The notes under the pieces are model-generated. The model did not search any database. It was not told where the DNA came from and worked only from the letters and a program-made list of their open reading frames with translations. A stretch of DNA of 64,000 bases from Desulfuromonadaceae bacterium (GTDB lineage: Bacteria > Desulfobacterota > Desulfuromonadia > Geobacterales > Pseudopelobacteraceae), in the NCBI GenBank assembly GCA_028683435.1, contig JAQUIG010000009.1, forward strand, positions 19,643 to 83,642, given 5' to 3'. Position 1 is the first letter of the stretch. Each line of letters starts with the position of its first letter. Below are positions 1-64,000 of this stretch, one piece after another. The position numbers and the translations under genes are program-made.

Positions 1-1
1 G

Positions 2-313
2 GAACTGGATGTGGATTCCGTGCCGATGAACTTTCTTGACCCAGTAGAGGGCACAAAGCTATCTGATGCCTGTTTCCTGACCCCGATGGAATGTCTGAAA
101 ACGATTGCCATATTTCGTCTTATGTTACCTGCAAAAAACATTATTGTGTGTGGCGGGCGAGAAACCAATCTGCGCGAGTTGCAGTCATGGATTTTTCTTG
201 CTGGCACGAGCGGAATGATGACCGGTAATTATCTTACCAAGACGGGGCGGGTGCCGGAAGTTGACCGGCAGATGCTGGCCGATCTGGAATTGACTCTGGA
301 GGTATGTGCGTGA
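2..313 (+). CDS. bioB: Biotin synthase, C-terminal part (cut by window edge)
   Basis: Only the last ~103 residues are present; the frame is open from base 2, so the start lies outside the window. BioB is a radical-SAM enzyme that inserts sulfur into dethiobiotin, the last step of biotin synthesis. The visible part matches the BioB tail: a PMNFLDPVEGT segment, then ECLKTIAIFRLMLP, a conserved GGRE motif and an AGTSGMMTGNYLT segment, which belong to the closing end of the TIM barrel. The radical-SAM cysteines would lie upstream. Its stop overlaps the start region of bioD, so the two are translationally coupled. BioA, the other biotin enzyme here, lies about 19 kb away. Confidence 0.93.
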   Translation, partial: ELDVDSVPMNFLDPVEGTKLSDACFLTPMECLKTIAIFRLMLPAKNIIVCGGRETNLRELQSWIFLAGTSGMMTGNYLTKTGRVPEVDRQMLADLELTLEVCA

Positions 314-1026
314 GTAAAGGCATTTTTGTAACCGGAACCGACACCGGTGTCGGGAAGACGATAGTTGCAGCAACACTGGCCAGACTGCTGCGGATGAATG
401 GTGTCAAGGTCGGCGTGATGAAGCCGGTTACCAGCGGCTGCCGCGAACTTTCCGGCACGCTGGTGTCGGATGATGCGCTGTTGCTCTGCCAGGCGGCGGG
501 GGTTACCGTTTCTGATGATATTGCCCCGTACTGTCTGCGGGAAGCGCTGGCACCCGCTGAAGCAGCCGAGTGTGATGGTGTGCGGATTGATGTTTCTGCG
601 ATAAAAGCGTCATTTAATCGTTTGGCGTCCTCTTGTGACTATATTATTGTAGAAGGGGCGGGAGGATTGATGGTGCCGCTGTCAGGTGGGGTGCTGATCG
701 CCGATTTGGCTCGTGAATTGGCGTTGCCGCTTCTGGTCGTGGCCCGACCGGCATTGGGAACGATCAACCACTCCGTCCTGACCTGCTTTGCCGCACAGCA
801 AATGGGCCTTCAAGTGGCGGGTGTTATAGTAAACGGCATGCCGGAACATCCTGGTTTGGCGGAAAAGGGGGCGCCTCATCAGATCGGCTCGCTCTGTGGT
901 GCACCGATACTGGGGGTGTGGCCGCAGCGTAATGAAGTTGACGAGATGGAGATGGTGGACGAACTGGCTGCGTGGCTTGATGGCCAAGCGGAGACGAGCA
1001 TTGTTCTGCGGGAATTAGGTGTGTGA
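310..1026 (+). CDS. bioD: Dethiobiotin synthetase
   Basis: ATP-dependent carboxylation of 7,8-diaminononanoate to dethiobiotin, the penultimate biotin step. The 238-residue product opens with a P-loop (GTDTGVGKT, residues 9-17) and carries the VEGAGGLMVPL motif near residue 115, both BioD hallmarks. The ORF track starts at ATG 304, but the GGAGG ribosome-binding site ends at 302, only one base from it. The GTG at 310 lies 7 bases away and gives the usual N-terminus MSKGIFVTGTDTG, so I chose 310. The gene overlaps the bioB stop by 4 bases (GTGA), as expected for an operon. Confidence 0.94.
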   Translation: MSKGIFVTGTDTGVGKTIVAATLARLLRMNGVKVGVMKPVTSGCRELSGTLVSDDALLLCQAAGVTVSDDIAPYCLREALAPAEAAECDGVRIDVSAIKASFNRLASSCDYIIVEGAGGLMVPLSGGVLIADLARELALPLLVVARPALGTINHSVLTCFAAQQMGLQVAGVIVNGMPEHPGLAEKGAPHQIGSLCGAPILGVWPQRNEVDEMEMVDELAAWLDGQAETSIVLRELGV

Positions 1027-1138
1027 AATCCCCCCTAGCCCCCCTTTTTTAAAGGGGGGATCTTAACACGCCAGCTTTTTATCATAGGTAGTGTGTCTTA
1101 AAACTTTCCCCTTTAAGAAAGGGGGATTGAGGGGGATT
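1027..1138. repeat. Intergenic inverted repeat with two hairpins
   Basis: Two 28-base arms (1027-1054 and 1111-1138) are inverted copies of each other, identical at about 23 of 28 positions. Each holds C-tract/T-tract against A-tract/G-tract palindromes. The left hairpin has perfect 9-base arms (1039-1047 and 1051-1059) around TTT; the right has 7-base arms (1108-1114 and 1118-1124). The form resembles dispersed REP/MITE-like elements. Between the convergent bioD and sulP genes it may also act as a bidirectional terminator. The right arm forms the final codons of sulP. Confidence 0.7.
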
Positions 1139-2825
1139 GAGTGTCCCGTTCAAAATCTTCGACGATATCCGCAAGCGCCGTATGCCGGCTGACCCCGCCT
1201 AATGATTCACTGATACCGGTTGCACGCAGGATCTCACGCACTTCTGCATGCGCTTCCGCCACTTTAAGCCGAATCCCTTCCCGTTCAAGTTCCTCTTCAA
1301 GGTGCTGCAGCATTATGGCGCCAGCCGCATCGATATAAGGTGATGTCGAAAGGTCACATACTGCAAGCCTGACCGGCGTGCTCTCGTGGTGAATTCCCTC
1401 AAGTACGGTTGAATAGATCGTATCAACGTTGAAATAGAGGAGGGGCGCCTCGACCCGGAACAGAAACAGCCCGGGGAATCGTTCATTGTGGGTATGACGG
1501 GCCGAATCACTGAATCTGTTGCTGCCGGGGATTCTGCCGAGCATGGAAACATGCGGTTTAGCCATCATCCGGAGCAGGAAAAGTATAGAAGCGATTGCTG
1601 AAACCGTTACCCCCTTCAAAATTCCGAGCAGCAGCACCCCCACAAATGCGACCAAGGCAACGTTGAACTCAAGCCGGCTTATCTGCCGCAAGCGCTTAAA
1701 ATCATCGATCTTTACAAAACCGGCAACAGCCACGATAATTATGGCGGCCAGCACTGCTTCCGGAAGGTTACGGAGCATTCCGGTCAGGAAAAAGAGCACC
1801 ATTACAAGTGTCATAGATGCAAAAATCAGCGACAGGGGGGTCCTTGCGCCGGCCTTTTCATTAACTGCCGATTGCGATAGTCCCCCTGCAACCGGGTATC
1901 CGTGTCCGAGCGCCGCCATTAGATTTGCGGCCCCCAAACCAAGGAGCTCCTGGCGCGGATCAACTGTGTAGTGGTGTGTCGAGGCAAACGCGCGCGCCGC
2001 GGCGATGCTCTCGACGTAGGAGAGCAGAAAACAGGCAAAAGCCAGTTCAAGCAAGCCTTCGAACTGTTCAGTACGAAAGGAAGGGAACTCAAGGGAGGGT
2101 AATCCTGGCGGAATGAGTCCCACTACTCTGACGCCTTGTTCAGCTAGCCCGAAAGTTGAGATGATGCCGGTTGAAATTATCACAATCGCCAGTGCCACCG
2201 GTCGCCCCGGCAGCAGCCTGTCTCCGGCAATCAGCAGCAGGAGTGAACCACCCCCGATGGTAATAACCACTACGTTTGGATTGCCCAGTTGTGGCAGGAT
2301 GACGATCAGCCGCTCAAAAAAATTGTCGCCGCCTCCGGCTACCCCGAGTAGTTTGGGCAGTTGCATAGAGGCGATGCTTAATGCCGCTCCGGCTTTAAAC
2401 CCCAGCAAGATGGATTCCGAAATGAAATTGACGAATGAACTGAGGCGCATGATCCATGCGAGAAGGCAGAAAACCGACACCATGAAGGCGGTGGTGGCGG
2501 CAATGGCAGCATAATTGGAAGGATCGCCAGCCGCCATAGTGCCGACTACGCTGGCCACCATGACGGAAATGGCCGCCGTAGGGCCGATTGACAGATGACG
2601 GGACGATGCAAAGAGTGCGTAGGCGATGCCGCTGAATATGTAACAGTAGAGCCCCGCTTGTGGAGTCAGTCCGGCCAGTGTGGCATATGCCATCGCCACT
2701 GGCACGGCATACGCCGCAAGAGTGACTCCTGCAATCAGGTCCGGCCAGAGCCAGGCGGATTGGTAGCGGGGCAGCCAGTCAATAATCGGAATCAGTTGTG
2801 TCAGCCATCGGAGAGAACTCTTCAT
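1113..2825 (-). CDS. SulP-family anion transporter (sulfate permease type)
   Basis: A 570-residue inner-membrane transporter of the SulP/SLC26 family, which moves sulfate, bicarbonate or other anions. The N-terminal ~420 residues are hydrophobic with the family pattern: a DLIAGVTLAAYAVPVAMAYATLAG opening and the SIGPTAAISVMVAS segment. A cytoplasmic STAS domain follows (about 440-550, including the LAVCDLSTSPYIDAAGA stretch). The start at 2825 is preceded by an AGGGA ribosome-binding site. The last residues (QSPSIPLS) come from the adjoining inverted repeat, so the ancestral stop may have been displaced. The substrate cannot be read from sequence; the neighbouring sulfhydrylase gene fits a sulfur role only loosely. 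Confidence 0.88.
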   Translation of the reverse strand: MKSSLRWLTQLIPIIDWLPRYQSAWLWPDLIAGVTLAAYAVPVAMAYATLAGLTPQAGLYCYIFSGIAYALFASSRHLSIGPTAAISVMVASVVGTMAAGDPSNYAAIAATTAFMVSVFCLLAWIMRLSSFVNFISESILLGFKAGAALSIASMQLPKLLGVAGGGDNFFERLIVILPQLGNPNVVVITIGGGSLLLLIAGDRLLPGRPVALAIVIISTGIISTFGLAEQGVRVVGLIPPGLPSLEFPSFRTEQFEGLLELAFACFLLSYVESIAAARAFASTHHYTVDPRQELLGLGAANLMAALGHGYPVAGGLSQSAVNEKAGARTPLSLIFASMTLVMVLFFLTGMLRNLPEAVLAAIIIVAVAGFVKIDDFKRLRQISRLEFNVALVAFVGVLLLGILKGVTVSAIASILFLLRMMAKPHVSMLGRIPGSNRFSDSARHTHNERFPGLFLFRVEAPLLYFNVDTIYSTVLEGIHHESTPVRLAVCDLSTSPYIDAAGAIMLQHLEEELEREGIRLKVAEAHAEVREILRATGISESLGGVSRHTALADIVEDFERDTQSPSIPLS

Positions 2826-2974
2826 GGTCCCTGGCCTATCATCGTTTAAGGGTGTTAGTCAATGGCAGAGTACTGTCGGGGATGCTTGAAGTGTGAAGCG
2901 CTGCTGCTTCGAACAGGTAATGGAATGATCTTGACTCCTTTACGTGCAAATAGTAATGTTTAGAGCAAATATAG

Positions 2975-4282
<1,308 letters not shown>

Positions 4283-4419
4283 GAGACTCTTTTTTTTGCG
4301 TATGTATGGGTAATCCTTGTGGTTACTCATTATTTTGTGTAGTATCCCAGAAAATGTCATGAAGCTTATATCTGTTATTAAAAATTAGGATTATATTCCG
4401 ATCAGAGGAGTTGTTAAAA

Positions 4420-4788
4420 ATGTATGTTCTGACGATCCGTACAAGTTTTGCTGCTGCACATAACCTGATGAATTATCAGGGGGATTGTGAAAATTTGCAT
4501 GGGCATAATTGGAAAGTCGAGGTGGCGGTCACGGCCAGAGAACTGGACAAGGCGGGGCTGGGTATAGATTTCAAGGTTCTGAAGCGTGAAGCGGGCGCGA
4601 TAATAAACGAACTGGACCATAAATATCTTAATGATAATCCAGCATTCCACGATATTTCCCCTTCATCGGAACATATTTCAAAATATCTGTACCAGCGTAT
4701 CTCCGAGCGGATGAATAACGACAATATCAAAGTGGATTCAATCACCGTCTGGGAGTCTGACAACGCATCTGCACGTTATTATGAGTGA
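4420..4788 (+). CDS. queD: 6-carboxytetrahydropterin synthase (QueD)
   Basis: Makes 6-carboxy-5,6,7,8-tetrahydropterin from dihydroneopterin triphosphate, the second step of queuosine precursor synthesis. The 122-residue protein has the zinc ligands His14, His27 and His29 in AAHNL and LHGHNW, the catalytic Cys23 and the ELDHKYLND segment. The ORF track opens at TTG 4411, but AGAGGAG (4404-4410) sits 9 bases before ATG 4420, which gives the normal QueD N-terminus MYVLTIRTSFAAAH. It overlaps queE by 8 bases. No convincing preQ1 riboswitch was seen upstream. Confidence 0.93.
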   Translation: MYVLTIRTSFAAAHNLMNYQGDCENLHGHNWKVEVAVTARELDKAGLGIDFKVLKREAGAIINELDHKYLNDNPAFHDISPSSEHISKYLYQRISERMNNDNIKVDSITVWESDNASARYYE

Positions 4789-5530
4789 TCAGGTATTTAT
4801 CAGTGAAATATTTTCGTCCATTCAGGGCGAAGGGATGCTGGCCGGGCGCAGACAGATCTTTGTGCGTCTGATGGAATGTAATCTTGACTGTCGCTATTGC
4901 GACACCAATTTTGAAAAATCGGATAGTGGTCGTCTGGAATCGAAACCGGGCTCTGGTCTCTTTGTTGATCTGCCGCAACCTTTTCCGTTGCATGGATTAT
5001 CCGCCATTTTTGACGATTGGAAATCGCAGCTGCCGGGGGCGCACCATTCGGTAAGTTTTACAGGTGGAGAGCCGCTTCTTTACGCGGATGCCCTTGCGGA
5101 GTGGTTTCCTGAAATCAGAAAATCTCTTCCAATCCATCTTGAAACAAACGGCACCATGCACTTGGCCCTCCGGCGGGTAAAACAGCATGTTGATTATATC
5201 AGCATGGATATGAAACTTCCTTCTACAGCCGGATGTGCGGAGCGGTTGTGGGATCTGCATGCTCTTTTCCTGAGCGAGGCGCAAGGAAGTAACGTCTCCG
5301 TCAAAGCGGTGGTGGGAGAGTTGACATCAGCGGTTGAAATCGGGCAGTTGTGCGATGTGATATCTTCCGTTAACGCGTCCACGCCGCTCTTCCTGCAACC
5401 GTTGTCGCTGCAAGATGGAAGTATCGGCATCACCGCAGCACACATTCTCCGTCTTCAGGAACAGGCATCGTCCCGTCTGCCGGATGTACGGGTAATCCCC
5501 CAGATGCACAAGTTACTGGGTGCGCTTTGA
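4781..5530 (+). CDS. queE: 7-carboxy-7-deazaguanine synthase
   Basis: Radical-SAM enzyme that contracts carboxytetrahydropterin to 7-carboxy-7-deazaguanine for queuosine. The 249-residue product has the opening ISEIFSSIQGEG and the Cys cluster CNLDCRYC (Cx3Cx2C, residues 33-40) that holds the 4Fe-4S cluster, then the SFTGGEPLLY motif near residue 90. This cysteine spacing is a recognised radical-SAM form. It overlaps queD, whose product supplies its substrate, so the two are coupled. queC and queF are not in this window. Confidence 0.94.
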   Translation: MSDQVFISEIFSSIQGEGMLAGRRQIFVRLMECNLDCRYCDTNFEKSDSGRLESKPGSGLFVDLPQPFPLHGLSAIFDDWKSQLPGAHHSVSFTGGEPLLYADALAEWFPEIRKSLPIHLETNGTMHLALRRVKQHVDYISMDMKLPSTAGCAERLWDLHALFLSEAQGSNVSVKAVVGELTSAVEIGQLCDVISSVNASTPLFLQPLSLQDGSIGITAAHILRLQEQASSRLPDVRVIPQMHKLLGAL

Positions 5531-5907
5531 TGGTTGAAACGATTACGCTCGATTCAGCTCTCCATATTATGTTGCTGGATCAAACCCGGCACTATTTTGG
5601 CGGCTACTTCCATGTTAAAGTGCTTGCCTGTTGTGATATCCCTCTGCAGCAGAGCTATTTTGAAAACGATGCTGAATACCGCTGTGCGGTTGCCAAAATG
5701 GGGACGTCCGTCAGATTCGAACGGATACTTGAAAAAATGGCCGTTCCCGAATCCGGAATAGAATCAGTTCGCAGCCTGTTGATACAGGCCTTTCACGAGA
5801 CTGCCAAAGTTTATCTGTCAACGGCAGATTTTGCTCCCCGCTTTGTCCGGAGCGAGTATCATAAACGTGTGAAAAAAACCTCTCAAATTCGAAACCCAAG
5901 AGCGTAA
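5530..5907 (+). CDS. Conserved-looking hypothetical protein downstream of queE
   Basis: I do not recognise this family. The 125-residue protein starts at ATG 5530, sharing one base with the queE stop (TGATG), so it is probably translated by coupling. It has no signal peptide or membrane segment, contains a CC pair near residue 34, and ends in a basic tail (KRVKKTSQIRNPRA). A 1-base gap separates it from the rRNA methyltransferase. Its place between queE and an RNA methyltransferase suggests, without proving, a link to RNA modification. The ORF track's TTG 5527 start adds only one residue. Confidence 0.7.
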   Translation: MVETITLDSALHIMLLDQTRHYFGGYFHVKVLACCDIPLQQSYFENDAEYRCAVAKMGTSVRFERILEKMAVPESGIESVRSLLIQAFHETAKVYLSTADFAPRFVRSEYHKRVKKTSQIRNPRA

Positions 5908-5908
5908 T

Positions 5909-7222
5909 GTGTCATTACCTGTCGCACATATTGATAAACTCGCCTTTGGTGGCAATGGTGTTTGCCGGATTGACGGCAAAGTCTGTTTTGTACCCTTCAG
6001 TTGCCCTGGTGATGAACTCTCTCTCCGGATCACAGCCGATAAAAAATCGTACTGCACGGCTTCAATCGCTTCTATTATAACCCCTTCTCCTTCGAGAACC
6101 GCTCCAGAATGTTCACTATTTAGCGCATGTGGAGGCTGCAGCTGGCAACATATCAGCTATCCTGTCCAGCTTCAGCAGAAACGGCAAATCCTGGCAGAAG
6201 CGCTCTGGAGGGGGGGGAGCGTCCCGGCAGATATGATCGATGATGTTGTGCCCGCGCCTCATCAATACGGCTACCGGAATCGCCTTCAGTTCAAGGTTTC
6301 TGCCCGTAATGGAAATCTTCGTATCGGCTTTTACCGGCAGGGCTCACACCAGGTAGAGGATGCAGCCTGCGGCTGTCCAATAGCTGCGCCCGTGATCAAT
6401 CAGGTGCTGGGTTGTTGCAGAGCTGTACTTCACTCGTATCCTGATGTTCAGTCGGTCTCTCAGATCAGTATTGATGCCGGTGACAACGGAGTGGTTGTCA
6501 TCATACGCCAGAGCGGAACCGTTACTTCAAAGAAAAGAGAGTATTTTATTGATCGCTCCGGCGATTTTGGACCGTGCACGGGACTTTTTCTTAAAACCGA
6601 TAATCATTCGGACTGTGAAAAACTATGGGGGAGCGATCATATATCCTATCGCATGAACCGGGCTGACCCCAATCAAATGCCGCTGGAGCTGACCTACCCC
6701 CCCGGCGGGTTTGCTCAGGTGCACCAGCTGCAGAATGTTGCCATGCTGTCTGTCATCAGGCGGCTTGGTGCGTTTACAACGGTTGAAGATCTCCTCGATC
6801 TGTATTGCGGTAACGGTAATTTTTCGCTTCCTCTGGCAGCTGAAGTTGCCTCTGTGTTCGGAATCGAGGGGAATGCGGATTCAATACGGGCTGCGGAGAA
6901 GAACCAGAAACTCAACAACGTTGCAAATGCCCGTTTTATTTGTGATGATGTCACCGCCGGCGTACTTTGTCTTGCAGACGAGGGGCGACGATTTGATGCG
7001 GTCCTGCTTGATCCGCCACGCTCCGGCGCTGCAGATGCGATATCAGGTATTGTTCGTCTGCAGCCGGATAAGATTATTTATGTTTCGTGCGATCCGAGCA
7101 CACTTGCGCGGGATTGCGGGTTGCTGGGCGGTTACGGATACACTGTTGTCAAGACTGTCCCGATTGATATGTTCCCCCAAACCTACCACCTTGAAAGTGT
7201 AACATTGCTCCGCAGATCATAG
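5909..7222 (+). CDS. rlmD: TrmA/RumA-family RNA (uracil-5-)-methyltransferase
   Basis: SAM-dependent C5 methylation of uridine, probably in 23S rRNA. At 437 residues it is close to E. coli RlmD. It has an N-terminal TRAM-like domain (about 1-55), a cysteine set for a 4Fe-4S cluster (CSLFSACGGC near residue 70 plus a later CGC), the SAM motif DLLDLYCGNGNFSLPLA near 295, LLDPPRSGA, and the catalytic cysteine in IYVSCDPSTLARD near 390. The start is GTG. It may act at a different uridine (RlmC or RlmCD type); the family is certain, the target is not. Confidence 0.88.
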   Translation: MSLPVAHIDKLAFGGNGVCRIDGKVCFVPFSCPGDELSLRITADKKSYCTASIASIITPSPSRTAPECSLFSACGGCSWQHISYPVQLQQKRQILAEALWRGGSVPADMIDDVVPAPHQYGYRNRLQFKVSARNGNLRIGFYRQGSHQVEDAACGCPIAAPVINQVLGCCRAVLHSYPDVQSVSQISIDAGDNGVVVIIRQSGTVTSKKREYFIDRSGDFGPCTGLFLKTDNHSDCEKLWGSDHISYRMNRADPNQMPLELTYPPGGFAQVHQLQNVAMLSVIRRLGAFTTVEDLLDLYCGNGNFSLPLAAEVASVFGIEGNADSIRAAEKNQKLNNVANARFICDDVTAGVLCLADEGRRFDAVLLDPPRSGAADAISGIVRLQPDKIIYVSCDPSTLARDCGLLGGYGYTVVKTVPIDMFPQTYHLESVTLLRRS

Positions 7223-7234
7223 AAAGGCTTTGAT

Positions 7235-8257
7235 ATGAATTTTATTAGCCGGTTGTTTTCAAAGTCTCCGTCCGATTTATTGGCCAAGGGTGACAGATAT
7301 ATGGAATCAGACAGCTTCTTTGATGCCAGAACCTGTTATGAGGATGGTTTAAAGCTCTGTTCCTCCATGGAGAATGGCGGCGCTCTGAAGGCTGATTTTG
7401 CCGAGCGGATTGATACGGCCAACCGGAGTTTGGCAGAGCGAAATCTTCATGAAGCGGAGTATGCGTATTCACGTGGCGATGCCGCCAGAGCGATTGATCA
7501 TCTTGAACTTGTAAAAACACTCACCGCTAATCCGGTGTTACTGGAAAAGGCGGAAAGGTTGCTTCTCGATTTTTCGCAGCCAGATAGTGATCATGATGAG
7601 CAGAGTGACATCTCAGCCTGTGCATCGTGTGCCGGTTTTTCAGGGAGCGAATGTGCCGATAACTCTCGTTCGGATGACTCCCTGCCGCCGCTTGAATATT
7701 ATGACCTGCTTATTCAGCAATTGCCGACTGATCAGTATCAACGCTATGCCGGGTTGGGCGATGATTTTGCGTACGCTTACATCGCCGCTAGCCGTGACGA
7801 ACATCATGAAGCGTTAGCCGGTTTTGAAAATTGTTTTGAAACCCTGCCGCATGACATCTACTGGTACGAAAAAGGGAAAGTACTGCACCGGCTTGGAAAT
7901 GATCATGAGGCAGAATTGCATCTGCGTAAGGCGATTCAGTTGAACAGCACCAATCCGCTTGCCTGGATTACTCTGGCGCTTGTACTGCGGGAGAGTAATC
8001 GTTTTCAGGATTCCCTGACAGCAATCGAGACGATGGTTGCAGAGCGGATAATGCCCGAACAGGCATTATTGCTGCGTGCCGATATTTTTGAGGCGACCGG
8101 AGATCATGAAGGGGCGGTGAATCAGTACATCGAGTTGCTGCAGACATCGTATGCACATGCTGCTGCCGAAAAGCTGTATGAAGTTCTTATTGAAATTGGT
8201 CGCCAGAGTGATGCCGCCGTCATTTTAAAAAAATACTTGAATAAATCCTGTCATTAA
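7235..8257 (+). CDS. TPR-repeat protein
   Basis: A 340-residue soluble protein with helical repeats. The N-terminus (RLFSKSPSDLLAKGDRYMESDSFFDARTCYEDGL) looks like a first TPR. A low-complexity acidic/serine linker follows (about 115-150). A second repeat block (about 165-335) contains TPR-like units such as HEAELHLRKAIQLNSTNPLAWITLALVLRE. No signal peptide or enzyme motif is seen. It follows rlmD by 12 bases and precedes an IHF-like gene by about 50. TPRs mediate protein contacts; the partner is unknown. Confidence 0.8.
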   Translation: MNFISRLFSKSPSDLLAKGDRYMESDSFFDARTCYEDGLKLCSSMENGGALKADFAERIDTANRSLAERNLHEAEYAYSRGDAARAIDHLELVKTLTANPVLLEKAERLLLDFSQPDSDHDEQSDISACASCAGFSGSECADNSRSDDSLPPLEYYDLLIQQLPTDQYQRYAGLGDDFAYAYIAASRDEHHEALAGFENCFETLPHDIYWYEKGKVLHRLGNDHEAELHLRKAIQLNSTNPLAWITLALVLRESNRFQDSLTAIETMVAERIMPEQALLLRADIFEATGDHEGAVNQYIELLQTSYAHAAAEKLYEVLIEIGRQSDAAVILKKYLNKSCH

Positions 8258-8309
8258 GGTTATCCATTGTTTTATTTTCAGGCGGTACATCTAGAATCAT
8301 GGGGGGGAT

Positions 8310-8585
8310 ATGAATAAATCAGAGCTTATTGAGCAGTTGGCAGTGAAAAAGGATTTACCGATCAAGCGGGCGGAAGAGCTTGTTAATCTGGTTTTTTCTT
8401 CTATGGGCGAAGCGATGGTACAGGGTGAACGTATTGAAATTCGTGGCCTTGGCAGCTTTGTTATCAAAGAGTACGGGACGTATACGGGCCGGAATCCAAA
8501 AACAGGTGAGCCGATCAAGGTCAGTCCCAAAAAACTTCCTTTTTTCAAGGTTGGCAAAGAATTGAAAGAAATGGTGCTTGGATAA
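8310..8585 (+). CDS. IHF/HU-family DNA-bending protein (IHF-beta-like)
   Basis: A 91-residue nucleoid protein. It has the family N-terminal helices (MNKSELIEQLAVKKDLPIKRAEELVNLVF), the beta-sheet IEIRGLGSFVIKEY and the DNA-contacting arm GRNPKTGEPIKV. The IRGLGSF and KVSPKKLPFFKVGKEL features are closer to IHF-beta than to HU. IHF subunits act as architectural factors in sigma-54 promoter activation and other complexes. The short gap upstream (8258-8309) contains a GGGGGG tract directly before the start that may serve as ribosome-binding site. Confidence 0.92.
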   Translation: MNKSELIEQLAVKKDLPIKRAEELVNLVFSSMGEAMVQGERIEIRGLGSFVIKEYGTYTGRNPKTGEPIKVSPKKLPFFKVGKELKEMVLG

Positions 8586-8612
8586 TCGGCCGCGGTTATC
8601 AAGGAAGCCGTA

Positions 8613-9524
8613 ATGAATGATTATTGTGCCGCCATTGATTTCGGGACCAATACCGCCCGTTTACTTATTGCCATGCGTTCTGCCTCCGGGATTGTTCCTG
8701 TGCGCGTTGAGCGAGAAGTCGTCCGTCTCGGTGGTGGTTTTACCGACCACTGCGGCTTGTCTGCTGAAGCCCAGGAACGGGGTTTGGCCTGCCTGCATAG
8801 ATTCTCGGGCATCATTTCCGACTACGGGGTATGTCAGGTCCAGGCCTCTGCAACAAGTGCGGTACGAGATGCCGTAAATGGGCGAGCGTTCGTTGATAAA
8901 GTATTCGCGGATACCGGCATCAACCTCGTCGTCATCGATGGAAACACGGAAGCGCGTTTAACGCTTAGGGGTGTACTGTCAGGGCTGGATACCGAGCATG
9001 ATAAGCTTGTCGTACTTGATGTAGGGGGGGGGAGTACCGAGTTTACTGTGTCATCTCACGGCTACCCTGTTTTTATTAAAAGCATGCCGATCGGTGTAGT
9101 GCGACTTACAGAAGGTTTTCGGACGCATATCGATATGATTGAACGGGTAAGCTCTGTCATTGATCAGCTTGAAAAAGATCTTTCCTCAGCTGGAATCGTT
9201 GTGTCAGGAGATTCTGAACTGGTAGGGACCGCCGGTACCGCGACAACCATTGCCGCAATCAAGCTGGAGATGGTTGATTACGACTATCGCAAGGTTAATA
9301 ATTATACCGTCAGCAGGGGAGATATCGCTGAAATCTTTCAACGCTTGTCACAGCTCCTCCCCCAGGAACGGCTGTCAATCAAGGGGGTTGAAAAAGGACG
9401 CGAAGATTTAATCATTGCCGGTCTGGTAATTATTACTTCCGTCATGGACCGTTTCGGCTTCAATCGGTTGAAGGTCAGCGATTTCGGGCTGCTGGAAGGA
9501 TTAGCGCTTTCCGGCCGTGAATGA
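8613..9524 (+). CDS. Ppx/GppA-family phosphatase
   Basis: A 303-residue protein of the actin-fold exopolyphosphatase/guanosine pentaphosphatase family, hydrolysing polyphosphate and/or pppGpp. The phosphate-binding loops are visible: CAAIDFGTNTARLLIA at the N-terminus and KLVVLDVGGGSTEFTV near residue 130-145. It lacks the C-terminal HD-like extension of E. coli Ppx, as many short family members do. AAGGAAG precedes ATG 8613. It follows the IHF-like gene by 27 bases. Which substrate it prefers cannot be told from sequence. Confidence 0.9.
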   Translation: MNDYCAAIDFGTNTARLLIAMRSASGIVPVRVEREVVRLGGGFTDHCGLSAEAQERGLACLHRFSGIISDYGVCQVQASATSAVRDAVNGRAFVDKVFADTGINLVVIDGNTEARLTLRGVLSGLDTEHDKLVVLDVGGGSTEFTVSSHGYPVFIKSMPIGVVRLTEGFRTHIDMIERVSSVIDQLEKDLSSAGIVVSGDSELVGTAGTATTIAAIKLEMVDYDYRKVNNYTVSRGDIAEIFQRLSQLLPQERLSIKGVEKGREDLIIAGLVIITSVMDRFGFNRLKVSDFGLLEGLALSGRE

Positions 9525-9584
9525 AGCCGGTGTCAGGCACTTTTAGTCTTGCTTTTAAATAAATAGACGTACATCGGGGGCAAG

Positions 9585-11081
9585 ATGCTGGATAAACGTG
9601 GCTGTGGTGTGCTGTTGCATCCTACCTCATTACCTGGACCTGGCGGTATCGGTTCAATGGGCAAGGATGCCTGCACTTTTGTTGATCTGCTGGCGGAGAT
9701 GGGGATGTCATATTGGCAGGTTCTTCCGCTCACGCCGCCGGCGTGCGGTAACTCTCCCTATTCAGCGTTTTCAGCCCTTGCAGGAAACCCGCTGTTGATT
9801 GATCTTGATCAGCTGGTTGTTGATGGTGATCTTGCAAAGATACACCATGAAAAAAGTCCGGATGATTCCTGTGTCGATTTTGCCGCCGTCTCTGAAAAGA
9901 AAATGAAGCTGTTGCGGAAAGCCGGCGCCAGCTTTTTAGCGAATGATGCTGCGCCGTACAAACAGGAATTCTGGAATTTTTGCAACAGGACTACCTGGCT
10001 TCATAATTTTGCGCTTTTTATGGCGCTGAAGCGCAAATACAAGGGTAAGTCATGGGAAAAATGGCCGGCTGATCTGGCTCTCATGACACCTGAACAGTAC
10101 GAAAAAGTTTCTGTTGAACTGGGTCCTGAAATAGGCGTTCAGAAATATATTCAGTGGCAGTTTTTCAGGCAGTGGAGCGGGCTGCGTGCTTATGCCGCTG
10201 ATAAAGGAATCGCTATTATCGGTGATATCCCGATTTTTGTCGGCTACGATTCCGTAGATGTCTGGAGTCATCGTGAACTTTTCCTTCTTGACCCGAAGGG
10301 GAAGCCGACCGTTGTTGCAGGGGTTCCTCCTGATTATTTCAGTGCAACCGGACAGCTGTGGGGCAACCCCCTGTATGACTGGGAAGCGATGGGGCGCCAG
10401 AAGTTCGCGTGGTGGATAGAGCGGTTTCAGTCGATGTTTGAGCTCTTTGACATCATCCGGGTTGATCATTTCCGCGGCTTTGAAGCTGCCTGGCATGTCC
10501 CGGCCGGAGAGAAAACAGCGGTCAACGGCAGCTGGGTCAAGGCTCCCGGTGTAACTCTTTTTGATACCATATTTGCTGCCCTCGGAAAAGTACCGATCAT
10601 TGCCGAGGATCTTGGTGTTATTACGCCGGAGGTCGAAGGTCTGCGTGATCGGTATGACTTTCCCGGCATGAAAATAGTACAGTTTGCCTTTGATTCAGGG
10701 CCGGCGAATCCTTATCTGCCGCATAATCATCAAAAAAAATCTGTGGTCTATACCGGAACCCATGACAATGATACCACCGCCGGTTGGTATGGTTCTCTTT
10801 CCGACCTCCAGCGCAGCCGGGTGAGTTATTATGTGGGTGGACGTGGGGATGACACAGTTGACTGCATACTACGCACGGTACTTATGTCTGTCGCTGATAC
10901 CGCCATTATCCCACTTCAGGATTTGATCCGATCTGGAAGCGAGGCCCGCATGAATACTCCCGGAACCGCGTTCGGCAATTGGGGGTGGCGTTTTACCTGG
11001 GACATGATTTCACCTGATCTCGCGGGTCAGGTCCGGGATCAGATCGAATGCTATGGCAGGTGGAATCCGAAGTGCCAGTAA
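9585..11081 (+). CDS. malQ: 4-alpha-glucanotransferase (amylomaltase, GH77)
   Basis: Transfers alpha-1,4-glucan segments in glycogen and maltodextrin metabolism. The 498-residue protein is the compact GH77 form. Its start RGCGVLLHPTSLPGPGGIG is typical, and the catalytic triad motifs are present in order: nucleophile Asp in IIRVDHFRGF, acid/base Glu in IIAEDLGVIT, and the third Asp in GTHDNDTTAGW. The C-terminus MNTPGTAFGNWGWRF is also characteristic. No other glycogen gene lies nearby. Confidence 0.96.
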   Translation: MLDKRGCGVLLHPTSLPGPGGIGSMGKDACTFVDLLAEMGMSYWQVLPLTPPACGNSPYSAFSALAGNPLLIDLDQLVVDGDLAKIHHEKSPDDSCVDFAAVSEKKMKLLRKAGASFLANDAAPYKQEFWNFCNRTTWLHNFALFMALKRKYKGKSWEKWPADLALMTPEQYEKVSVELGPEIGVQKYIQWQFFRQWSGLRAYAADKGIAIIGDIPIFVGYDSVDVWSHRELFLLDPKGKPTVVAGVPPDYFSATGQLWGNPLYDWEAMGRQKFAWWIERFQSMFELFDIIRVDHFRGFEAAWHVPAGEKTAVNGSWVKAPGVTLFDTIFAALGKVPIIAEDLGVITPEVEGLRDRYDFPGMKIVQFAFDSGPANPYLPHNHQKKSVVYTGTHDNDTTAGWYGSLSDLQRSRVSYYVGGRGDDTVDCILRTVLMSVADTAIIPLQDLIRSGSEARMNTPGTAFGNWGWRFTWDMISPDLAGQVRDQIECYGRWNPKCQ

Positions 11082-11086
11082 ATATC

Positions 11087-11114
11087 TTGACAATTCAGGC
11101 ATATTCTCTATACT
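11087..11114 (+). promoter_or_regulatory. Sigma-70 promoter for the yceD-rpmF-plsX-fab operon
   Basis: A perfect -35 TTGACA (11087-11092) and a TATACT -10 element (11109-11114) are separated by 16 bases, directly after malQ and 36 bases before the yceD start. This is among the best promoter matches in the window and marks the head of the ribosomal protein/lipid operon. Confidence 0.8.
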
Positions 11115-11150
11115 GACTTGCTTTAAATTTATTGTCGCTATGACCTGCGG

Positions 11151-11711
11151 ATGGTGCATGTGAAACTCATTGTAGACCAAATAAAAGATACGCCTGTTGT
11201 AATCCATTTTGACGAGCCTGTTGCGAATTTTCCTCTTCTTGCAGGTATGCAGAATGACACCGGCTGCCGCATTACCGGTAATATCCAAGGCGATATAACT
11301 GTTGCCCGTGAATTTGACAACATACGCGTTGCTGGAAGGGTAACAGCGCCTCTGGCTCTTTCCTGTTCCCGTTGTCTCGCTGATTTCACCTCTTTTGTAG
11401 ACACCAGCTTCACAATATTTTTTCGGAAAGCGAACCCAGCTGCAACCTCTGTTTCAGCCAATGATGAGCTTGAACTTGGCGAAATGGACCTGCTTTCTTC
11501 TACGTACTTCGGCGACGAAATTGATTTAACTCATGAGATTGAAGAGCAGGTTGCTATGGAGATTCCGTTAAAGCCTCTCTGTGATGATGCCTGCAAGGGG
11601 TTGTGTCACCACTGCGGCACCGATTTGAATACCTCCAGCTGTTCATGCAGCAAAGAGCCTGTCAGTCTTACGTTCAATGCACTGAAGGATTTTAAAGTAA
11701 CCCAAAAATAG
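11151..11711 (+). CDS. yceD: YceD/DUF177 family protein
   Basis: A 186-residue protein of the YceD (DUF177) family, often encoded just before rpmF and implicated in 23S rRNA accumulation. Cysteine pairs suggest metal binding: CSRCLADF near residue 78, and a C-terminal group KPLCDDACKGLCHHCGTDLN ending in CSCSK. The start is uncertain: ATG 11151 lacks a clear ribosome-binding site, whereas the in-frame GTG 11160 has GGATGG 5 bases upstream and would shorten the protein by three residues. The yceD-rpmF-plsX-fab order is the classical arrangement. Confidence 0.88.
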   Translation: MVHVKLIVDQIKDTPVVIHFDEPVANFPLLAGMQNDTGCRITGNIQGDITVAREFDNIRVAGRVTAPLALSCSRCLADFTSFVDTSFTIFFRKANPAATSVSANDELELGEMDLLSSTYFGDEIDLTHEIEEQVAMEIPLKPLCDDACKGLCHHCGTDLNTSSCSCSKEPVSLTFNALKDFKVTQK

Positions 11712-11756
11712 AGCGGTGGCACGAGAACGTGTATCACCAGAAAAAGGAGAAACACC

Positions 11757-11945
11757 ATGGCTGTACCCAAGAAAAAAACATCCAAATCGCGCAAGAATAT
11801 GAGAAGAGCCCATGATTTTTTAACTACTCCGTCATTATCTATCTGTCCTCAATGCAAAGCTGCAAAACTGCCGCATCGCACATGTCTTGCCTGTGGGACT
11901 TACAAGGGCAAAGAGGTTATCGACGTTTCCTCCGCACAAGCCTAG
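11757..11945 (+). CDS. rpmF: 50S ribosomal protein L32
   Basis: A 62-residue ribosomal protein. The N-terminus [22 protein letters not shown] and the zinc-ribbon cysteines CPQC and CLAC separated by ten residues are the L32 signature, the cysteine-containing form. AAGGAGAAA lies just upstream. It sits in the operon between yceD and plsX, which ties ribosome and membrane lipid synthesis together. Confidence 0.97.
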
Positions 11946-11957
11946 AGAACTGACCCT

Positions 11958-13013
11958 GTGCCACTTCCGAAACTGATGAGAGTCGCCGTAGACGCAATGG
12001 GTGGTGACAATGCGCCTGTCATTGAAGTTGAAGGGGCTGTCGCTGCCTGTCGTGAATTCGGCCTCTCGGTGACGCTTGTCGGTGATCGTCAGCGTTTGGT
12101 GTCCGAACTCGCTAAACACAACGTCAGTGGTCTTGATATCGATGTTTTTCATGCAAGCGAAGTCGTCGGTATGCATGACTCTGCTTCAGATGCGGTACGG
12201 AAGAAGCCGGACTCTTCCGTACGCCGGGCGTTCGAACTCGTCAAGGACGGCAATGCCTGTGCTGCTGTCAGTGCCGGAAATTCTGGCGCGACCATGGCAT
12301 CCGGCATGTTTGTTCTGAAGCGAATTAAGGGTATTGAACGACCGGCCATTGCTCAGTTGTTCCCGACTCTTAAAGGGCAGACGCTTGTTCTGGATATAGG
12401 CGGTAATGTTGATTGCAAGCCGCTCCATCTTGTCCAGTTTGCCATCATGGGGGAGGTTTACGCTCGCAACGCTATGGGAGTACTCTCGCCGAAAGTCGGT
12501 CTTCTCTCTAATGGCGAAGAGGATTCAAAGGGGAATGAACTGACCCGGGAAACAAACGCCATCCTGCGCAAGACGTCGCTTAATTATTGTGGTTATATCG
12601 AGGGTCGCGATATTTTCGCCGGGGCTGTTGACGTAGTAGTTTGTGATGGCTTCGTAGGAAATATTGTACTGAAACTTTCCGAGGGACTGGCGGATGCCGC
12701 GGCCAAGATGCTGAAAAGGGAGATCGTTAAGAGTTGGGTTTCCAAGGTCGGTTATCTGTTTGTACGTGGTGCTTTTGGCCGCTTCAAGAAGATTGTCGAC
12801 TATGCGGAATATGGCGGTGCTCCGCTACTCGGAATCAACGGTGTCGGCATGATCTGTCATGGCGGTTCCAACGTCAAGGCGATCAAGAACGCGATACGAT
12901 TTGCACACGAGTACGCCAAAAATGGTGTGTCGGAGCATGTCGCCGAAAAATTATCTGAAAATCAATCAGTCTTGATACGAAGGGATACCCTGCCTCCCAC
13001 CCCTGCAGAGTAA
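11958..13013 (+). CDS. plsX: Phosphate acyltransferase PlsX
   Basis: Converts acyl-ACP to acyl-phosphate, the entry to phospholipid synthesis in the PlsX/PlsY route. The 351-residue protein shows [12 protein letters not shown] at the N-terminus and [23 protein letters not shown] and [13 protein letters not shown] segments typical of PlsX. The start is either GTG 11958 or ATG 11976 (giving [11 protein letters not shown]); neither has a strong ribosome-binding site. It lies 12 bases after rpmF and 13 before fabH. Confidence 0.95.
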
Positions 13014-13026
13014 TGGAGATTCAATA

Positions 13027-14010
13027 GTGAATGTCAGAATTACCGGAACCGGCTCTGCATTGCCCGGGAAAATTCTCACCAATGCTGAACTCGAACAGTT
13101 AGTCGATACCACTGATGAATGGATTACTACAAGAACCGGTATCAAAGAGAGGCGTATTGCAGCTGATGGAGAATATACGTCAACCTTTGCCGCTGAAGCC
13201 GCCCGTCGTGCTCTGGAAATGGCCGGGGTCCAGCCTGAAGAAATTGATCTGATCATTCTTGGCACCGTTACTCCAGACTTCCCCTTTCCCTCAACCGCCT
13301 GTATTGTCCAGGATCTTCTGGGGGCCACAAATGCAACCGCCTTTGATCTCTCGGCGGCCTGTTCCGGTTTTCTCTACGGGTTATCTATCGCTGAAAAATA
13401 TATCCGCTCCGGCGGTGCGCGAAAGATTCTTGTCATAGGGGCTGAAATATTGTCACGTATTGTTGACTGGCAGGATCGCAACACCTGCGTCCTGTTCGGT
13501 GACGGTGCCGGTGCCGTCGTTCTCGAAGCTTCTGAAGAGGGAGATCATTCCCTGCTTTCAACCCATACATTCAGTAACGGATCACACTGGAATCTTCTCT
13601 ATCAGCAGGGGAGCGGCAGTCGTAATCCGGCGACCGCCAGTTGTACAATAGATGAACGGCGGATTTATCTGACTATGGAGGGAAATGATGTTTTCAAGCA
13701 TGCTGTCCGCGGCATGGAGGAAGCTGCAGTAAAAGCCCTTGATGCCAACGGTCTCTCTCCAGCTGATATTTCACTCCTGATACCCCATCAGGCCAATCGT
13801 CGTATAATCGATGCAACTGCAAAGCGGCTCGGAATTGGCCCAGAGCGACTGTTTATCAATCTCCATCGTTATGGCAATACATCGTCCGCATCAATTCCCA
13901 TCGCACTGGATGAAACGAACCGCCAAGGAATACTTAAATCTGACAGCAAGATACTGATGGTGGCTTTCGGGGGCGGTTTTACGTATGCCTCTGCGCTGAT
14001 AAAGTGGTAG
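13027..14010 (+). CDS. fabH: 3-oxoacyl-ACP synthase III
   Basis: Starts fatty acid synthesis by condensing acetyl-CoA with malonyl-ACP. The 327-residue protein has the KAS III triad: Cys112 in SAACSGFLYG, His in LLIPHQANRRIID and Asn in LHRYGNTSSASIP. The start is GTG 13027, preceded by TGGAG. It is between plsX and fabD in the normal lipid operon order. Confidence 0.97.
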   Translation: MNVRITGTGSALPGKILTNAELEQLVDTTDEWITTRTGIKERRIAADGEYTSTFAAEAARRALEMAGVQPEEIDLIILGTVTPDFPFPSTACIVQDLLGATNATAFDLSAACSGFLYGLSIAEKYIRSGGARKILVIGAEILSRIVDWQDRNTCVLFGDGAGAVVLEASEEGDHSLLSTHTFSNGSHWNLLYQQGSGSRNPATASCTIDERRIYLTMEGNDVFKHAVRGMEEAAVKALDANGLSPADISLLIPHQANRRIIDATAKRLGIGPERLFINLHRYGNTSSASIPIALDETNRQGILKSDSKILMVAFGGGFTYASALIKW

Positions 14011-14046
14011 CAAGCCCGAATAATATCGTGAAACAAGGATATTTAT

Positions 14047-14973
14047 ATGTCTAAAACGGCTTTTATTTTTCCGGGGCAAGGCTCCCAGTATTCAGGAATG
14101 GGAAAGGAATTGGCAGATACGTTTCCGGTTGCACGGCATCTTTTTGAAGAAGCCGACGATGCTCTTGGATTTAAATTGTCAACACTCTGCTTCGCTGGGA
14201 GTGATGCCGATCTCAAGCTTACCGCCAACACACAGCCCGCGATCCTGGCGACAAGCATAGCAACCTTGAGAGTTGCCCAGCAGGAATCAGGTCTGTTAGC
14301 GGATTATGTGGCCGGTCATTCGCTTGGTGAATATTCTGCGCTGGTCTGCTCAGAAGCCCTCTCTTTCGCTGATGCGGTCAGAACGGTGCGATCCCGTGGG
14401 ACATTCATGCAGGAAGCTGTTCCTGTCGGTAGCGGAACAATGGCTGCCATGCTTGGTGTTGAGCGTGAGGTCCTTGAAGAAATCTGCCGTGAAGCCGCTG
14501 AAGGGGAGGTCGTCTCTCCAGCAAACTTTAATTCTCCGGGTCAGATCGTTATTGCCGGATCGGTTGCGGCTGTTGCGCGTGCAATTGAAATTGCCAAGGG
14601 TCGCGGTTTCCGAAAATCCATGTTGCTGCCGGTCAGTGCCCCCTTTCATTGCGCAATGATGAAACCGGCTGCGGATCGTCTGGCGGCGGTACTGGATAAG
14701 ATAACAGTGTTCGATGTGAACGTGCCGGTGATCGCAAATGCTGATGCAGCAGCTAACAGTGACAAAGATCGGGTAACCCCCCTGCTCGTTACGCAAGTCT
14801 GTTCTCCTGTGCTGTGGGAACAGTCCGTTACTGCGATGACGACCCTGGGGGTAACAAAGTTTGTTGAGATAGGCCCCGGCAAGGTTCTGTCCGGACTGGT
14901 AAAACGTATTACAAGGGAAGTGGCAACCGCAAATGTGGAAGATATTGCCTCTTTGAAACTGCTGGCTACCTGA
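14047..14973 (+). CDS. fabD: Malonyl-CoA:ACP transacylase
   Basis: Loads malonyl groups onto ACP. The 308-residue protein opens with TAFIFPGQGSQYSGMG, has the nucleophile Ser92 in GHSLGEYSALV and the catalytic His in VSAPFHCAMM near residue 200. It follows fabH by 36 bases and shares its operon. Confidence 0.97.
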   Translation: MSKTAFIFPGQGSQYSGMGKELADTFPVARHLFEEADDALGFKLSTLCFAGSDADLKLTANTQPAILATSIATLRVAQQESGLLADYVAGHSLGEYSALVCSEALSFADAVRTVRSRGTFMQEAVPVGSGTMAAMLGVEREVLEEICREAAEGEVVSPANFNSPGQIVIAGSVAAVARAIEIAKGRGFRKSMLLPVSAPFHCAMMKPAADRLAAVLDKITVFDVNVPVIANADAAANSDKDRVTPLLVTQVCSPVLWEQSVTAMTTLGVTKFVEIGPGKVLSGLVKRITREVATANVEDIASLKLLAT

Positions 14974-15015
14974 TTCCGCTCTAATCGGTATTACTTTTGC
15001 CAAGGGGAACTAACT

Positions 15016-15453
15016 ATGCTCGATATTAATGAAATAATGAAAATTCTGCCCCACCGTTATCCGTTTTTGCTGGTTGACAAGATTCTGGAAATTGAACTCG
15101 GCAAAAGCATAATTGGTATAAAAAACGTCAGCATCAATGAGCCATTCTTTCCAGGACATTTTCCTGAACATCCCGTTATGCCAGGGGTGTTGATTATCGA
15201 GGCTATGGCTCAGGTAGCCGCAATATTAGCTTATTCCTCTGATGAAAGCATTCGTTCCAAGATCACATATTTTGTTGGCATCGACAATGCCCGTTTTCGC
15301 AAACCGGTCATGCCTGGAGACCAACTCCGCTTTGAAATTGAGGCAACCGGATGTAAACGGGGTATCTGGATCTTTAATGCCAAGGCGCTTGTTGACGGAA
15401 AGCTGGTCACAGAAGCGGAACTGAAGGCAACTTTTGCTGATAAAAACAAATAA
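15016..15453 (+). CDS. fabZ: 3-hydroxyacyl-ACP dehydratase
   Basis: Dehydrates 3-hydroxyacyl-ACP in the elongation cycle. The 145-residue hot-dog protein has [13 protein letters not shown], catalytic His48 in [14 protein letters not shown] and Glu62 in IIEAMAQ. AAGGGGAA precedes ATG 15016. In many Proteobacteria fabZ sits among the lpx genes, so its place between fabD and fabG is a variant of the fab cluster that puts most elongation enzymes in one operon. Confidence 0.96.
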
Positions 15454-15480
15454 GATACGGTTATTACGAAAGGATTAATC

Positions 15481-16218
15481 ATGCCTAAAGAGAAAGTTGC
15501 TGTCATCACAGGAGCATCACGTGGAATCGGCAGAAGTATCGCACTGGCGCTGGCAGCCAAGGGGGCGACCATTGTAGCTGTAGATATGGATCAAGTTTCT
15601 ACCGAGGCGGTTGTAGCTGAACTGCAGGCGGCCGGCGGCAAGGCGCTGGCAGTGGTTGGGAATGTGACCGCATCAGCAGATGTAGAGCGGATGATTGATG
15701 CTGCTATTGAGGCCTTTGGTCGTGTAGATATTCTCGTCAACAATGCCGGTATTACCCGTGATGGTCTACTGATGCGCATGAAGGAGGAGGATTGGGACGC
15801 CGTTCTGAACGTAAATCTTAAAGGTGCTTTTCTTTGCACACGGGCAGCCTTCAAAGTCATGAGCAAACAGCGCTACGGCCGGATCATCAATATTGCGTCT
15901 GTCGTAGGTCAGATGGGCAATGCTGGCCAGGCCAACTACTGTGCCAGTAAGGCAGGACTGATCGGTCTTACCAAGTCGAACGCACGTGAAATGGCAAAAA
16001 GAAGCATTACCGTCAACGCCGTTGCTCCCGGTTTTATTGCAACGGCCATGACCGATGCACTTTCGGACAAGGTTCGTGCCGAGTTGACGGCGCAGATACC
16101 ACTGGAGCGCTTGGGGAGTGCCGATGATATTGCCAATGCGGTTGTTTTTCTGGCTTCTGAAGCTGCCGGATATATCACCGGTCATGTTTTGTCGGTAAAT
16201 GGCGGGATGTACATGTAG
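15481..16218 (+). CDS. fabG: 3-oxoacyl-ACP reductase
   Basis: NADPH-dependent reduction of 3-oxoacyl-ACP. The 245-residue short-chain dehydrogenase has the cofactor loop TGASRGIG near residue 10-17, NNAG at 87-90, and the catalytic Ser140, Tyr153 and Lys157 (YCASK). ATG 15481 follows AAAGGATTA. It lies 27 bases after fabZ and 119 before acpP. Confidence 0.96.
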   Translation: MPKEKVAVITGASRGIGRSIALALAAKGATIVAVDMDQVSTEAVVAELQAAGGKALAVVGNVTASADVERMIDAAIEAFGRVDILVNNAGITRDGLLMRMKEEDWDAVLNVNLKGAFLCTRAAFKVMSKQRYGRIINIASVVGQMGNAGQANYCASKAGLIGLTKSNAREMAKRSITVNAVAPGFIATAMTDALSDKVRAELTAQIPLERLGSADDIANAVVFLASEAAGYITGHVLSVNGGMYM

Positions 16219-16251
16219 TCCCGTATGCTGTCAAAAAAGTAGAAATATCGA

Positions 16252-16295
16252 TTGACATTTAAAGATTTCATGCTTAATTAAGCACACAGTATAAT
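16252..16295 (+). promoter_or_regulatory. acpP promoter region with a 14-base palindrome
   Basis: The fabG-acpP gap holds a perfect -35 TTGACA (16252-16257), a perfect palindrome TGCTTAATTAAGCA (16271-16284) and a perfect TATAAT (16290-16295). The two hexamers are 32 bases apart, too far for one promoter. Either TTGACA pairs with TAATTA inside the palindrome (17-base spacer), or TATAAT works with a poor -35. The palindrome would then cover a -10 or a spacer, as an operator would. Confidence 0.55.
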
Positions 16296-16337
16296 ACACG
16301 AAACCTGCAAAGGTTTAAAATCAAACGGAGGTGGAAG

Positions 16338-16571
16338 ATGTCTGATATTGCAAAACGGGTAAAAGAAATTGTTGCAGAGCAGTTAGGGGTTGAAGAAGCT
16401 CAGGTTTTAACCGAGTCTTCTTTTATGGATGACCTTGGAGCCGATTCTCTGGACACAGTTGAGCTGGTTATGGCTCTTGAAGAAGAGTTCGATATCGAAA
16501 TTCCTGATGAAGATGCCGAAAAAATCCAGACGGTGAATGACGCCATCGAGTATATCACCGAGCATAGCTGA
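16338..16571 (+). CDS. acpP: Acyl carrier protein
   Basis: A 77-residue acidic carrier that holds growing acyl chains on a phosphopantetheine arm. Ser37 in [22 protein letters not shown] is the attachment site. GGAGGT lies just before ATG 16338. It has its own promoter-like region upstream and a strong terminator-like hairpin downstream, which fits the high expression usual for ACP relative to the flanking fab genes. Confidence 0.98.
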
Positions 16572-16584
16572 TATCGCATAACCG

Positions 16585-16613
16585 AGAGGGGGGTGACAAG
16601 CCCCTCTTTTTTT
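16585..16613 (+). terminator. Rho-independent terminator/attenuator after acpP
   Basis: Arms AGAGGGG (16585-16591) and CCCCTCT (16601-16607) enclose a 9-base loop and run into a seven-T tract. It lies between acpP and fabF, so it probably ends most acpP transcripts and lets some read through into fabF. Confidence 0.82.
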
Positions 16614-16656
16614 ATTCTGACATAACTGAAGTAGCTGTTATATGGAGTTATTTACT

Positions 16657-17889
16657 ATGAGAAGAGTTGTAATTACTGGTGTTGGAGTCGTTTCACCACT
16701 TGGGAGCGGGAATGTCAAAAACTGGGATGCTCTCACTGCAGGGAAGTCCGGCGTAGGCTTGATTACCCGTTTTGACGCAAGTGATATGCCGGTCAAGATC
16801 GCAGGTGAAGTCTCTGATTTTAATGCAGAAGAGTATATTGATAAAAAAGAAATCAAAAAGATGGATCTATTTATCCAGTACGGTCTTGCTGCAGCTCATT
16901 ATGCTATGCAGGACTCCGGACTGGTGATAAACGATGAAAATTCTGAACGGGTTGGGGTTCTTGTTGGTGCCGGTCTTGGTGGTTTGCCATCGATCGAACG
17001 GTATCACACGCTGCTGAACGAAGGTGGTTTCAAGAAAATATCTCCATTCTTTATCCCGATGCTGATCATCAATCTTGCTCCAGGCCACATCTCCATCAAA
17101 TATGGGGCCAAAGGGCCTAATCTTTCCTCAGTCTCTGCGTGCGCTACCGGTACTCATTCGATTGGTGATGCCTACCATATTATTGCCCGTGGAGATGCTG
17201 ATGCAATGATAGCCGGAGGTACCGAGTCAACGGTTACTCCGCTTGGAATCGGTGGTTTTGCGGCCATGAAGGCGTTGTCTGACAACAACGACTTCCCGGA
17301 AAAAGCATCCCGACCCTTTGACAAGGGGCGCGACGGGTTTGTCCTGGCCGAAGGAGCCGGTATCGTTGTTATGGAGGAGTATGAATCAGCCAAAAAACGC
17401 GGGGCTAAAATATATGCGGAAATCGTCGGCTATGGCCTTACCTGCGACGCCTATCATATGACTGCTCCCTCACCCGGAGGAGAAGGTGCCGCGCGCTGCA
17501 TGAAAATGGCCTTGAAAAATGCCGGTGTTTCTCCAGATCAGGTGACATATATCAACGCTCATGGAACTTCAACGTATTTTAACGATCTGAATGAATCCCT
17601 AGCTATCAAATCGGTTTTTGGTGACCATGCCGACAAGCTGATGGTTTCTTCTACAAAATCAATGACAGGCCATCTCCTTGGTGCAGCCGGCGGTGTTGAG
17701 GCGGTCTTCACCTGTATGGCGATGGAAAAAAGTGTGGTTCCACCCACAATTAACTATGATATTCCCGATCCTGAATGTGACCTGGATTATGTGCCGAATA
17801 CGGCTCGCGACGCAAAGATTGAGTATGCAATGAGTAATTCACTTGGTTTTGGCGGAACGAATGCAACTCTTCTTTTCAAGAAGCTGTAG
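16657..17889 (+). CDS. fabF: 3-oxoacyl-ACP synthase II
   Basis: The elongating condensing enzyme. The 410-residue protein has the active-site Cys in [17 protein letters not shown] (about 163), His in [12 protein letters not shown], and Lys and His in [16 protein letters not shown]. The ORF track starts at ATG 16642, but GGAG at 16645-16648 is 8 bases before ATG 16657, which gives the normal [16 protein letters not shown], so I chose 16657. rpiB follows 15 bases downstream. Confidence 0.96.
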
Positions 17890-17904
17890 GCGAGGGCGGA
17901 AATA

Positions 17905-18348
17905 ATGATCATTATCGGAAGTGACCACGGAGGATTAACCCTCAAAACAGCTCTGATCAGTTATCTAAACCGCAGAGGCTTTGAAGTAACAGATGCCGGG
18001 ACCAATGGTGGTGCTTCGGTTGATTATCCGGATTTTGGCCAAAAAGTTGCTGAAACTGTAGTTGCGGGGGGGGCGGAATCGGGAATTTTGATCTGCGGTA
18101 CCGGAATTGGTATGTCGATTGCCGCCAACAAAGTCCCCGGTATTCGCGCCGCGCTTGTGACGGATGTTTTTATGGCCCGCATGGCTAAAGAGCATAATAA
18201 TGCCAATGTGCTGGTGCTTGGCGGCCGCGTCCTCGACGAACAGAAAGCCTGTGACCTTGTCGGTGCCTGGCTTGACAGCACTTTTGAGGGTGGGCGCCAT
18301 CAGGCGCGTCTGGACAAAATCACAGCTCTTGAAAGCAAGTATTCCTAG
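17905..18348 (+). CDS. rpiB: Ribose-5-phosphate isomerase B
   Basis: Interconverts ribose 5-phosphate and ribulose 5-phosphate. The 147-residue protein has IIIGSDHGGLTLK at the N-terminus and the active-site Cys in GILICGTGIGMSIAANK. The C-terminal RLDKITALESKYS is typical. It sits between fabF and glyA. Confidence 0.95.
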   Translation: MIIIGSDHGGLTLKTALISYLNRRGFEVTDAGTNGGASVDYPDFGQKVAETVVAGGAESGILICGTGIGMSIAANKVPGIRAALVTDVFMARMAKEHNNANVLVLGGRVLDEQKACDLVGAWLDSTFEGGRHQARLDKITALESKYS

Positions 18349-18385
18349 CTGCAAACAGAGTTGCAATCATCTTAATATCCACAGG

Positions 18386-18420
18386 CGGGACCTGCTACGG
18401 CATGTGTCCCGTTTGTTGTT
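18386..18420 (+). terminator. Possible attenuator between rpiB and glyA
   Basis: CGGGAC (18386-18391) pairs with GTCCCG (18406-18411) and is followed by a T-rich stretch interrupted by G. The loop may pair further but imperfectly. It is weaker than the acpP terminator and may only reduce readthrough into glyA. Confidence 0.45.
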
Positions 18421-18464
18421 TGTAAAATGTCATACCTGAAAAGAACTTTTACAAGGAGAACCCT

Positions 18465-19712
18465 ATGTCAATCCTTTCCCAGTTTGATCCCCAGGTTGCT
18501 GATGCTATCCGTCATGAAACAGAGCGAGAGGAATATAATCTGGAGCTGATCGCCTCCGAAAACTTTGTTTCTGAGGCGGTTTTGGAGGCACAAAGTTCGG
18601 TCATGACCAACAAGTACGCCGAAGGGTATCCCGGAAAGCGTTATTATGGCGGTTGTCAGCACGTTGACGTTGTTGAACAGCTTGCCATTGATCGTGCCAA
18701 GGAGCTTTTTGGTGCCGATCATGCCAATGTTCAGCCGCACTCCGGATCACAGGCGAACATGGCGGTCTATTTTGCCGCATGCAAGCCGGGAGACACTATC
18801 CTCGGAATGAATCTTGCCCATGGCGGGCATCTTACCCATGGCAGCCCGGTTAATTTTTCTGGTCGTCTCTTTACCGTAGTTCCCTATGGAGTGACCGCTG
18901 AAACCGAAACAATCGATTATGCCGAGGTTGAGCGCCTGGCCGTCGAGCATAAGCCGAAACTTATTGTCGTCGGCGCCAGCGCCTACCCACGGATCATCGA
19001 TTTTCCCGCTTTCCGGGCAATAGCCGATAAAGTCGGGGCGAAGGTCATGGTTGACATGGCTCATATTGCCGGATTGGTTGCTGCTGGTGTTCACCCGAGC
19101 CCGATTCCGTATGCCGAGTTTGTTACTACAACGACTCACAAAACACTGCGTGGTCCTCGCGGAGGCTTGATTCTCTGTCGTGAAGAATTTGCCAAGGCGC
19201 TAAATTCTCAGATTTTCCCCGGTATTCAGGGTGGACCTCTTATGCACGTCATAGCCGCCAAGGCGGTGGCGTTTAAGGAAGCGCTACAGCCGGAGTTTAA
19301 AGTCTATCAGCAGCAGGTTATTAAAAATGCCGGGGCGCTTGCAGAGGCGCTGGTAAACCGCGGTTTCAAGCTGACAAGCGGCGGTACAGATAACCACCTC
19401 ATGCTGATTAACTTCTCAGGGACAGAGATAACCGGCAAGGCTGCAGAAGAGGCGCTGGATAAGGCCGGCATTACAGTCAACAAGAATACCGTGCCGTTTG
19501 AGACCCGCTCTCCGTTCGTTACTTCCGGCATCAGGATCGGAACACCGGCCTGTACTACCCATGGGCTCAAAGAGGCTGAAATGGATCAGGTTGCCGGTTA
19601 TATTGCCGACGCGCTGGCACATATCGGTGATGACCGGGAACTCGAGGCGATAAAGGATCAGGTAAACAACCTGATGAAGAAATTTCCTCTTTACGCCCAC
19701 AGGCTTGCCTAA
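18465..19712 (+). CDS. glyA: Serine hydroxymethyltransferase
   Basis: PLP enzyme interconverting serine and glycine with transfer of a one-carbon unit to tetrahydrofolate. The 415-residue protein has [24 protein letters not shown] and the PLP-lysine motif [14 protein letters not shown] (about residues 222-235). ACAAGGAGAA precedes ATG 18465. A terminator-like hairpin follows the stop. Confidence 0.97.
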
Positions 19713-19735
19713 TTTTTAAATATCAAGTAGTTATG

Positions 19736-19769
19736 AGACCCTCTGGATACGTTCCGGCGGGTCTTTTTT
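19736..19769 (+). terminator. Terminator after glyA
   Basis: AGACCC (19736-19741) and GGGTCT (19759-19764) form a stem, partly extended inside by CTGGA/TCCGG pairing, and are followed by six T. It would end the fab-rpiB-glyA transcript before bioA. Confidence 0.62.
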
Positions 19770-19807
19770 ATAGTGATAAAATAACCGATTAGCAGGAGAA
19801 ATAACGC

Positions 19808-21172
19808 ATGTCCGGAAACAGTTCCATATCCACCGAACAATTGCGCCTGTGGGACAAGCGCCACGTCTGGCACCCGTTTACCCAGATGCAGGAATGGGAA
19901 CGCGACGAACAGATTATTATCGTAAAAGGGGAAGGGTGCTGGCTGATTGATACTGACGGAAAGCGTTACCTTGATGGTGTTGCCTCCATGTGGACAAATG
20001 TTCACGGCCACTGTCGCCGGGAGTTGAACGATGCTTTAAAGGAACAGGTTGATCGTCTTGAACATTCTACCCTTTTAGGGCTGGCCAGTGAGCAGAGCAT
20101 TATTCTGGCGGCACGACTGGCCGAAATTACACCTCTCGGGCTGGATCGTTTTTTCTATTCAGATAATGGTTCAACCGCCATGGAAGTCGCTGTCAAGATG
20201 GCTTATCAATATCAGGTTCACGGGGGGCACCCGGATCGGAGCCGCTTTATAACCTTCAGTAATGCCTATCACGGTGATACACTCGGTGCAGTGAGTGTCG
20301 GAGGGATCGGTATTTATCATACGACCTTCAAGCCGCTCATGTTTGAGACGCTTCAGGCGCCAGCACCTTACTGCTACCGTTGTGAGCTCGGCTGCAGCAG
20401 AGATTCCTGCAGTATGGAGTGTATCGATGCACTTGAAAGTCTCATGAAGGCTAATGTCGAGAAGGTTGCCGGGCTTGTGATTGAGCCGCTTCTTCAAGGT
20501 GCCGGAGGAATGATCGTCCAGCCGGCAGGGTTTTTAAGACGTGTTCGGGAGCTGTGCGACCGCTATGATATATTGATGATAGCTGATGAGGTTGCCACCG
20601 GTTTTGGTAGAACAGGGACAATGTTCGCCTGCCAGCATGAGGACGTAATTCCCGATATAATGGCGATTTCAAAGGGAATTGCCGCAGGTTATCTCCCTTT
20701 GGCGGCGACAGTGACGGGTGATAAAGTCTACTCGGCCTTTTTAGGCTCTTATGCGGAATTGAAAACTTTTTTTCATGGTCACACGTTCACCGGGAATCCG
20801 TTAGCCTGTGCCGTTGCCCTGAAAAGTCTGCAGCTCTTTGAGCAGGACAATCTGCTGGCGAAACTGCAGCCGAAAATCGCCAAGGTTAAACAAATGCTGG
20901 GCAAGATGGAGTCATTGTCTCACGTTGGCGATGTGCGGCAGTGCGGCCTTGCTGCAGGGGTTGAGCTGGTCGAGAATAAGGATACCGGCACACCATACCC
21001 GTGGGAGATGCAGATCGGGATCACAGTTTGTCTTGAAGCGCGCAAGCGTGGTGTCTTCTCCCGCCCTTTGGGAAATACGATCGTAATTTTTCCACCGCTG
21101 GTTATTTCAAACGGCGAGCTGGACATGCTGTTCGATGTGCTGCAGGAATCAATACGGGTTGTTACAGAATAG
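19808..21172 (+). CDS. bioA: Adenosylmethionine-8-amino-7-oxononanoate aminotransferase
   Basis: Makes 7,8-diaminopelargonate, the substrate of BioD. The 454-residue class III aminotransferase has the BioA-type opening WDKRHVWHPFTQMQEW, then LEHSTLLGLASE, ADEVATGFGRTGTMFACQHE and the PLP lysine in MAISKGIAAGYLPLAATV near residue 280. It is separated from bioBD by about 19 kb and lies alone after glyA. CAGGAGAAATA precedes ATG 19808. Confidence 0.94.
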   Translation: MSGNSSISTEQLRLWDKRHVWHPFTQMQEWERDEQIIIVKGEGCWLIDTDGKRYLDGVASMWTNVHGHCRRELNDALKEQVDRLEHSTLLGLASEQSIILAARLAEITPLGLDRFFYSDNGSTAMEVAVKMAYQYQVHGGHPDRSRFITFSNAYHGDTLGAVSVGGIGIYHTTFKPLMFETLQAPAPYCYRCELGCSRDSCSMECIDALESLMKANVEKVAGLVIEPLLQGAGGMIVQPAGFLRRVRELCDRYDILMIADEVATGFGRTGTMFACQHEDVIPDIMAISKGIAAGYLPLAATVTGDKVYSAFLGSYAELKTFFHGHTFTGNPLACAVALKSLQLFEQDNLLAKLQPKIAKVKQMLGKMESLSHVGDVRQCGLAAGVELVENKDTGTPYPWEMQIGITVCLEARKRGVFSRPLGNTIVIFPPLVISNGELDMLFDVLQESIRVVTE

Positions 21173-21198
21173 GCGAATCTGCCGTCCGAGGCTCCCTC

Positions 21199-22578
21199 AT
21201 GGATGATATAATTAAAATTCTGGTGATTGATGATGATGACTCCAGCCGTGAAGTTCTGGCCATGTTGCTGCAGTCGGCCGGGTATGAAGTCACTTCAGCA
21301 GCAACTGCTGAAAGTGCGCTCGACCTGATAAACCGTGAACAGTATCAGGTCATTGTTTCCGATCTGTTCCTCCCCGATAAGAGCGGCCTCGATATATTGC
21401 AGGATGTACATAGGATTTCCCCTGCCACCGAGGTTATCGTTGTTACTGGCTATGCTTCGGCTCAAACCGCCGTCAGGGCGATGAAAGAGGGGGCCTTTGA
21501 CTATATTACCAAGCCGATTGATTTTGATGAACTTAAAATGGTTGTTTCAAAGGCACTGGAGAAACAGAAGCTTCTCTCTGAAAATATCTATCTTCGCAGG
21601 CAACTCCAAGGGCGTTTTGAATTCAGCAATATTATCGGCAGCTCTCCTGCAATGAATCTGGTCTTTGAACGCATGAGCCGCATTGTAAAAACGGACTCTA
21701 CCGTTCTTGTCACGGGTGAATCAGGGACCGGGAAAGAATTGGTCGCCAGGGCGCTGCACTATAACGGCACACGCCGGGATCAACCATTTGTTGCGGTAAA
21801 CTGTAGCGCAATTCCGGAGATGTTGCTGGAAAGCGAGCTGTTCGGTCATGTCAGGGGGGCCTTTACCGGGGCTATCAAGGATAAGCCCGGTAAATTCGAG
21901 GCAGCCAATAATGGCACTATTTTTCTTGATGAAATTGGAACATTGCCGCTTCACCTGCAGGCAAAAATGTTGCGGGTTCTTCAAGAGCATGAAGTGGAGA
22001 GAGTAGGCTCCAACAAGACGGTGAAACTAAATGTCAGAGTAGTTTCCGCAACCAACTCGGATCTTGAAAATATGGTGAGACAGGGCGGATTTAGGGAAGA
22101 TCTTTACTACCGCCTGAACGTTATTCCGTTGCGCCTTCCCCCTTTGCGCGAACGCCAGCAGGACATTATGTATCTGACGACTTTTTTTTTAGAGAAACAG
22201 TGCCGTCTGATGGGGCGTCCGCCGTGCAGTATAAGCAAACAGGCGCTTGAAGCGCTGGAACAGTATTCTTGGCCCGGTAACGTGCGTGAGCTGGAAAATC
22301 TGATTGAAAGAATGGTCGCGTTGACTGATGCGGCGGTTATAACGCTAGAAGATGTTCCGGCCAAGATCATTGGTGGAAAGCCTGATAGAGAAGGGTTTGA
22401 TGTCAAAATGCCACCCCAGGGGATAGACTTGGTCGCTACAATCTCCCGGATAGAACACTCTTTAATCTTACAGGCACTGGAATCCGCAGGGGGGGTCAAG
22501 GCGAAGGCTGCTGCTCTTTTGGGGATAAATCGGACAACACTGGTTGAAAAGATAAAAAGGCTGAAAATAGAAAAATGA
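21199..22578 (+). CDS. Sigma-54-dependent response regulator (NtrC type)
   Basis: A 459-residue transcription activator in three parts. The receiver domain (1-120) has the acidic pocket at 11-14, phospho-acceptor Asp55 (VSDLFLPDKSG) and Lys in YITKPID. The AAA+ domain (about 145-385) has Walker A GESGTGKE and an intact GAFTGA loop for sigma-54 contact. The C-terminal Fis-type helix-turn-helix reads KAKAAALLGINRTTLVEKIKRL. It starts 26 bases after bioA and has no kinase gene next to it. The target genes cannot be inferred. Confidence 0.95.
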   Translation: MDDIIKILVIDDDDSSREVLAMLLQSAGYEVTSAATAESALDLINREQYQVIVSDLFLPDKSGLDILQDVHRISPATEVIVVTGYASAQTAVRAMKEGAFDYITKPIDFDELKMVVSKALEKQKLLSENIYLRRQLQGRFEFSNIIGSSPAMNLVFERMSRIVKTDSTVLVTGESGTGKELVARALHYNGTRRDQPFVAVNCSAIPEMLLESELFGHVRGAFTGAIKDKPGKFEAANNGTIFLDEIGTLPLHLQAKMLRVLQEHEVERVGSNKTVKLNVRVVSATNSDLENMVRQGGFREDLYYRLNVIPLRLPPLRERQQDIMYLTTFFLEKQCRLMGRPPCSISKQALEALEQYSWPGNVRELENLIERMVALTDAAVITLEDVPAKIIGGKPDREGFDVKMPPQGIDLVATISRIEHSLILQALESAGGVKAKAAALLGINRTTLVEKIKRLKIEK

Positions 22579-22888
22579 ATTTCTATCGGAAGACAATTAA
22601 GTTCTTACATAGACAATAAAGTTTCTCCTAAACAACAAAGTTTTTATACCTATGGTCTTTGCTGATCGCTCCGTTTCAACGTTAATCTGCAGTTATCGTT
22701 ACGACTAATTTGCGTGCTACCCTGTTCCGCCAAGCCACCAAGTGGATGTCCCCCTCTTTTAGCCTGCAAAACGAGTCCTTAAGGGTGTGATTGGGGGGTG
22801 CTATGCACTGTTTGATTAATATTTATAGTGAGTTAGCTTGGCCAGACCCTAGAGAATAACCCGGGGAACAACTTATAACTTCTCCCGT
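22579..22888. other. 310-base gap with three imperfect 20-base direct repeats
   Basis: This gap lies between the convergent ends of the sigma-54 regulator and the M23 peptidase. Starting at 22593, 22613 and 22632 are three related units of the form ACAAyAAAGTTyyT, spaced 20 and 19 bases, i.e. about two helical turns. No clear Rho-independent terminator, RNA gene or ORF is visible in the rest. Confidence 0.5.
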
Positions 22889-24205
22889 TCATTTGGAACC
22901 AATCGCCTTGACTATTTCGAGCTTGCCCGTAATGTTATTTTTTATCCAGTGCGCATCCCACCATTCGATCGGATTGACCGACTGTCCGGAGATGGTCATT
23001 TCGTAATGGAGATGATCGCCGCCGGCCATGCCGGTGGCTCCGGTATTGCCGATTACCTGTCCGCTTTCCACTGTATCGCCCGGCTTGACGCTGATCCGGC
23101 TCAGATGCCCGTAGATTGTCTGCAATCCCAGCCCGTGGTCGACAATGATGCAATTGCCATAGATGCCCAAATAGTCGGCAAAAACGACCTTACCGCGGTT
23201 GGCGGCAGGCACGTCAGCGTGCGCCTGCGAAGCCAGATCGAAGCCGAGATGGGTCTGCTGGTCTACCTCGTCCCCCTGATACAGATAGGTGCGAAACTGT
23301 GCAAAACCGCCGAGAGAGGCGGTCTTCGGCATGCGCAGAAAGGTCCCCTGCCAGAGCGGTATAGACGAACTCTTCCGGCCATAGTCGTAGATCAGTTTGA
23401 GGTCCTGCTGACGCTCGTCCCTGTTTGCCTTGAGGAATATCTCCAGCGGCGTTTTCGCTTGGGGAAACTTCCCCTTGAACTCCGCTGCAATCTTTTCGAG
23501 GAAGCTATCGGTCAGATCGATACGGTCAGTTGAAAAGTTTTTTGCAATCAGGTGGTAGTTGATGCCGCTTTGCCGCTCGTTGCCTGCCCCGTCGACCGCT
23601 ATCACCCTGGGCACGAACTTGCCGGGATCCAGATTGTAGGGAAACGAGAAGAGGCAAGCATAATTATCTCCCCCCTGCCGGTAACCCGGATAAAACTGGT
23701 CGCCGAAAACCACGCCGGTCTTTTCAACCTCTTTTGAAACGGTGTAGATTACCAGTCCCGCACCACCTTGGATAATATTATGTGCAACGCTCAATACCGC
23801 CAACTCCGGCGGCTTGTTATCCAAAGTGAAGGAATGGAGCTGGGTTGTGCTCCTGTCAGCCCCGAAACGGGTGGCGGAACCTGTTGCCGTGACCTGCAGG
23901 GTAATCACCCCCTCCTTCAGGCCGGTCTGTGCCAGGCTGAATGTTTCCGTGGCCTGACGGCTGTCGGTGGGATACTCCTTTGCCAGGACATTGACCGTCT
24001 TCTCAGCTTGTACCGCGGAAACCGACAGCTTTTTCAGAATCCCTCCCTGTGCGCCCAGCTTCAAGGTAAGCTCCCGACTGCCGGAAAGCAGACCTGTTTC
24101 AGGGTTTAACGACACCTCAGGTGCGGGGGTCCCCAGGAAATAGAACAGAATCGTTCCGAGCAGGGTGACCAGCGCGATTGCTTTAAATATTGTGATTTTT
24201 TTCAT
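22889..24205 (-). CDS. Membrane-anchored M23 (LytM) peptidase-like protein
   Basis: A 438-residue envelope protein. An N-terminal membrane anchor or signal (residues 7-25, ITIFKAIALVTLLGTILFYFLG) leads into a beta-rich extracytoplasmic region (about 30-220). The C-terminal LytM/M23 domain (about 310-425) keeps the zinc ligands in THLGFD and GDHLHYEM, so it is probably an active peptidoglycan endopeptidase. The motifs YGHLSRISVKPGDTVESGQVIGNTGATG are typical of the family. GAGGGT precedes the start. It is encoded alone on the minus strand. Confidence 0.9.
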   Translation of the reverse strand: MKKITIFKAIALVTLLGTILFYFLGTPAPEVSLNPETGLLSGSRELTLKLGAQGGILKKLSVSAVQAEKTVNVLAKEYPTDSRQATETFSLAQTGLKEGVITLQVTATGSATRFGADRSTTQLHSFTLDNKPPELAVLSVAHNIIQGGAGLVIYTVSKEVEKTGVVFGDQFYPGYRQGGDNYACLFSFPYNLDPGKFVPRVIAVDGAGNERQSGINYHLIAKNFSTDRIDLTDSFLEKIAAEFKGKFPQAKTPLEIFLKANRDERQQDLKLIYDYGRKSSSIPLWQGTFLRMPKTASLGGFAQFRTYLYQGDEVDQQTHLGFDLASQAHADVPAANRGKVVFADYLGIYGNCIIVDHGLGLQTIYGHLSRISVKPGDTVESGQVIGNTGATGMAGGDHLHYEMTISGQSVNPIEWWDAHWIKNNITGKLEIVKAIGSK

Positions 24206-24727
24206 AATTACCCTCGTAAGCTCTGTTTGTTGAATACACGTACTGCGCTTTTTGAAGGATAGTGCGATATCTTTAATATCTCACAAATGTCCGATCAATG
24301 TGTATTCCGGGGAAAGTATTCGAATTATCGGGACAGGTTGTCCTGAGGGGAGATGGTTGGTTTGGGCATTTTATGGGGACGTTGTTGATCTTTTAATTGA
24401 CAGGAATGATGACCAACAATGCAAATAATAGACTCCCCTGTGTCTTATGTCAAGGGCAGGCCTCTTTGTTGTCCCTCATAAACCGGTCTAGTGTCAGTGT
24501 GGGAGAAATTTAGCTGGCAATATCAGGGCAACTGAGCAGCGGATCATTTTCTTTTTCTTCAAGTCAGCTTTTAACCACTTAATTGTTTTGGTTTGTATTG
24601 ACTTAAATGTTTGTTCCTTATAAACGTAAGAACTCTAGATAAATTGCATCGAGATCAGGCCAAAAATAAATCAGTAATTTAAACTATTTTATTGTAATAA
24701 CTTGGTTGTATGGAGATGGAGGTTAAG
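24206..24727. other. 522-base divergent intergenic region
   Basis: It lies between the divergent M23 peptidase and TPR genes and must hold the promoters for both. I see no ORF or RNA gene. For the TPR gene, TTGACT (24598-24603) and TATAAA (24619-24624) are 15 bases apart, a short spacing, so the promoter call is weak. A small palindrome (GATAT/ATATC) occurs near 24270. Confidence 0.4.
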
Positions 24728-25180
24728 ATGGATCCGGAAACAGGCGTCATTGCCCAAAAAGAATTCGATCGGGCACAACATGAACTTGATCTGGGCAATG
24801 TTCTGGCTGCACTCGCCAGTCTTGAACGGGCACTCAGTATCTGGGATGACCCCCTCTGGCATTCCCGTTTCGGATTCTGTCTCGCCAAACAGCGCGGCCA
24901 GGTCACCCGGGCATTAGAGCTCTGCAGCAGTGCGATTGAACACGATCCTGGAAATCCCCTCCACTACCTTTACCTCGGCAAAGTCTATCTTGTCGCAGGG
25001 AATACGTATGAAGCACTTCAAGCCTTCAGGCAGGGGATGGCCTTTGGAGGTAGCCCGGAACTTGAGCAGGTGCTCAACGCCATTGGTGTCAGGAAATCTC
25101 CGGTGATACCCTTTCTTTCACGTGACAACCAACTGAATAAAGTTCTGGGGATAATTTTTGGCCGTTTGGGTTTACGATAG
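24728..25180 (+). CDS. Small TPR-repeat protein
   Basis: A 150-residue soluble protein made of about three TPR-like helical pairs (for example ALELCSSAIEHDPGNPLHYLYLGKVYLVAGNTYEALQAFRQGM). The ORF track starts at ATG 24710. GGAGG (24718-24722) is 5 bases before ATG 24728, so the later start is preferred. No signal peptide or catalytic motif is seen. It stands alone, with a hairpin terminator about 75 bases downstream. Its partners are unknown. Confidence 0.75.
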   Translation: MDPETGVIAQKEFDRAQHELDLGNVLAALASLERALSIWDDPLWHSRFGFCLAKQRGQVTRALELCSSAIEHDPGNPLHYLYLGKVYLVAGNTYEALQAFRQGMAFGGSPELEQVLNAIGVRKSPVIPFLSRDNQLNKVLGIIFGRLGLR

Positions 25181-25256
25181 AGCGCTTGCAATCGGAATGT
25201 TCGCTGCATGGTATAGGTAGGTCGAAATTGATGTACAGAGACAGCTGTAGAAAAAC

Positions 25257-25290
25257 AATAAGTGCCATTTGCATGGCACTTATTTGTTTT
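25257..25290. terminator. Bidirectional terminator between the TPR gene and tRNA-Asp
   Basis: A perfect 12-base stem (25257-25268 with 25273-25284) has a 4-base loop. On the plus strand it is followed by TGTTTTTT, and on the minus strand by TGTTTTTC, so it can stop transcripts from both the TPR gene and the tRNA. Confidence 0.8.
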
Positions 25291-25293
25291 TTA

Positions 25294-25370
25294 TGGCGGG
25301 GTTGACGGGGCTCGAACCCGCGACTTCCAGCGTGACAGGCTGGCACTCTAACCAACTGAGCTACAACCCC
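25294..25370 (-). tRNA. tRNA-Asp (GUC)
   Basis: Read on the minus strand, the 77-base gene starts GGGGTTG and ends CAACCCC-G-CCA, so CCA is encoded. The D-arm AGCTCAGTTGGTTAGAG, the anticodon stem CCAGC/GCTGG around the loop CTGTCAC (anticodon GTC) and the T-arm GGGTTCGAGCCCC are all present. GUC reads aspartate codons. Confidence 0.97.
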
Positions 25371-25397
25371 GTAACAAGTAGTCAGTTTAACTCGACA

Positions 25398-25427
25398 CTT
25401 ATGTCATAAAAGAGAGCTGTTTGTCAA
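25398..25427 (-). promoter_or_regulatory. Promoter of tRNA-Asp
   Basis: On the minus strand a perfect TTGACA (25427-25422) is followed after 18 bases by CATAAG (25403-25398), about 28 bases before the tRNA 5' end. It lies between the nrdJ stop and the tRNA, so the tRNA does not depend on nrdJ transcription. Confidence 0.65.
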
Positions 25428-25456
25428 GCGCCTTGTTGTGATATTGTGAAAAAAGT

Positions 25457-27694
25457 TTACGCACATTCGGAATAGCCACAGACATGGCAGACTGAACAGC
25501 CACCCTCGTGCTCGACGATTCCTCCGCACTCCGGGCAGGCACCGCGTTCATGCCGGGTAGATTCATTTTCAATGTCATACCCGCTATCTACCAAATGATC
25601 CTGAATCGCTTTTGCCACCGCATCAGCGCAGGAAAGTACTCGGTTGTCGCCGAAGCCGGACGGGCAGTGACAGGAGATCCCCTGCAGTTGTTTCACCACT
25701 TGTCTGGCCTGAATGCCGCTACGCCAGGCGAGTGACACCAGACGGCCGATCGCCTCGCTTTGGGAAGCGGCGCATCCGCCAGCCTTGCCCATCGTGGTGA
25801 ACAGCTCAAATAAGCCGTTTTTGTCTTCGTTGATCGTGATATAGAGCGGGCCGCAACCGGTCTGCATCTGATGGGTAGACCCTTTCAGCGCTTTTGGACG
25901 TTCCCGTTTGACCGCTTTCTTTTCCTCTTCGACCGGTGTGGCGGCAACTGCTGCCTGCTCTTCTCTTTTGCCGGTCGACAGTACCTGTTCGTCTCTGGAG
26001 CCGTCCCGATAAATGGTGACACCCTTACAACCGGTTTCGTAGGCGAGCATGTAAACTTTTTCAACATCTTCGATAGTGGCGGAATTTGTGAAATTCACCG
26101 TTTTTGACACGGCATTGTCGGTGTAAAGCTGGAAGGCGGATTGCATCTGAATGTGGTATTCGGGAGATATCTCGTGAGAAGTCACAAATACGTTGCGGAT
26201 ATCCAGCGGGATTTCGCTGATGTCATGGACGGTACCGTGCTCGGCAATTTTCTTCATGAGTTCTTCCGAGTAGAAACCACGCTCCTTTGCAATTCTCTCG
26301 AAAATCGGGTTGACCTCGATCAGCACGTTCTTGTCCATGACGGTGCGGATGTAGGAAACAGCAAAGAGCGGTTCAACACCGGAAGACGCGTTGGCTATGA
26401 TCGAGATGGTGCCTGTCGGAGCGATTGTAGTGACGGTTGCGTTTCTTTGCGGAGGCGCTCCCTTTTTGTCAAAAATAGAGCCTTTGAAGTTGGGGAACGA
26501 ACCCCGCTTTTTGCCCAGTTCCTGTGATGCCAGGTGTCCTTCGTCATTTATGAGTTTCATCACCTTCTTGCCGAGTTTTACCGCCTCGTCAGAACAGTAT
26601 GGAATCCCGAGCAGAATCAGCATGTCGGCCCACCCCATGACACCCAGACCTATTTTACGGTTGGCGTGAGTCATGTCATGAATCTGCTGCAGCGGATAGT
26701 TGTTAGCCTCGATTACGTTATCTAAAAAGTGGACTGCGTTGTAAACGGTCTCGCGCAGCTTTTTCCAGTCTACTGTGCCATCCTTGATAAAGGTACCCAG
26801 GTTGATGGAACCGAGGTTACAGGATTCATACGGCAACAGAGGTTGTTCGCCACATGGATTGGTGGATTCGATCTCACCCACCAGAGGCGTCGGATTGTCG
26901 CGGTTCAAGCGGTCGAGAAAGACGATTCCAGGCTCGCCGTTCTCCCAGGCCTGCTTGACGATACGCTGGAATACCTTGCGGGCGTTAAGTGAGCCGCAAA
27001 CCTTTTTGTCACGGGGATTAATGAGATCGTATTCCTCATCCCGTTCTACAGCCTGCATGAACTTTTCGGTAAGTCCTACAGATATGTTAAAATTATTAAG
27101 TTGTTTTTGGTCGGCTTTGCACATGATAAAATCCATCACGTTGGGGTGATCAACCCTCAAAATTGCCATGTTTGCGCCGCGCCTTGTCCCCCCCTGTTTT
27201 ATTGTTTCTGTGGCGACATCAAAAACACGCATGAATGAGAGCGGGCCGCTCGAAATGCCGGTGGTTGTACTGACGACGTCGTTGGCCGGCCTCAGACGAG
27301 AAAATGAGAAGCCGGTGCCGCCGCCGGATTTGTGAATCAGTGCAGTATATTTGACAGCGTCAAATATTTCCTCCATTGAGTCCCCCACCGGCAGGACAAA
27401 GCAGGCCGAAAGTTGCCCCAGAGGACGTCCGGCATTCATGAGCGTAGGGGAGTTGGGGAGAAATTCGAAGCTGGTCATCATCCGATAAAAAGTATCCGAT
27501 AAATCATTTACATCAGCTTTCTTGTCAAAGATTTTATCGGCTGCCGCAATTGTGTCAGCCACTCGCCGAAACATGTCGGCTGGAGTCTCAAGGACCTTGC
27601 CGGTTTCGTCACGGCGCAGGTAGCGTTTTTCCAGTACTGTGGCGGCATTTTTTGTCAGGGAGGGAGGATTGTCGGATGAGGCACTTTTTTTCAT
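25457..27694 (-). CDS. nrdJ: Adenosylcobalamin-dependent ribonucleotide reductase (class II)
   Basis: Reduces ribonucleotides to deoxyribonucleotides with a B12 radical, independent of oxygen. The 745-residue protein has FLPNSPTLMNAGRPLGQLSACF, the KSGGGTGFSFSRLRP segment, the active-site motif NPCGEQPLLPYESCNLGSINL, and a C-terminal cysteine-rich tail (CPECGG, then CSVCHVCGYSEC). The ORF track begins 36 codons upstream, but AAGGAG lies 8 bases before ATG 27694, giving MKKSASSDNPPSL. The upstream stretch contains the promoter and NrdR-like boxes, so it is not coding. No nrdR gene occurs in the window. Confidence 0.95.
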   Translation of the reverse strand: MKKSASSDNPPSLTKNAATVLEKRYLRRDETGKVLETPADMFRRVADTIAAADKIFDKKADVNDLSDTFYRMMTSFEFLPNSPTLMNAGRPLGQLSACFVLPVGDSMEEIFDAVKYTALIHKSGGGTGFSFSRLRPANDVVSTTTGISSGPLSFMRVFDVATETIKQGGTRRGANMAILRVDHPNVMDFIMCKADQKQLNNFNISVGLTEKFMQAVERDEEYDLINPRDKKVCGSLNARKVFQRIVKQAWENGEPGIVFLDRLNRDNPTPLVGEIESTNPCGEQPLLPYESCNLGSINLGTFIKDGTVDWKKLRETVYNAVHFLDNVIEANNYPLQQIHDMTHANRKIGLGVMGWADMLILLGIPYCSDEAVKLGKKVMKLINDEGHLASQELGKKRGSFPNFKGSIFDKKGAPPQRNATVTTIAPTGTISIIANASSGVEPLFAVSYIRTVMDKNVLIEVNPIFERIAKERGFYSEELMKKIAEHGTVHDISEIPLDIRNVFVTSHEISPEYHIQMQSAFQLYTDNAVSKTVNFTNSATIEDVEKVYMLAYETGCKGVTIYRDGSRDEQVLSTGKREEQAAVAATPVEEEKKAVKRERPKALKGSTHQMQTGCGPLYITINEDKNGLFELFTTMGKAGGCAASQSEAIGRLVSLAWRSGIQARQVVKQLQGISCHCPSGFGDNRVLSCADAVAKAIQDHLVDSGYDIENESTRHERGACPECGGIVEHEGGCSVCHVCGYSECA

Positions 27695-27766
27695 AATGGA
27701 ACTCCTTGTTTTATAAGCAAACTGATGAATATGACTAAATGGATGTAGTGTGTTTGAAAGCCAAAA

Positions 27767-27821
27767 CCACAATATTTTGTGGATGGAGTGGAAATAAACC
27801 ACAACATGTATGTGGTGTCAA
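27767..27821 (-). promoter_or_regulatory. nrdJ promoter with two NrdR-box-like palindromes
   Basis: On the minus strand a perfect -35 TTGACA (27821-27816) is followed after 17 bases by TTTATT (27798-27793). The palindrome CCACAACATGTATGTGG (27799-27815) fills exactly the spacer. A second, CCACAATATTTTGTGG (27767-27782), lies just downstream. Their centres are about 32 bases apart, close to three helical turns, the arrangement known for NrdR boxes upstream of nrd genes. The first box departs somewhat from the usual 16-base form. Confidence 0.78.
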
Positions 27822-27974
27822 CAAATATATTTTGTAAAAATATAACATCTTGAAAGGACTGAAAAAGCTCAATATCTATATATAATGATACGTATTTTAA
27901 TTAAAAAATAACATTAAATTTACAGTTCGGGTGAATCATGGTAGTTGTTCAGTGATTCTATAAGGAGCTCCCGG

Positions 27975-29051
27975 GTGAAAATTCTTTTTGCTGGCTGTGT
28001 TTTTTTATACTTGTTAACAATTTCACCTGCAGCCGCACAGGCTACAGCGGTGTATGATGGGACGGTGTTGACCGAAGATGCCACCTGGCGTGGTTCGGTA
28101 CTCGTCCGTGGCTCCGTTGTTGTGGTTCCTCATGCGACCTTGCGTATAGAACCGGGAACTGTGGTGCGTTTTGCGGCGTCTACTGGTCAGCAACTTCCAA
28201 ACCTGATTATTCAAGGGCGACTTCATGTCGCAGGAACCTCCGAAAGGCCGATTCTACTGACATCTGACCGTCCCATGCCGTCACGCGGATCCTGGGGTGG
28301 CATCGTCTTTCTTTCAACTGAAAAAAATAATCTGCTCGAAGGCTGCCGCATCGAGTACGCCGAGACCGGAATCGATATCCGGTTTTCCACCGTTACCTTG
28401 AAGTCCGTTTCGATTGTGCATGCGAAGACCGCTTTGCTGTCGCATGACGGGGTTGTGCAGATGACCGGCGGCACCGTTTCGGATTCAGAAACCGGCATTG
28501 AGATCTATGACAGCGAGTTTGACGGCAACGATGTGACGGTCGCCTCCTGTCGGCGCGGCTGCCTGTTGAGTAAATCTTCCGTTGTAATGGCATCGCCTAA
28601 CATTATGAATAATCAGCAAACCGGACTTGAAGCTGATGAATGTCGGATTAAGATAACCGGTGGAGAGTTTTCCGGAAATGTACTTGGAGCACTCATAAAA
28701 GGTGGAGAAGGGGATATTTTTATGTCCCGCTTCCTGCGGAACAGGCAGACAGCTCTGCATCTTCTCGGCTCCCGGGTCAAAATTCAGCGCTGCCGGTTTG
28801 CCGAAAACATTCTGGACGCGCTGCGGGTTGAAGATGGCCGGGCACTTCTCATGAATAATGCCTTTAGTTCTAATGGAGGGTTTAATTTGTTTAATGCCGG
28901 GAATGAGGTTGTCAATGCCCGGCTGAACTGGTGGGGTGGGACTGGTCTGCCGCTGGTCCGGCAAAAGATTCACGATGTGTCTCGAGACAAGAAAGCCGGT
29001 GCCGTCCAAATTCTCCCCTGGCTGAACGAACAGCCGGCGTTAATGCCGTAA
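27975..29051 (+). CDS. Secreted right-handed beta-helix protein
   Basis: A 358-residue protein with a signal peptide (MKILFAGCVFLYLLTISPAAAQA). A run of short beta-strand turns follows (about 35-330), with repeated elements such as GTVSDSETGIEIYDSEFDGNDVTV and GGEFSGNVLGALIKGGEG, typical of NosD/pectate-lyase-like parallel beta-helices. The segment NWWGG near the end is common in such proteins. The start is GTG 27975 with AAGGAG 7 bases upstream; the ORF track's TTG 27945 would add an unlikely extension before the signal peptide. No catalytic residues are recognisable, so the function is unknown. The gene is divergent from nrdJ, and the gap holds a TATAAT (27881-27886) without a good -35. Confidence 0.78.
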   Translation: MKILFAGCVFLYLLTISPAAAQATAVYDGTVLTEDATWRGSVLVRGSVVVVPHATLRIEPGTVVRFAASTGQQLPNLIIQGRLHVAGTSERPILLTSDRPMPSRGSWGGIVFLSTEKNNLLEGCRIEYAETGIDIRFSTVTLKSVSIVHAKTALLSHDGVVQMTGGTVSDSETGIEIYDSEFDGNDVTVASCRRGCLLSKSSVVMASPNIMNNQQTGLEADECRIKITGGEFSGNVLGALIKGGEGDIFMSRFLRNRQTALHLLGSRVKIQRCRFAENILDALRVEDGRALLMNNAFSSNGGFNLFNAGNEVVNARLNWWGGTGLPLVRQKIHDVSRDKKAGAVQILPWLNEQPALMP

Positions 29052-29065
29052 AAGAGGAACATCCT

Positions 29066-30217
29066 ATGTATCTTGACAACGCTGCTACATCATTTCCCAA
29101 GCCTGAGAAGGTTTATGAAGCAGTTATTCATGCAATGCGTGATGTAGGCGCTTCTCCTGGACGGGGCGGATATCGCCGCTCACTGGAGGCAGGGCGTATC
29201 CTGTTTCAGGCTCGTGAGGCCGCTGCCGCACTTTTTTCGATTTCCGATTCGTCCCGGATCATATTTACACAGAATGCTACCGGAGCGCTCAATCTGGCGC
29301 TGCAGGGTACCCTGGCCGCTGGCGACCATGTGATTACGACCTCCATGGAACACAACTCACTGCTCAGACCGCTCTATGCGCTGCGAAACAAGGGTGTCGA
29401 GCTCTCTGTTATCATGGCTGGTCCCGACGGTGTTGTCTCTGTTGATGATATTCGTCGTGCAGTGCGGGAGAATACCAGGATGATAGCTGTCAGCCATGTT
29501 TCCAATGTCTGCGGTGCTATTCAGCCGATAAAGCAACTGTCGGAGATCTGCAGCGAAGCCGGCGCACGTTTTCTGCTTGATGCGGCGCAGTCGGCCGGCT
29601 ATTTGCCGATTGACGTTGGACGCTATGCTGTTGACCTGTTGGCGGTTCCCGGCCATAAGGGGCTGCTGGGGCCGAGCGGCACCGGACTTTTGTATGTGGC
29701 GCCGCACGTAAATCTTAAATCCGTTATTCAGGGTGGAACCGGCAGCCATTCAACTGCTGAGGAGCAGCCGCTCGTCATGCCGGACGGTTTTGAGGCAGGT
29801 ACCCATAATATCCCCGGCATTGCCGGATTGCAGGCAGGAATAGAGTTTGTTCTTGAAAGGGGGCTTTCAGTTGCCTATCAGCATGAAAATACCCTGCTCA
29901 ATCTGGCGGAGCAGGCGCTGAGAGACATTCCAGGGGTGACGATCTACGGCCCGGTCGATCCATCCGGCCGTTGCTCGGTACTCTCTTTTACCGCTTCCGG
30001 TGTTGACTCGACGCTGCTGGCTGCAGAGCTTGATCACCGTTTTGATATTGCCGTTCGGGCCGGGCTGCATTGTGCCCCCTTGGCTCACCGCACGCTGGGA
30101 ACGTTTCCTGGCGGCACGGTGCGTGTAAGCCCGGGTTGGTCGACGACAAGCGAAGAGATTGCTTTCTTTTCTGATGCAGTTGTAAAATGCATCGCTAAAA
30201 TAAGAAAATCGGCATAA
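29066..30217 (+). CDS. Cysteine desulfurase family protein (class V aminotransferase)
   Basis: A PLP enzyme of 383 residues related to NifS/SufS. It has YLDNAATSFPKPEKV, FTQNATGALNLAL, SMEHNSLLRPL, the PLP lysine in LLAVPGHKGLLGPSGTGLLYV and a C-terminal RAGLHCAPLAH with a cysteine at the position expected for the persulfide carrier. The ORF track extends back into the previous gene; ATG 29066, 14 bases after that stop, gives the normal family start. No iron-sulfur scaffold gene is nearby, so its sulfur acceptor is unknown. It may belong to the shorter NifS-like subgroup. Confidence 0.88.
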   Translation: MYLDNAATSFPKPEKVYEAVIHAMRDVGASPGRGGYRRSLEAGRILFQAREAAAALFSISDSSRIIFTQNATGALNLALQGTLAAGDHVITTSMEHNSLLRPLYALRNKGVELSVIMAGPDGVVSVDDIRRAVRENTRMIAVSHVSNVCGAIQPIKQLSEICSEAGARFLLDAAQSAGYLPIDVGRYAVDLLAVPGHKGLLGPSGTGLLYVAPHVNLKSVIQGGTGSHSTAEEQPLVMPDGFEAGTHNIPGIAGLQAGIEFVLERGLSVAYQHENTLLNLAEQALRDIPGVTIYGPVDPSGRCSVLSFTASGVDSTLLAAELDHRFDIAVRAGLHCAPLAHRTLGTFPGGTVRVSPGWSTTSEEIAFFSDAVVKCIAKIRKSA

Positions 30218-30286
30218 TAACAGTATAAATATTTGTTTCTGCTCCGGCATACTGCCGATATCCTCGACATCTAGAGAAAGGGAATC

Positions 30287-31603
30287 ATGAAGAACTTTAT
30301 TCTTGATACAAACGTATTGCTCCACGACCCTCAGTCACTGTTCAAATTTCAGGACAACAACATTATTATCCCGATTACCGTTATTGAAGAGATCGATCGC
30401 TTCAAAAAGGATATGAACGAAACCGGCAGAAATGCGCGGATGGTGTCACGAATTCTTGATTCAATGCGTGAGAAGGGTTCACTTGCGGCGGGTGTGGCCA
30501 TGCCCGGTGGCGGAACGCTCCGGATCGAGATGTTTAGTGAGAAACATTTCAAGAATTTGCCGGTTGACCTGCGGGTGGACAATGGCGATAACCGGATAAT
30601 CGCAGTTGCTCAGGATGTCCGCGATCGCTTTCCTGACGCGGTAACCATTTTTGTGACTAAAGATTCCAATCTACGCATCAAGGCTGATGCAATCGGGCTG
30701 ACAGCGGAAGATTACGAGTCGGACAAAATTGATATACAGGATCTCTATTCCGGAACAAGGTCGATTGAAGTGCCCCCGGATGCAGTAGATCGATTCTATG
30801 GCCAGGGGTGGCTTGAGACCCCGGCTGACCTGGCTCCCAATGAGTTCATCACAATTGTCGACAGCGTAAACCCGAATCATTCCGCCATCTGTCGCAACGA
30901 CCCTGATAATTCTCGCATTGTCCCGGTTCGCAAGGTCCCGAAGGAGGGGATCTGGAGTCTCTTCCCGCGCAACAGGGAACAGTCCTTTGCCCTTGATGTC
31001 CTGATGGACGACAGTATCAAGCTGGTGACGCTTGTCGGCAAGGCCGGAACCGGCAAGACGCTGCTTGCGATTGCTGCCGGCCTACATAAGACTGCCGAGG
31101 AAAATATCTATACTCGTCTGCTGGTTTCGCGCCCGGTTTTTCCGATGGGCAAAGACCTCGGTTTCTTGCCGGGTGACATAGAAGAAAAGCTGACCCCCTG
31201 GATGCAGCCGATCTTTGACAATGTCGAATTGCTGATTTCCGGGCATGAATCTGAAAAACGGCATAGCAAAGGGTACAAGGAGTTGATGGCGATGGGGCTC
31301 CTTGATATTGAACCGTTGACCTATATCCGTGGCCGTTCGATCCCGAATCAGTATCTGATCGTTGATGAAGCCCAGAACCTGACCCCGCACGAAATCAAGA
31401 CGATCGTCACCAGGGTTGGTGAAGGGACCAAGATCGTACTGACCGGTGACCCGTACCAGATCGATAATCCGTACGTGGACTCATCCAGCAACGGCCTGAC
31501 CTACCTTGTCGAAAAATTCAAGGGAGAGAGGATTGCCGCTCATGTGACGCTGACCAAGGGAGAACGTTCTGAATTGGCCGAACTGGCCGCAAATCTGCTG
31601 TAA
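30287..31603 (+). CDS. PIN-domain PhoH-family ATPase
   Basis: A 438-residue protein with an N-terminal PIN ribonuclease-like domain (about 1-145). Acidic residues occur in ILDTNVLLHDP, VIEEIDRFK and VTKDSNLRIKAD. A C-terminal PhoH ATPase follows (about 225-438), with Walker A LVGKAGTGKTLLAIAAG and Walker B YLIVDEAQNLTPHE. This PhoH2 architecture is a predicted RNA-unwinding and cleaving protein. AAAGGGAATC precedes ATG 30287. It lies 27 bases before tsaD. Confidence 0.92.
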   Translation: MKNFILDTNVLLHDPQSLFKFQDNNIIIPITVIEEIDRFKKDMNETGRNARMVSRILDSMREKGSLAAGVAMPGGGTLRIEMFSEKHFKNLPVDLRVDNGDNRIIAVAQDVRDRFPDAVTIFVTKDSNLRIKADAIGLTAEDYESDKIDIQDLYSGTRSIEVPPDAVDRFYGQGWLETPADLAPNEFITIVDSVNPNHSAICRNDPDNSRIVPVRKVPKEGIWSLFPRNREQSFALDVLMDDSIKLVTLVGKAGTGKTLLAIAAGLHKTAEENIYTRLLVSRPVFPMGKDLGFLPGDIEEKLTPWMQPIFDNVELLISGHESEKRHSKGYKELMAMGLLDIEPLTYIRGRSIPNQYLIVDEAQNLTPHEIKTIVTRVGEGTKIVLTGDPYQIDNPYVDSSSNGLTYLVEKFKGERIAAHVTLTKGERSELAELAANLL

Positions 31604-31630
31604 AAACGATCCTAAAGGCATTATGACGTA

Positions 31631-32653
31631 ATGATTTTACTCGCAATTGAAACATCCTGTGATGAAACGGCCGCCGCTGTTGTAAGTGGCGGCCGTGAAA
31701 TTCTTTCCTCAGTCGTCTCGTCCCAGATTGCTATTCATGCGGCGTACGGTGGTGTTGTGCCGGAAATCGCTTCACGTGCCCATCTGCAGTCGATCGCGCC
31801 GGTTATCAGCCAAGCGCTTCAGGATGCCGGTATCGGCATGAAGGAGCTGGAAGGGGTCGCGGTCACGCGTGGTCCCGGCTTGTCAGGGGCGCTTCTTGTC
31901 GGCTTTTCGGCAGCCAAGGCTATTGCTGCCGCTCGTAAGATCCCCTTTGTCGGTGTGCATCACATAGAAGGTCATCTCTTTGCACCATTTCTGGAACGGC
32001 CGGTGGAATTTCCTTTCCTGGCACTGGTCGTCTCCGGCGGTCATACTCATCTGTACCATGTCGAAGGTTTTGGCCATTACACAACCCTTGGCAGAACTAT
32101 CGATGATGCTGCCGGTGAGGCGTATGACAAATGCGCCAAAATTATGGGGATGCCGTATCCCGGCGGGGTATTGATCGATCGGATGGCTCAGAGCGGCAAT
32201 CCGGCTGCGATCCGTTTGCCGAGGCCGCTGCTTCGTGACGGTACGCTCAATTTCAGTTTCAGTGGTTTGAAAACGGCGGTTCTGCAGCAGACCATGAAGA
32301 ACCCAGTTGCAATTCCGAGCCAGGATGCAGATGATCTCTGTGCTTCATTCCAGGAGGCTGTCTGCCATGTCCTTGCAGCAAAAACTGAGGCTGCCATCCA
32401 TCAGACCGGTGCTGCCCGTCTGGTGGTTGCGGGCGGGGTCGCCTGTAACAGCGGCCTGCGCCTTCGCATGGCTTCACTCTGCAAAAAGCTGGGTGTTGAA
32501 CTTTCCATCCCGCACCCCTCACTGTGCGGCGATAATGCAGCCATGCTCGCGGTTCCTGGAGACTATTATCTCTCACATGATCTTGTCTCGCCATTGTCGC
32601 TTGATGTAACCGCTACCTGGAATATGGACAGTATAAAGGAATCAATGAAATGA
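31631..32653 (+). CDS. tsaD: tRNA threonylcarbamoyltransferase subunit TsaD
   Basis: Transfers the threonylcarbamoyl group to A37 of ANN-decoding tRNAs. The 340-residue ASKHA-fold protein opens ILLAIETSCDETAAAVV, has the metal-binding histidines in VHHIEGHLFAPF, then VVSGGHTHLY and GGVACNSGLR. Its last bases overlap rsmA by 4 (ATGA), and a YrdC/YciO-like gene that could supply the threonylcarbamoyl-AMP lies three genes downstream. Confidence 0.97.
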   Translation: MILLAIETSCDETAAAVVSGGREILSSVVSSQIAIHAAYGGVVPEIASRAHLQSIAPVISQALQDAGIGMKELEGVAVTRGPGLSGALLVGFSAAKAIAAARKIPFVGVHHIEGHLFAPFLERPVEFPFLALVVSGGHTHLYHVEGFGHYTTLGRTIDDAAGEAYDKCAKIMGMPYPGGVLIDRMAQSGNPAAIRLPRPLLRDGTLNFSFSGLKTAVLQQTMKNPVAIPSQDADDLCASFQEAVCHVLAAKTEAAIHQTGAARLVVAGGVACNSGLRLRMASLCKKLGVELSIPHPSLCGDNAAMLAVPGDYYLSHDLVSPLSLDVTATWNMDSIKESMK

Positions 32654-33495
32654 GTTCAACTCGCCGCCCTCTGAAGTCACTTGGCCAGAACTTTCTGGTT
32701 GACCAGAATATTATCGCCAGAATCATTCAGGCGGCTGATATTCAGCCTGATCAAGCCGTACTTGAAATCGGCCCTGGGAGAGGCGCACTGACAGCTCATC
32801 TGGCCGAACGTGCCGGGCGACTGGTGTTGATCGAATTCGACCATGCGCTGGCGGCCTGGCACCACGATCAAAATAAAGACAATGGGCATGTTACCGTCAT
32901 TGATGCGGATGTGCTGAAAGTTGACCTTGACGCACTTTTGTCTGAAACTCCCCAAAAGTGGAACGTGGTCGCCAACCTTCCCTATAATATCTCGACCGAA
33001 GTGCTGTTCCGGTTGTACGGCGTCCATGACAGGCTGGCGCGTATGACCCTGATGCTGCAAAAAGAGGTTGGTGACCGTCTAGCCGCCCCTCCTGATTGTT
33101 CAGCATATGGTGTGACTACCGTGCTTCTCGGGCTGTGGTTTGATATCAGCCGGGTTTTTGTGGTGCACCCAGGCAGTTTTAATCCCAGCCCGAAAGTCGA
33201 TTCGGTTGTACTCAATTTCATTCCCCTTTCAGAGGCGCGGGCTGAAGTTGGTGATGAGGAGGTTTTCAGGAGCGTCGTGAAAAGCTCCTTTTCCATGCGT
33301 CGCAAGACGCTGATAAACTGCCTTAAATCTGCTGAATTCGCCAAGCAGGTAGAGTGTGGGGAGTTGCTGGAAGCGTGTGCGATTGATGGCCGCAGGAGGG
33401 GAGAAACGCTTTCTCTGGAAGAGTTTGCCGCATTGTCGCGTCACGTGACTGAACAATTACGAGCTGCATCCGGAAAAACTGATATAAATGACTAA
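32650..33495 (+). CDS. rsmA: 16S rRNA dimethyladenosine methyltransferase
   Basis: Dimethylates A1518 and A1519 of 16S rRNA (KsgA). The 281-residue protein has SLGQNFLVDQNII, the SAM motif VLEIGPGRGALTAHLA and the NLPYNIS active-site motif. It overlaps tsaD by 4 bases upstream and rmuC by 8 bases downstream. Confidence 0.96.
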   Translation: MSSTRRPLKSLGQNFLVDQNIIARIIQAADIQPDQAVLEIGPGRGALTAHLAERAGRLVLIEFDHALAAWHHDQNKDNGHVTVIDADVLKVDLDALLSETPQKWNVVANLPYNISTEVLFRLYGVHDRLARMTLMLQKEVGDRLAAPPDCSAYGVTTVLLGLWFDISRVFVVHPGSFNPSPKVDSVVLNFIPLSEARAEVGDEEVFRSVVKSSFSMRRKTLINCLKSAEFAKQVECGELLEACAIDGRRRGETLSLEEFAALSRHVTEQLRAASGKTDIND

Positions 33496-34879
33496 TCTAA
33501 TTGCATATAGTACCGTCTTACTCCTCCTGACCTGTCTGGGATTGTTGTTGGCTCTGCTCATGAGGGGGAGGCGCGGGGAATCTGAACGTGCTGACCTGCA
33601 GAACAAAATTGAGGGTATTGAAAAGCTGCTCGAACGTCATGAGCGAACCCTGCGCGATGAGCTTGCTCGAAGTCGCGAGGAGGTTCACGCAGCTTCTCGC
33701 CGTTCGCGGGAAGAGATGACCGGCAACATAACCGTGCTGGGTGATTCATTGTCGAAGCGGATGAGTGAAATAGCCGGTCTGCAGAAAAACCAGCTGGAGC
33801 TGTTCGCCGCCCAATTGAAGGAACTTACTTCGAGCAACGAGGGGCGGCTTGATAAGTTACGGGAAGGGGTCGATGCCCGTCTGCGGCTGATTCAGGAAGA
33901 TAATGCCCGCAAACTGGAACAGATGCGGGCTACCGTTGATGAAAAACTGCACGATACCCTTGAAAAGCGTCTCGGTGAATCATTCAAGCTGGTCAGTGAG
34001 CGCCTCGAACTCGTGCAGCGCGGCCTCGGTGAAATGCAGTTACTTGCCAGCGGCGTCGGAGATCTGAAAAAGGTGCTGACAAACGTCAAGACCCGCGGTA
34101 CTTTCGGGGAGATACAGCTGGCGAGCCTGTTGGAACAGATCCTGGCTCCCGGGCAGTATGATTCAAACGTTGAAACAAGAGCTGGGAGCGGCCAGCGGGT
34201 TGAGTTTGCCCTGAAACTGCCGGGGCGTGACGGCACGCCGGAGGGGATGGTCTGGCTCCCTCTGGATGCCAAGTTCCCTCAGGAAGATTACCTGCGGCTG
34301 GTGGATGCGCAGGAGGCTGCCGATGCCGTCGCTGCTGCCGAATCGAGAAAACAGCTTGACCGCTCGGTGCGGGAGATGGCAAAAATGATTCGCGACAAAT
34401 ATCTGGACCCGCCGCACACAACCGATTTCGGGGTCATGTTTCTGCCGACTGAGGGGTTGTATGCTGAAGTGCTGCGCCTGCCGGGGCTTTTTGAAGCTCT
34501 GCAGCGGGATTTCAAGGTTATGGTGGCCGGTCCGACAACGCTGGCAGCGCTGCTGAACAGTCTGCAGATGGGGTTCAGGACGCTTGCCATCGAAAAACGC
34601 TCTGCCGAAGTATGGAACCTGCTGGGGGCGGTGCGTACGGAATTCTCTAAATTCGGTGCTATTCTTGAGAAAACGCGTAAAAAACTGGTGGAGGCGGGAA
34701 ACCATATTGATCAGGCCGCTACCAGAACGAGGGCCATTGAACGTAAATTGCGTGATGTTCAGGATGTCCCGCACGATGGGTCAGAAGTTCTCCCTGAAGA
34801 TATTTTCGAGCTGGACGAAATCTCTGGTATTTCTGATGGTGCTTTAGATGAGAACCACACGCTGGGGATGCTGCCATGA
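33488..34879 (+). CDS. rmuC: RmuC-family DNA recombination protein
   Basis: A 463-residue protein of the RmuC family, linked to limiting recombination at inverted repeats. It has an N-terminal membrane segment (about 3-25), a long coiled coil (about 30-170) and the RmuC nuclease-like domain (about 190-410), including RGTFGEIQLASLLEQIL, LPLDAKFPQEDYLRL and VMVAGPTTLAALLNSLQMGFRTLAI. It overlaps rsmA at its start and the next gene by 4 bases at its end. Confidence 0.92.
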   Translation: MTNLIAYSTVLLLLTCLGLLLALLMRGRRGESERADLQNKIEGIEKLLERHERTLRDELARSREEVHAASRRSREEMTGNITVLGDSLSKRMSEIAGLQKNQLELFAAQLKELTSSNEGRLDKLREGVDARLRLIQEDNARKLEQMRATVDEKLHDTLEKRLGESFKLVSERLELVQRGLGEMQLLASGVGDLKKVLTNVKTRGTFGEIQLASLLEQILAPGQYDSNVETRAGSGQRVEFALKLPGRDGTPEGMVWLPLDAKFPQEDYLRLVDAQEAADAVAAAESRKQLDRSVREMAKMIRDKYLDPPHTTDFGVMFLPTEGLYAEVLRLPGLFEALQRDFKVMVAGPTTLAALLNSLQMGFRTLAIEKRSAEVWNLLGAVRTEFSKFGAILEKTRKKLVEAGNHIDQAATRTRAIERKLRDVQDVPHDGSEVLPEDIFELDEISGISDGALDENHTLGMLP

Positions 34880-35487
34880 TACTTGAAATTAACCCCGAAT
34901 ATCCACAACCACACCAGATTTCCCGAGTTGCCGCCAGTCTCAGGGACGGACGGGTTATTGCGTATCCGACCGATACAACCTATGGCATCGGCTGCTCGAT
35001 ATTTTGTAAAAAAAGTATCGAGCGAATCTATCAAATGAAGCAGCGCGACCGGCGTAAACCATTCTCGGTCATCTGTTCCTCTTTGTCGGAAATTTCCCGG
35101 TATGCCCGGGTCAGCAACTCTGCTTTTAAGATAATAAAACGGTATCTTCCAGGTCCATATACGTTTGTTTTTGAAGCGACTCGTGAAGTTCCCGATCTTC
35201 TTCTGACTCGTCAGAAAACGGTAGGGATTCGTATTCCTGATAACAGAATCTGCTGCGATCTTGTCACCGCACTCGGTAATCCGATTATAACAACCAGCGC
35301 CAATCTTTCAGGTGAAGAGCCGGAAGGGGACCCGCGCAGAATCGCCGACACTTTTGGAGCTCAGCTCGATTTTGTCATAGACGGCGGTATTCTGACAACG
35401 GACGTCAGTTCTGTCGTAAGTCTTATCAGTGAGGTGCCGGAGGTCTTACGAGCCGGGCTTGGCGATATCTCGTGGTGTGGTATTTAA
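34876..35487 (+). CDS. YrdC/YciO-family protein, possible threonylcarbamoyl-AMP synthase
   Basis: A 203-residue protein with the Sua5/YrdC fold: VIAYPTDTTYGIGCSIF, a KQRDRRKPFSVIC basic motif and GNPIITTSANLSG. Its overall layout (an N-terminal LEINPEYPQPHQISRVA extension and TRQKTVGIRIPDN) recalls E. coli YciO, yet it keeps the lysine/arginine motif of true TsaC enzymes. The operon link to tsaD favours a role in forming threonylcarbamoyl-AMP. It starts inside the rmuC stop (ATGA). Confidence 0.82.
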   Translation: MILEINPEYPQPHQISRVAASLRDGRVIAYPTDTTYGIGCSIFCKKSIERIYQMKQRDRRKPFSVICSSLSEISRYARVSNSAFKIIKRYLPGPYTFVFEATREVPDLLLTRQKTVGIRIPDNRICCDLVTALGNPIITTSANLSGEEPEGDPRRIADTFGAQLDFVIDGGILTTDVSSVVSLISEVPEVLRAGLGDISWCGI

Positions 35488-35488
35488 A

Positions 35489-35854
35489 ATGCGTAAGCGT
35501 ACCGTCAGAAATGGCATGCGTCTGGTTATGGCGGCCTTGATTTTGATTATTCTGGCCAGCTTTTATCACAGCCAGATCTCCGACCTGTTTTTATTGTCTT
35601 CAGCTGCAGAGAACCGTATCTATCGCCTCGGCATATTCTGGGCGGCGGCGATAGGTGGCTATGGCGTTGTGGTGACTGCCTTAGGTTTCGCCCTTTCCCC
35701 ACTAAAAAGCGATGTCAAGGTCCGTCTCCTGCCGGTTTTTCTTACTATCTCCGCCATGATCTTTCTTTTCTTTTATCTGCTCTCCTCTTCGGTCAATGCC
35801 CCACCCGGGGATGAACGGAGGCGGCTGCGTCCCGGAGAAACTATTACCATTTGA
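35489..35854 (+). CDS. Small integral membrane protein of unknown function
   Basis: A 121-residue protein with three likely membrane helices (about 12-30, 45-67 and 78-98) and a basic, polar C-terminus (GDERRRLRPGETITI). I do not recognise the family. ATG 35489 is one base after the upstream stop; the ORF track's earlier start lies inside the previous gene and is not needed. It appears to be part of the tsaD-rsmA-rmuC-yciO transcript, 36 bases before yihY. Confidence 0.7.
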   Translation: MRKRTVRNGMRLVMAALILIILASFYHSQISDLFLLSSAAENRIYRLGIFWAAAIGGYGVVVTALGFALSPLKSDVKVRLLPVFLTISAMIFLFFYLLSSSVNAPPGDERRRLRPGETITI

Positions 35855-35890
35855 AAATTTCTGTTACGGAAACTGAAGCGAGGCGCATCC

Positions 35891-37183
35891 ATGCAGAATT
35901 TAAAATATCCCGCTCTGCTGCACACTGATTCCCCGGAGGCGTGGCATGGTCTGAAAGGGCGTTTTTTTTCAGTTCTCCAGAGTATTTATTCTATTTCAAT
36001 CAGTTTTGACACCCACCAGGGACTTCTCCGCGCCGCTGCGCTCACCTATACCACCGTCCTTTCGCTTGTCCCGTTCCTGGCAATCGCTTTTTCTGTACTC
36101 AAGGGACTCGGTGCGCAAAACGCCCTCGAACCGATTCTGCAGCAGTTTGCCGGCGATTCCAAAGAAACGATCTCCCGTATTATCGACTATGTCAATAACA
36201 CCAATGTTAAGTCGTTGGGGGCGATCGGTCTGCTGTTTCTGATTCTGGCGGTAATCTCACTGATGGGAAACATTGAGGAGGCCTTCAACGCCGTATGGGG
36301 AGTGAATGAAACTCGCTCGGTTCAGAGACGCTTCAGCGATTACTTGAGTGTTGTTGTCGTAGGACCTGTCCTGCTGCTGGCAGCGACCAGTATGACCACT
36401 TCTTTACAGAGCCAGTGGATGCTGCAGTGGCTAATCCAGAATACCTACCTTGGCGGTGCAATCCTGCTGCTGTTCCAGTTTCTGCCGTATCTCAGCGTGT
36501 CGATTGCCATGGTTTTTCTGTACATTTTTATTCCCAATACCCGTGTTAGTTTTGCCTCTGCCGTGGCAGGAGGGGTTATAGCCGGTACCGCGTGGGAACT
36601 GGCACAGTGGGGTTACTTTCACTTTCAGGTCGGGGTTGCCAAATACAACGCTATCTACGGGACTCTGGCGGCTCTCCCCATTTTTCTGGTCTGGATTTAT
36701 ACGAGCTGGCTGATTGTGCTTTTCGGACTTGAAATAGTGTTTGCCCATCAACATCGCGGGCGTAGTCTACCCGGAAGCAGCGCTTTTACTCTGACCGTAA
36801 CGGCCCGTGAAGAGCTGGCTGTCGCGCTGCTGCTGCAGGTGAGCCTGCATTTTCAAAAAGGCGGGATCCCTCCATCTCCCCATCTTCTGGCCGATGAACT
36901 GAATGTGCCGCTACTGCCGCTTGAGACACTTTTCGACCAGTTGGAACGGCTCGGGTTTCTGGTTGAGACCTCGGGAAACCGGTCAGGATGGTTGCCGGCG
37001 CGTGACCCGTCTGAACTCCAGGTGAGTGATGTTATCGAGGCTTTGCGTGGCACTTCAGAATTGCAGGCGGTAACTCCGGTATTGCAGCTCGCCGAGGATG
37101 TCATACGTAGTGGCTGGGACGGCAGCAGAACGTGTCTGGAAGGGATTACCGTGCGGGAACTGCTGCTGAAGATGGGAAAATAG
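35891..37183 (+). CDS. YihY/BrkB-family inner membrane protein
   Basis: A 430-residue membrane protein of the family once misnamed ribonuclease BN. Helices alternate through residues 45-285, with family motifs AAALTYTTVLSLVPFLAIAFSVLKG, EEAFNAVWGV and YNAIYGTLAALPIFLVWIYTSWLIVLFGLEI. A soluble C-terminal part (about 295-430) contains a winged-helix-like stretch (HLLADELNVPLLPLETLFDQLERLGFLVE), common in longer members. GAGG precedes ATG 35891. Its function is not settled. Confidence 0.88.
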   Translation: MQNLKYPALLHTDSPEAWHGLKGRFFSVLQSIYSISISFDTHQGLLRAAALTYTTVLSLVPFLAIAFSVLKGLGAQNALEPILQQFAGDSKETISRIIDYVNNTNVKSLGAIGLLFLILAVISLMGNIEEAFNAVWGVNETRSVQRRFSDYLSVVVVGPVLLLAATSMTTSLQSQWMLQWLIQNTYLGGAILLLFQFLPYLSVSIAMVFLYIFIPNTRVSFASAVAGGVIAGTAWELAQWGYFHFQVGVAKYNAIYGTLAALPIFLVWIYTSWLIVLFGLEIVFAHQHRGRSLPGSSAFTLTVTAREELAVALLLQVSLHFQKGGIPPSPHLLADELNVPLLPLETLFDQLERLGFLVETSGNRSGWLPARDPSELQVSDVIEALRGTSELQAVTPVLQLAEDVIRSGWDGSRTCLEGITVRELLLKMGK

Positions 37184-37277
37184 CAGCGGCGGCAGTGTCA
37201 GTGATAGCTTTAATCCTGGCATCTGCGGCTGCTTTTGAGTATCAGGTATCTACTCTGCGATAACGGAGACGGAATAA

Positions 37278-39971
37278 ATGGATGGAAGTTTTTTGAACGC
37301 TATGTCGGGAGAATGGCTTGATGCGCTTTATACACAGTGGCAGCATTCAGCCGATTCAGTGCCGGAAGAATGGCGGCTCTTCTTCTCCGGTTTTGAGTTC
37401 GGATCGGGTCGTACGTGCAGCGGCTATAACAGGTCTGACGAACAGGCGGCGTTGAAGCTGTCTGGCGTTCAGTCGCTCCTCTACCGCTACCGCTCTCTTG
37501 GACATCTGCTTGCGTGTATTGATCCACTCTCCCCCTGCAAGCTTTCCCATCCTCTGTTGGAACTATCCAATTTCGGACTTGATGAAAACGATCTCGATAC
37601 GTCCTTTGTCTGCCGTAGATTTCTTAAACCTCGTGCAACGTTGCGAGAGGTATTAGAAACCATGCGTGAAACTTATTGTCGCGAAACGGGCGTTGAATTC
37701 ATGCATATTCAGGAACCGGATGAACGACAGTGGCTGATCGATCGCATGGAGTCCTGTCGAAACCGTCCCTACATTTCTGTTGCTGGAAAACTGCATATTC
37801 TGGAAAAACTCCATCAAGCCTCTCTATTTGAGCTGTTTTTGCATCGCAGGTTTGTCGGGCAGAAGCGCTTTTCGCTTGAAGGTGGTGAAATTCTTATTCC
37901 TGTTCTGGATCGGATTGTTTGCGGTTGTCCGGAGGCCGGTATCAGCGATATTGTGATGGGGATGTCGCACCGCGGAAGATTGAATGTGCTGGCCCATATT
38001 TTACGCAAACCGTATGAAACTATTTTTTCCGAGTTTAAAGAGAGCGTTTCCCCTGGATTTATGGGGGACGGTGATGTGAAATATCACAAGGGACATTCGT
38101 GTGATATCGATCTTGACGGCCACGAGGTGCATGTGACAATAGCCGCAAATCCGAGTCACCTTGAGGCGGTTAATGCTGTTGTTGAGGGTAAATGTCGTGC
38201 CAGGCAGGACCGCTATGGAGCTGACGGTGCCGGGCGGGTGCTTCCGGTTCTGATTCATGGTGATGCCGCTTTCGCAGGGCAGGGGAGCGTCATGGAGGTT
38301 CTGAACATGTCGCAGCTTGCCGGCTACGGAACCGGCGGTACGATTCACATTGTGCTTAACAATCAGATCGGCTTCACGACTCTTCCCAAGGACTCCCGTT
38401 CTACCTGTTATGCAACGGACGTTGCCAAGCTGCTCTCCTGTCCCGTTTTTCATGTTCAGGGTGAAGCTCCGGAGTCTGCCGTTCATGTTGTTGAACTTGC
38501 CATGGAATATCGCCGCGCTTTTAGTCGTGATGTTGTGATCGAGCTGATCTGCTACCGCCGTCACGGCCATAACGAAGGGGACGAACCGGCGTTCACCCAA
38601 CCTGAGATGTATCAGCAGATTGCCGTACGCCCCCCGGTAAATCGCATCTACGCAGCTGCCCTGGCGGAGGATAGAGGGTTCTCTTCTGACGAGCTGGAAA
38701 TGGTTGAACGGCGTGTCAACGAAGCGCTGGAATCTTCTTTCAACACCCCCCCTGTGGAGCGGCAGGTCGGCTTTTCCGACCGATGGAGCGCCATCAGTTC
38801 TGGATACAGTGACAAACCTGTTGAAACGGCGGTGTCAGCCGAAAAACTGCTGACGGTTGCCAGAAGGTTGGCTCTCCTCCCTTCAGATTTCATGCCGCAC
38901 GCAAAAATAGACACCCTGATTCAGAAACGTTTCGCAGCTGTTCTGAAAGGGGAGGGGATTGATTGGGGAAATGCCGAAACGCTTGCGTACGCAACGCTGC
39001 TTGACCAGGGACATTCCGTCCGAATCTCCGGGCAGGATTCACAGCGCGGTACCTTTAACCATCGTCATTGTGTCGTGTTCGACAGCCACGGCGGACGCAG
39101 TTATACGCCGCTGGAAACTGTTGTTCGCGATGAGGCCGTTTTTCAGGCATGGAACAGCCTGCTTTCCGAATTCGGCGTGCTTGGTTTCGAATACGGCTAT
39201 TCATTGGAAGCCCCCGGTTGCCTCACTATCTGGGAAGCCCAGTTTGGCGATTTCGCCAATGGAGCCCAGGTTGTCATCGATCAATTTATAGCCAGTGGTG
39301 AAACCAAATGGAATCGCGCCAGCGGCCTGGTTCTGCTCCTCCCGCACGGTTATGAAGGGCAGGGTGCCGAACATTCCAGCGCCCGTATCGAACGGTTTCT
39401 ACAGCTCTGCGCGGCTGAAAACATGGTCGTAACCTACCCGTCGACACCTGCACAGATGTTCCACCTGCTCCGGCGTCAGATGCTCCAGTCATTTCGAAAG
39501 CCTCTTGTCGTGTTTACTCCGAAAAGTCTGCTGCGCCATCCAGGTTGCACTTCGACCGTCGCCCAATTGTCCACGGGCAGTTTCCAAACCAGTATCCTTC
39601 CCTCTGGTGATCTTTCTGTTGCCAGACAAATCCTTTTTTGCAGCGGTAAAATATATTATGAACTGGAAGAAGAGCGGCTCAGGCTGGGTAGGAGTGATGC
39701 CGTAATCATCAGGATCGAGCAGTTATATCCGCTGGATCTGGAGTCTATAAAGAGTCTCTTGGACCTCTGCCTTTCTGACTGCCGATTGTATTGGGTTCAG
39801 GAGGAGCCCGAAAATATGGGCGCCTGGCATTATATGGAGCGGCGCTTCAAGAATATATCTGCTTCTGTCTTGTATATCGGCCGTCCGGCAGACCCCTGTC
39901 CGGCCGTTGGGTCTCATCATATTCATGCAGAGCAGCAGGCGGAAATTCTGCGCGCGGCCTTTTCCCAATAA
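37278..39971 (+). CDS. sucA: 2-oxoglutarate dehydrogenase E1 component
   Basis: Thiamine-diphosphate enzyme that decarboxylates 2-oxoglutarate in the TCA cycle. The 897-residue protein has the E1o features: an N-terminal SGEWLDALYTQWQHSADSVPEEWRLFF segment that binds E2, GMSHRGRLNVLAH, GDAAFAGQGSVMEVLNMSQL, LNNQIGFTT and RRHGHNEGDEPAFTQPEMY. GGAG lies upstream of ATG 37278. Neither sucB nor lpd is adjacent, which is unusual because sucA is generally followed by sucB. Confidence 0.96.
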   Translation: MDGSFLNAMSGEWLDALYTQWQHSADSVPEEWRLFFSGFEFGSGRTCSGYNRSDEQAALKLSGVQSLLYRYRSLGHLLACIDPLSPCKLSHPLLELSNFGLDENDLDTSFVCRRFLKPRATLREVLETMRETYCRETGVEFMHIQEPDERQWLIDRMESCRNRPYISVAGKLHILEKLHQASLFELFLHRRFVGQKRFSLEGGEILIPVLDRIVCGCPEAGISDIVMGMSHRGRLNVLAHILRKPYETIFSEFKESVSPGFMGDGDVKYHKGHSCDIDLDGHEVHVTIAANPSHLEAVNAVVEGKCRARQDRYGADGAGRVLPVLIHGDAAFAGQGSVMEVLNMSQLAGYGTGGTIHIVLNNQIGFTTLPKDSRSTCYATDVAKLLSCPVFHVQGEAPESAVHVVELAMEYRRAFSRDVVIELICYRRHGHNEGDEPAFTQPEMYQQIAVRPPVNRIYAAALAEDRGFSSDELEMVERRVNEALESSFNTPPVERQVGFSDRWSAISSGYSDKPVETAVSAEKLLTVARRLALLPSDFMPHAKIDTLIQKRFAAVLKGEGIDWGNAETLAYATLLDQGHSVRISGQDSQRGTFNHRHCVVFDSHGGRSYTPLETVVRDEAVFQAWNSLLSEFGVLGFEYGYSLEAPGCLTIWEAQFGDFANGAQVVIDQFIASGETKWNRASGLVLLLPHGYEGQGAEHSSARIERFLQLCAAENMVVTYPSTPAQMFHLLRRQMLQSFRKPLVVFTPKSLLRHPGCTSTVAQLSTGSFQTSILPSGDLSVARQILFCSGKIYYELEEERLRLGRSDAVIIRIEQLYPLDLESIKSLLDLCLSDCRLYWVQEEPENMGAWHYMERRFKNISASVLYIGRPADPCPAVGSHHIHAEQQAEILRAAFSQ

Positions 39972-40014
39972 AGGTGCGGAGGCGCAATGTGACTGAATTT
40001 GCTCCCCATTGCTG

Positions 40015-40043
40015 TTGACAATCAAGGCCGGTCCGTGTACATA
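40015..40043 (+). promoter_or_regulatory. Sigma-70 promoter upstream of the pseudo-receiver gene
   Basis: TTGACA (40015-40020) and TACATA (40038-40043) are 17 bases apart, ending 29 bases before ATG 40073. It separates this gene set from sucA. Confidence 0.7.
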
Positions 40044-40072
40044 ACACAGTCACTTTAATTTAAAGGGCATTC

Positions 40073-41419
40073 ATGCTTAATCTCCTTTTTATATCAGACA
40101 GTCCCCGGGCTGAGTACATAAAGAGTGCGCTGCAGCCTCTTCTCAAGGTCATGATTGATGTCGTGGCCGACTTCGATCATGGCTTGAAGGAGGTCTTTGA
40201 AAAACGTCCTGCGACCGTCTGTATTCAGGATCAGATTGGCGGCGTTACCGGAGAGAGCGTTGCCCGCCACATTCAGATGCTGCTTGGGAACAGTGCGCCG
40301 ACGTTTATTCTCCTTCATAATGGTGACGGCAAGGCGAGGGCTATCAAGGGAGTGTATGAACATCTCATCGATTTGAGTCAGCCGAATGAGATAGTGACAG
40401 ATAATATTAAAACTACGCTCAAATTGTTGCTCGGCAACAAGTGGGAAAGGATTTATATTCCCAACGAACTGACGCCGGTTTCAGTCAGTTTGTTAGTAGC
40501 CGCTCCTGCAGGCTCGCGCGAAGATGCCTTCGGAACCGTTGAATCCGACAGGGCGCAAGCGATCAACGATGATCTGGCGGAACTGCTTCTTATGGAGAAG
40601 GACCGGTCCGAGCGGGATAAAGCTTTCGTCGCACCGCCTTCAACCGCCGGTGATGGTGGGGGATCTGTTTCGATTGATTCGCCTAAGTCGGCAGCTACCA
40701 CACCTGGGAAAAAAGAGACAAGGAGCATTTTAGCACCGGTTCCTGTACCTCCAGCATCACCTGCGGCTAAATTTCGTATCAATCATGACATCCGCCCGGA
40801 TGAAGAGCAGCTTTCTGAAAATCTGCTTCTGGGATTTGAGGAGAACTATCGGTCAGAGTCCCTGCTTTTTCGGCGAACTGTTGTCATCGCAATCATTTGT
40901 GCCTTTTGCGCAGCCGGCGGCTGGTATCTTGTCAAGCAAAAACCGCAGCTGATAAGCTCGCTGAAACAGCGGCTCGACTCACCGGCGGGGCCAAGGCAGG
41001 CGGCGGTACCAACTCCGGTTGCGGCACCGGTACAAAAGCTTGTTCCGCCCTCTCTACCTCAGCCGCTAAAGACTCCACCGCTGCCGGCTTTCATTCCGAA
41101 AGACGGCCATGACAGCTCTTACGCGGTGAAAAAACCCGGTTGGGAGCGTTATGTCGGTGCACGCAACGAATTCCGGGTATTCAGCGTTTCCGGTCGCATA
41201 CAAGCGTTACAGGTGCTTGCTGTTAAAGACGCATCTATTTCAGACTCATGGCTAAGATCCGTTCTGCAGGAATTTGCCGGAAGCAAGGAATACCAGATAA
41301 CCTCCCGAAGTACGAAAGCTGGAGTGCGTGTCGAGAGCGGCAAAATTGGTAATAAGGGTGAAATCATGATCTACAGGAAAAACGGTGAGGTGAAAGCCTT
41401 TGTCGTCTCAATTGAGTAG
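40073..41419 (+). CDS. Bitopic membrane protein with a degenerate receiver-like domain
   Basis: I do not recognise the 448-residue family. The first ~125 residues look like a response-regulator receiver fold, but the phospho-acceptor position appears to be Gln52 (CIQDQIGGVTGES) and the conserved lysine is not evident, so it should not be phosphorylated in the usual way. A low-complexity linker follows. One membrane helix (about 267-284, TVVIAIICAFCAAGGWYLV) leads to a proline-rich stretch (about 300-345) and a compact C-terminal domain (about 355-448), probably in the periplasm. It precedes a secreted LysM protein and a GspE-like ATPase. Confidence 0.72.
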   Translation: MLNLLFISDSPRAEYIKSALQPLLKVMIDVVADFDHGLKEVFEKRPATVCIQDQIGGVTGESVARHIQMLLGNSAPTFILLHNGDGKARAIKGVYEHLIDLSQPNEIVTDNIKTTLKLLLGNKWERIYIPNELTPVSVSLLVAAPAGSREDAFGTVESDRAQAINDDLAELLLMEKDRSERDKAFVAPPSTAGDGGGSVSIDSPKSAATTPGKKETRSILAPVPVPPASPAAKFRINHDIRPDEEQLSENLLLGFEENYRSESLLFRRTVVIAIICAFCAAGGWYLVKQKPQLISSLKQRLDSPAGPRQAAVPTPVAAPVQKLVPPSLPQPLKTPPLPAFIPKDGHDSSYAVKKPGWERYVGARNEFRVFSVSGRIQALQVLAVKDASISDSWLRSVLQEFAGSKEYQITSRSTKAGVRVESGKIGNKGEIMIYRKNGEVKAFVVSIE

Positions 41420-41522
41420 TGCCCATCCAGAAACCCGCTGATTAGCGTTTTATCCGGCGAGCGCTTGATCATGCTGTATTTTTAACCGGTTCGTAGCTAT
41501 ATTTAAGCTGTGTGGAGACAAA

Positions 41523-43067
41523 ATGCCCCCCTTTTTAAAGATCCGCGTACCATTTATTGCGGCCGTTTGTCTCGGCACACTGCTTGGTGCCGCTGATGTA
41601 CATGCGGTCATTGATTCGCGTTTCGAACTGGATCCGCTCACAATTTCAGGCTTGAAGAGCACTCCAAAGCCTCCGCAAATAAGAGGGAAACACTCATCAC
41701 ACAGACATGTCGATAAATCTTCATTAACGTCTGCCAAAGGGAGTCTCTACACCGTAAAAGCCGGTGATCACCTCTTCAAAATCTTAATGCGTGATTATGG
41801 CCTGAGCAACAATGAGGCTGAGTCATTTATTGATGAAATCAGGCGCGAAAACAATATCTACGATATTAAACGTCTCAAGGTCGGTCAAAAAATAACTATC
41901 CCCCCGGTTCGGCGACATTCTGATGGAACACTTAACCTGCTTCAGGGGGTACGGATTGATGATGGCAGAACTCCCGGCTCATATGCCGTTCCGAAGCAAT
42001 CATTAAAGCTTGAATCCCCGCTTCCTGCGCTTTCCGACCAGGAAACTGTCGCCATGGCGCATGATATGTGGGACCGGATTATTCCTTCTAAAAAAGAGCT
42101 GCAAAAACCACTGGCACTTCAGACGCCAACCTTTTCATTAACCCTTGATCCAGAGCGCTATCCTACGTTTGCCCGGATGGATGGCGGGCGCATCGTGCTG
42201 GACCAGAATGGCACTATTCCTCCGCTCGTAAAATCATTGATTGAAGAAAAAGTCACCTCGATACGAATTATTACCGGCGGGCTGCCCGGAACAAACCGCT
42301 TTATGGCGTCCCTGCTTGAAGCGGCCGGATTTTACTCGGTTGAGGAAAACTTCAGCATGGAATTCGGCGTAGATCCTAAACTTACGATTCAAACTGATTT
42401 CAAGGTTGAAAAAACAGCAGAAAGCCTTGTCAGTCAGGATGTAACCCTTGTCAACAGCGGTCGCACATCAATTCCCCCTTCCATCGGCGAGTTCCTCAAA
42501 AAAGAGGGCTTTTCGCTCTATGAACCGTTTGCCTCGCTCAAGTCATTTGCGCCTTGTGACTCACGCACGATTTACTCAATATCCTCAAAAAGTCAGCCGG
42601 AAGCAATTGACGCTATTCTCTCCGCATTTTCAGTTTCACCGGTGCTGGATCGTAGTGTGGATGTCTTTGCGTCTGACAATAACGGCATTACCCTTTCAGT
42701 CAAGGCTGAACGTTATTTTGAACGGGGAGGGCAACGCTATGTCGTCACCAGCTTTGATGGTGATCCGATAAATTATACCCTGTTCAGAATTCTGGAGACC
42801 AAGGGGTACAACGTAGTCATTATTGAGGCCCGTGACGATTTTCGCAAGATAGCGGAAAAACTGATTTCCCGGATGAAGATGAAAGGAACTTTCGACCAGC
42901 ATACTCTGCTGCGGGATGTTTCAGCCGGATACTCTTTGAAGATGTCGGGCTTTAAACTGGATGATCCGCTTCTTCCCGGAGGCGGCATCTTCCTGACCGA
43001 TCGTATGATGGATCGCATTGTCAGGGACCTTTTTACCGAAAACGGATTTAACATCAACAGCCGGTGA
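41523..43067 (+). CDS. Secreted LysM-domain protein
   Basis: A 514-residue exported protein: signal peptide (IRVPFIAAVCLGTLLGAADVHA), a basic linker, then a LysM domain at about 75-130 (SLYTVKAGDHLFKILMRDYGLSNNEAE ending in LKVGQKITIPPV), which binds peptidoglycan. The remaining ~370 residues hold two or more unrecognised alpha/beta segments with no catalytic motif that I can name. It may be a cell-wall anchor for an envelope complex with its neighbours. The start has GTGGAGACAAA just upstream. Confidence 0.82.
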   Translation: MPPFLKIRVPFIAAVCLGTLLGAADVHAVIDSRFELDPLTISGLKSTPKPPQIRGKHSSHRHVDKSSLTSAKGSLYTVKAGDHLFKILMRDYGLSNNEAESFIDEIRRENNIYDIKRLKVGQKITIPPVRRHSDGTLNLLQGVRIDDGRTPGSYAVPKQSLKLESPLPALSDQETVAMAHDMWDRIIPSKKELQKPLALQTPTFSLTLDPERYPTFARMDGGRIVLDQNGTIPPLVKSLIEEKVTSIRIITGGLPGTNRFMASLLEAAGFYSVEENFSMEFGVDPKLTIQTDFKVEKTAESLVSQDVTLVNSGRTSIPPSIGEFLKKEGFSLYEPFASLKSFAPCDSRTIYSISSKSQPEAIDAILSAFSVSPVLDRSVDVFASDNNGITLSVKAERYFERGGQRYVVTSFDGDPINYTLFRILETKGYNVVIIEARDDFRKIAEKLISRMKMKGTFDQHTLLRDVSAGYSLKMSGFKLDDPLLPGGGIFLTDRMMDRIVRDLFTENGFNINSR

Positions 43068-43100
43068 AACCGTTTTGTTTTGTTGATTATTCTGCTATAA

Positions 43101-43134
43101 CGCTCGTACCGTGTCAAAGGACGAGTGTTTTTTT
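43101..43134 (+). terminator. Terminator-like hairpin between the LysM gene and the ATPase
   Basis: CGCTCGT (43101-43107) pairs with ACGAGTG (43121-43127) with one mismatch and is followed by seven T. It ends just 8 bases before the ATPase start, so it is either a terminator or an attenuator for that gene. Confidence 0.5.
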
Positions 43135-43142
43135 GGGGAAAC

Positions 43143-45089
43143 ATGCTGGATATGAATATTAGAAAAGTTGGCGAACTGCTGGTAGAACAAAAGCTGATTT
43201 CACAGGAGAATCTGCTTGAAGCACTCGATCTTCAAAAAGTTTTTCCGGATCAGCCGGTTGGACAGCTTCTTTGTAAACTCGGCTTTATAAAAGAAAGTGA
43301 TCTCAGTACGTTACTTGACCAGAAAGACAAACGACGCAAACTGACCGACATTCTGATTGCGGCTGGTGTCGTGGATCAGCAGAAGATTTCTCATGCCCGC
43401 GAAGTCGGCAAGCAGAATGCCATATCTCTTGAAAAAGCGCTCCTGAAGTTGAATTATATTGACGAAGAAAGCCTCTCCAAGGCCATTGCGAGCCAGTATG
43501 ATATGCCGTATGTTCAAATCAATACTCAGAATCTTGACCTTTCGCTTTCCGGTTACATAAGTGCTGTCTACGCCCAAAAACAGCGCATCGCTCCCATTTC
43601 TAAAATCGGTAACACGCTGACGCTTGCGATGGCTCAGCCGCTCAACTCGCATGATATTCGTGAGTTGGAAGACAACATCCGGCTCAAGATTATTTCTGCC
43701 ATCGCCACAGAGGCGAATATCTCCAGGTCTATCAAGCGGTTGTACAATGTCGACACGGCGAGCAGTACAACCGCTATGGATGAGGTGAATCTTGATCTGG
43801 TGCCGGACAGTATTGTTGATCTTTTAAGTAATAACTCGGCTGGTGATGAGCCGGATGTTGAGGAAGAAACCAAGAAAGTTACCGAAAAAGATAGTGTTAT
43901 TGTCAAGCTCGTAAACAAGATCATTTATGATGCCTACATGAATAAAGCTTCCGATATCCATATAGAACCGTATCCAGGGAAAAAAGATGTCATCGTTCGC
44001 ACCAGGGTGGACGGTCAATGTTCGATTTATCAGAGAATTCCGTATAAATATAAGTTTGCTCTTCCGTCTCGTATCAAAATTATGGGTGATCTGGATATTG
44101 CCGAACGGAGAAGACCTCAGGACGGGAAAATAGAGTTTAAAAAATTCGGTCCGCTCGATATCGAGCTTCGTGTCGCAACCATGCCGACGGTTGGAGGACT
44201 CGAGGATGTCGTAATTCGTGTTCTCGCAAGCGGTGATCCAATCAGTTTTAACGATCTTGGTCTTACGGAACGGAACCTGCGGATTTTCAAGGAATCTCTG
44301 TCGCGTCCACATGGATTGATTCTGGTTGTCGGCCCGACCGGTTCGGGTAAAACAACAACTCTTCATTCCGGGCTGGCCCAGATAAATCAGACCAATCGCA
44401 AGATTTGGACGGCAGAGGATCCTGTCGAAATCACTCAGCAAGGTCTCCGCCAGGTACAGGTTAATCCGCGTATCGGCTTCACCTTTGCTGCGGCGCTCCG
44501 CTCATTCCTCCGCCTCGACCCTGATGTCATAATGGTTGGAGAAATGCGTGACGAGGAAACGGCCACTACGGCAGTTGAGGCCTCGCTGACCGGGCACCTG
44601 GTGCTTTCAACACTGCATACGAATTCAGCACCGGAAACAGTTACGCGCCTCCTGGAGATGGGTCTTGATTCTTACAGCTTTTCTGATTCTCTCCTCTGCA
44701 TTCTGGGGCAGCGCCTTGCGCGCCGACTCTGCAACGATTGCAAGGAAAGCTTTCATCCGTCAGTGGGTGAATATGAGGAGCTGGTTGATGAATACGGCAG
44801 AGCCGAATTCATCAACACGGGGTTGGGTCTGGCGGATATAGTCATGTTTCGGGCGGTCGGCTGTGAGCAATGTGGGCATACCGGTTATCGCGGTCGTCTC
44901 GGTATCCATGAAGTGCTCGAATGTACGGATGCTATAAAAGGCCTTATCAAGAAGCGTAGTGCAGATACGGATAATGTTCGGGAACGGGCAGCAAGTGATG
45001 GCATGACCACGCTCAAGCAAGATGGCATTCTCAAGGTACTTCGCGGCCTTACTGATATTCATGAAGTACGTAGAGTCTGCATAAAATAA
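43143..45089 (+). CDS. GspE/PilB-family secretion or pilus ATPase
   Basis: A 648-residue hexameric ATPase of type II secretion or type IV pili. The N-terminal ~210 residues contain two MshEN-like segments (KVGELLVEQKLISQENLLEALDLQK and IASQYDMPYVQINTQNLDLSLSGYI), a domain known in relatives to bind cyclic-di-GMP. The motor has Walker A VGPTGSGKTTTLH (near residue 397), the Walker B-like RLDPDVIMVGEMRDEETA and LVLSTLHTNSAPETVTRL, and a tetracysteine zinc motif (CNDC and CEQC). The start is uncertain (43143 or 43152); the ORF track's 43125 lies in the hairpin. No GspF, pilin or secretin gene is next to it. Confidence 0.88.
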   Translation: MLDMNIRKVGELLVEQKLISQENLLEALDLQKVFPDQPVGQLLCKLGFIKESDLSTLLDQKDKRRKLTDILIAAGVVDQQKISHAREVGKQNAISLEKALLKLNYIDEESLSKAIASQYDMPYVQINTQNLDLSLSGYISAVYAQKQRIAPISKIGNTLTLAMAQPLNSHDIRELEDNIRLKIISAIATEANISRSIKRLYNVDTASSTTAMDEVNLDLVPDSIVDLLSNNSAGDEPDVEEETKKVTEKDSVIVKLVNKIIYDAYMNKASDIHIEPYPGKKDVIVRTRVDGQCSIYQRIPYKYKFALPSRIKIMGDLDIAERRRPQDGKIEFKKFGPLDIELRVATMPTVGGLEDVVIRVLASGDPISFNDLGLTERNLRIFKESLSRPHGLILVVGPTGSGKTTTLHSGLAQINQTNRKIWTAEDPVEITQQGLRQVQVNPRIGFTFAAALRSFLRLDPDVIMVGEMRDEETATTAVEASLTGHLVLSTLHTNSAPETVTRLLEMGLDSYSFSDSLLCILGQRLARRLCNDCKESFHPSVGEYEELVDEYGRAEFINTGLGLADIVMFRAVGCEQCGHTGYRGRLGIHEVLECTDAIKGLIKKRSADTDNVRERAASDGMTTLKQDGILKVLRGLTDIHEVRRVCIK

Positions 45090-45166
45090 CCGTTTGCAGT
45101 AAAAATATGCTTGCATTCCATGTGTCGGCATGGTAGTAAAAAAGTACAATTTATGTTCACTCAGTA

Positions 45167-45194
45167 AGTGAGCTCGCGAGGCTCACTTTTTTTT
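45167..45194 (+). terminator. Rho-independent terminator after the GspE-like gene
   Basis: AGTGAGC (45167-45173) and GCTCACT (45181-45187), with the inner bases CTCG/CGAG also able to pair, run into eight T (45187-45194). It separates the envelope cluster from rimP. Confidence 0.82.
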
Positions 45195-45212
45195 GTCCAA
45201 TCGGGTAAGGTC

Positions 45213-45698
45213 ATGGCAACTCAAAAAGAAGATACATGTACTGTCGTTAGTAAAATAGCTCAGCCGATTCTCCAATCCATGGGGCTTGAACTGGTAGATA
45301 TTGAATTCGGCAGAGTCGGCCCTGATGCGGTACTGCGTCTGTTTATTGATAAAGAAGGTGGCGTTCTGCTTGATGATTGTGCCGGTCTCAGTCGGGAATT
45401 GTCAATGATCCTTGATGTGGAAGATGTCATAGCCTGCAATTATACACTGGAAGTCTCGTCACCCGGTCTTGATCGTCCGCTCAAAAAACAGGCTGATTAC
45501 GATCGCTTTGTTGGTCGCACCATTAAAGTCCGCACCTATCAACCTTTTCTTGATGATAGCGGTAATAAACGTAAAACTTTTCTTGGAAAACTTGAAGGAC
45601 TTGTGAACGGAGTCATCAAAATGACACTCCAGGAAGGGCAGACCGCTTCCATCCCGCTTGAGCGGGTTGCCAAAGCCAATCTTGAGTTTGAACTCTGA
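45213..45698 (+). CDS. rimP: Ribosome maturation factor RimP
   Basis: Needed for 30S subunit maturation. The 161-residue protein has the motifs MGLELVDIEFGRVGPDAVLRLFIDKEGGVLLDDC, LEVSSPGLDRPL and FVGRTIKVRTYQP. The ORF track begins in the terminator at 45168; ATG 45213, preceded by GGTAAGG, is the proper start. It leads the conserved rimP-nusA-ylxR-infB operon. Confidence 0.95.
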   Translation: MATQKEDTCTVVSKIAQPILQSMGLELVDIEFGRVGPDAVLRLFIDKEGGVLLDDCAGLSRELSMILDVEDVIACNYTLEVSSPGLDRPLKKQADYDRFVGRTIKVRTYQPFLDDSGNKRKTFLGKLEGLVNGVIKMTLQEGQTASIPLERVAKANLEFEL

Positions 45699-45736
45699 TC
45701 TGAAATACCCATATATACCGGCAAGGAGAAGTAATC

Positions 45737-46951
45737 GTGGATACAATTGTTAATCTCAAGCACGCAATCGACCAACTTGTTAAAGAGAAGGGCATTGATC
45801 GCCAAGTTGTTCTTGAAGCTATGGAACAGGCGGTTTTGACGGCTGCTAATAAAAAATATCGCAATACCCGTGAGCTCGAGGCTCATTACAATCATGAAAC
45901 TGGAGAAGTTGAACTTTTCGAGTTTGTCACGGTTGTGGAAGATGTAGAGGATTCATATAAGGAAATTGGTCTGGATGAAGCTCACGAGATAGATCCTGAA
46001 GCCGAAATCGGCGATTCGCTGGGTGAAAAACTGGACTCCAGCAGCTTTAGCCGGATTGCTGCTCAAACTGCCAAACAGGTTATTATTCAGAAGGTGCGCG
46101 ATGCCGAGCGTGAAACAATCTATAATGAGTACAGTGATCGTATCTGGGAAGTTATTACCGGCATGGTGCGGCGTTTTGAAAAGGGTGAGCTGCTGATAGA
46201 CCTTGGACGTGCAGAGGCTGTACTGCCGGCCAAGGAGCAGATGCCGCGTGAGGTGTATCGTCCCGGAGATCGTATCCGTGCCATTATTACCGATATTCGT
46301 ATGACCACTAAAGGGCCGCAGATTATGCTTTCACGGACTCATCCGAGCATGCTTGCCAAGCTGTTTGAAGCTGAAGTCCCGGAGATTGCCGAAGGCATAG
46401 TTGAAATTAATGCTATTGTACGTGATGCCGGCAGCCGTGCTAAAATTGCGGTTTCGTCAAATGATCGTGATGTTGATCCGGTCGGTGCCTGTGTCGGCAT
46501 GCGCGGCGCTCGTGTTCAGAATGTAGTTTCCGAACTGCGTGGAGAAAAAATAGATATTATACCATGGTCGGAAGATATCGCCCGCTTTGCCTGCAATGCA
46601 CTTTCTCCTGCACAGGTCTCCAAGGTATTTGTGGACGAAGAAAAGCGTGCCCTTGAAATCATCGTGGCAGATGACCAGCTCTCACTCGCCATTGGTAAAC
46701 GCGGTCAGAACGTCAGCTTGGCTGCTCGACTGACCGGATGCCGGATTGATATCAAGAGCGAATCGAAAGTTGCTGAATCAGAAAGACAGGAATTTTCATC
46801 TTTTGATGGGACTGATGCTGACGAAGAACCTGCTGTAACCGATGAAGCGCCGGTTCAGGAACAGGATGCTGATGTTGCCGCAGTCGATAATGGCACTGTC
46901 GAGGGAGAGGATGCTGCCGCCGATAGAAGTACCGACGCAGTCGCCGAGTAA
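45737..46951 (+). CDS. nusA: Transcription termination/antitermination factor NusA
   Basis: RNA-polymerase-associated factor. The 404-residue protein has the N-terminal domain (about 1-130), an S1 domain (about 135-200, GELLIDLGRAEAVLPAKEQMP), two KH domains (GACVGMRGARVQNVVSELRGEKIDIIPWS and LAIGKRGQNVSLAARLTGCRIDI) and an acidic tail. It lacks the C-terminal acidic repeats of E. coli NusA, as in many other phyla. The start is GTG 45737 with AAGGAGAA upstream. Confidence 0.96.
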   Translation: MDTIVNLKHAIDQLVKEKGIDRQVVLEAMEQAVLTAANKKYRNTRELEAHYNHETGEVELFEFVTVVEDVEDSYKEIGLDEAHEIDPEAEIGDSLGEKLDSSSFSRIAAQTAKQVIIQKVRDAERETIYNEYSDRIWEVITGMVRRFEKGELLIDLGRAEAVLPAKEQMPREVYRPGDRIRAIITDIRMTTKGPQIMLSRTHPSMLAKLFEAEVPEIAEGIVEINAIVRDAGSRAKIAVSSNDRDVDPVGACVGMRGARVQNVVSELRGEKIDIIPWSEDIARFACNALSPAQVSKVFVDEEKRALEIIVADDQLSLAIGKRGQNVSLAARLTGCRIDIKSESKVAESERQEFSSFDGTDADEEPAVTDEAPVQEQDADVAAVDNGTVEGEDAAADRSTDAVAE

Positions 46952-46959
46952 TACGGAAC

Positions 46960-47562
46960 ATGGCCCATACGGGGAATACAGAAACTCCGCAGCGGAGTTG
47001 TCTCAGCTGCAGAACAAGCAAAGACAAGAACATGCTGATCCGGTTCGTTCTGACACCAGAAATGGAAATTATGCCGGATCTGGATAGCCGACTTCCCGGC
47101 AGAGGGGCGTATACCTGCATCAATAAGCGCTGCGTAACCGCAGCAATTGAACAGCGGCAGTTTAAACGCTCTTTTAAGCATGACGTGTCTGTTATGCCGC
47201 CGGAGCAATTTGTCGAGCATCTCCGGCAGCAATTACATGGCCGCATTATCGGACTGATCGGGCTGGCCAACAAAGCGGGGCGGATAACCTCCGGCGGTTC
47301 CATGGTAATTGATGCTCTTAAAGGCAAGACAAAACCGGGTCTCGTCATCGTTGCAACGGATGTTTCGGAGGCAATCGGTGCTAAAATCATATATGCTGCG
47401 GCAGCACACCATGTACCGCATCGAATGGTCGTAACAAAGGATGATTTCGGAGCGATATTAGGCAAGGCGCCCAGAAGCGCGATTGCCGTAGCATCAGGCG
47501 GCTTTGTTGCGCAGTTGGTGAAGGCTATTGACAGATACAAAAACTTCCTGGGGGAGGTATAA
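46960..47562 (+). CDS. YlxR-L7Ae two-domain RNA-binding protein
   Basis: A 200-residue protein that joins a YlxR (DUF448) domain (about 1-85, [19 protein letters not shown] and [12 protein letters not shown]) to an L7Ae/YlxQ-like domain (about 95-195, [26 protein letters not shown] and [16 protein letters not shown]). In Bacillus these are separate genes between nusA and infB; here they are fused at the same locus. YlxR in some species modulates RNase P. It lies 8 bases after nusA and 5 before infB. Confidence 0.9.
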
Positions 47563-47567
47563 AGGAT

Positions 47568-50408
47568 ATGGGTAAAATTAGTGTGGGTAGTTTGGCAAAA
47601 ACATTGGGCGTAGAGCCCAGGGATGCTATTGCCAGACTCAAGGAAATTGGTGTTGACGCAAAAACGGCTACATCGCAGGTTGATGAGGGTGTCGTTGCGC
47701 GCTTGACAGCCCCCCAGCCAAAAGATACCGGTACCAATGAAGTCAGGGTAGCGTCAAATATCATTCGGCGGCGTGCCAAGGTGGCTCCTGCGGTCGAAGT
47801 TGCTGAAACAGCTGGAGCCGCTGAAGTCTTGCCTGTCCAGCAGCCGGTAACTCCGCCTCCGACGGCGGTGCCTTCTGCCGAGCCGCCTGTTGCAGCCGTC
47901 GTCCGTACCGAGGCGGTGCAAAAAGAGGTCACTGCTGCTGTCGTCACGGTTCCCAAAGAGGTGGCAGAACCGGTGAAAGTTGCAGAACCGGTGAAGGTTG
48001 CAGAACCGGTGAAGGTTGCAGAACCGGTGAAGGTTGCAGAACCGGTGAAGGCCGCAGAACCGGTGAAGGCCGCAGAACCGGTGAAGGCCGCAGAACCGGT
48101 GAAGGCGGGGCCAAACCAGGCCAGAATTCTCGGCATGATGGAAATCCCCGGCGTTACAAATCGTCCGACTCGTGTTGTGACCAAAGACACTCCCGTTACG
48201 CCGCGGAGTGCTCCTCAGCGTACAGGGCTGGATTCGGCTCAACCGAGAAGAGCTGCGCCGGCTGCCGGAGAGCAGAGAAGGCCCGCAACAGGTGCCGATA
48301 CAAGACGCCCTTCGTCTGGTTATGATCAGAAACGCCCTGCGACTGCAACACCTTCCGCTCCCACAACCGAGCTTGATCGTTCACGCATGAAGCAGGTACA
48401 GCTTGCTCCGGCGGCACTTCCGGGCGGTGACAACCGCCGTGGTGGTAAAAAAGAGGGTCCTGGTTATGGAGACGCCGGAAAAGGTGCCAAGAAGGGTGCT
48501 CCACCGGTCAAGAAAAAAGAGCAGCCGCGCAAAAATGAAATTATAGAAAAACGTGAACGTGCGTTTGATCCGGTCTATAAAGGATCAAAGAAGCGGGGCG
48601 CAAGAGAACAGCGGTATACGGACACCAAAAAAACGGAAATTACCGTACCGAAGGCGATCAAACGTATTATCAAGATTTCGGAAAGCATTTCAGTCGGGGA
48701 ACTTGCCAAGCGTCTCGGCATCAAGGCAAACGATCTCATCAAATCGCTGATGAAGATGGGGATGATGGTTAACATCAATCACCAGCTCGATTACGACACC
48801 TCTGTAATTCTGGCATCAGAGTACGATTATGAAGTTGAAAATGTTGCAGTGGATCTTGATGAAATCCTCGAATCCACAATTGATGCGCCTGAAAGCCTCG
48901 TAAAAAGGCCTCCGGTTGTGACAATCATGGGGCATGTTGACCATGGCAAGACCTCTCTGCTTGATGCAATTCGTGAAGCCAACGTTATCGCCGGCGAGGC
49001 CGGAGGAATTACCCAGCATATCGGGGCATATGACGTAGAGTTGAACGGGCGGAAGATTACTTTCCTCGATACTCCGGGACATGAAGCGTTTACCGCGATG
49101 CGTGCTCGTGGCGCAAAGGTTACTGACATCGTTATTCTCGTCGTGGCTGCTGATGACGGTGTTATGCCGCAGACCAAAGAAGCTATCAACCACGCCAAAG
49201 CCGCCGGAGTGCCCATTATTGTCGCTATCAATAAAATCGACAAACCGGGTGCAAAACCGGAAAAGGTCAAGCAGGAGTTGACAGAGCAGGGCATTGTCTC
49301 CTCGGAATGGGGCGGTGACGTTACGATGGTGGAAGTTTCAGCCAAGCAGCGCATTAATCTGGATGGTTTGCTTGAAATGGTTCTTCTGCAGGCTGACCTG
49401 ATGGAGCTGACGGCTAATCCGAACAAGCTGGCCAAAGGGACCATTGTTGAAGGAAAACTCGACAAGGGGCGTGGTCCAATTGCCACTGTACTCGTTCAGG
49501 AAGGAACGGTTAAAACCGGCGACTATTGCGTTGTTGGTGTTCATTCGGGACGTGTCAGGGCGATGCAGAACGATCGCGGCGAAAAAGTTACCGAGGCCGG
49601 TCCTTCCATGCCTGTTGAGCTGGTTGGGTTATCCGGTGTGCCGGATGCGGGTGATATCTTCGTGGCGATGAAAGACGAGAAACAGGCCAAGGAAATAGCC
49701 ACGCTACGCCAGATCAAGCAGCGCGAAGTCGAGTTTGCCAAACATACCAAGCTATCTCTGGACGATCTGTATAAACGGATCCAGAGCGGCGAAGTCAAGG
49801 ATCTCAATGTCGTTGTCAAAGGTGATGTTCAGGGTTCTGTCGAGGCTGTTAGTGAGACACTGCGTAAGCTGTCGACTGATGCGGTCCGTCTGAATGTTAT
49901 TCACTCTGCTGTCGGTGCGGTTACCGAGACGGACGTTAATCTGGCTGCTGCTTCGAACGCCGTCATTATCGGCTTTAATGTCCGCCCTGAAGTCAAGGCA
50001 CAGGGGCATGCCGAACGGGAAGGTGTTGATATCCGCCTCTACAGCATTATCTATGATGCGGTAGAAGATGTTAAAAAAGCGATGGAAGGGCTGCTTGAGC
50101 CGACTTTCAAGGAGAAATTCCTTGGTCGTGTCGAGATCCGGGATGTATTCAGTGTGCCTAAAATCGGCAATGTTGCCGGTTGTTACGTTACCGACGGCAA
50201 AATGGTCCGCAACGCTCAGGTACGCTTGTTACGTGACAATGTGGTCATGTACGAGGGTAAAATGTCATCACTGCGCCGCTTTAAGGATGATGTCAAAGAC
50301 GTTTCAACCGGTTACGAATGCGGTATCGGGCTTGAAAACTACAACGATATCAAAGCCGGCGATATTATCGAAGCGTTTGAAATGGAAAAAATTGCTACAA
50401 AACTTTAG
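47568..50408 (+). CDS. infB: Translation initiation factor IF-2
   Basis: GTPase that brings fMet-tRNA to the 30S subunit. The 946-residue protein has an N-terminal IF2N-type helix bundle (about 1-50), a long charged and repetitive linker (about 55-360), a second IF2N (about 365-420), the G domain with GHVDHGKT near residue 453, DTPGHEAF and NKID motifs, then the beta-barrel and C-terminal domains (about 600-946). The linker contains eight copies of a six-residue repeat. ATG 47568 has GGGGGAGG upstream. Confidence 0.97.
47961..48104 (+). repeat. Eight-copy 18-base tandem repeat inside infB
   Basis: Eight in-frame units encode (V/A)AEPVK: five VAEPVK then three AAEPVK. Units differ at only a few positions (GTTGCAGAACCGGTGAAG type against GCCGCAGAACCGGTGAAG type), so the array looks recently expanded. 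It lies in the flexible IF-2 linker, where length change is tolerated. Antisense ORFs rich in HRFC here are artefacts of the repeat. Confidence 0.95.
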
Positions 50409-50411
50409 GTG

Positions 50412-50480
50412 CATGGGGCAGGGGGCGAGGGACAAAGTTTTATTTACCCCTCACTCCTCGTCCCTTACACCTCGTTCTTG
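50412..50480. repeat. Purine/pyrimidine-rich intergenic element after infB
   Basis: The infB-rbfA gap contains GCGAGGGAC near 50426 and the partly complementary CCTCGTCCC near 50455, with a TTTTATTT loop. It looks like a dispersed low-complexity intergenic repeat of the kind seen at 1.1 and 61.9 kb. The stem is imperfect, and it does not have a clean terminator tract. Confidence 0.4.
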
Positions 50481-50490
50481 AGGTTACCCA

Positions 50491-50862
50491 ATGCAGCATA
50501 AACGTTCAGATAAAGTTGCTGAAACCATACATGAAATTATCTGTTCCATCCTTTCCCGTGGTCTTAATGACCCTCGTATCGGGTTTGTCACGATTACCGG
50601 GGTCGAGGTCACGGACGATCTGAGCCTCGCCCGTATTTATTTTACCGTTATCGGTGACGACACGGTCAAGAAAGAAACGGAAGCCGGCCTGAACAGTGCC
50701 AAAGGGTTTATTCGCCGCGATATCGGCAAAAAACTTACTATTCGTCATACACCGGAACTTTTGTTCAAATACGATAAATCTCTTGATTACGGCAGTCGCA
50801 TAGAATCTCTTCTGAAGGAGATACACACTGAGCATGACGGAAACAGTTCAACAGATCATTGA
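50491..50862 (+). CDS. rbfA: Ribosome-binding factor A
   Basis: A KH-like factor of 123 residues for late 30S maturation. It shows MQHKRSDKVAETIHEIICSILSRGLNDPRIGFVTITGVEVTDDLSLARIYF and the RHTPELLFKYDKSLDYGSRIESLL tail, both RbfA signatures. Its end overlaps nrnA by 29 bases. Confidence 0.95.
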   Translation: MQHKRSDKVAETIHEIICSILSRGLNDPRIGFVTITGVEVTDDLSLARIYFTVIGDDTVKKETEAGLNSAKGFIRRDIGKKLTIRHTPELLFKYDKSLDYGSRIESLLKEIHTEHDGNSSTDH

Positions 50863-51793
50863 GGTCATTCGTTCCAACACATCGTTTCTTCTCACAACTC
50901 ATGAAGGGCCGGACGGAGATGCAATCGGCTCTTCGCTGGCTCTTGCTTCATTTCTGCGCAAAATAGGTAAAAACGTTACCGTGCATTACCGCGATCCAGT
51001 CCCCGACCTGTACGCCTTTCTTCCTGCAGCAGATACCGTACTTCCGCATATCCCCGACCGTCATTACGACGTTGCATTTGTTCTTGATATCGGCGAACGG
51101 AAGCGGGCGGGAAATGAATTCTGTAACTTTTCACGTGTCACCACGACGGTCAACCTTGACCATCATCTCTCCTGCGATAATTTCGCTGACTACAACCTGA
51201 TTGATCCCCAGGCTGCGTCAACCGGTATCCTTGTATACCGGATTGCCACGGCGTTCGGTTACCGCTTTGACCGTGAAACGGCGCTCTGTATCTATGTTGC
51301 AACCATTACCGATACCGGTTCATTTCGCTACTCCAACGCCAATCGCGAGGCCTTTTCCGTTGCCGGCGAAATGATAGAGTTCGGTGTCAATGCCTGGGAT
51401 GTTGCAGAAAAACTCTATGAGAACCAGCCGCAAAGGCGTCTTGAACTGTTGGCGAAGTGCCTCCCCACTCTTGAGGTCTTCAAGGATGGACAGGCCGCCT
51501 CCGTTACCGTTACGAGCGACATGTACGCCTCCTGTGGAGCAGATGCCGAGCTTACGGACGGTTTTGTCAATTATCCCCGTTCTATTCGCGGCGTCGAGGT
51601 TGCGATTTTTTTCAGGCAGCTGGAAGAGAATAAATACAAGGTCGGTTTCCGTTCAAAGGGAAAGGTTAATGTTGCCGCATTTTCGGCGGCGCTTGGCGGC
51701 GGTGGTCACCATAACGCTGCCGGATGCACGTTGGATGGGACACTGGACGACGTAAAGACATTGGTGTACCGCATAGTGGAAGATTCCCTTTGA
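50834..51793 (+). CDS. nrnA: DHH-family phosphoesterase (NrnA-like oligoribonuclease/pAp phosphatase)
   Basis: A 319-residue DHH/DHHA1 protein that degrades nano-RNA and/or 3'-phosphoadenosine 5'-phosphate. Metal-binding motifs appear in THEGPDGDAIGSSLAL, VLDIGERKRAG, VNLDHHLSCDNF and the C-terminal GGGGHHNAAGC. It begins inside rbfA and ends in a 4-base overlap with truB (TTGA), the usual infB-operon order. AAGGAGATA lies upstream of ATG 50834. Confidence 0.92.
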   Translation: MTETVQQIIEVIRSNTSFLLTTHEGPDGDAIGSSLALASFLRKIGKNVTVHYRDPVPDLYAFLPAADTVLPHIPDRHYDVAFVLDIGERKRAGNEFCNFSRVTTTVNLDHHLSCDNFADYNLIDPQAASTGILVYRIATAFGYRFDRETALCIYVATITDTGSFRYSNANREAFSVAGEMIEFGVNAWDVAEKLYENQPQRRLELLAKCLPTLEVFKDGQAASVTVTSDMYASCGADAELTDGFVNYPRSIRGVEVAIFFRQLEENKYKVGFRSKGKVNVAAFSAALGGGGHHNAAGCTLDGTLDDVKTLVYRIVEDSL

Positions 51794-52701
51794 TTCATGG
51801 CTTTGTAGTTATCGACAAGCCGGCCGGCATTACCTCCCATGACGTGGTCAGTCGTGTCCGCCGCATTCTGGGGACACGAAAGGTCGGGCATACCGGCACC
51901 CTCGACCCTTTTGCCACCGGAGTCCTGCCGATCGCTGTCAATGACGGCACCAAAGCAATTCCTTTTCTCGACGAAGGGGTCAAATGCTATGAAGCGGTGA
52001 TGCAGCTCGGGGTTGCAACCGACACCCTTGACATGACCGGCAAGGTACTGCGTGAAAGCGGGTTCTCTGCTGTTTCAGAGCCGCAGCTGCTGGATGTTTT
52101 TGAAAAATTCACCGGTCCGATCCTTCAGATCCCTCCGATGTATTCTGCAATAAAGCAGGGGGGGCAGCCGCTCTACAAACTGGCCAGGCTGGGGCAGGAA
52201 GTCGAACGCGCCGCCCGCCCGGTAGAAATACACGCCATTGAACTTCTTGCTTTTACATCCCCCTTTGTATCAATAAGGGTCACCTGCTCACGGGGAACCT
52301 ACGTTCGCACGCTGGCTGACGATATCGGTGCCACACTTGGCTGCGGCGCTGCGTTGAAGGAATTGCGCCGGACTGCGAGCGGCCCGTTCGCGATCGGGGC
52401 TGCACATACATTGGATTCGTTGCAACGTGCGGCAGATGAGGGGAGCGTGGCGTCTTTCTCTGTCACGCCCTACGGCGCATTGGCGCATCTGGTCGATATA
52501 CCGCTTGTGGATGCGGGATTAGCCAAAGTTTCCTGCGGACGCTCTCCACTCTGGCATGAGACAACTGTTCAAGCCGCCGCTGTAGCTGCCGGAACAGAAT
52601 ATGTGCGACTTTCTCATAACGGGATTCTCGTTGCAGTCGCTCGGATGGATGAGAGGGGCGATCCCTTTCCGGACATTGTTTTGAAGCGTGTTTTTATGTA
52701 A
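51790..52701 (+). CDS. truB: tRNA pseudouridine-55 synthase
   Basis: Makes pseudouridine 55 in the T-loop of tRNAs. The 303-residue protein starts IHGFVVIDKPAGITSHDVV, has the catalytic Asp in GHTGTLDPFATGVLPI, and later LRVTCSRGTYVRTLADDIG-like sequence (VSIRVTCSRGTYVRTLADD). The ORF track extends upstream into nrnA; the TTG at 51790, overlapping the nrnA TGA, gives the normal N-terminus with GGAAG upstream. A TTG start is less common but fits. Confidence 0.93.
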   Translation: MIHGFVVIDKPAGITSHDVVSRVRRILGTRKVGHTGTLDPFATGVLPIAVNDGTKAIPFLDEGVKCYEAVMQLGVATDTLDMTGKVLRESGFSAVSEPQLLDVFEKFTGPILQIPPMYSAIKQGGQPLYKLARLGQEVERAARPVEIHAIELLAFTSPFVSIRVTCSRGTYVRTLADDIGATLGCGAALKELRRTASGPFAIGAAHTLDSLQRAADEGSVASFSVTPYGALAHLVDIPLVDAGLAKVSCGRSPLWHETTVQAAAVAAGTEYVRLSHNGILVAVARMDERGDPFPDIVLKRVFM

Positions 52702-52819
52702 GTTAGTACTTTACAAACGAGTCGTCGCTGTGTTAGTTATTACAACTTAGTTATATACGTTTCGGGGTTCCCCCCCTGATTTCGTAATCTCATCAAGCAG
52801 TTTTACGGAGGAGTTGACA

Positions 52820-53086
52820 GTGCTGGTAACCGAGAAAAAACAAGAAATAATTAACGAATTCAAGAAGCATGAGAGCGATACAGGTTCACCAGAGGTGCAG
52901 ATCGCAATTTTGACTGCGCGGATCACCTATCTGACTGAGCATTTCAAAACACACAAGAAAGATCACCATAGCCGTCGTGGTCTTCTCAAGCTTGTCGGTC
53001 AGAGAAGGCGTCTGCTGGATTATCTGAAAGGCAAAGAGCTGGCCAGATACAAAACAGTTATCGAGCGTCTCGGCATTCGTAGATAG
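52820..53086 (+). CDS. rpsO: 30S ribosomal protein S15
   Basis: An 88-residue ribosomal protein. It has [50 protein letters not shown], matching S15. GGAGGAG (52807-52813) is 6 bases before GTG 52820, so that start is chosen over TTG 52814. rpsO-pnp is a classical pair. Confidence 0.97.
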
Positions 53087-53090
53087 TAGT

Positions 53091-53175
53091 CGGCGGTATA
53101 TCTGTCAGTGCAGGTATACCGCCGCTCAGTTTACGGTATGCTCATTTCAGGAAAGGGCTTTGCGGCCCTTTTATT
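53091..53175 (+). terminator. rpsO-pnp leader: two hairpins, the second terminator-like
   Basis: The first hairpin has a perfect 10-base stem (53091-53100 with 53115-53124) and a 14-base loop. The second has AAAGGGC (53152-53158) and GCCCTTT (53165-53171), then TATTATTT. Together they fit the known role of the pnp leader as an RNase-sensitive control element and as the rpsO terminator, though no processing site can be shown from sequence. Confidence 0.65.
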
Positions 53176-53265
53176 ATTTGTTGGGGACGTGGATAGAATT
53201 CCTGCACTTTTTTCCCGCAGGAATTGTAGCGACGGCCCCAACGCAACCGAAGAGGAGAATAGTTT

Positions 53266-55374
53266 ATGGAACAAAATGTTCAGGTTGAGTTTGGGGGGAA
53301 AACAATTACGCTTTCCACCGGCAAAATGGCCAAACAGGCAAGTGGTGCAGTCGTCGTCAGCTGTGGCGATACCGTCGTGCTTGTCACTGTTGTGGCTTCA
53401 AAAGAAGCGAAAGAAGGGCAGGACTTTTTCCCGCTGACCGTTAATTACACCGAGAAGGCGTATGCTGGCGGCAAGATCCCCGGAGGCTTTTTCAAGCGCG
53501 AAGCACGCCCTTCCGATCCGGAAACCCTTACCTGTCGTCTTATCGACCGACCTATCCGTCCGCTTTTCCCGGAAACGTTTTTAAACGATACCCAGATCAT
53601 AGCGACAGTTGTATCGGCTGATCAGGACAATGATCCCGCTATCTTGTCAATGCTGGGGGCTTCTGCGGCGCTGATGATTTCCGACATTCCGTTCAACGGC
53701 CCGATTGCCGGCGCCAAAGTTGCACGGGTAGACGGCATGTTTATCTGCAATCCTTCTGCTGAAGAACTCGAAAAAAGTGATCTTGAGATCGTCGTCGCTG
53801 CCAGTCGCGACGCGGTAATCATGGTTGAGGGCGAAGCCAAGTTCGTATCCGAAGCGGACCTGCTCGAAGCGGTTTTTTTCGCTCAGGAAGCGATGCGGCC
53901 GTTGATTGAAGCTCAGGAACAGCTGCAGAAACTGGCAGGAGTAGCAAAACGCTCTGTTAAGCCTGTCATTGTCGATGAAGTCCTGCTGGCACGTGTTAAG
54001 GAGCTGGCCTACAATCGCATCGGCGAAGCGGTTAAGCTCAAGGCAAAAAATGAGCGTCATGATCAAATTGATCTGATCAAGGCTGAAACCATTGAAGCCC
54101 TGAAGGAAGAATTTGAAGGCTCCGCTAAACAGATCAAGGCGTTTCTCGGTGATTTCGAGTATGACCGCGTCCGCGCCGATGTCCTCGATACCGGTATCCG
54201 TATCGATGGCCGTACGACCAATACTATTCGTCCGATCAGCACTGAGACCGGTTTTCTTCCGCGCGTTCACGGCTCGGCGCTCTTTACCCGTGGTGAAACA
54301 CAGGCGCTGGTTGCTGCCACACTCGGCACATCCAGTGATGAACAGCGTATAGATTCACTGTACGGCGCTTCGCGCAAACGCTTCCTGCTGCACTATAACT
54401 TTCCCCCATTCTCGGTTGGTGAAACCAGCTTCCGTCTGGGACCGGGGCGTCGCGAGATCGGTCACGGCATGCTTGCCGAACGTGCCCTCTCGGCTGTTCT
54501 CCCTAACCATGATGATTTCCCGTACACGATCCGGATTGTCTCCGAGACACTCGAAAGTAACGGCTCTTCTTCCATGGCGGCCGTCTGCGGCGGCTGCATG
54601 TCCCTTATGGATGCCGGTGTGCCGGTGACAGCACCGGTTGCCGGTATCGCCATGGGACTGATCAAGGAAGGGGACAAATTCGCCATCCTCTCCGATATTC
54701 TGGGTGATGAAGATCATCTGGGAGACATGGACTTCAAAGTTGCCGGAACAGCAGCAGGCGTTACCGCTCTGCAGATGGATATCAAGATCGGCGGCGTGAC
54801 TAAAGAGATCATGGAGCAGGCCCTCAAACAGGCTCGTGAAGGGCGTCTGCACATCCTCGGCAAAATGGCTGAGACTCTCGCCGCACCACGGGCAGAGATG
54901 TCACCGTTTGCACCGCGGATTACCACTATTTATGTCAAGACTGACCGTATCCGTGACGTTATCGGTACCGGCGGTAAAAACATCCGCAACATCACCGAGA
55001 CAACCGGCGTTACGGTTGATATCGATGATACCGGCCGCATCAACATCGCCAGCACCAACAAGGAAGCGTGTGATCTGGCGATCCAGATGATCCGCGGTCT
55101 GACCGATGAGGCTGAAGAGGGCAAGCTGTACATGGGTACTGTCCGCAAAATCATGGATTTCGGCGCATTTGTTGAAATTATGCCCGGTACGGATGGACTG
55201 GTTCATATTTCCGAACTCGACACAGCACGTGTCAAGCTGGTTACCGATGTCATGAATGAGGGTGACCAGGTTCTGGTCAAATGTATCGGCGTCGATAAAA
55301 ACGGCAAGATCAAGCTCTCCCGCAAGGAAGCGCTTGGATACAACCTTGACGGCACAAAGGTTGACGCCGCATAG
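53266..55374 (+). CDS. pnp: Polyribonucleotide nucleotidyltransferase (PNPase)
   Basis: Phosphorolytic 3'-5' exoribonuclease. The 702-residue protein has two RNase PH domains (about 1-215 and 300-540, with [28 protein letters not shown] and [34 protein letters not shown]), a KH domain ([23 protein letters not shown]) and an S1 domain ([28 protein letters not shown]). AGAGGAGAATAG precedes ATG 53266. The terminator at 55.4 kb ends the operon. Confidence 0.97.
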
Positions 55375-55397
55375 CATTTCTTTTTGTAGATGGAAAT

Positions 55398-55431
55398 AAG
55401 GGCGAAGCTGATACCGGCTTCGCCCTTTCCT
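55398..55431 (+). terminator. Terminator after pnp
   Basis: An 11-base stem (55398-55408 with 55417-55427) with an 8-base loop is followed by TTTCCTTT-like sequence. It lies between the convergent pnp and dut genes. Confidence 0.75.
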
Positions 55432-55456
55432 TTAGTGGTGATGTAAACTACAAATT

Positions 55457-55921
55457 TTAATGACTGCCGGTGGAACCAAATCCGCCCGTTCCCCTCAGGC
55501 TTTCCATGCGGAATTCCTTCACCACACTCAGCTCAGCCTGTAGCACCGGCACAAACATCATCTGGCAGATTCGTTCCCCCGGTTCGATCGTGTAGGGGAG
55601 AGTGCCGCGATTGACGATTCCGATGCCGATCTCTCCCTGATAATCAGAATCGATAACGCCGACCGTGTTGGCCAGGACGATGCCATGCTTGATGCCGAGG
55701 CCGGAGCGGGGCACCAGCAATGCCACCAGGCCGGGGTCGTGAATGCTGATGGCGATGCCGCTTGGAATAAGGACGGTTTCTCCCGGCTGCACGGTTTTCG
55801 GTGCTTCGAGGCAGGCCCGCAGGTCAAGAGCAGCGGCGCCGCTCGTTGCATACGACGGCAGCGGGATGGTCGTGCCGATCAGCGGATTCATGATTTTGGT
55901 TTCAATTTTAGGTCGGTTCAT
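55457..55921 (-). CDS. dut: dUTP diphosphatase
   Basis: Hydrolyses dUTP to dUMP. The 154-residue trimeric-type enzyme shows the five family motifs, including SGAAALDLRA, VPRSGLGIKHGI, GVIDSDYQGEIGI, PGERICQMMFVP and the C-terminal RGTGGFGSTG. It is on the minus strand, convergent with pnp and divergent from trpS with an 81-base gap. Confidence 0.95.
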   Translation of the reverse strand: MNRPKIETKIMNPLIGTTIPLPSYATSGAAALDLRACLEAPKTVQPGETVLIPSGIAISIHDPGLVALLVPRSGLGIKHGIVLANTVGVIDSDYQGEIGIGIVNRGTLPYTIEPGERICQMMFVPVLQAELSVVKEFRMESLRGTGGFGSTGSH

Positions 55922-56002
55922 GTAGATTTCCCTGTCTTTGAGATGAATTTTTACGAATCACTCTAGCAGAATCAAGCGACGGTACACAAGGAGCGTTTTA
56001 CC

Positions 56003-56983
56003 ATGAAGCAACGCGTTGTCAGCGGCATGAGACCGAGCGGCAGACTGCATATCGGTCATTATCACGGAGTACTTGAAAATTGGGTCAGGATGCAGGATTC
56101 CTATGACTGCTTCTTTTTTGTGGCCGATTGGCATTCTCTTACAACTGAATATGCAGATACCTCCGGAATTGCTCAGAGTATCCGCGATATGGTGCTGGAC
56201 TGGGTGGCCTTCGGGCTCGATCCGGAAAAGTGCGTTATCTTCCGCCAGAGCCTTGTCCCGCATCACTCCGAGCTGAATCTGATTCTTTCCATGGTCACTC
56301 CGGTTTCCTGGTTGGAACGCTGCCCGACCTACAAGGAGATGCAGGACAATCTGGAGACCAAGGATCTTTCCACCTTCGGTTTTCTCGGATATCCGGTGCT
56401 GATGGCGGCCGATATCATTCTGTACAAGGCCGCACGCGTGCCGGTCGGCCAGGACCAGCTGCCGCATCTGGAAATCACCCGCGAAATCGCCCGCCGCTTC
56501 AACCATCTCTACGGTGCGGTATTCCCGGAACCTGAGGCGCTCTTGACCGAGACCCCCAAGCTGCCGGGCCTGGATGGACGCAAGATGAGCAAGTCGTACA
56601 ACAACTCGATCTATCTTTCCGATACAGCCGAAGAGACGAGCAAGAAAATCATGTCCATGATGACCGACCCGGCCCGGGTCCGCCGCAACGATCCCGGCGA
56701 CCCCGACATCTGCGTCGCTTTTAACCTGCACCGTCTCTATGTCCCGCCGGAAAAGCTCGATGAGATCATCCCGGCCTGCCGCAATGCGACCATAGGCTGT
56801 GTGGAGTGCAAGAAGATTCTGGTCGGCTGCATGAACGAGCGACTGGCACCGTTCCGCGCCAAGCGTGAAGAGCTTGCCGCTAATCCGTCATTTGTTGATG
56901 AACTATTGAAGGAGGGGAGCCGGAAGGCATCGCTGATATCCGATGCGGTCATGGCCGAAGTCCGTACTGCGCTTAAATTTTAA
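56003..56983 (+). CDS. trpS: Tryptophanyl-tRNA synthetase
   Basis: Charges tRNA-Trp. The 326-residue class I enzyme has the HIGH motif RLHIGHYHG near residue 14 and KMSKS in GRKMSKSYNNS near 195. CAAGGAGCG precedes ATG 56003. scpA starts one base after its stop, so the two are likely co-transcribed. Confidence 0.95.
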   Translation: MKQRVVSGMRPSGRLHIGHYHGVLENWVRMQDSYDCFFFVADWHSLTTEYADTSGIAQSIRDMVLDWVAFGLDPEKCVIFRQSLVPHHSELNLILSMVTPVSWLERCPTYKEMQDNLETKDLSTFGFLGYPVLMAADIILYKAARVPVGQDQLPHLEITREIARRFNHLYGAVFPEPEALLTETPKLPGLDGRKMSKSYNNSIYLSDTAEETSKKIMSMMTDPARVRRNDPGDPDICVAFNLHRLYVPPEKLDEIIPACRNATIGCVECKKILVGCMNERLAPFRAKREELAANPSFVDELLKEGSRKASLISDAVMAEVRTALKF

Positions 56984-56984
56984 C

Positions 56985-57794
56985 ATGCCTGGCGAAGCAC
57001 AGCACCATCAAGAGGAACATCTGCCGCTGCTGGACGGTTTGCATGAACAGTACAGCGTCCACCTCGATAAATTTGATGGGCCGATGGATCTGCTGCTCCA
57101 TCTGATCAAGAAAAACGAGCTGGATATCTGTGATATATCGATTGCGGTCATCACCCGCCAGTATCTTGATTTCATCAAGCTGATGAAGGATCTTAACCTG
57201 GAAGTGGCGGGCGATTTTCTGGTTATGGCGGCGACCTTGCTGCAGATAAAATCCCGTCAACTGCTCCCGCAGGGTGATGAGGAAGAGCCGGAAGTCGAGG
57301 AGCTAGATCCGCGTGGTGAACTGGTGCGCCGACTGCTGGAGTATCAGCAGTACAAGGAAGCCGGCATGCTGATCGGTGCGCGGGCGCTGCTGGGACGTGA
57401 AGTCTTTTCCCGGGAAGCCTCAGAGCCTTTTCTGGCTGCAGCGCAGGGTGTAGAAGGGCCGTTGGAAGTGAGCCTGTTTGAATTGGTGGACGCTTTTCGT
57501 ATTCTACTGCAACGGATTCCTGCCGAAAGTTTCCATGATGTCGCTCCTGGGGACTCGCTCAGCATTGCCGACTGCATCAACGAGATTCTATCGTTACTTC
57601 AGGAGAGGGATATCGTCCAGTTTGATGACCTGACCCGGGATGAATATACCAGAGAACGGGTGATCGTCACCTTGCTGGCGATTCTGGAACTCTGCCGTCT
57701 CAAGCTGATTCGTATTTTTCAGGGTAGCGGGGATGGACCGATCTGGTTTGTTCCTGCTGTGGCGGCAGATCCCGCAGATATCTCCGAGGTTTGA
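56985..57794 (+). CDS. scpA: Segregation and condensation protein A
   Basis: Kleisin subunit of the SMC-ScpAB complex that organises chromosomes. The 269-residue protein shows VHLDKFDGPMDLLLHLIKKNELDICDISIAVITRQYLDFI and FLVMAATLLQIKSRQLLP. The ORF track starts inside trpS; ATG 56985 is one base after the trpS stop. scpB follows 6 bases after its end. Confidence 0.94.
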   Translation: MPGEAQHHQEEHLPLLDGLHEQYSVHLDKFDGPMDLLLHLIKKNELDICDISIAVITRQYLDFIKLMKDLNLEVAGDFLVMAATLLQIKSRQLLPQGDEEEPEVEELDPRGELVRRLLEYQQYKEAGMLIGARALLGREVFSREASEPFLAAAQGVEGPLEVSLFELVDAFRILLQRIPAESFHDVAPGDSLSIADCINEILSLLQERDIVQFDDLTRDEYTRERVIVTLLAILELCRLKLIRIFQGSGDGPIWFVPAVAADPADISEV

Positions 57795-57800
57795 TCTCCC

Positions 57801-58406
57801 ATGACGTCTGAATTATCATCCATCATAGAGAGTCTCATCTTTACCGCAGAGTCACCGCTTTCGACCGATCGCATCTGCGAGTTGCTGAACGAATTTGAGC
57901 GGGATCAGATAAAATATGCGCTGGTGGAGACCGTTGCCCATTATCAGGGGCGGGGAGGAGGCTTTGAACTGGTCGAGGTGGCCGGCGGCTGGCAATTCAG
58001 AACCCGTCCTGCGTTTCACAGCTATGTCACCCGTCACATCAAAGCCAGAACATCAAAATTATCACAATCATCCCTTGAGACCCTGGCGATCATCGCGTAC
58101 CGTCAACCGATTACCCGCGCTGAAGTCGAACATCTGCGCGGCGTTGATTGCGGCGGTGTTCTCAAGTCGCTGCTGGAAAAACGTCTGGTACGGATTCTGG
58201 GCAAAAAGGATATTCCCGGTCGCCCCCTGATTTACGGCACCTCAAAAGAATTTCTTGAAATATTCGGACTTAAGGACTTGAAAAGTCTGCCGACACTCAA
58301 AGAAATTCAGGCGCTGGATACGGTGCCGCAGTATGAGCGTCAGGAGGAGTTGCAGCTTGAACCGGAGAAGGTGATTCCGGTGGAGAGTGATTTACTGTTT
58401 GAGTAA
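57801..58406 (+). CDS. scpB: Segregation and condensation protein B
   Basis: Partner of ScpA, with winged-helix domains that bridge the SMC complex. The 201-residue protein has SSIIESLIFTAESPLSTDRICELL and the LSQSSLETLAIIAYRQPITRAEVEHLRGVD signature. It directly follows scpA, the usual pair. A tail of charged residues ends it. Confidence 0.94.
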   Translation: MTSELSSIIESLIFTAESPLSTDRICELLNEFERDQIKYALVETVAHYQGRGGGFELVEVAGGWQFRTRPAFHSYVTRHIKARTSKLSQSSLETLAIIAYRQPITRAEVEHLRGVDCGGVLKSLLEKRLVRILGKKDIPGRPLIYGTSKEFLEIFGLKDLKSLPTLKEIQALDTVPQYERQEELQLEPEKVIPVESDLLFE

Positions 58407-58443
58407 CCATCCAGCATCCTGTTAAAATGCGTTTGAATTTTTG

Positions 58444-58452
58444 TGATATAAT
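58444..58452 (+). promoter_or_regulatory. Extended -10 promoter for the Memo-like gene
   Basis: TGATATAAT (58444-58452) is a perfect TATAAT with an upstream TG, the extended -10 form that needs little -35 sequence. It lies about 50 bases before ATG 58504, after the scpB stop. Confidence 0.5.
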
Positions 58453-58503
58453 TTGACAGTGCTGAATATCACTCTTTTGATTAACCGGCGAGGGAGGTTA
58501 CCC

Positions 58504-59307
58504 ATGCAGCGACAGCCAGCCGTAGCAGGCCAATTCTATCCGGGGAGTGAACACAAACTTCGTGCAGAACTATCCCGGCTGATACCTGAGAACGAATCCA
58601 CAAAGCGGGTAAAAGGCGTCATCTCACCTCACGCCGGTTATGTCTATTCCGGGGCTATTGCCGGTCAGCTGTTTTCACAGATAACAATTCCCGCCACGGT
58701 TCTGATCATCGGCCCCAATCACCATGGGGTTGGAGCGGCCGCCGCGCTTTACCCGGATGGCCAATGGCTGACCCCGCTTGGATCGGTATCGATCAACTCC
58801 CGCCTGAATGCGCTTTTGCTCCGGCATTCACCGTATCTCCAGTCAGACAGCATCGCTCATCAGAATGAACACTCCCTTGAAGTCCAGCTCCCTTTCATCC
58901 AGTATCTGCGTCCCGATGTCACCATCTCGGCGCTCTGCATTGGACATGGCGACTATGCCCCCCTCCGTGATATCGGTCAGGGGATCGCAGCCGCTATTCG
59001 GGAATACGGGGAGGAGGTGCTGATCGTGGCCAGCTCTGACATGACCCATTATGAATCGGCCGCTTCGGCCCGCCATAAGGATGAAATGGCGCTTGAACGG
59101 GCTCTGGCTCTGGATGGTAAAGGACTGCTGCATGTCTGTCGCAGCGAGGGAATAACGATGTGCGGAGTCGTGCCGGCCACCGTCATGATCGAGGCGGCCC
59201 TTCAATTGGGGGCAACAAAAGCGGAGCTGGTGGCGTACGGCACCAGCGGCGATGTGACCGGAGACAACGATCAGGTGGTCGGGTATGCTGCGGTGACGAT
59301 ATTCTGA
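58504..59307 (+). CDS. Memo-like protein (AmmeMemoRadiSam protein B type)
   Basis: A 267-residue protein of the MEMO1/AmrB family, related to extradiol dioxygenases but of uncertain catalytic activity. It shows PAVAGQFYPGSEHKLRAEL, GVISPHAGYVYSGAIAGQLFS, IGPNHHGVG, NEHSLEVQLPFIQ and SSDMTHYES, with the putative metal-site histidines. GGGAGG is 7 bases before ATG 58504; the ORF track's upstream start is not needed. The AmmeMemoRadiSam partners (AMMECR1 and radical SAM) are not seen next to it. Its 3' end overlaps the kinase gene by 37 bases on the opposite strand. Confidence 0.88.
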   Translation: MQRQPAVAGQFYPGSEHKLRAELSRLIPENESTKRVKGVISPHAGYVYSGAIAGQLFSQITIPATVLIIGPNHHGVGAAAALYPDGQWLTPLGSVSINSRLNALLLRHSPYLQSDSIAHQNEHSLEVQLPFIQYLRPDVTISALCIGHGDYAPLRDIGQGIAAAIREYGEEVLIVASSDMTHYESAASARHKDEMALERALALDGKGLLHVCRSEGITMCGVVPATVMIEAALQLGATKAELVAYGTSGDVTGDNDQVVGYAAVTIF

Positions 59308-61802
59308 TGCTGGTTATCGAGCGGCAGCGCAATCCGGAACGTCGTGCCGCTCGAACCGTCACTCTCGACCGTCAGGGTTCCGTGATGTTCTTCGATAATG
59401 CGCTGAGTGATTGATAATCCGAGTCCGGTACCGGCACCTTTGCGGGTAAAAAACGGTTCGAAGATCAGCGGCAGATCCTGCGGCGATATCCCGGGGCCGT
59501 CATCATGAATGGTAATGCTTACGGCGGTAGCGCTGCAGCCGGTTGTAATCGTAATGATCCCGCCGGATTCAAGTACCTCAAGTGAATTTTTCAAAATGTT
59601 GATCAACGCCTGGCGTACCTTTTCAGGATCGAATCTGAACTGCGGCAACTCGGCGTATGAAACGTTCAGGGCAACCCCCTGCTTCTCCGCCTGTCTGCGC
59701 ATCAACAATAGAATATCTTTTAAAATTTCTGCCAAATCCCCATCCCTGAAAGACGTGCGTACCGGTGAAGAGTAATTGAGCAGTGCACTGATAAGCCGCT
59801 CGACCCGCTCAATCTCCGCCAACGCCTTGGAAAGCATCCCTTTGTCTTCTGCGTTAAAACCCGGCTTATCATGCAGGTCATCAAGCAGCAGCGAAATGCC
59901 GGTCAGAGGGTTACGCACCTCGTGAGCGATCCCGGCCGAAAGTTTGCCGAGTGAAGCCAGGCGATCCAAGCGTACGGTCTCTTCGCGCAACCGTTCTCGT
60001 TCCGTTTCATTGCGCAGCGTTACGGTCAATCCCATTTCGGCATCGGTGCCGATCGGAAAAAGACCGATATCGTAATAAGCCATTTCACCATCTATCTGTC
60101 TGCTCAACGGTTCGCGGCCGTACCCCTTTTTTGACTGCAGTACAACTTCTATCCGTGAACAGACATCAGGCCATGCGGCAAAAGCTTTATGATATTCTCT
60201 GCCAAGGCAGTCGGCATCGGAAAGGAGTTTCAGTCCGACTCCGTTGATAGAGGTCAGGGTCCCGGCGGGTGAAATTGTAATGATCGCGCTGGAAATACTT
60301 TCCAGAATACTGGTCTTGAAATTGCGCTCGTCGAGAATATCAATCCGTGAATGCTCCAGCTGGTCAAGCGTTGCCAGCAGGCTATTTTTGCGGGTTTCCA
60401 GTTCATCGGCCATAAAATTGAACGTTCGGCCAAGTTCGCCAATCTCGTCGGCAGAGGAGACGGCCACCCGGCTGTGGATATCCCCACCTGCCAGTCTCTG
60501 GGCGCCTTCGGTCAATTGCAGGAGCGGGCGGGTGATGTTGCGTGATAATCCCCAGGCTGAAAAACCGGCCAGCAGAGCGGTGATCAGGAGAATCACTCCG
60601 CTTCTTGTCCGGTGTTGTCCAAGCTGCTGGTTGATCAGGCGACTCCCTTTACGAGCGGCATCCTGAAACTGGTTGAGCTGAAAGCCGATGGTAATACCTC
60701 CGAAAACGCCATGACGTGAGTAATCGCCGCGATCGTACATGATCGGTGCATATGCCATGATCTTCTTTGCGCCGCCGACATTGGTCGTATCTACAAAACC
60801 GGCCTTCTGCTTTCTTATCTGGTCTGCAACCAGTGGGTAGTTGGGGTGAACAAAGCCGGCGTGGTCAAGATTGAATGGTATCCGTCCGCTATCGATGTCT
60901 GCTTCTCGGGATGATTCGGAATACGGCGGGATCAGTTTTCCGCCTGCATCAAGCCCCCTAATATCCCAGTATTTCGGATGGGTTATGATCCATCCCTCGT
61001 CATCGAACATGAAGGCATAATTGCCGCTTTTGTAGGAAGGAAACAGCGTGGAAAAGTTGTGACCGGGGTCGATATGCTGGGTAAACTCCATGAGGTGACG
61101 ATGGTCGAGTGATACCACAACTACGCCGTTGAAAGAGCCTCTCGCGTCATACAGGGCTGCCGCAAAGCGGATGACACCTTGGTATGATTTGCCGTCAAGG
61201 GCGTGTTCCGGTTCGTCGGCGCCGTTCAGCTGATCCTGCTTTGAAATATGGAAGCCGGTGAGATGAGAAACGTATATTTTGCCCGGTTGCGTGCGTACCT
61301 TGGTGAAATAATCTTCAGTCAGAAACTCCGTCCGGGCGGGATCAGAAACATCCTTCAGCTCCGATGCCGGGACAACAGCGCCATCCCGGATAACCACTTT
61401 TTCCCGGCCGGCTTTGTCTATCAGGGCGATGCTGCGGTACAGCGGCACCTGCTCACGTGTTTCTAACGGGTTGGAGGCGCTCCCGCTTCGGTACCAGATC
61501 TCGCCTCGTCTGCTTGCATAAAAATTGAGCAGCGTCGCCTGGTCAAGCTGCGCGCGGGACAGAAAAATAAGGTCGCTCTCGCATTGACGCAGTAAGTCGG
61601 CCACATTTTCTGCCACCTGATTCGCCCGCATCTGCAGCGATTCCGATGCCTGGGTATCTGCCGTATCGCCGATCTCAGAGGTAAGGCGGGAGCTGGTTTT
61701 TTCCAGGTTGAAAAACAGGATAAGCGAGGATGCCATCAGTGGAATCAATGACAGCAGCAGCGTGATAGCAAGGATTTTTTTAAAGAGTGTGAGGCGCGGC
61801 AT
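59271..61802 (-). CDS. Large membrane sensor histidine kinase
   Basis: An 843-residue kinase. The order is: N-terminal membrane helix (about 8-30), a Cache-type extracytoplasmic sensor (about 35-385), a second helix (about 405-423), HAMP (about 424-478), PAS (about 498-600), a dimerisation domain with phospho-accepting His627 in GIAHEVRNPLTG, and an ATPase domain with NSLEVLESG, DDGPGIS and GAGTGLGLS. AGGAGC precedes ATG 61802. No response regulator gene is adjacent; the NtrC-type regulator at 21 kb lies elsewhere and cannot be tied to it. Confidence 0.94.
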   Translation of the reverse strand: MPRLTLFKKILAITLLLSLIPLMASSLILFFNLEKTSSRLTSEIGDTADTQASESLQMRANQVAENVADLLRQCESDLIFLSRAQLDQATLLNFYASRRGEIWYRSGSASNPLETREQVPLYRSIALIDKAGREKVVIRDGAVVPASELKDVSDPARTEFLTEDYFTKVRTQPGKIYVSHLTGFHISKQDQLNGADEPEHALDGKSYQGVIRFAAALYDARGSFNGVVVVSLDHRHLMEFTQHIDPGHNFSTLFPSYKSGNYAFMFDDEGWIITHPKYWDIRGLDAGGKLIPPYSESSREADIDSGRIPFNLDHAGFVHPNYPLVADQIRKQKAGFVDTTNVGGAKKIMAYAPIMYDRGDYSRHGVFGGITIGFQLNQFQDAARKGSRLINQQLGQHRTRSGVILLITALLAGFSAWGLSRNITRPLLQLTEGAQRLAGGDIHSRVAVSSADEIGELGRTFNFMADELETRKNSLLATLDQLEHSRIDILDERNFKTSILESISSAIITISPAGTLTSINGVGLKLLSDADCLGREYHKAFAAWPDVCSRIEVVLQSKKGYGREPLSRQIDGEMAYYDIGLFPIGTDAEMGLTVTLRNETERERLREETVRLDRLASLGKLSAGIAHEVRNPLTGISLLLDDLHDKPGFNAEDKGMLSKALAEIERVERLISALLNYSSPVRTSFRDGDLAEILKDILLLMRRQAEKQGVALNVSYAELPQFRFDPEKVRQALINILKNSLEVLESGGIITITTGCSATAVSITIHDDGPGISPQDLPLIFEPFFTRKGAGTGLGLSITQRIIEEHHGTLTVESDGSSGTTFRIALPLDNQHQNIVTAAYPTT

Positions 61803-61843
61803 TCAAGCTCCTGCGGATGCAATCTCCTGATTGTATTTCATTG

Positions 61844-61871
61844 ATTACAATGATACCTTGCGCAGGGTCAA
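61844..61871 (-). promoter_or_regulatory. Promoter of the sensor kinase gene
   Basis: On the minus strand TTGACC (61871-61866) and TGTAAT (61849-61844) are 16 bases apart, ending about 42 bases before the kinase start. A 6-base inverted repeat (ATTGTA/TACAAT, 61830-61851) overlaps the -10 element. Confidence 0.5.
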
Positions 61872-61923
61872 GAGATCTTTTAACCTGAGTAGAACCAATC
61901 CCTCTCTTTGGTAGAAAACAATC

Positions 61924-61960
61924 CCCTCTCCCTGAGGGAGAGGGCTAGGGTGAGGGGGCA
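61924..61960. repeat. Dispersed intergenic hairpin repeat
   Basis: CCCTCTCCC (61924-61932) and GGGAGAGGG (61936-61944) form a perfect 9-base stem around TGA, followed by CTAGGGTGAGGGGG. This CCCTCTCCCTGAGGGAGAGGG type is a widespread intergenic repeat in bacterial genomes. It lies between the divergent kinase and UbiD-like genes. Confidence 0.7.
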
Positions 61961-62071
61961 GAGTTGGATTATGCAGTACTGTAATTCCCCTCATTTGGCC
62001 CTCGGCCACTTTATCTGACGTTGTCGGTTTGACATGATATTTACAACTGTTTGCATGGCGGGAATCAGGAT

Positions 62072-63913
62072 ATGGGTTATAAAAATCTGCAGGAATGTGT
62101 GGTCGATCTTCAGCGGCGGGGAATGCTGATCCGGATCGATGTGCCCCTTGATCCTTACCTGGAGGTCGGTGCGCTGCAGCGGCGCGTGTATCAGGCGGGA
62201 GGGCCGGCGCTGCTCTTCACGAATGCGCTCGGAAGCAGTTTCCCGCTGCTGGGCAACCTGTTCGGAACGCTGGAACGGACCCGTTTCATCTTCCGCGACA
62301 CGCTGGCTGATATCCGCCGGCTTGTAGATCTCAAGATCAACCCTTTTTCCCTCCTCAGAAATCCGCTCGATATCGTCAAAGCCCCCCTGGCGGCATATCA
62401 TCTTCTGCCGTCTGTCACGTCGAAAGCTCCCGTACTGGAATGTTCAACGACCCTCTCGGGTCTGCCGCAGATCGTATCCTGGCCCATGGACGGCGGTGCG
62501 TTTCTGACCCTGCCGCAGGTGTACAGTGAAAGCCCGGCAGTGCCAGGGTTTGCCAGGTCCAATCTCGGAATGTACCGGATCCAGATCTCCGGCAACAGCT
62601 ATCAAGCGGACAAGCAGGCCGGTCTCCATTATCAGATTCATCGCGGCATCGGCGCCCATCATGCCGAGGCGATAGCGCGGGGCGATCTTCTCCGGGTCAA
62701 CATCTTTCTGGGGGGGGCGCCGGCCATGACGGTCGCGGCGGTTATGCCGCTGCCGGAAGGGATGCCGGAGATCTCATTTGCCGGTCTGCTGGCCGGACAG
62801 CGCATACCGATGACCAGGGTGCCGGGGCATCTTCCGATCTATTCCGAAGCCGATTTCTGCATCAGCGGTGTTGTTCATACCTCCAAAACCATGCCTGAAG
62901 GCCCTTTCGGCGACCATCTCGGCTATTACAGCCTGACTCACGAATTCCCTTTTATCGAGGTTGATGCGGTCTATCACCGCCGGGACGCCATCTTTCCTTT
63001 TACGACCGTTGGCCGTCCACCGCAGGAAGATACCAGTTTCGGTGCCTTCATACATGAACTGACAGGCCCGCTGATTCCGACCGTTGTGGCTGGCGTAAAG
63101 GAGGTGCATGCCGTTGACGCCGCCGGCGTTCATCCGTTGCTGCTGGCGATTGCCGGTGAACGTTACGTGCCGTATTCAGCGGTTCGTCAGCCGCAGGAGT
63201 TGTTGACCGTCGCCAACGCCATTCTCGGCCAGGGGCAGCTTTCGCTCGCCAAATACCTGCTGATTGCAGCTCAGGAGGACGCGCCTGCCCTGCATACTCA
63301 CGATATCGCCGCGTTTCTGGGGCACATCCTCGAGCGTGCCGACTGGCGCAATTGTCTCCATTTTCAGACCGCTACCACGATTGATACCCTCGATTACAGC
63401 GGTTCCGGACTTAACGAAGGCTCCAAAGTCGTGATCGCCGCCGCCGGTCCGGTGCGGCAACTGCTGGCAACGGAGCCCCCTGGCGGTCTTGAACTGCCGC
63501 CCGGATTCGGCCCCGTTTCCCTCTGCCTCCCCGGTATTGTCGCCATCCAGGGACCTCCTTCAGGGCAGGGGAGGGGGGAGGGGGACCCGCTTCTTGACGA
63601 GTTCTGCCGTTTTTACCGCGACCGGGACGTTTTTACCGGCTTTCCGTTGATCGTGATCTGCGACGACAGCTCTTTCACCGCAGCTACCCTGAACAACTTC
63701 CTCTGGACGACTTTCACCCGCTCCAACCCGGCGACCGACATCTATGGTATTCGACCAGAACCACACGGTCGGCACTGGGGGTGCAGCGGCGCGTTGGTGA
63801 TCGATGCCCGTATCAAGCCGTTCCATGCCCCGCCGCTTGTCGATGATCCGGCGGTGGAGCGCAAGCTTGACGCGCTTGCCGCCCCCGGCGGGCCGCTCCA
63901 TGGAATCATCTGA
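62072..63913 (+). CDS. UbiD-family decarboxylase
   Basis: A 613-residue prenylated-FMN-dependent decarboxylase of the UbiD family. It shows the family opening YKNLQECVVDLQRRGMLIRIDVPLDPYLEVGALQRRVYQAGGPALLF, GMYRIQISGNSYQADKQAGLHYQIHRGIGAHHAEA, and the active-site region MPEGPFGDHLGYYSLTHEFPFIEVDAVYHRRDAIFPFTTVGRPPQEDTSFG. The ORF track starts at TTG 62051, but ATG 62072 gives the usual start. The substrate is unknown; ubiquinone or menaquinone precursors and aromatic acids are all possible. The partner UbiX is not in the window. An ABC ATPase gene follows after 1 base. Confidence 0.9.
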   Translation: MGYKNLQECVVDLQRRGMLIRIDVPLDPYLEVGALQRRVYQAGGPALLFTNALGSSFPLLGNLFGTLERTRFIFRDTLADIRRLVDLKINPFSLLRNPLDIVKAPLAAYHLLPSVTSKAPVLECSTTLSGLPQIVSWPMDGGAFLTLPQVYSESPAVPGFARSNLGMYRIQISGNSYQADKQAGLHYQIHRGIGAHHAEAIARGDLLRVNIFLGGAPAMTVAAVMPLPEGMPEISFAGLLAGQRIPMTRVPGHLPIYSEADFCISGVVHTSKTMPEGPFGDHLGYYSLTHEFPFIEVDAVYHRRDAIFPFTTVGRPPQEDTSFGAFIHELTGPLIPTVVAGVKEVHAVDAAGVHPLLLAIAGERYVPYSAVRQPQELLTVANAILGQGQLSLAKYLLIAAQEDAPALHTHDIAAFLGHILERADWRNCLHFQTATTIDTLDYSGSGLNEGSKVVIAAAGPVRQLLATEPPGGLELPPGFGPVSLCLPGIVAIQGPPSGQGRGEGDPLLDEFCRFYRDRDVFTGFPLIVICDDSSFTAATLNNFLWTTFTRSNPATDIYGIRPEPHGRHWGCSGALVIDARIKPFHAPPLVDDPAVERKLDALAAPGGPLHGII

Positions 63914-63914
63914 T

Positions 63915-64000
63915 ATGCCGACAACTTCGATAATCACCCGCTCCCTTGCCAAATCATATGGCCAGCTTACCGCACTTGACTCGTTCGATCTTGAGGTAGA
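63915..64000 (+). CDS. ABC transporter ATP-binding protein, N-terminal start (cut by window edge)
   Basis: Only the first 28 residues are present (SLAKSYGQLTALDSFDLEV). The pattern of an ABC ATPase before its Walker A is clear. ATG 63915 lies one base after the UbiD-like stop, so the two genes are probably co-transcribed. The transported substrate cannot be told. Confidence 0.72.
   Translation, partial: MPTTSIITRSLAKSYGQLTALDSFDLEV

Follow-up and report, generated by a model that had tools for sequence, protein, structure and literature searches.

NrdR operators consist of two 16-bp boxes set 14-17 bp (or 24-27 bp) apart, a spacing of 15-16 bp, or three helical turns, being the common type (PMC12051234). 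Published operators overlap the promoter, and the G-C pairs of their boxes are critical (PMC12051234, PMC9110341, PMC12176259). The Streptomyces coelicolor nrdRJ operator offers an instructive parallel to the locus described here: both serve a class II nrdJ, carry a pair of 16-bp boxes separated by about three helical turns, overlap the RNA polymerase site, and have the C and G of the proximal box nine bases apart (PMC9110341). At our locus, in contrast, nrdR lies outside the nrdJ operon, between a gene for a ComEB-like dCMP deaminase (below that model's cut-off) and ribD (identified from its translation), and in the distal box the left C is displaced by one base from the register. The E. coli nrdHIEF, nrdDG and nrdAB sites likewise have paired boxes with a 15-16 bp linker, but the E. 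coli targets belong to classes I and III (PMC12176259), whereas here the class III gene lacks a box pair.

The wider arrangement of reductase genes also has precedents. In 2004, the riboswitch half of the B12/ribonucleotide reductase (RNR) logic was reported for delta-proteobacteria, as control of nrdDG by a B12 element beside nrdJ (PMC545781), and a similar nrdRJ / nrdDG layout occurs in Propionibacterium acnes (PMC3848588). As here, the B12-independent reductase is under a cobalamin riboswitch in both, and the B12-dependent NrdJ is not; P. acnes, however, carries an additional nrd-box pair close to nrdDG, and none was found here. A literature search for NrdR in Geobacter returned nothing relevant.

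We propose that a pair of boxes in the 64-kb window (the whole stretch of DNA analysed here) serves the dNTP-sensing repressor NrdR as its operator on a sigma-70-type nrdJ promoter, and put the probability of this predicted site at roughly 0.93. The reading draws on the absence of such pairs from 100 shuffled windows, the conservation of boxes and spacing, the match to the published operator, the presence of an intact nrdR, and the matches of a trained pair model.

Layout of the predicted nrdJ promoter

The features of the locus are, in order of position:

25457..27694, minus strand: nrdJ (NF006417, 1277 bits; TIGR02504, 737 bits)
27701..27708, minus strand: nrdJ Shine-Dalgarno region, around an AAGGAG just upstream of the ATG; AAGGAG is conserved in the alignment
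27767..27782, minus strand: proximal (downstream) predicted NrdR box CCACAAAATATTGTGG, predicted at about +4 to +19; C4 and G13 in 80/80 anchored loci
27793..27798, minus strand: predicted -10 hexamer TTTATT (TTTATT in 34/80 loci, TTAATT in 14/80)
27799..27814, minus strand: distal (upstream) predicted NrdR box CACATACATGTTGTGG; conserved in its right half, with the left half displaced by one base from the register
27816..27821, minus strand: predicted -35 hexamer TTGACA (TTGACA in 67/80 loci, TTGACT in 13/80)
27843..27855, minus strand: IHF-like upstream element TTTCAAGATGTTA, 34 bp upstream of TTGACA, resembling WATCAANNNNTTR

The minus strand thus reads TTGACA, CCACATACATGTTGTGG, TTTATT, 10 bases, CCACAAAATATTGTGG, and then a 72-base leader to the nrdJ ATG (27694). 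An initial annotation had placed one palindrome exactly in the spacer between TTGACA and TTTATT and a second downstream, about 32 bases away, and both placements are accurate: the 17-bp upstream palindrome (27815-27799) makes up the whole 17-bp spacer, and the 16-bp downstream palindrome (27782-27767) starts 32 bp from the start of the first, leaving a 16-bp gap between the boxes. As NrdR boxes are 16 bp long, the upstream box in NrdR register is 27799-27814. The -10 hexamer is weak, with 4/6 consensus bases, and relatives most often have TTTATT or TTAATT at this position. The transcription start, and hence the position of the proximal box relative to it, is predicted from the -10 hexamer, the promoter itself being a prediction.

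CCACA-N4..8-TGTGG palindromes occur only twice in the window, both times at the nrdJ promoter. First-order Markov shuffling of the window (n=100) yielded no pairs, and 0.07 single palindromes are expected per shuffled window. Across the whole genome (3.17 Mb in 97 contigs, 99.9% complete), CCACA-N6..7-TGTGG is found in three places, two of which are those at the nrdJ promoter.

Conservation of the pair and competing readings

We compared 81 upstream regions, namely the window and 80 nrdJ loci with organism names from the Geobacterales and Syntrophales; 80 of the 81 were anchored by script, and the one left unanchored (L093) contains a similar pair by eye. In all 80 anchored loci TTGAC is present, at a distance of 23 nt (74 loci) or 24 nt (6 loci) from where the distal box ends, and the gap between the boxes is either 16 bp (51 loci) or 15 bp (29 loci), never anything else. 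The right-half core of the distal box, including its G13, is likewise retained in 80/80. Among 49 non-redundant Geobacterales, the box cores show 90-100% identity, against mostly 30-55% at positions past the proximal box. The conservation upstream of nrdJ that the initial annotation had looked to is therefore present across two orders, and the NrdR-type layout it proposed stands up as well: the spacing of 15 or 16 bp, the promoter overlap and the C4/G13 pair of the proximal box agree with the published operator (PMC12051234, PMC9110341).

Strict scoring with the published 16-mer consensus has no discriminating power: unrelated 500-bp pieces of the window can reach 20-24/32. The site was therefore assessed by conservation and with a trained pair model. 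The 48-column model (R1) finds a site in 56/58 genomes, its top match lying next to nrdJ; it finds none in G040, the only genome that lacks nrdJ, or in G002, whose nrdJ is a fragment with its start at a contig end. A regulon scan of the window's genome, by pair model and patterns, gives the nrdJ site 48.3 bits, a score that is partly circular given that the training rows include the window's own site, and the next match 12.7 bits. An independent model trained on Syntrophales only (R2) recognises the window locus weakly and in pieces, at best with 17.0 bits, the distal half scoring 12.2 bits; its best alignment joins the proximal box to a half-site further downstream.

This last pairing corresponds to the alternative that survives best, unlikely though we consider it: the working NrdR site would comprise the proximal box and a downstream box (about 27737-27752, minus strand, starting ACACTACAT), and the distal palindrome would belong to the promoter only, much as at E. 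coli nrdAB. A consensus scan of the window, with 24/32 matches, selects the same pairing as R2, and the precedent is a real one, since at nrdAB NrdR binds box 1 and box 2 rather than box 0 and box 1, and the weak box in the -10 region proved to lie outside the true NrdR site (PMC12176259). The relatives, however, point the other way: C4 and G13 of the downstream half-site occur together in 0/49 non-redundant relatives at spacers of 15-17 and in 4/49 at a spacer of 14, whilst G13 of the distal box is retained in 49/49. A third, downstream box was rejected as unconserved.

It is more improbable still that some other regulator with TGTGG-type sites binds the palindromes. The distal box does depart from the NrdR pattern in its left arm, but the proximal box matches 13/16 positions of the NrdR consensus with the diagnostic C4/G13 pair, the two boxes lie in phase, three helical turns apart, the gene downstream encodes an RNR, nrdR is universal in the group, and strong sites lie beside nrdJ and almost nowhere else. 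Chance symmetry arising in AT-rich promoter DNA can be dismissed for practical purposes, as single 13/16 consensus matches do occur in shuffled windows but the pair and its spacing are conserved in 80 anchored loci of two orders and the flanking DNA is not.

Two further pairs were seen in relatives. One, of NrdR type and scoring 31.5 bits, belongs to a second nrdJ-like promoter, which lies upstream of a hemagglutinin-like gene (L145:2405-2451, in G008:C102) and is possibly a transplanted promoter copy; the other NrdR-type pair, weaker at 23 bits, lies near the gene of a helix-turn-helix DNA-binding protein (L146:2455-2495, in G035:C64). At another nrdJ locus, a tRNA gene (Rfam tRNA, 71 bits) sits near nrdJ on the minus strand (L019:1338-1411).

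The distal box and the upstream element

The initial annotation described both boxes as CCACA/TGTGG palindromes, and this is so in the window, but the full 17-bp symmetry of the distal box is found in only 7/80 anchored loci; it is chiefly the right half, ATGTTGTGG, that is conserved. Compared across relatives, the symmetry of the upstream 17-bp palindrome is mostly fortuitous. In the canonical 16-mer the left C is base 4, at a distance of nine bases from G13. In the distal box it is found at position 3 instead in the window's genome and in 43/49 non-redundant Geobacterales, whereas C4 is present in all anchored Syntrophales; the lack of the canonical C4 here counts against the NrdR reading. 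In S. coelicolor, inverting the conserved G-C pairs of a box costs about 50-fold in affinity (PMC9110341). Taken together with the displaced C, this suggests that the distal half-site may be weaker in the Geobacterales, or that the distal box may be one base longer.

As a tentative extension, which we regard as rather less likely than a plain operator, the Geobacterales operator could be a modified one, in which the distal box carries an extra base between its half-sites, or does without the left contact. Binding of NrdR would then be asymmetric: the proximal box would act as the anchor, the box in the promoter spacer would make a weaker contact open to tuning, and IHF might assist by bending the DNA upstream.

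The IHF consensus is WATCAANNNNTTR. In the window, TTTCAAGATGTTA differs from it by one mismatch and precedes the nrdJ -35 hexamer by about 34 bp. An element with at most two mismatches occurs near -34 in 55/62 Geobacterales, against 15.5 in shuffles, a count that kinship inflates, and was not seen in Syntrophales. The genome encodes an IHF alpha-like protein (above one curated cut-off) and a beta-like one (below cut-offs). The conserved upstream element is suggestive of an IHF site. Six HU/IHF-family genes are present in the genome, and an IHF beta-like / HU-family gene lies within the window itself (8310-8576; 97 bits to PF00216, below the IHF cut-offs).

NrdR and the probable control of ribonucleotide reductases

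The gene downstream of the pair is nrdJ, which scores 1277 bits with NF006417 against a cut-off of 961. Its product is an adenosylcobalamin-dependent class II RNR of 745 aa without an ATP-cone, a domain (PF03477) that in the window's genome is found in NrdR and NrdD only. The genome contains exactly one intact nrdR, located at G000:C41:12954-13394 and above the TIGR00244 cut-off with 195.9 bits, in answer to the search that the initial annotation had called for. The protein has the Zn-ribbon with its CXXC pairs, D15, R17, the RRRR stretch at 26-29 and R37, and matches solved NrdR structures in the PDB at E ~1e-41; D15, R17, R26-R29 and R37 are the DNA-contact residues of NrdR (PMC9110341, PMC12176259). 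More broadly, nrdR was found in 58/58 genomes searched, in 56 of them above the curated cut-off, the matches in the other two being fragments. The presence of nrdR and the conservation of the pair support the proposal of the initial annotation that nrdJ is probably controlled by NrdR.

Work in other bacteria leads us to infer how nucleotide control, binding and repression would operate here. At high dATP, an NrdR tetramer carrying dATP and ATP would span both phased boxes, of which one occupies the -35/-10 spacer and the other covers the predicted transcription start, and would bend the DNA and exclude RNA polymerase; as dATP falls, NrdR would leave and nrdJ would be transcribed. Since NrdJ has no ATP-cone of its own, overall feedback by dATP on this enzyme probably comes mainly from NrdR.

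The other RNR of the genome is the class III NrdD (NF006126), and no class I NrdB (PF00268) was found. Contrary to the expectation that the same spaced pair would recur at other nrd genes, no NrdR pair was found upstream of nrdD, nor of nrdR itself, when both were inspected in the window's genome. Instead, nrdD is preceded by a cobalamin riboswitch (111.8 bits), so that in the presence of B12 nrdD would be silenced and nrdJ, putatively controlled by NrdR, would remain. The distribution of nrdD is patchy (3/58 genomes), with a riboswitch nearby in all three. The class III nrdD under its cobalamin riboswitch lies at L148:1100-3678 (G000:C39) on the minus strand; the glycyl-radical motif RVMGYHRP sits in a small ORF of its own, which starts at an ATG overlapping the stop codon of nrdD (ATGA), and in a relative (L149) the motif likewise occupies its own short frame.

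Judged on sequence, the candidate nrdJ site is an ordinary NrdR operator that leaves the accepted picture of NrdR unchanged, and the off-register distal box is the sole part of the finding that is not textbook. That box provides a natural test of NrdR's symmetry requirement. For the Geobacterales, the predicted operator would amount to a clear and testable dNTP feedback switch, acting on nrdJ, the RNR common to nearly all genomes searched.
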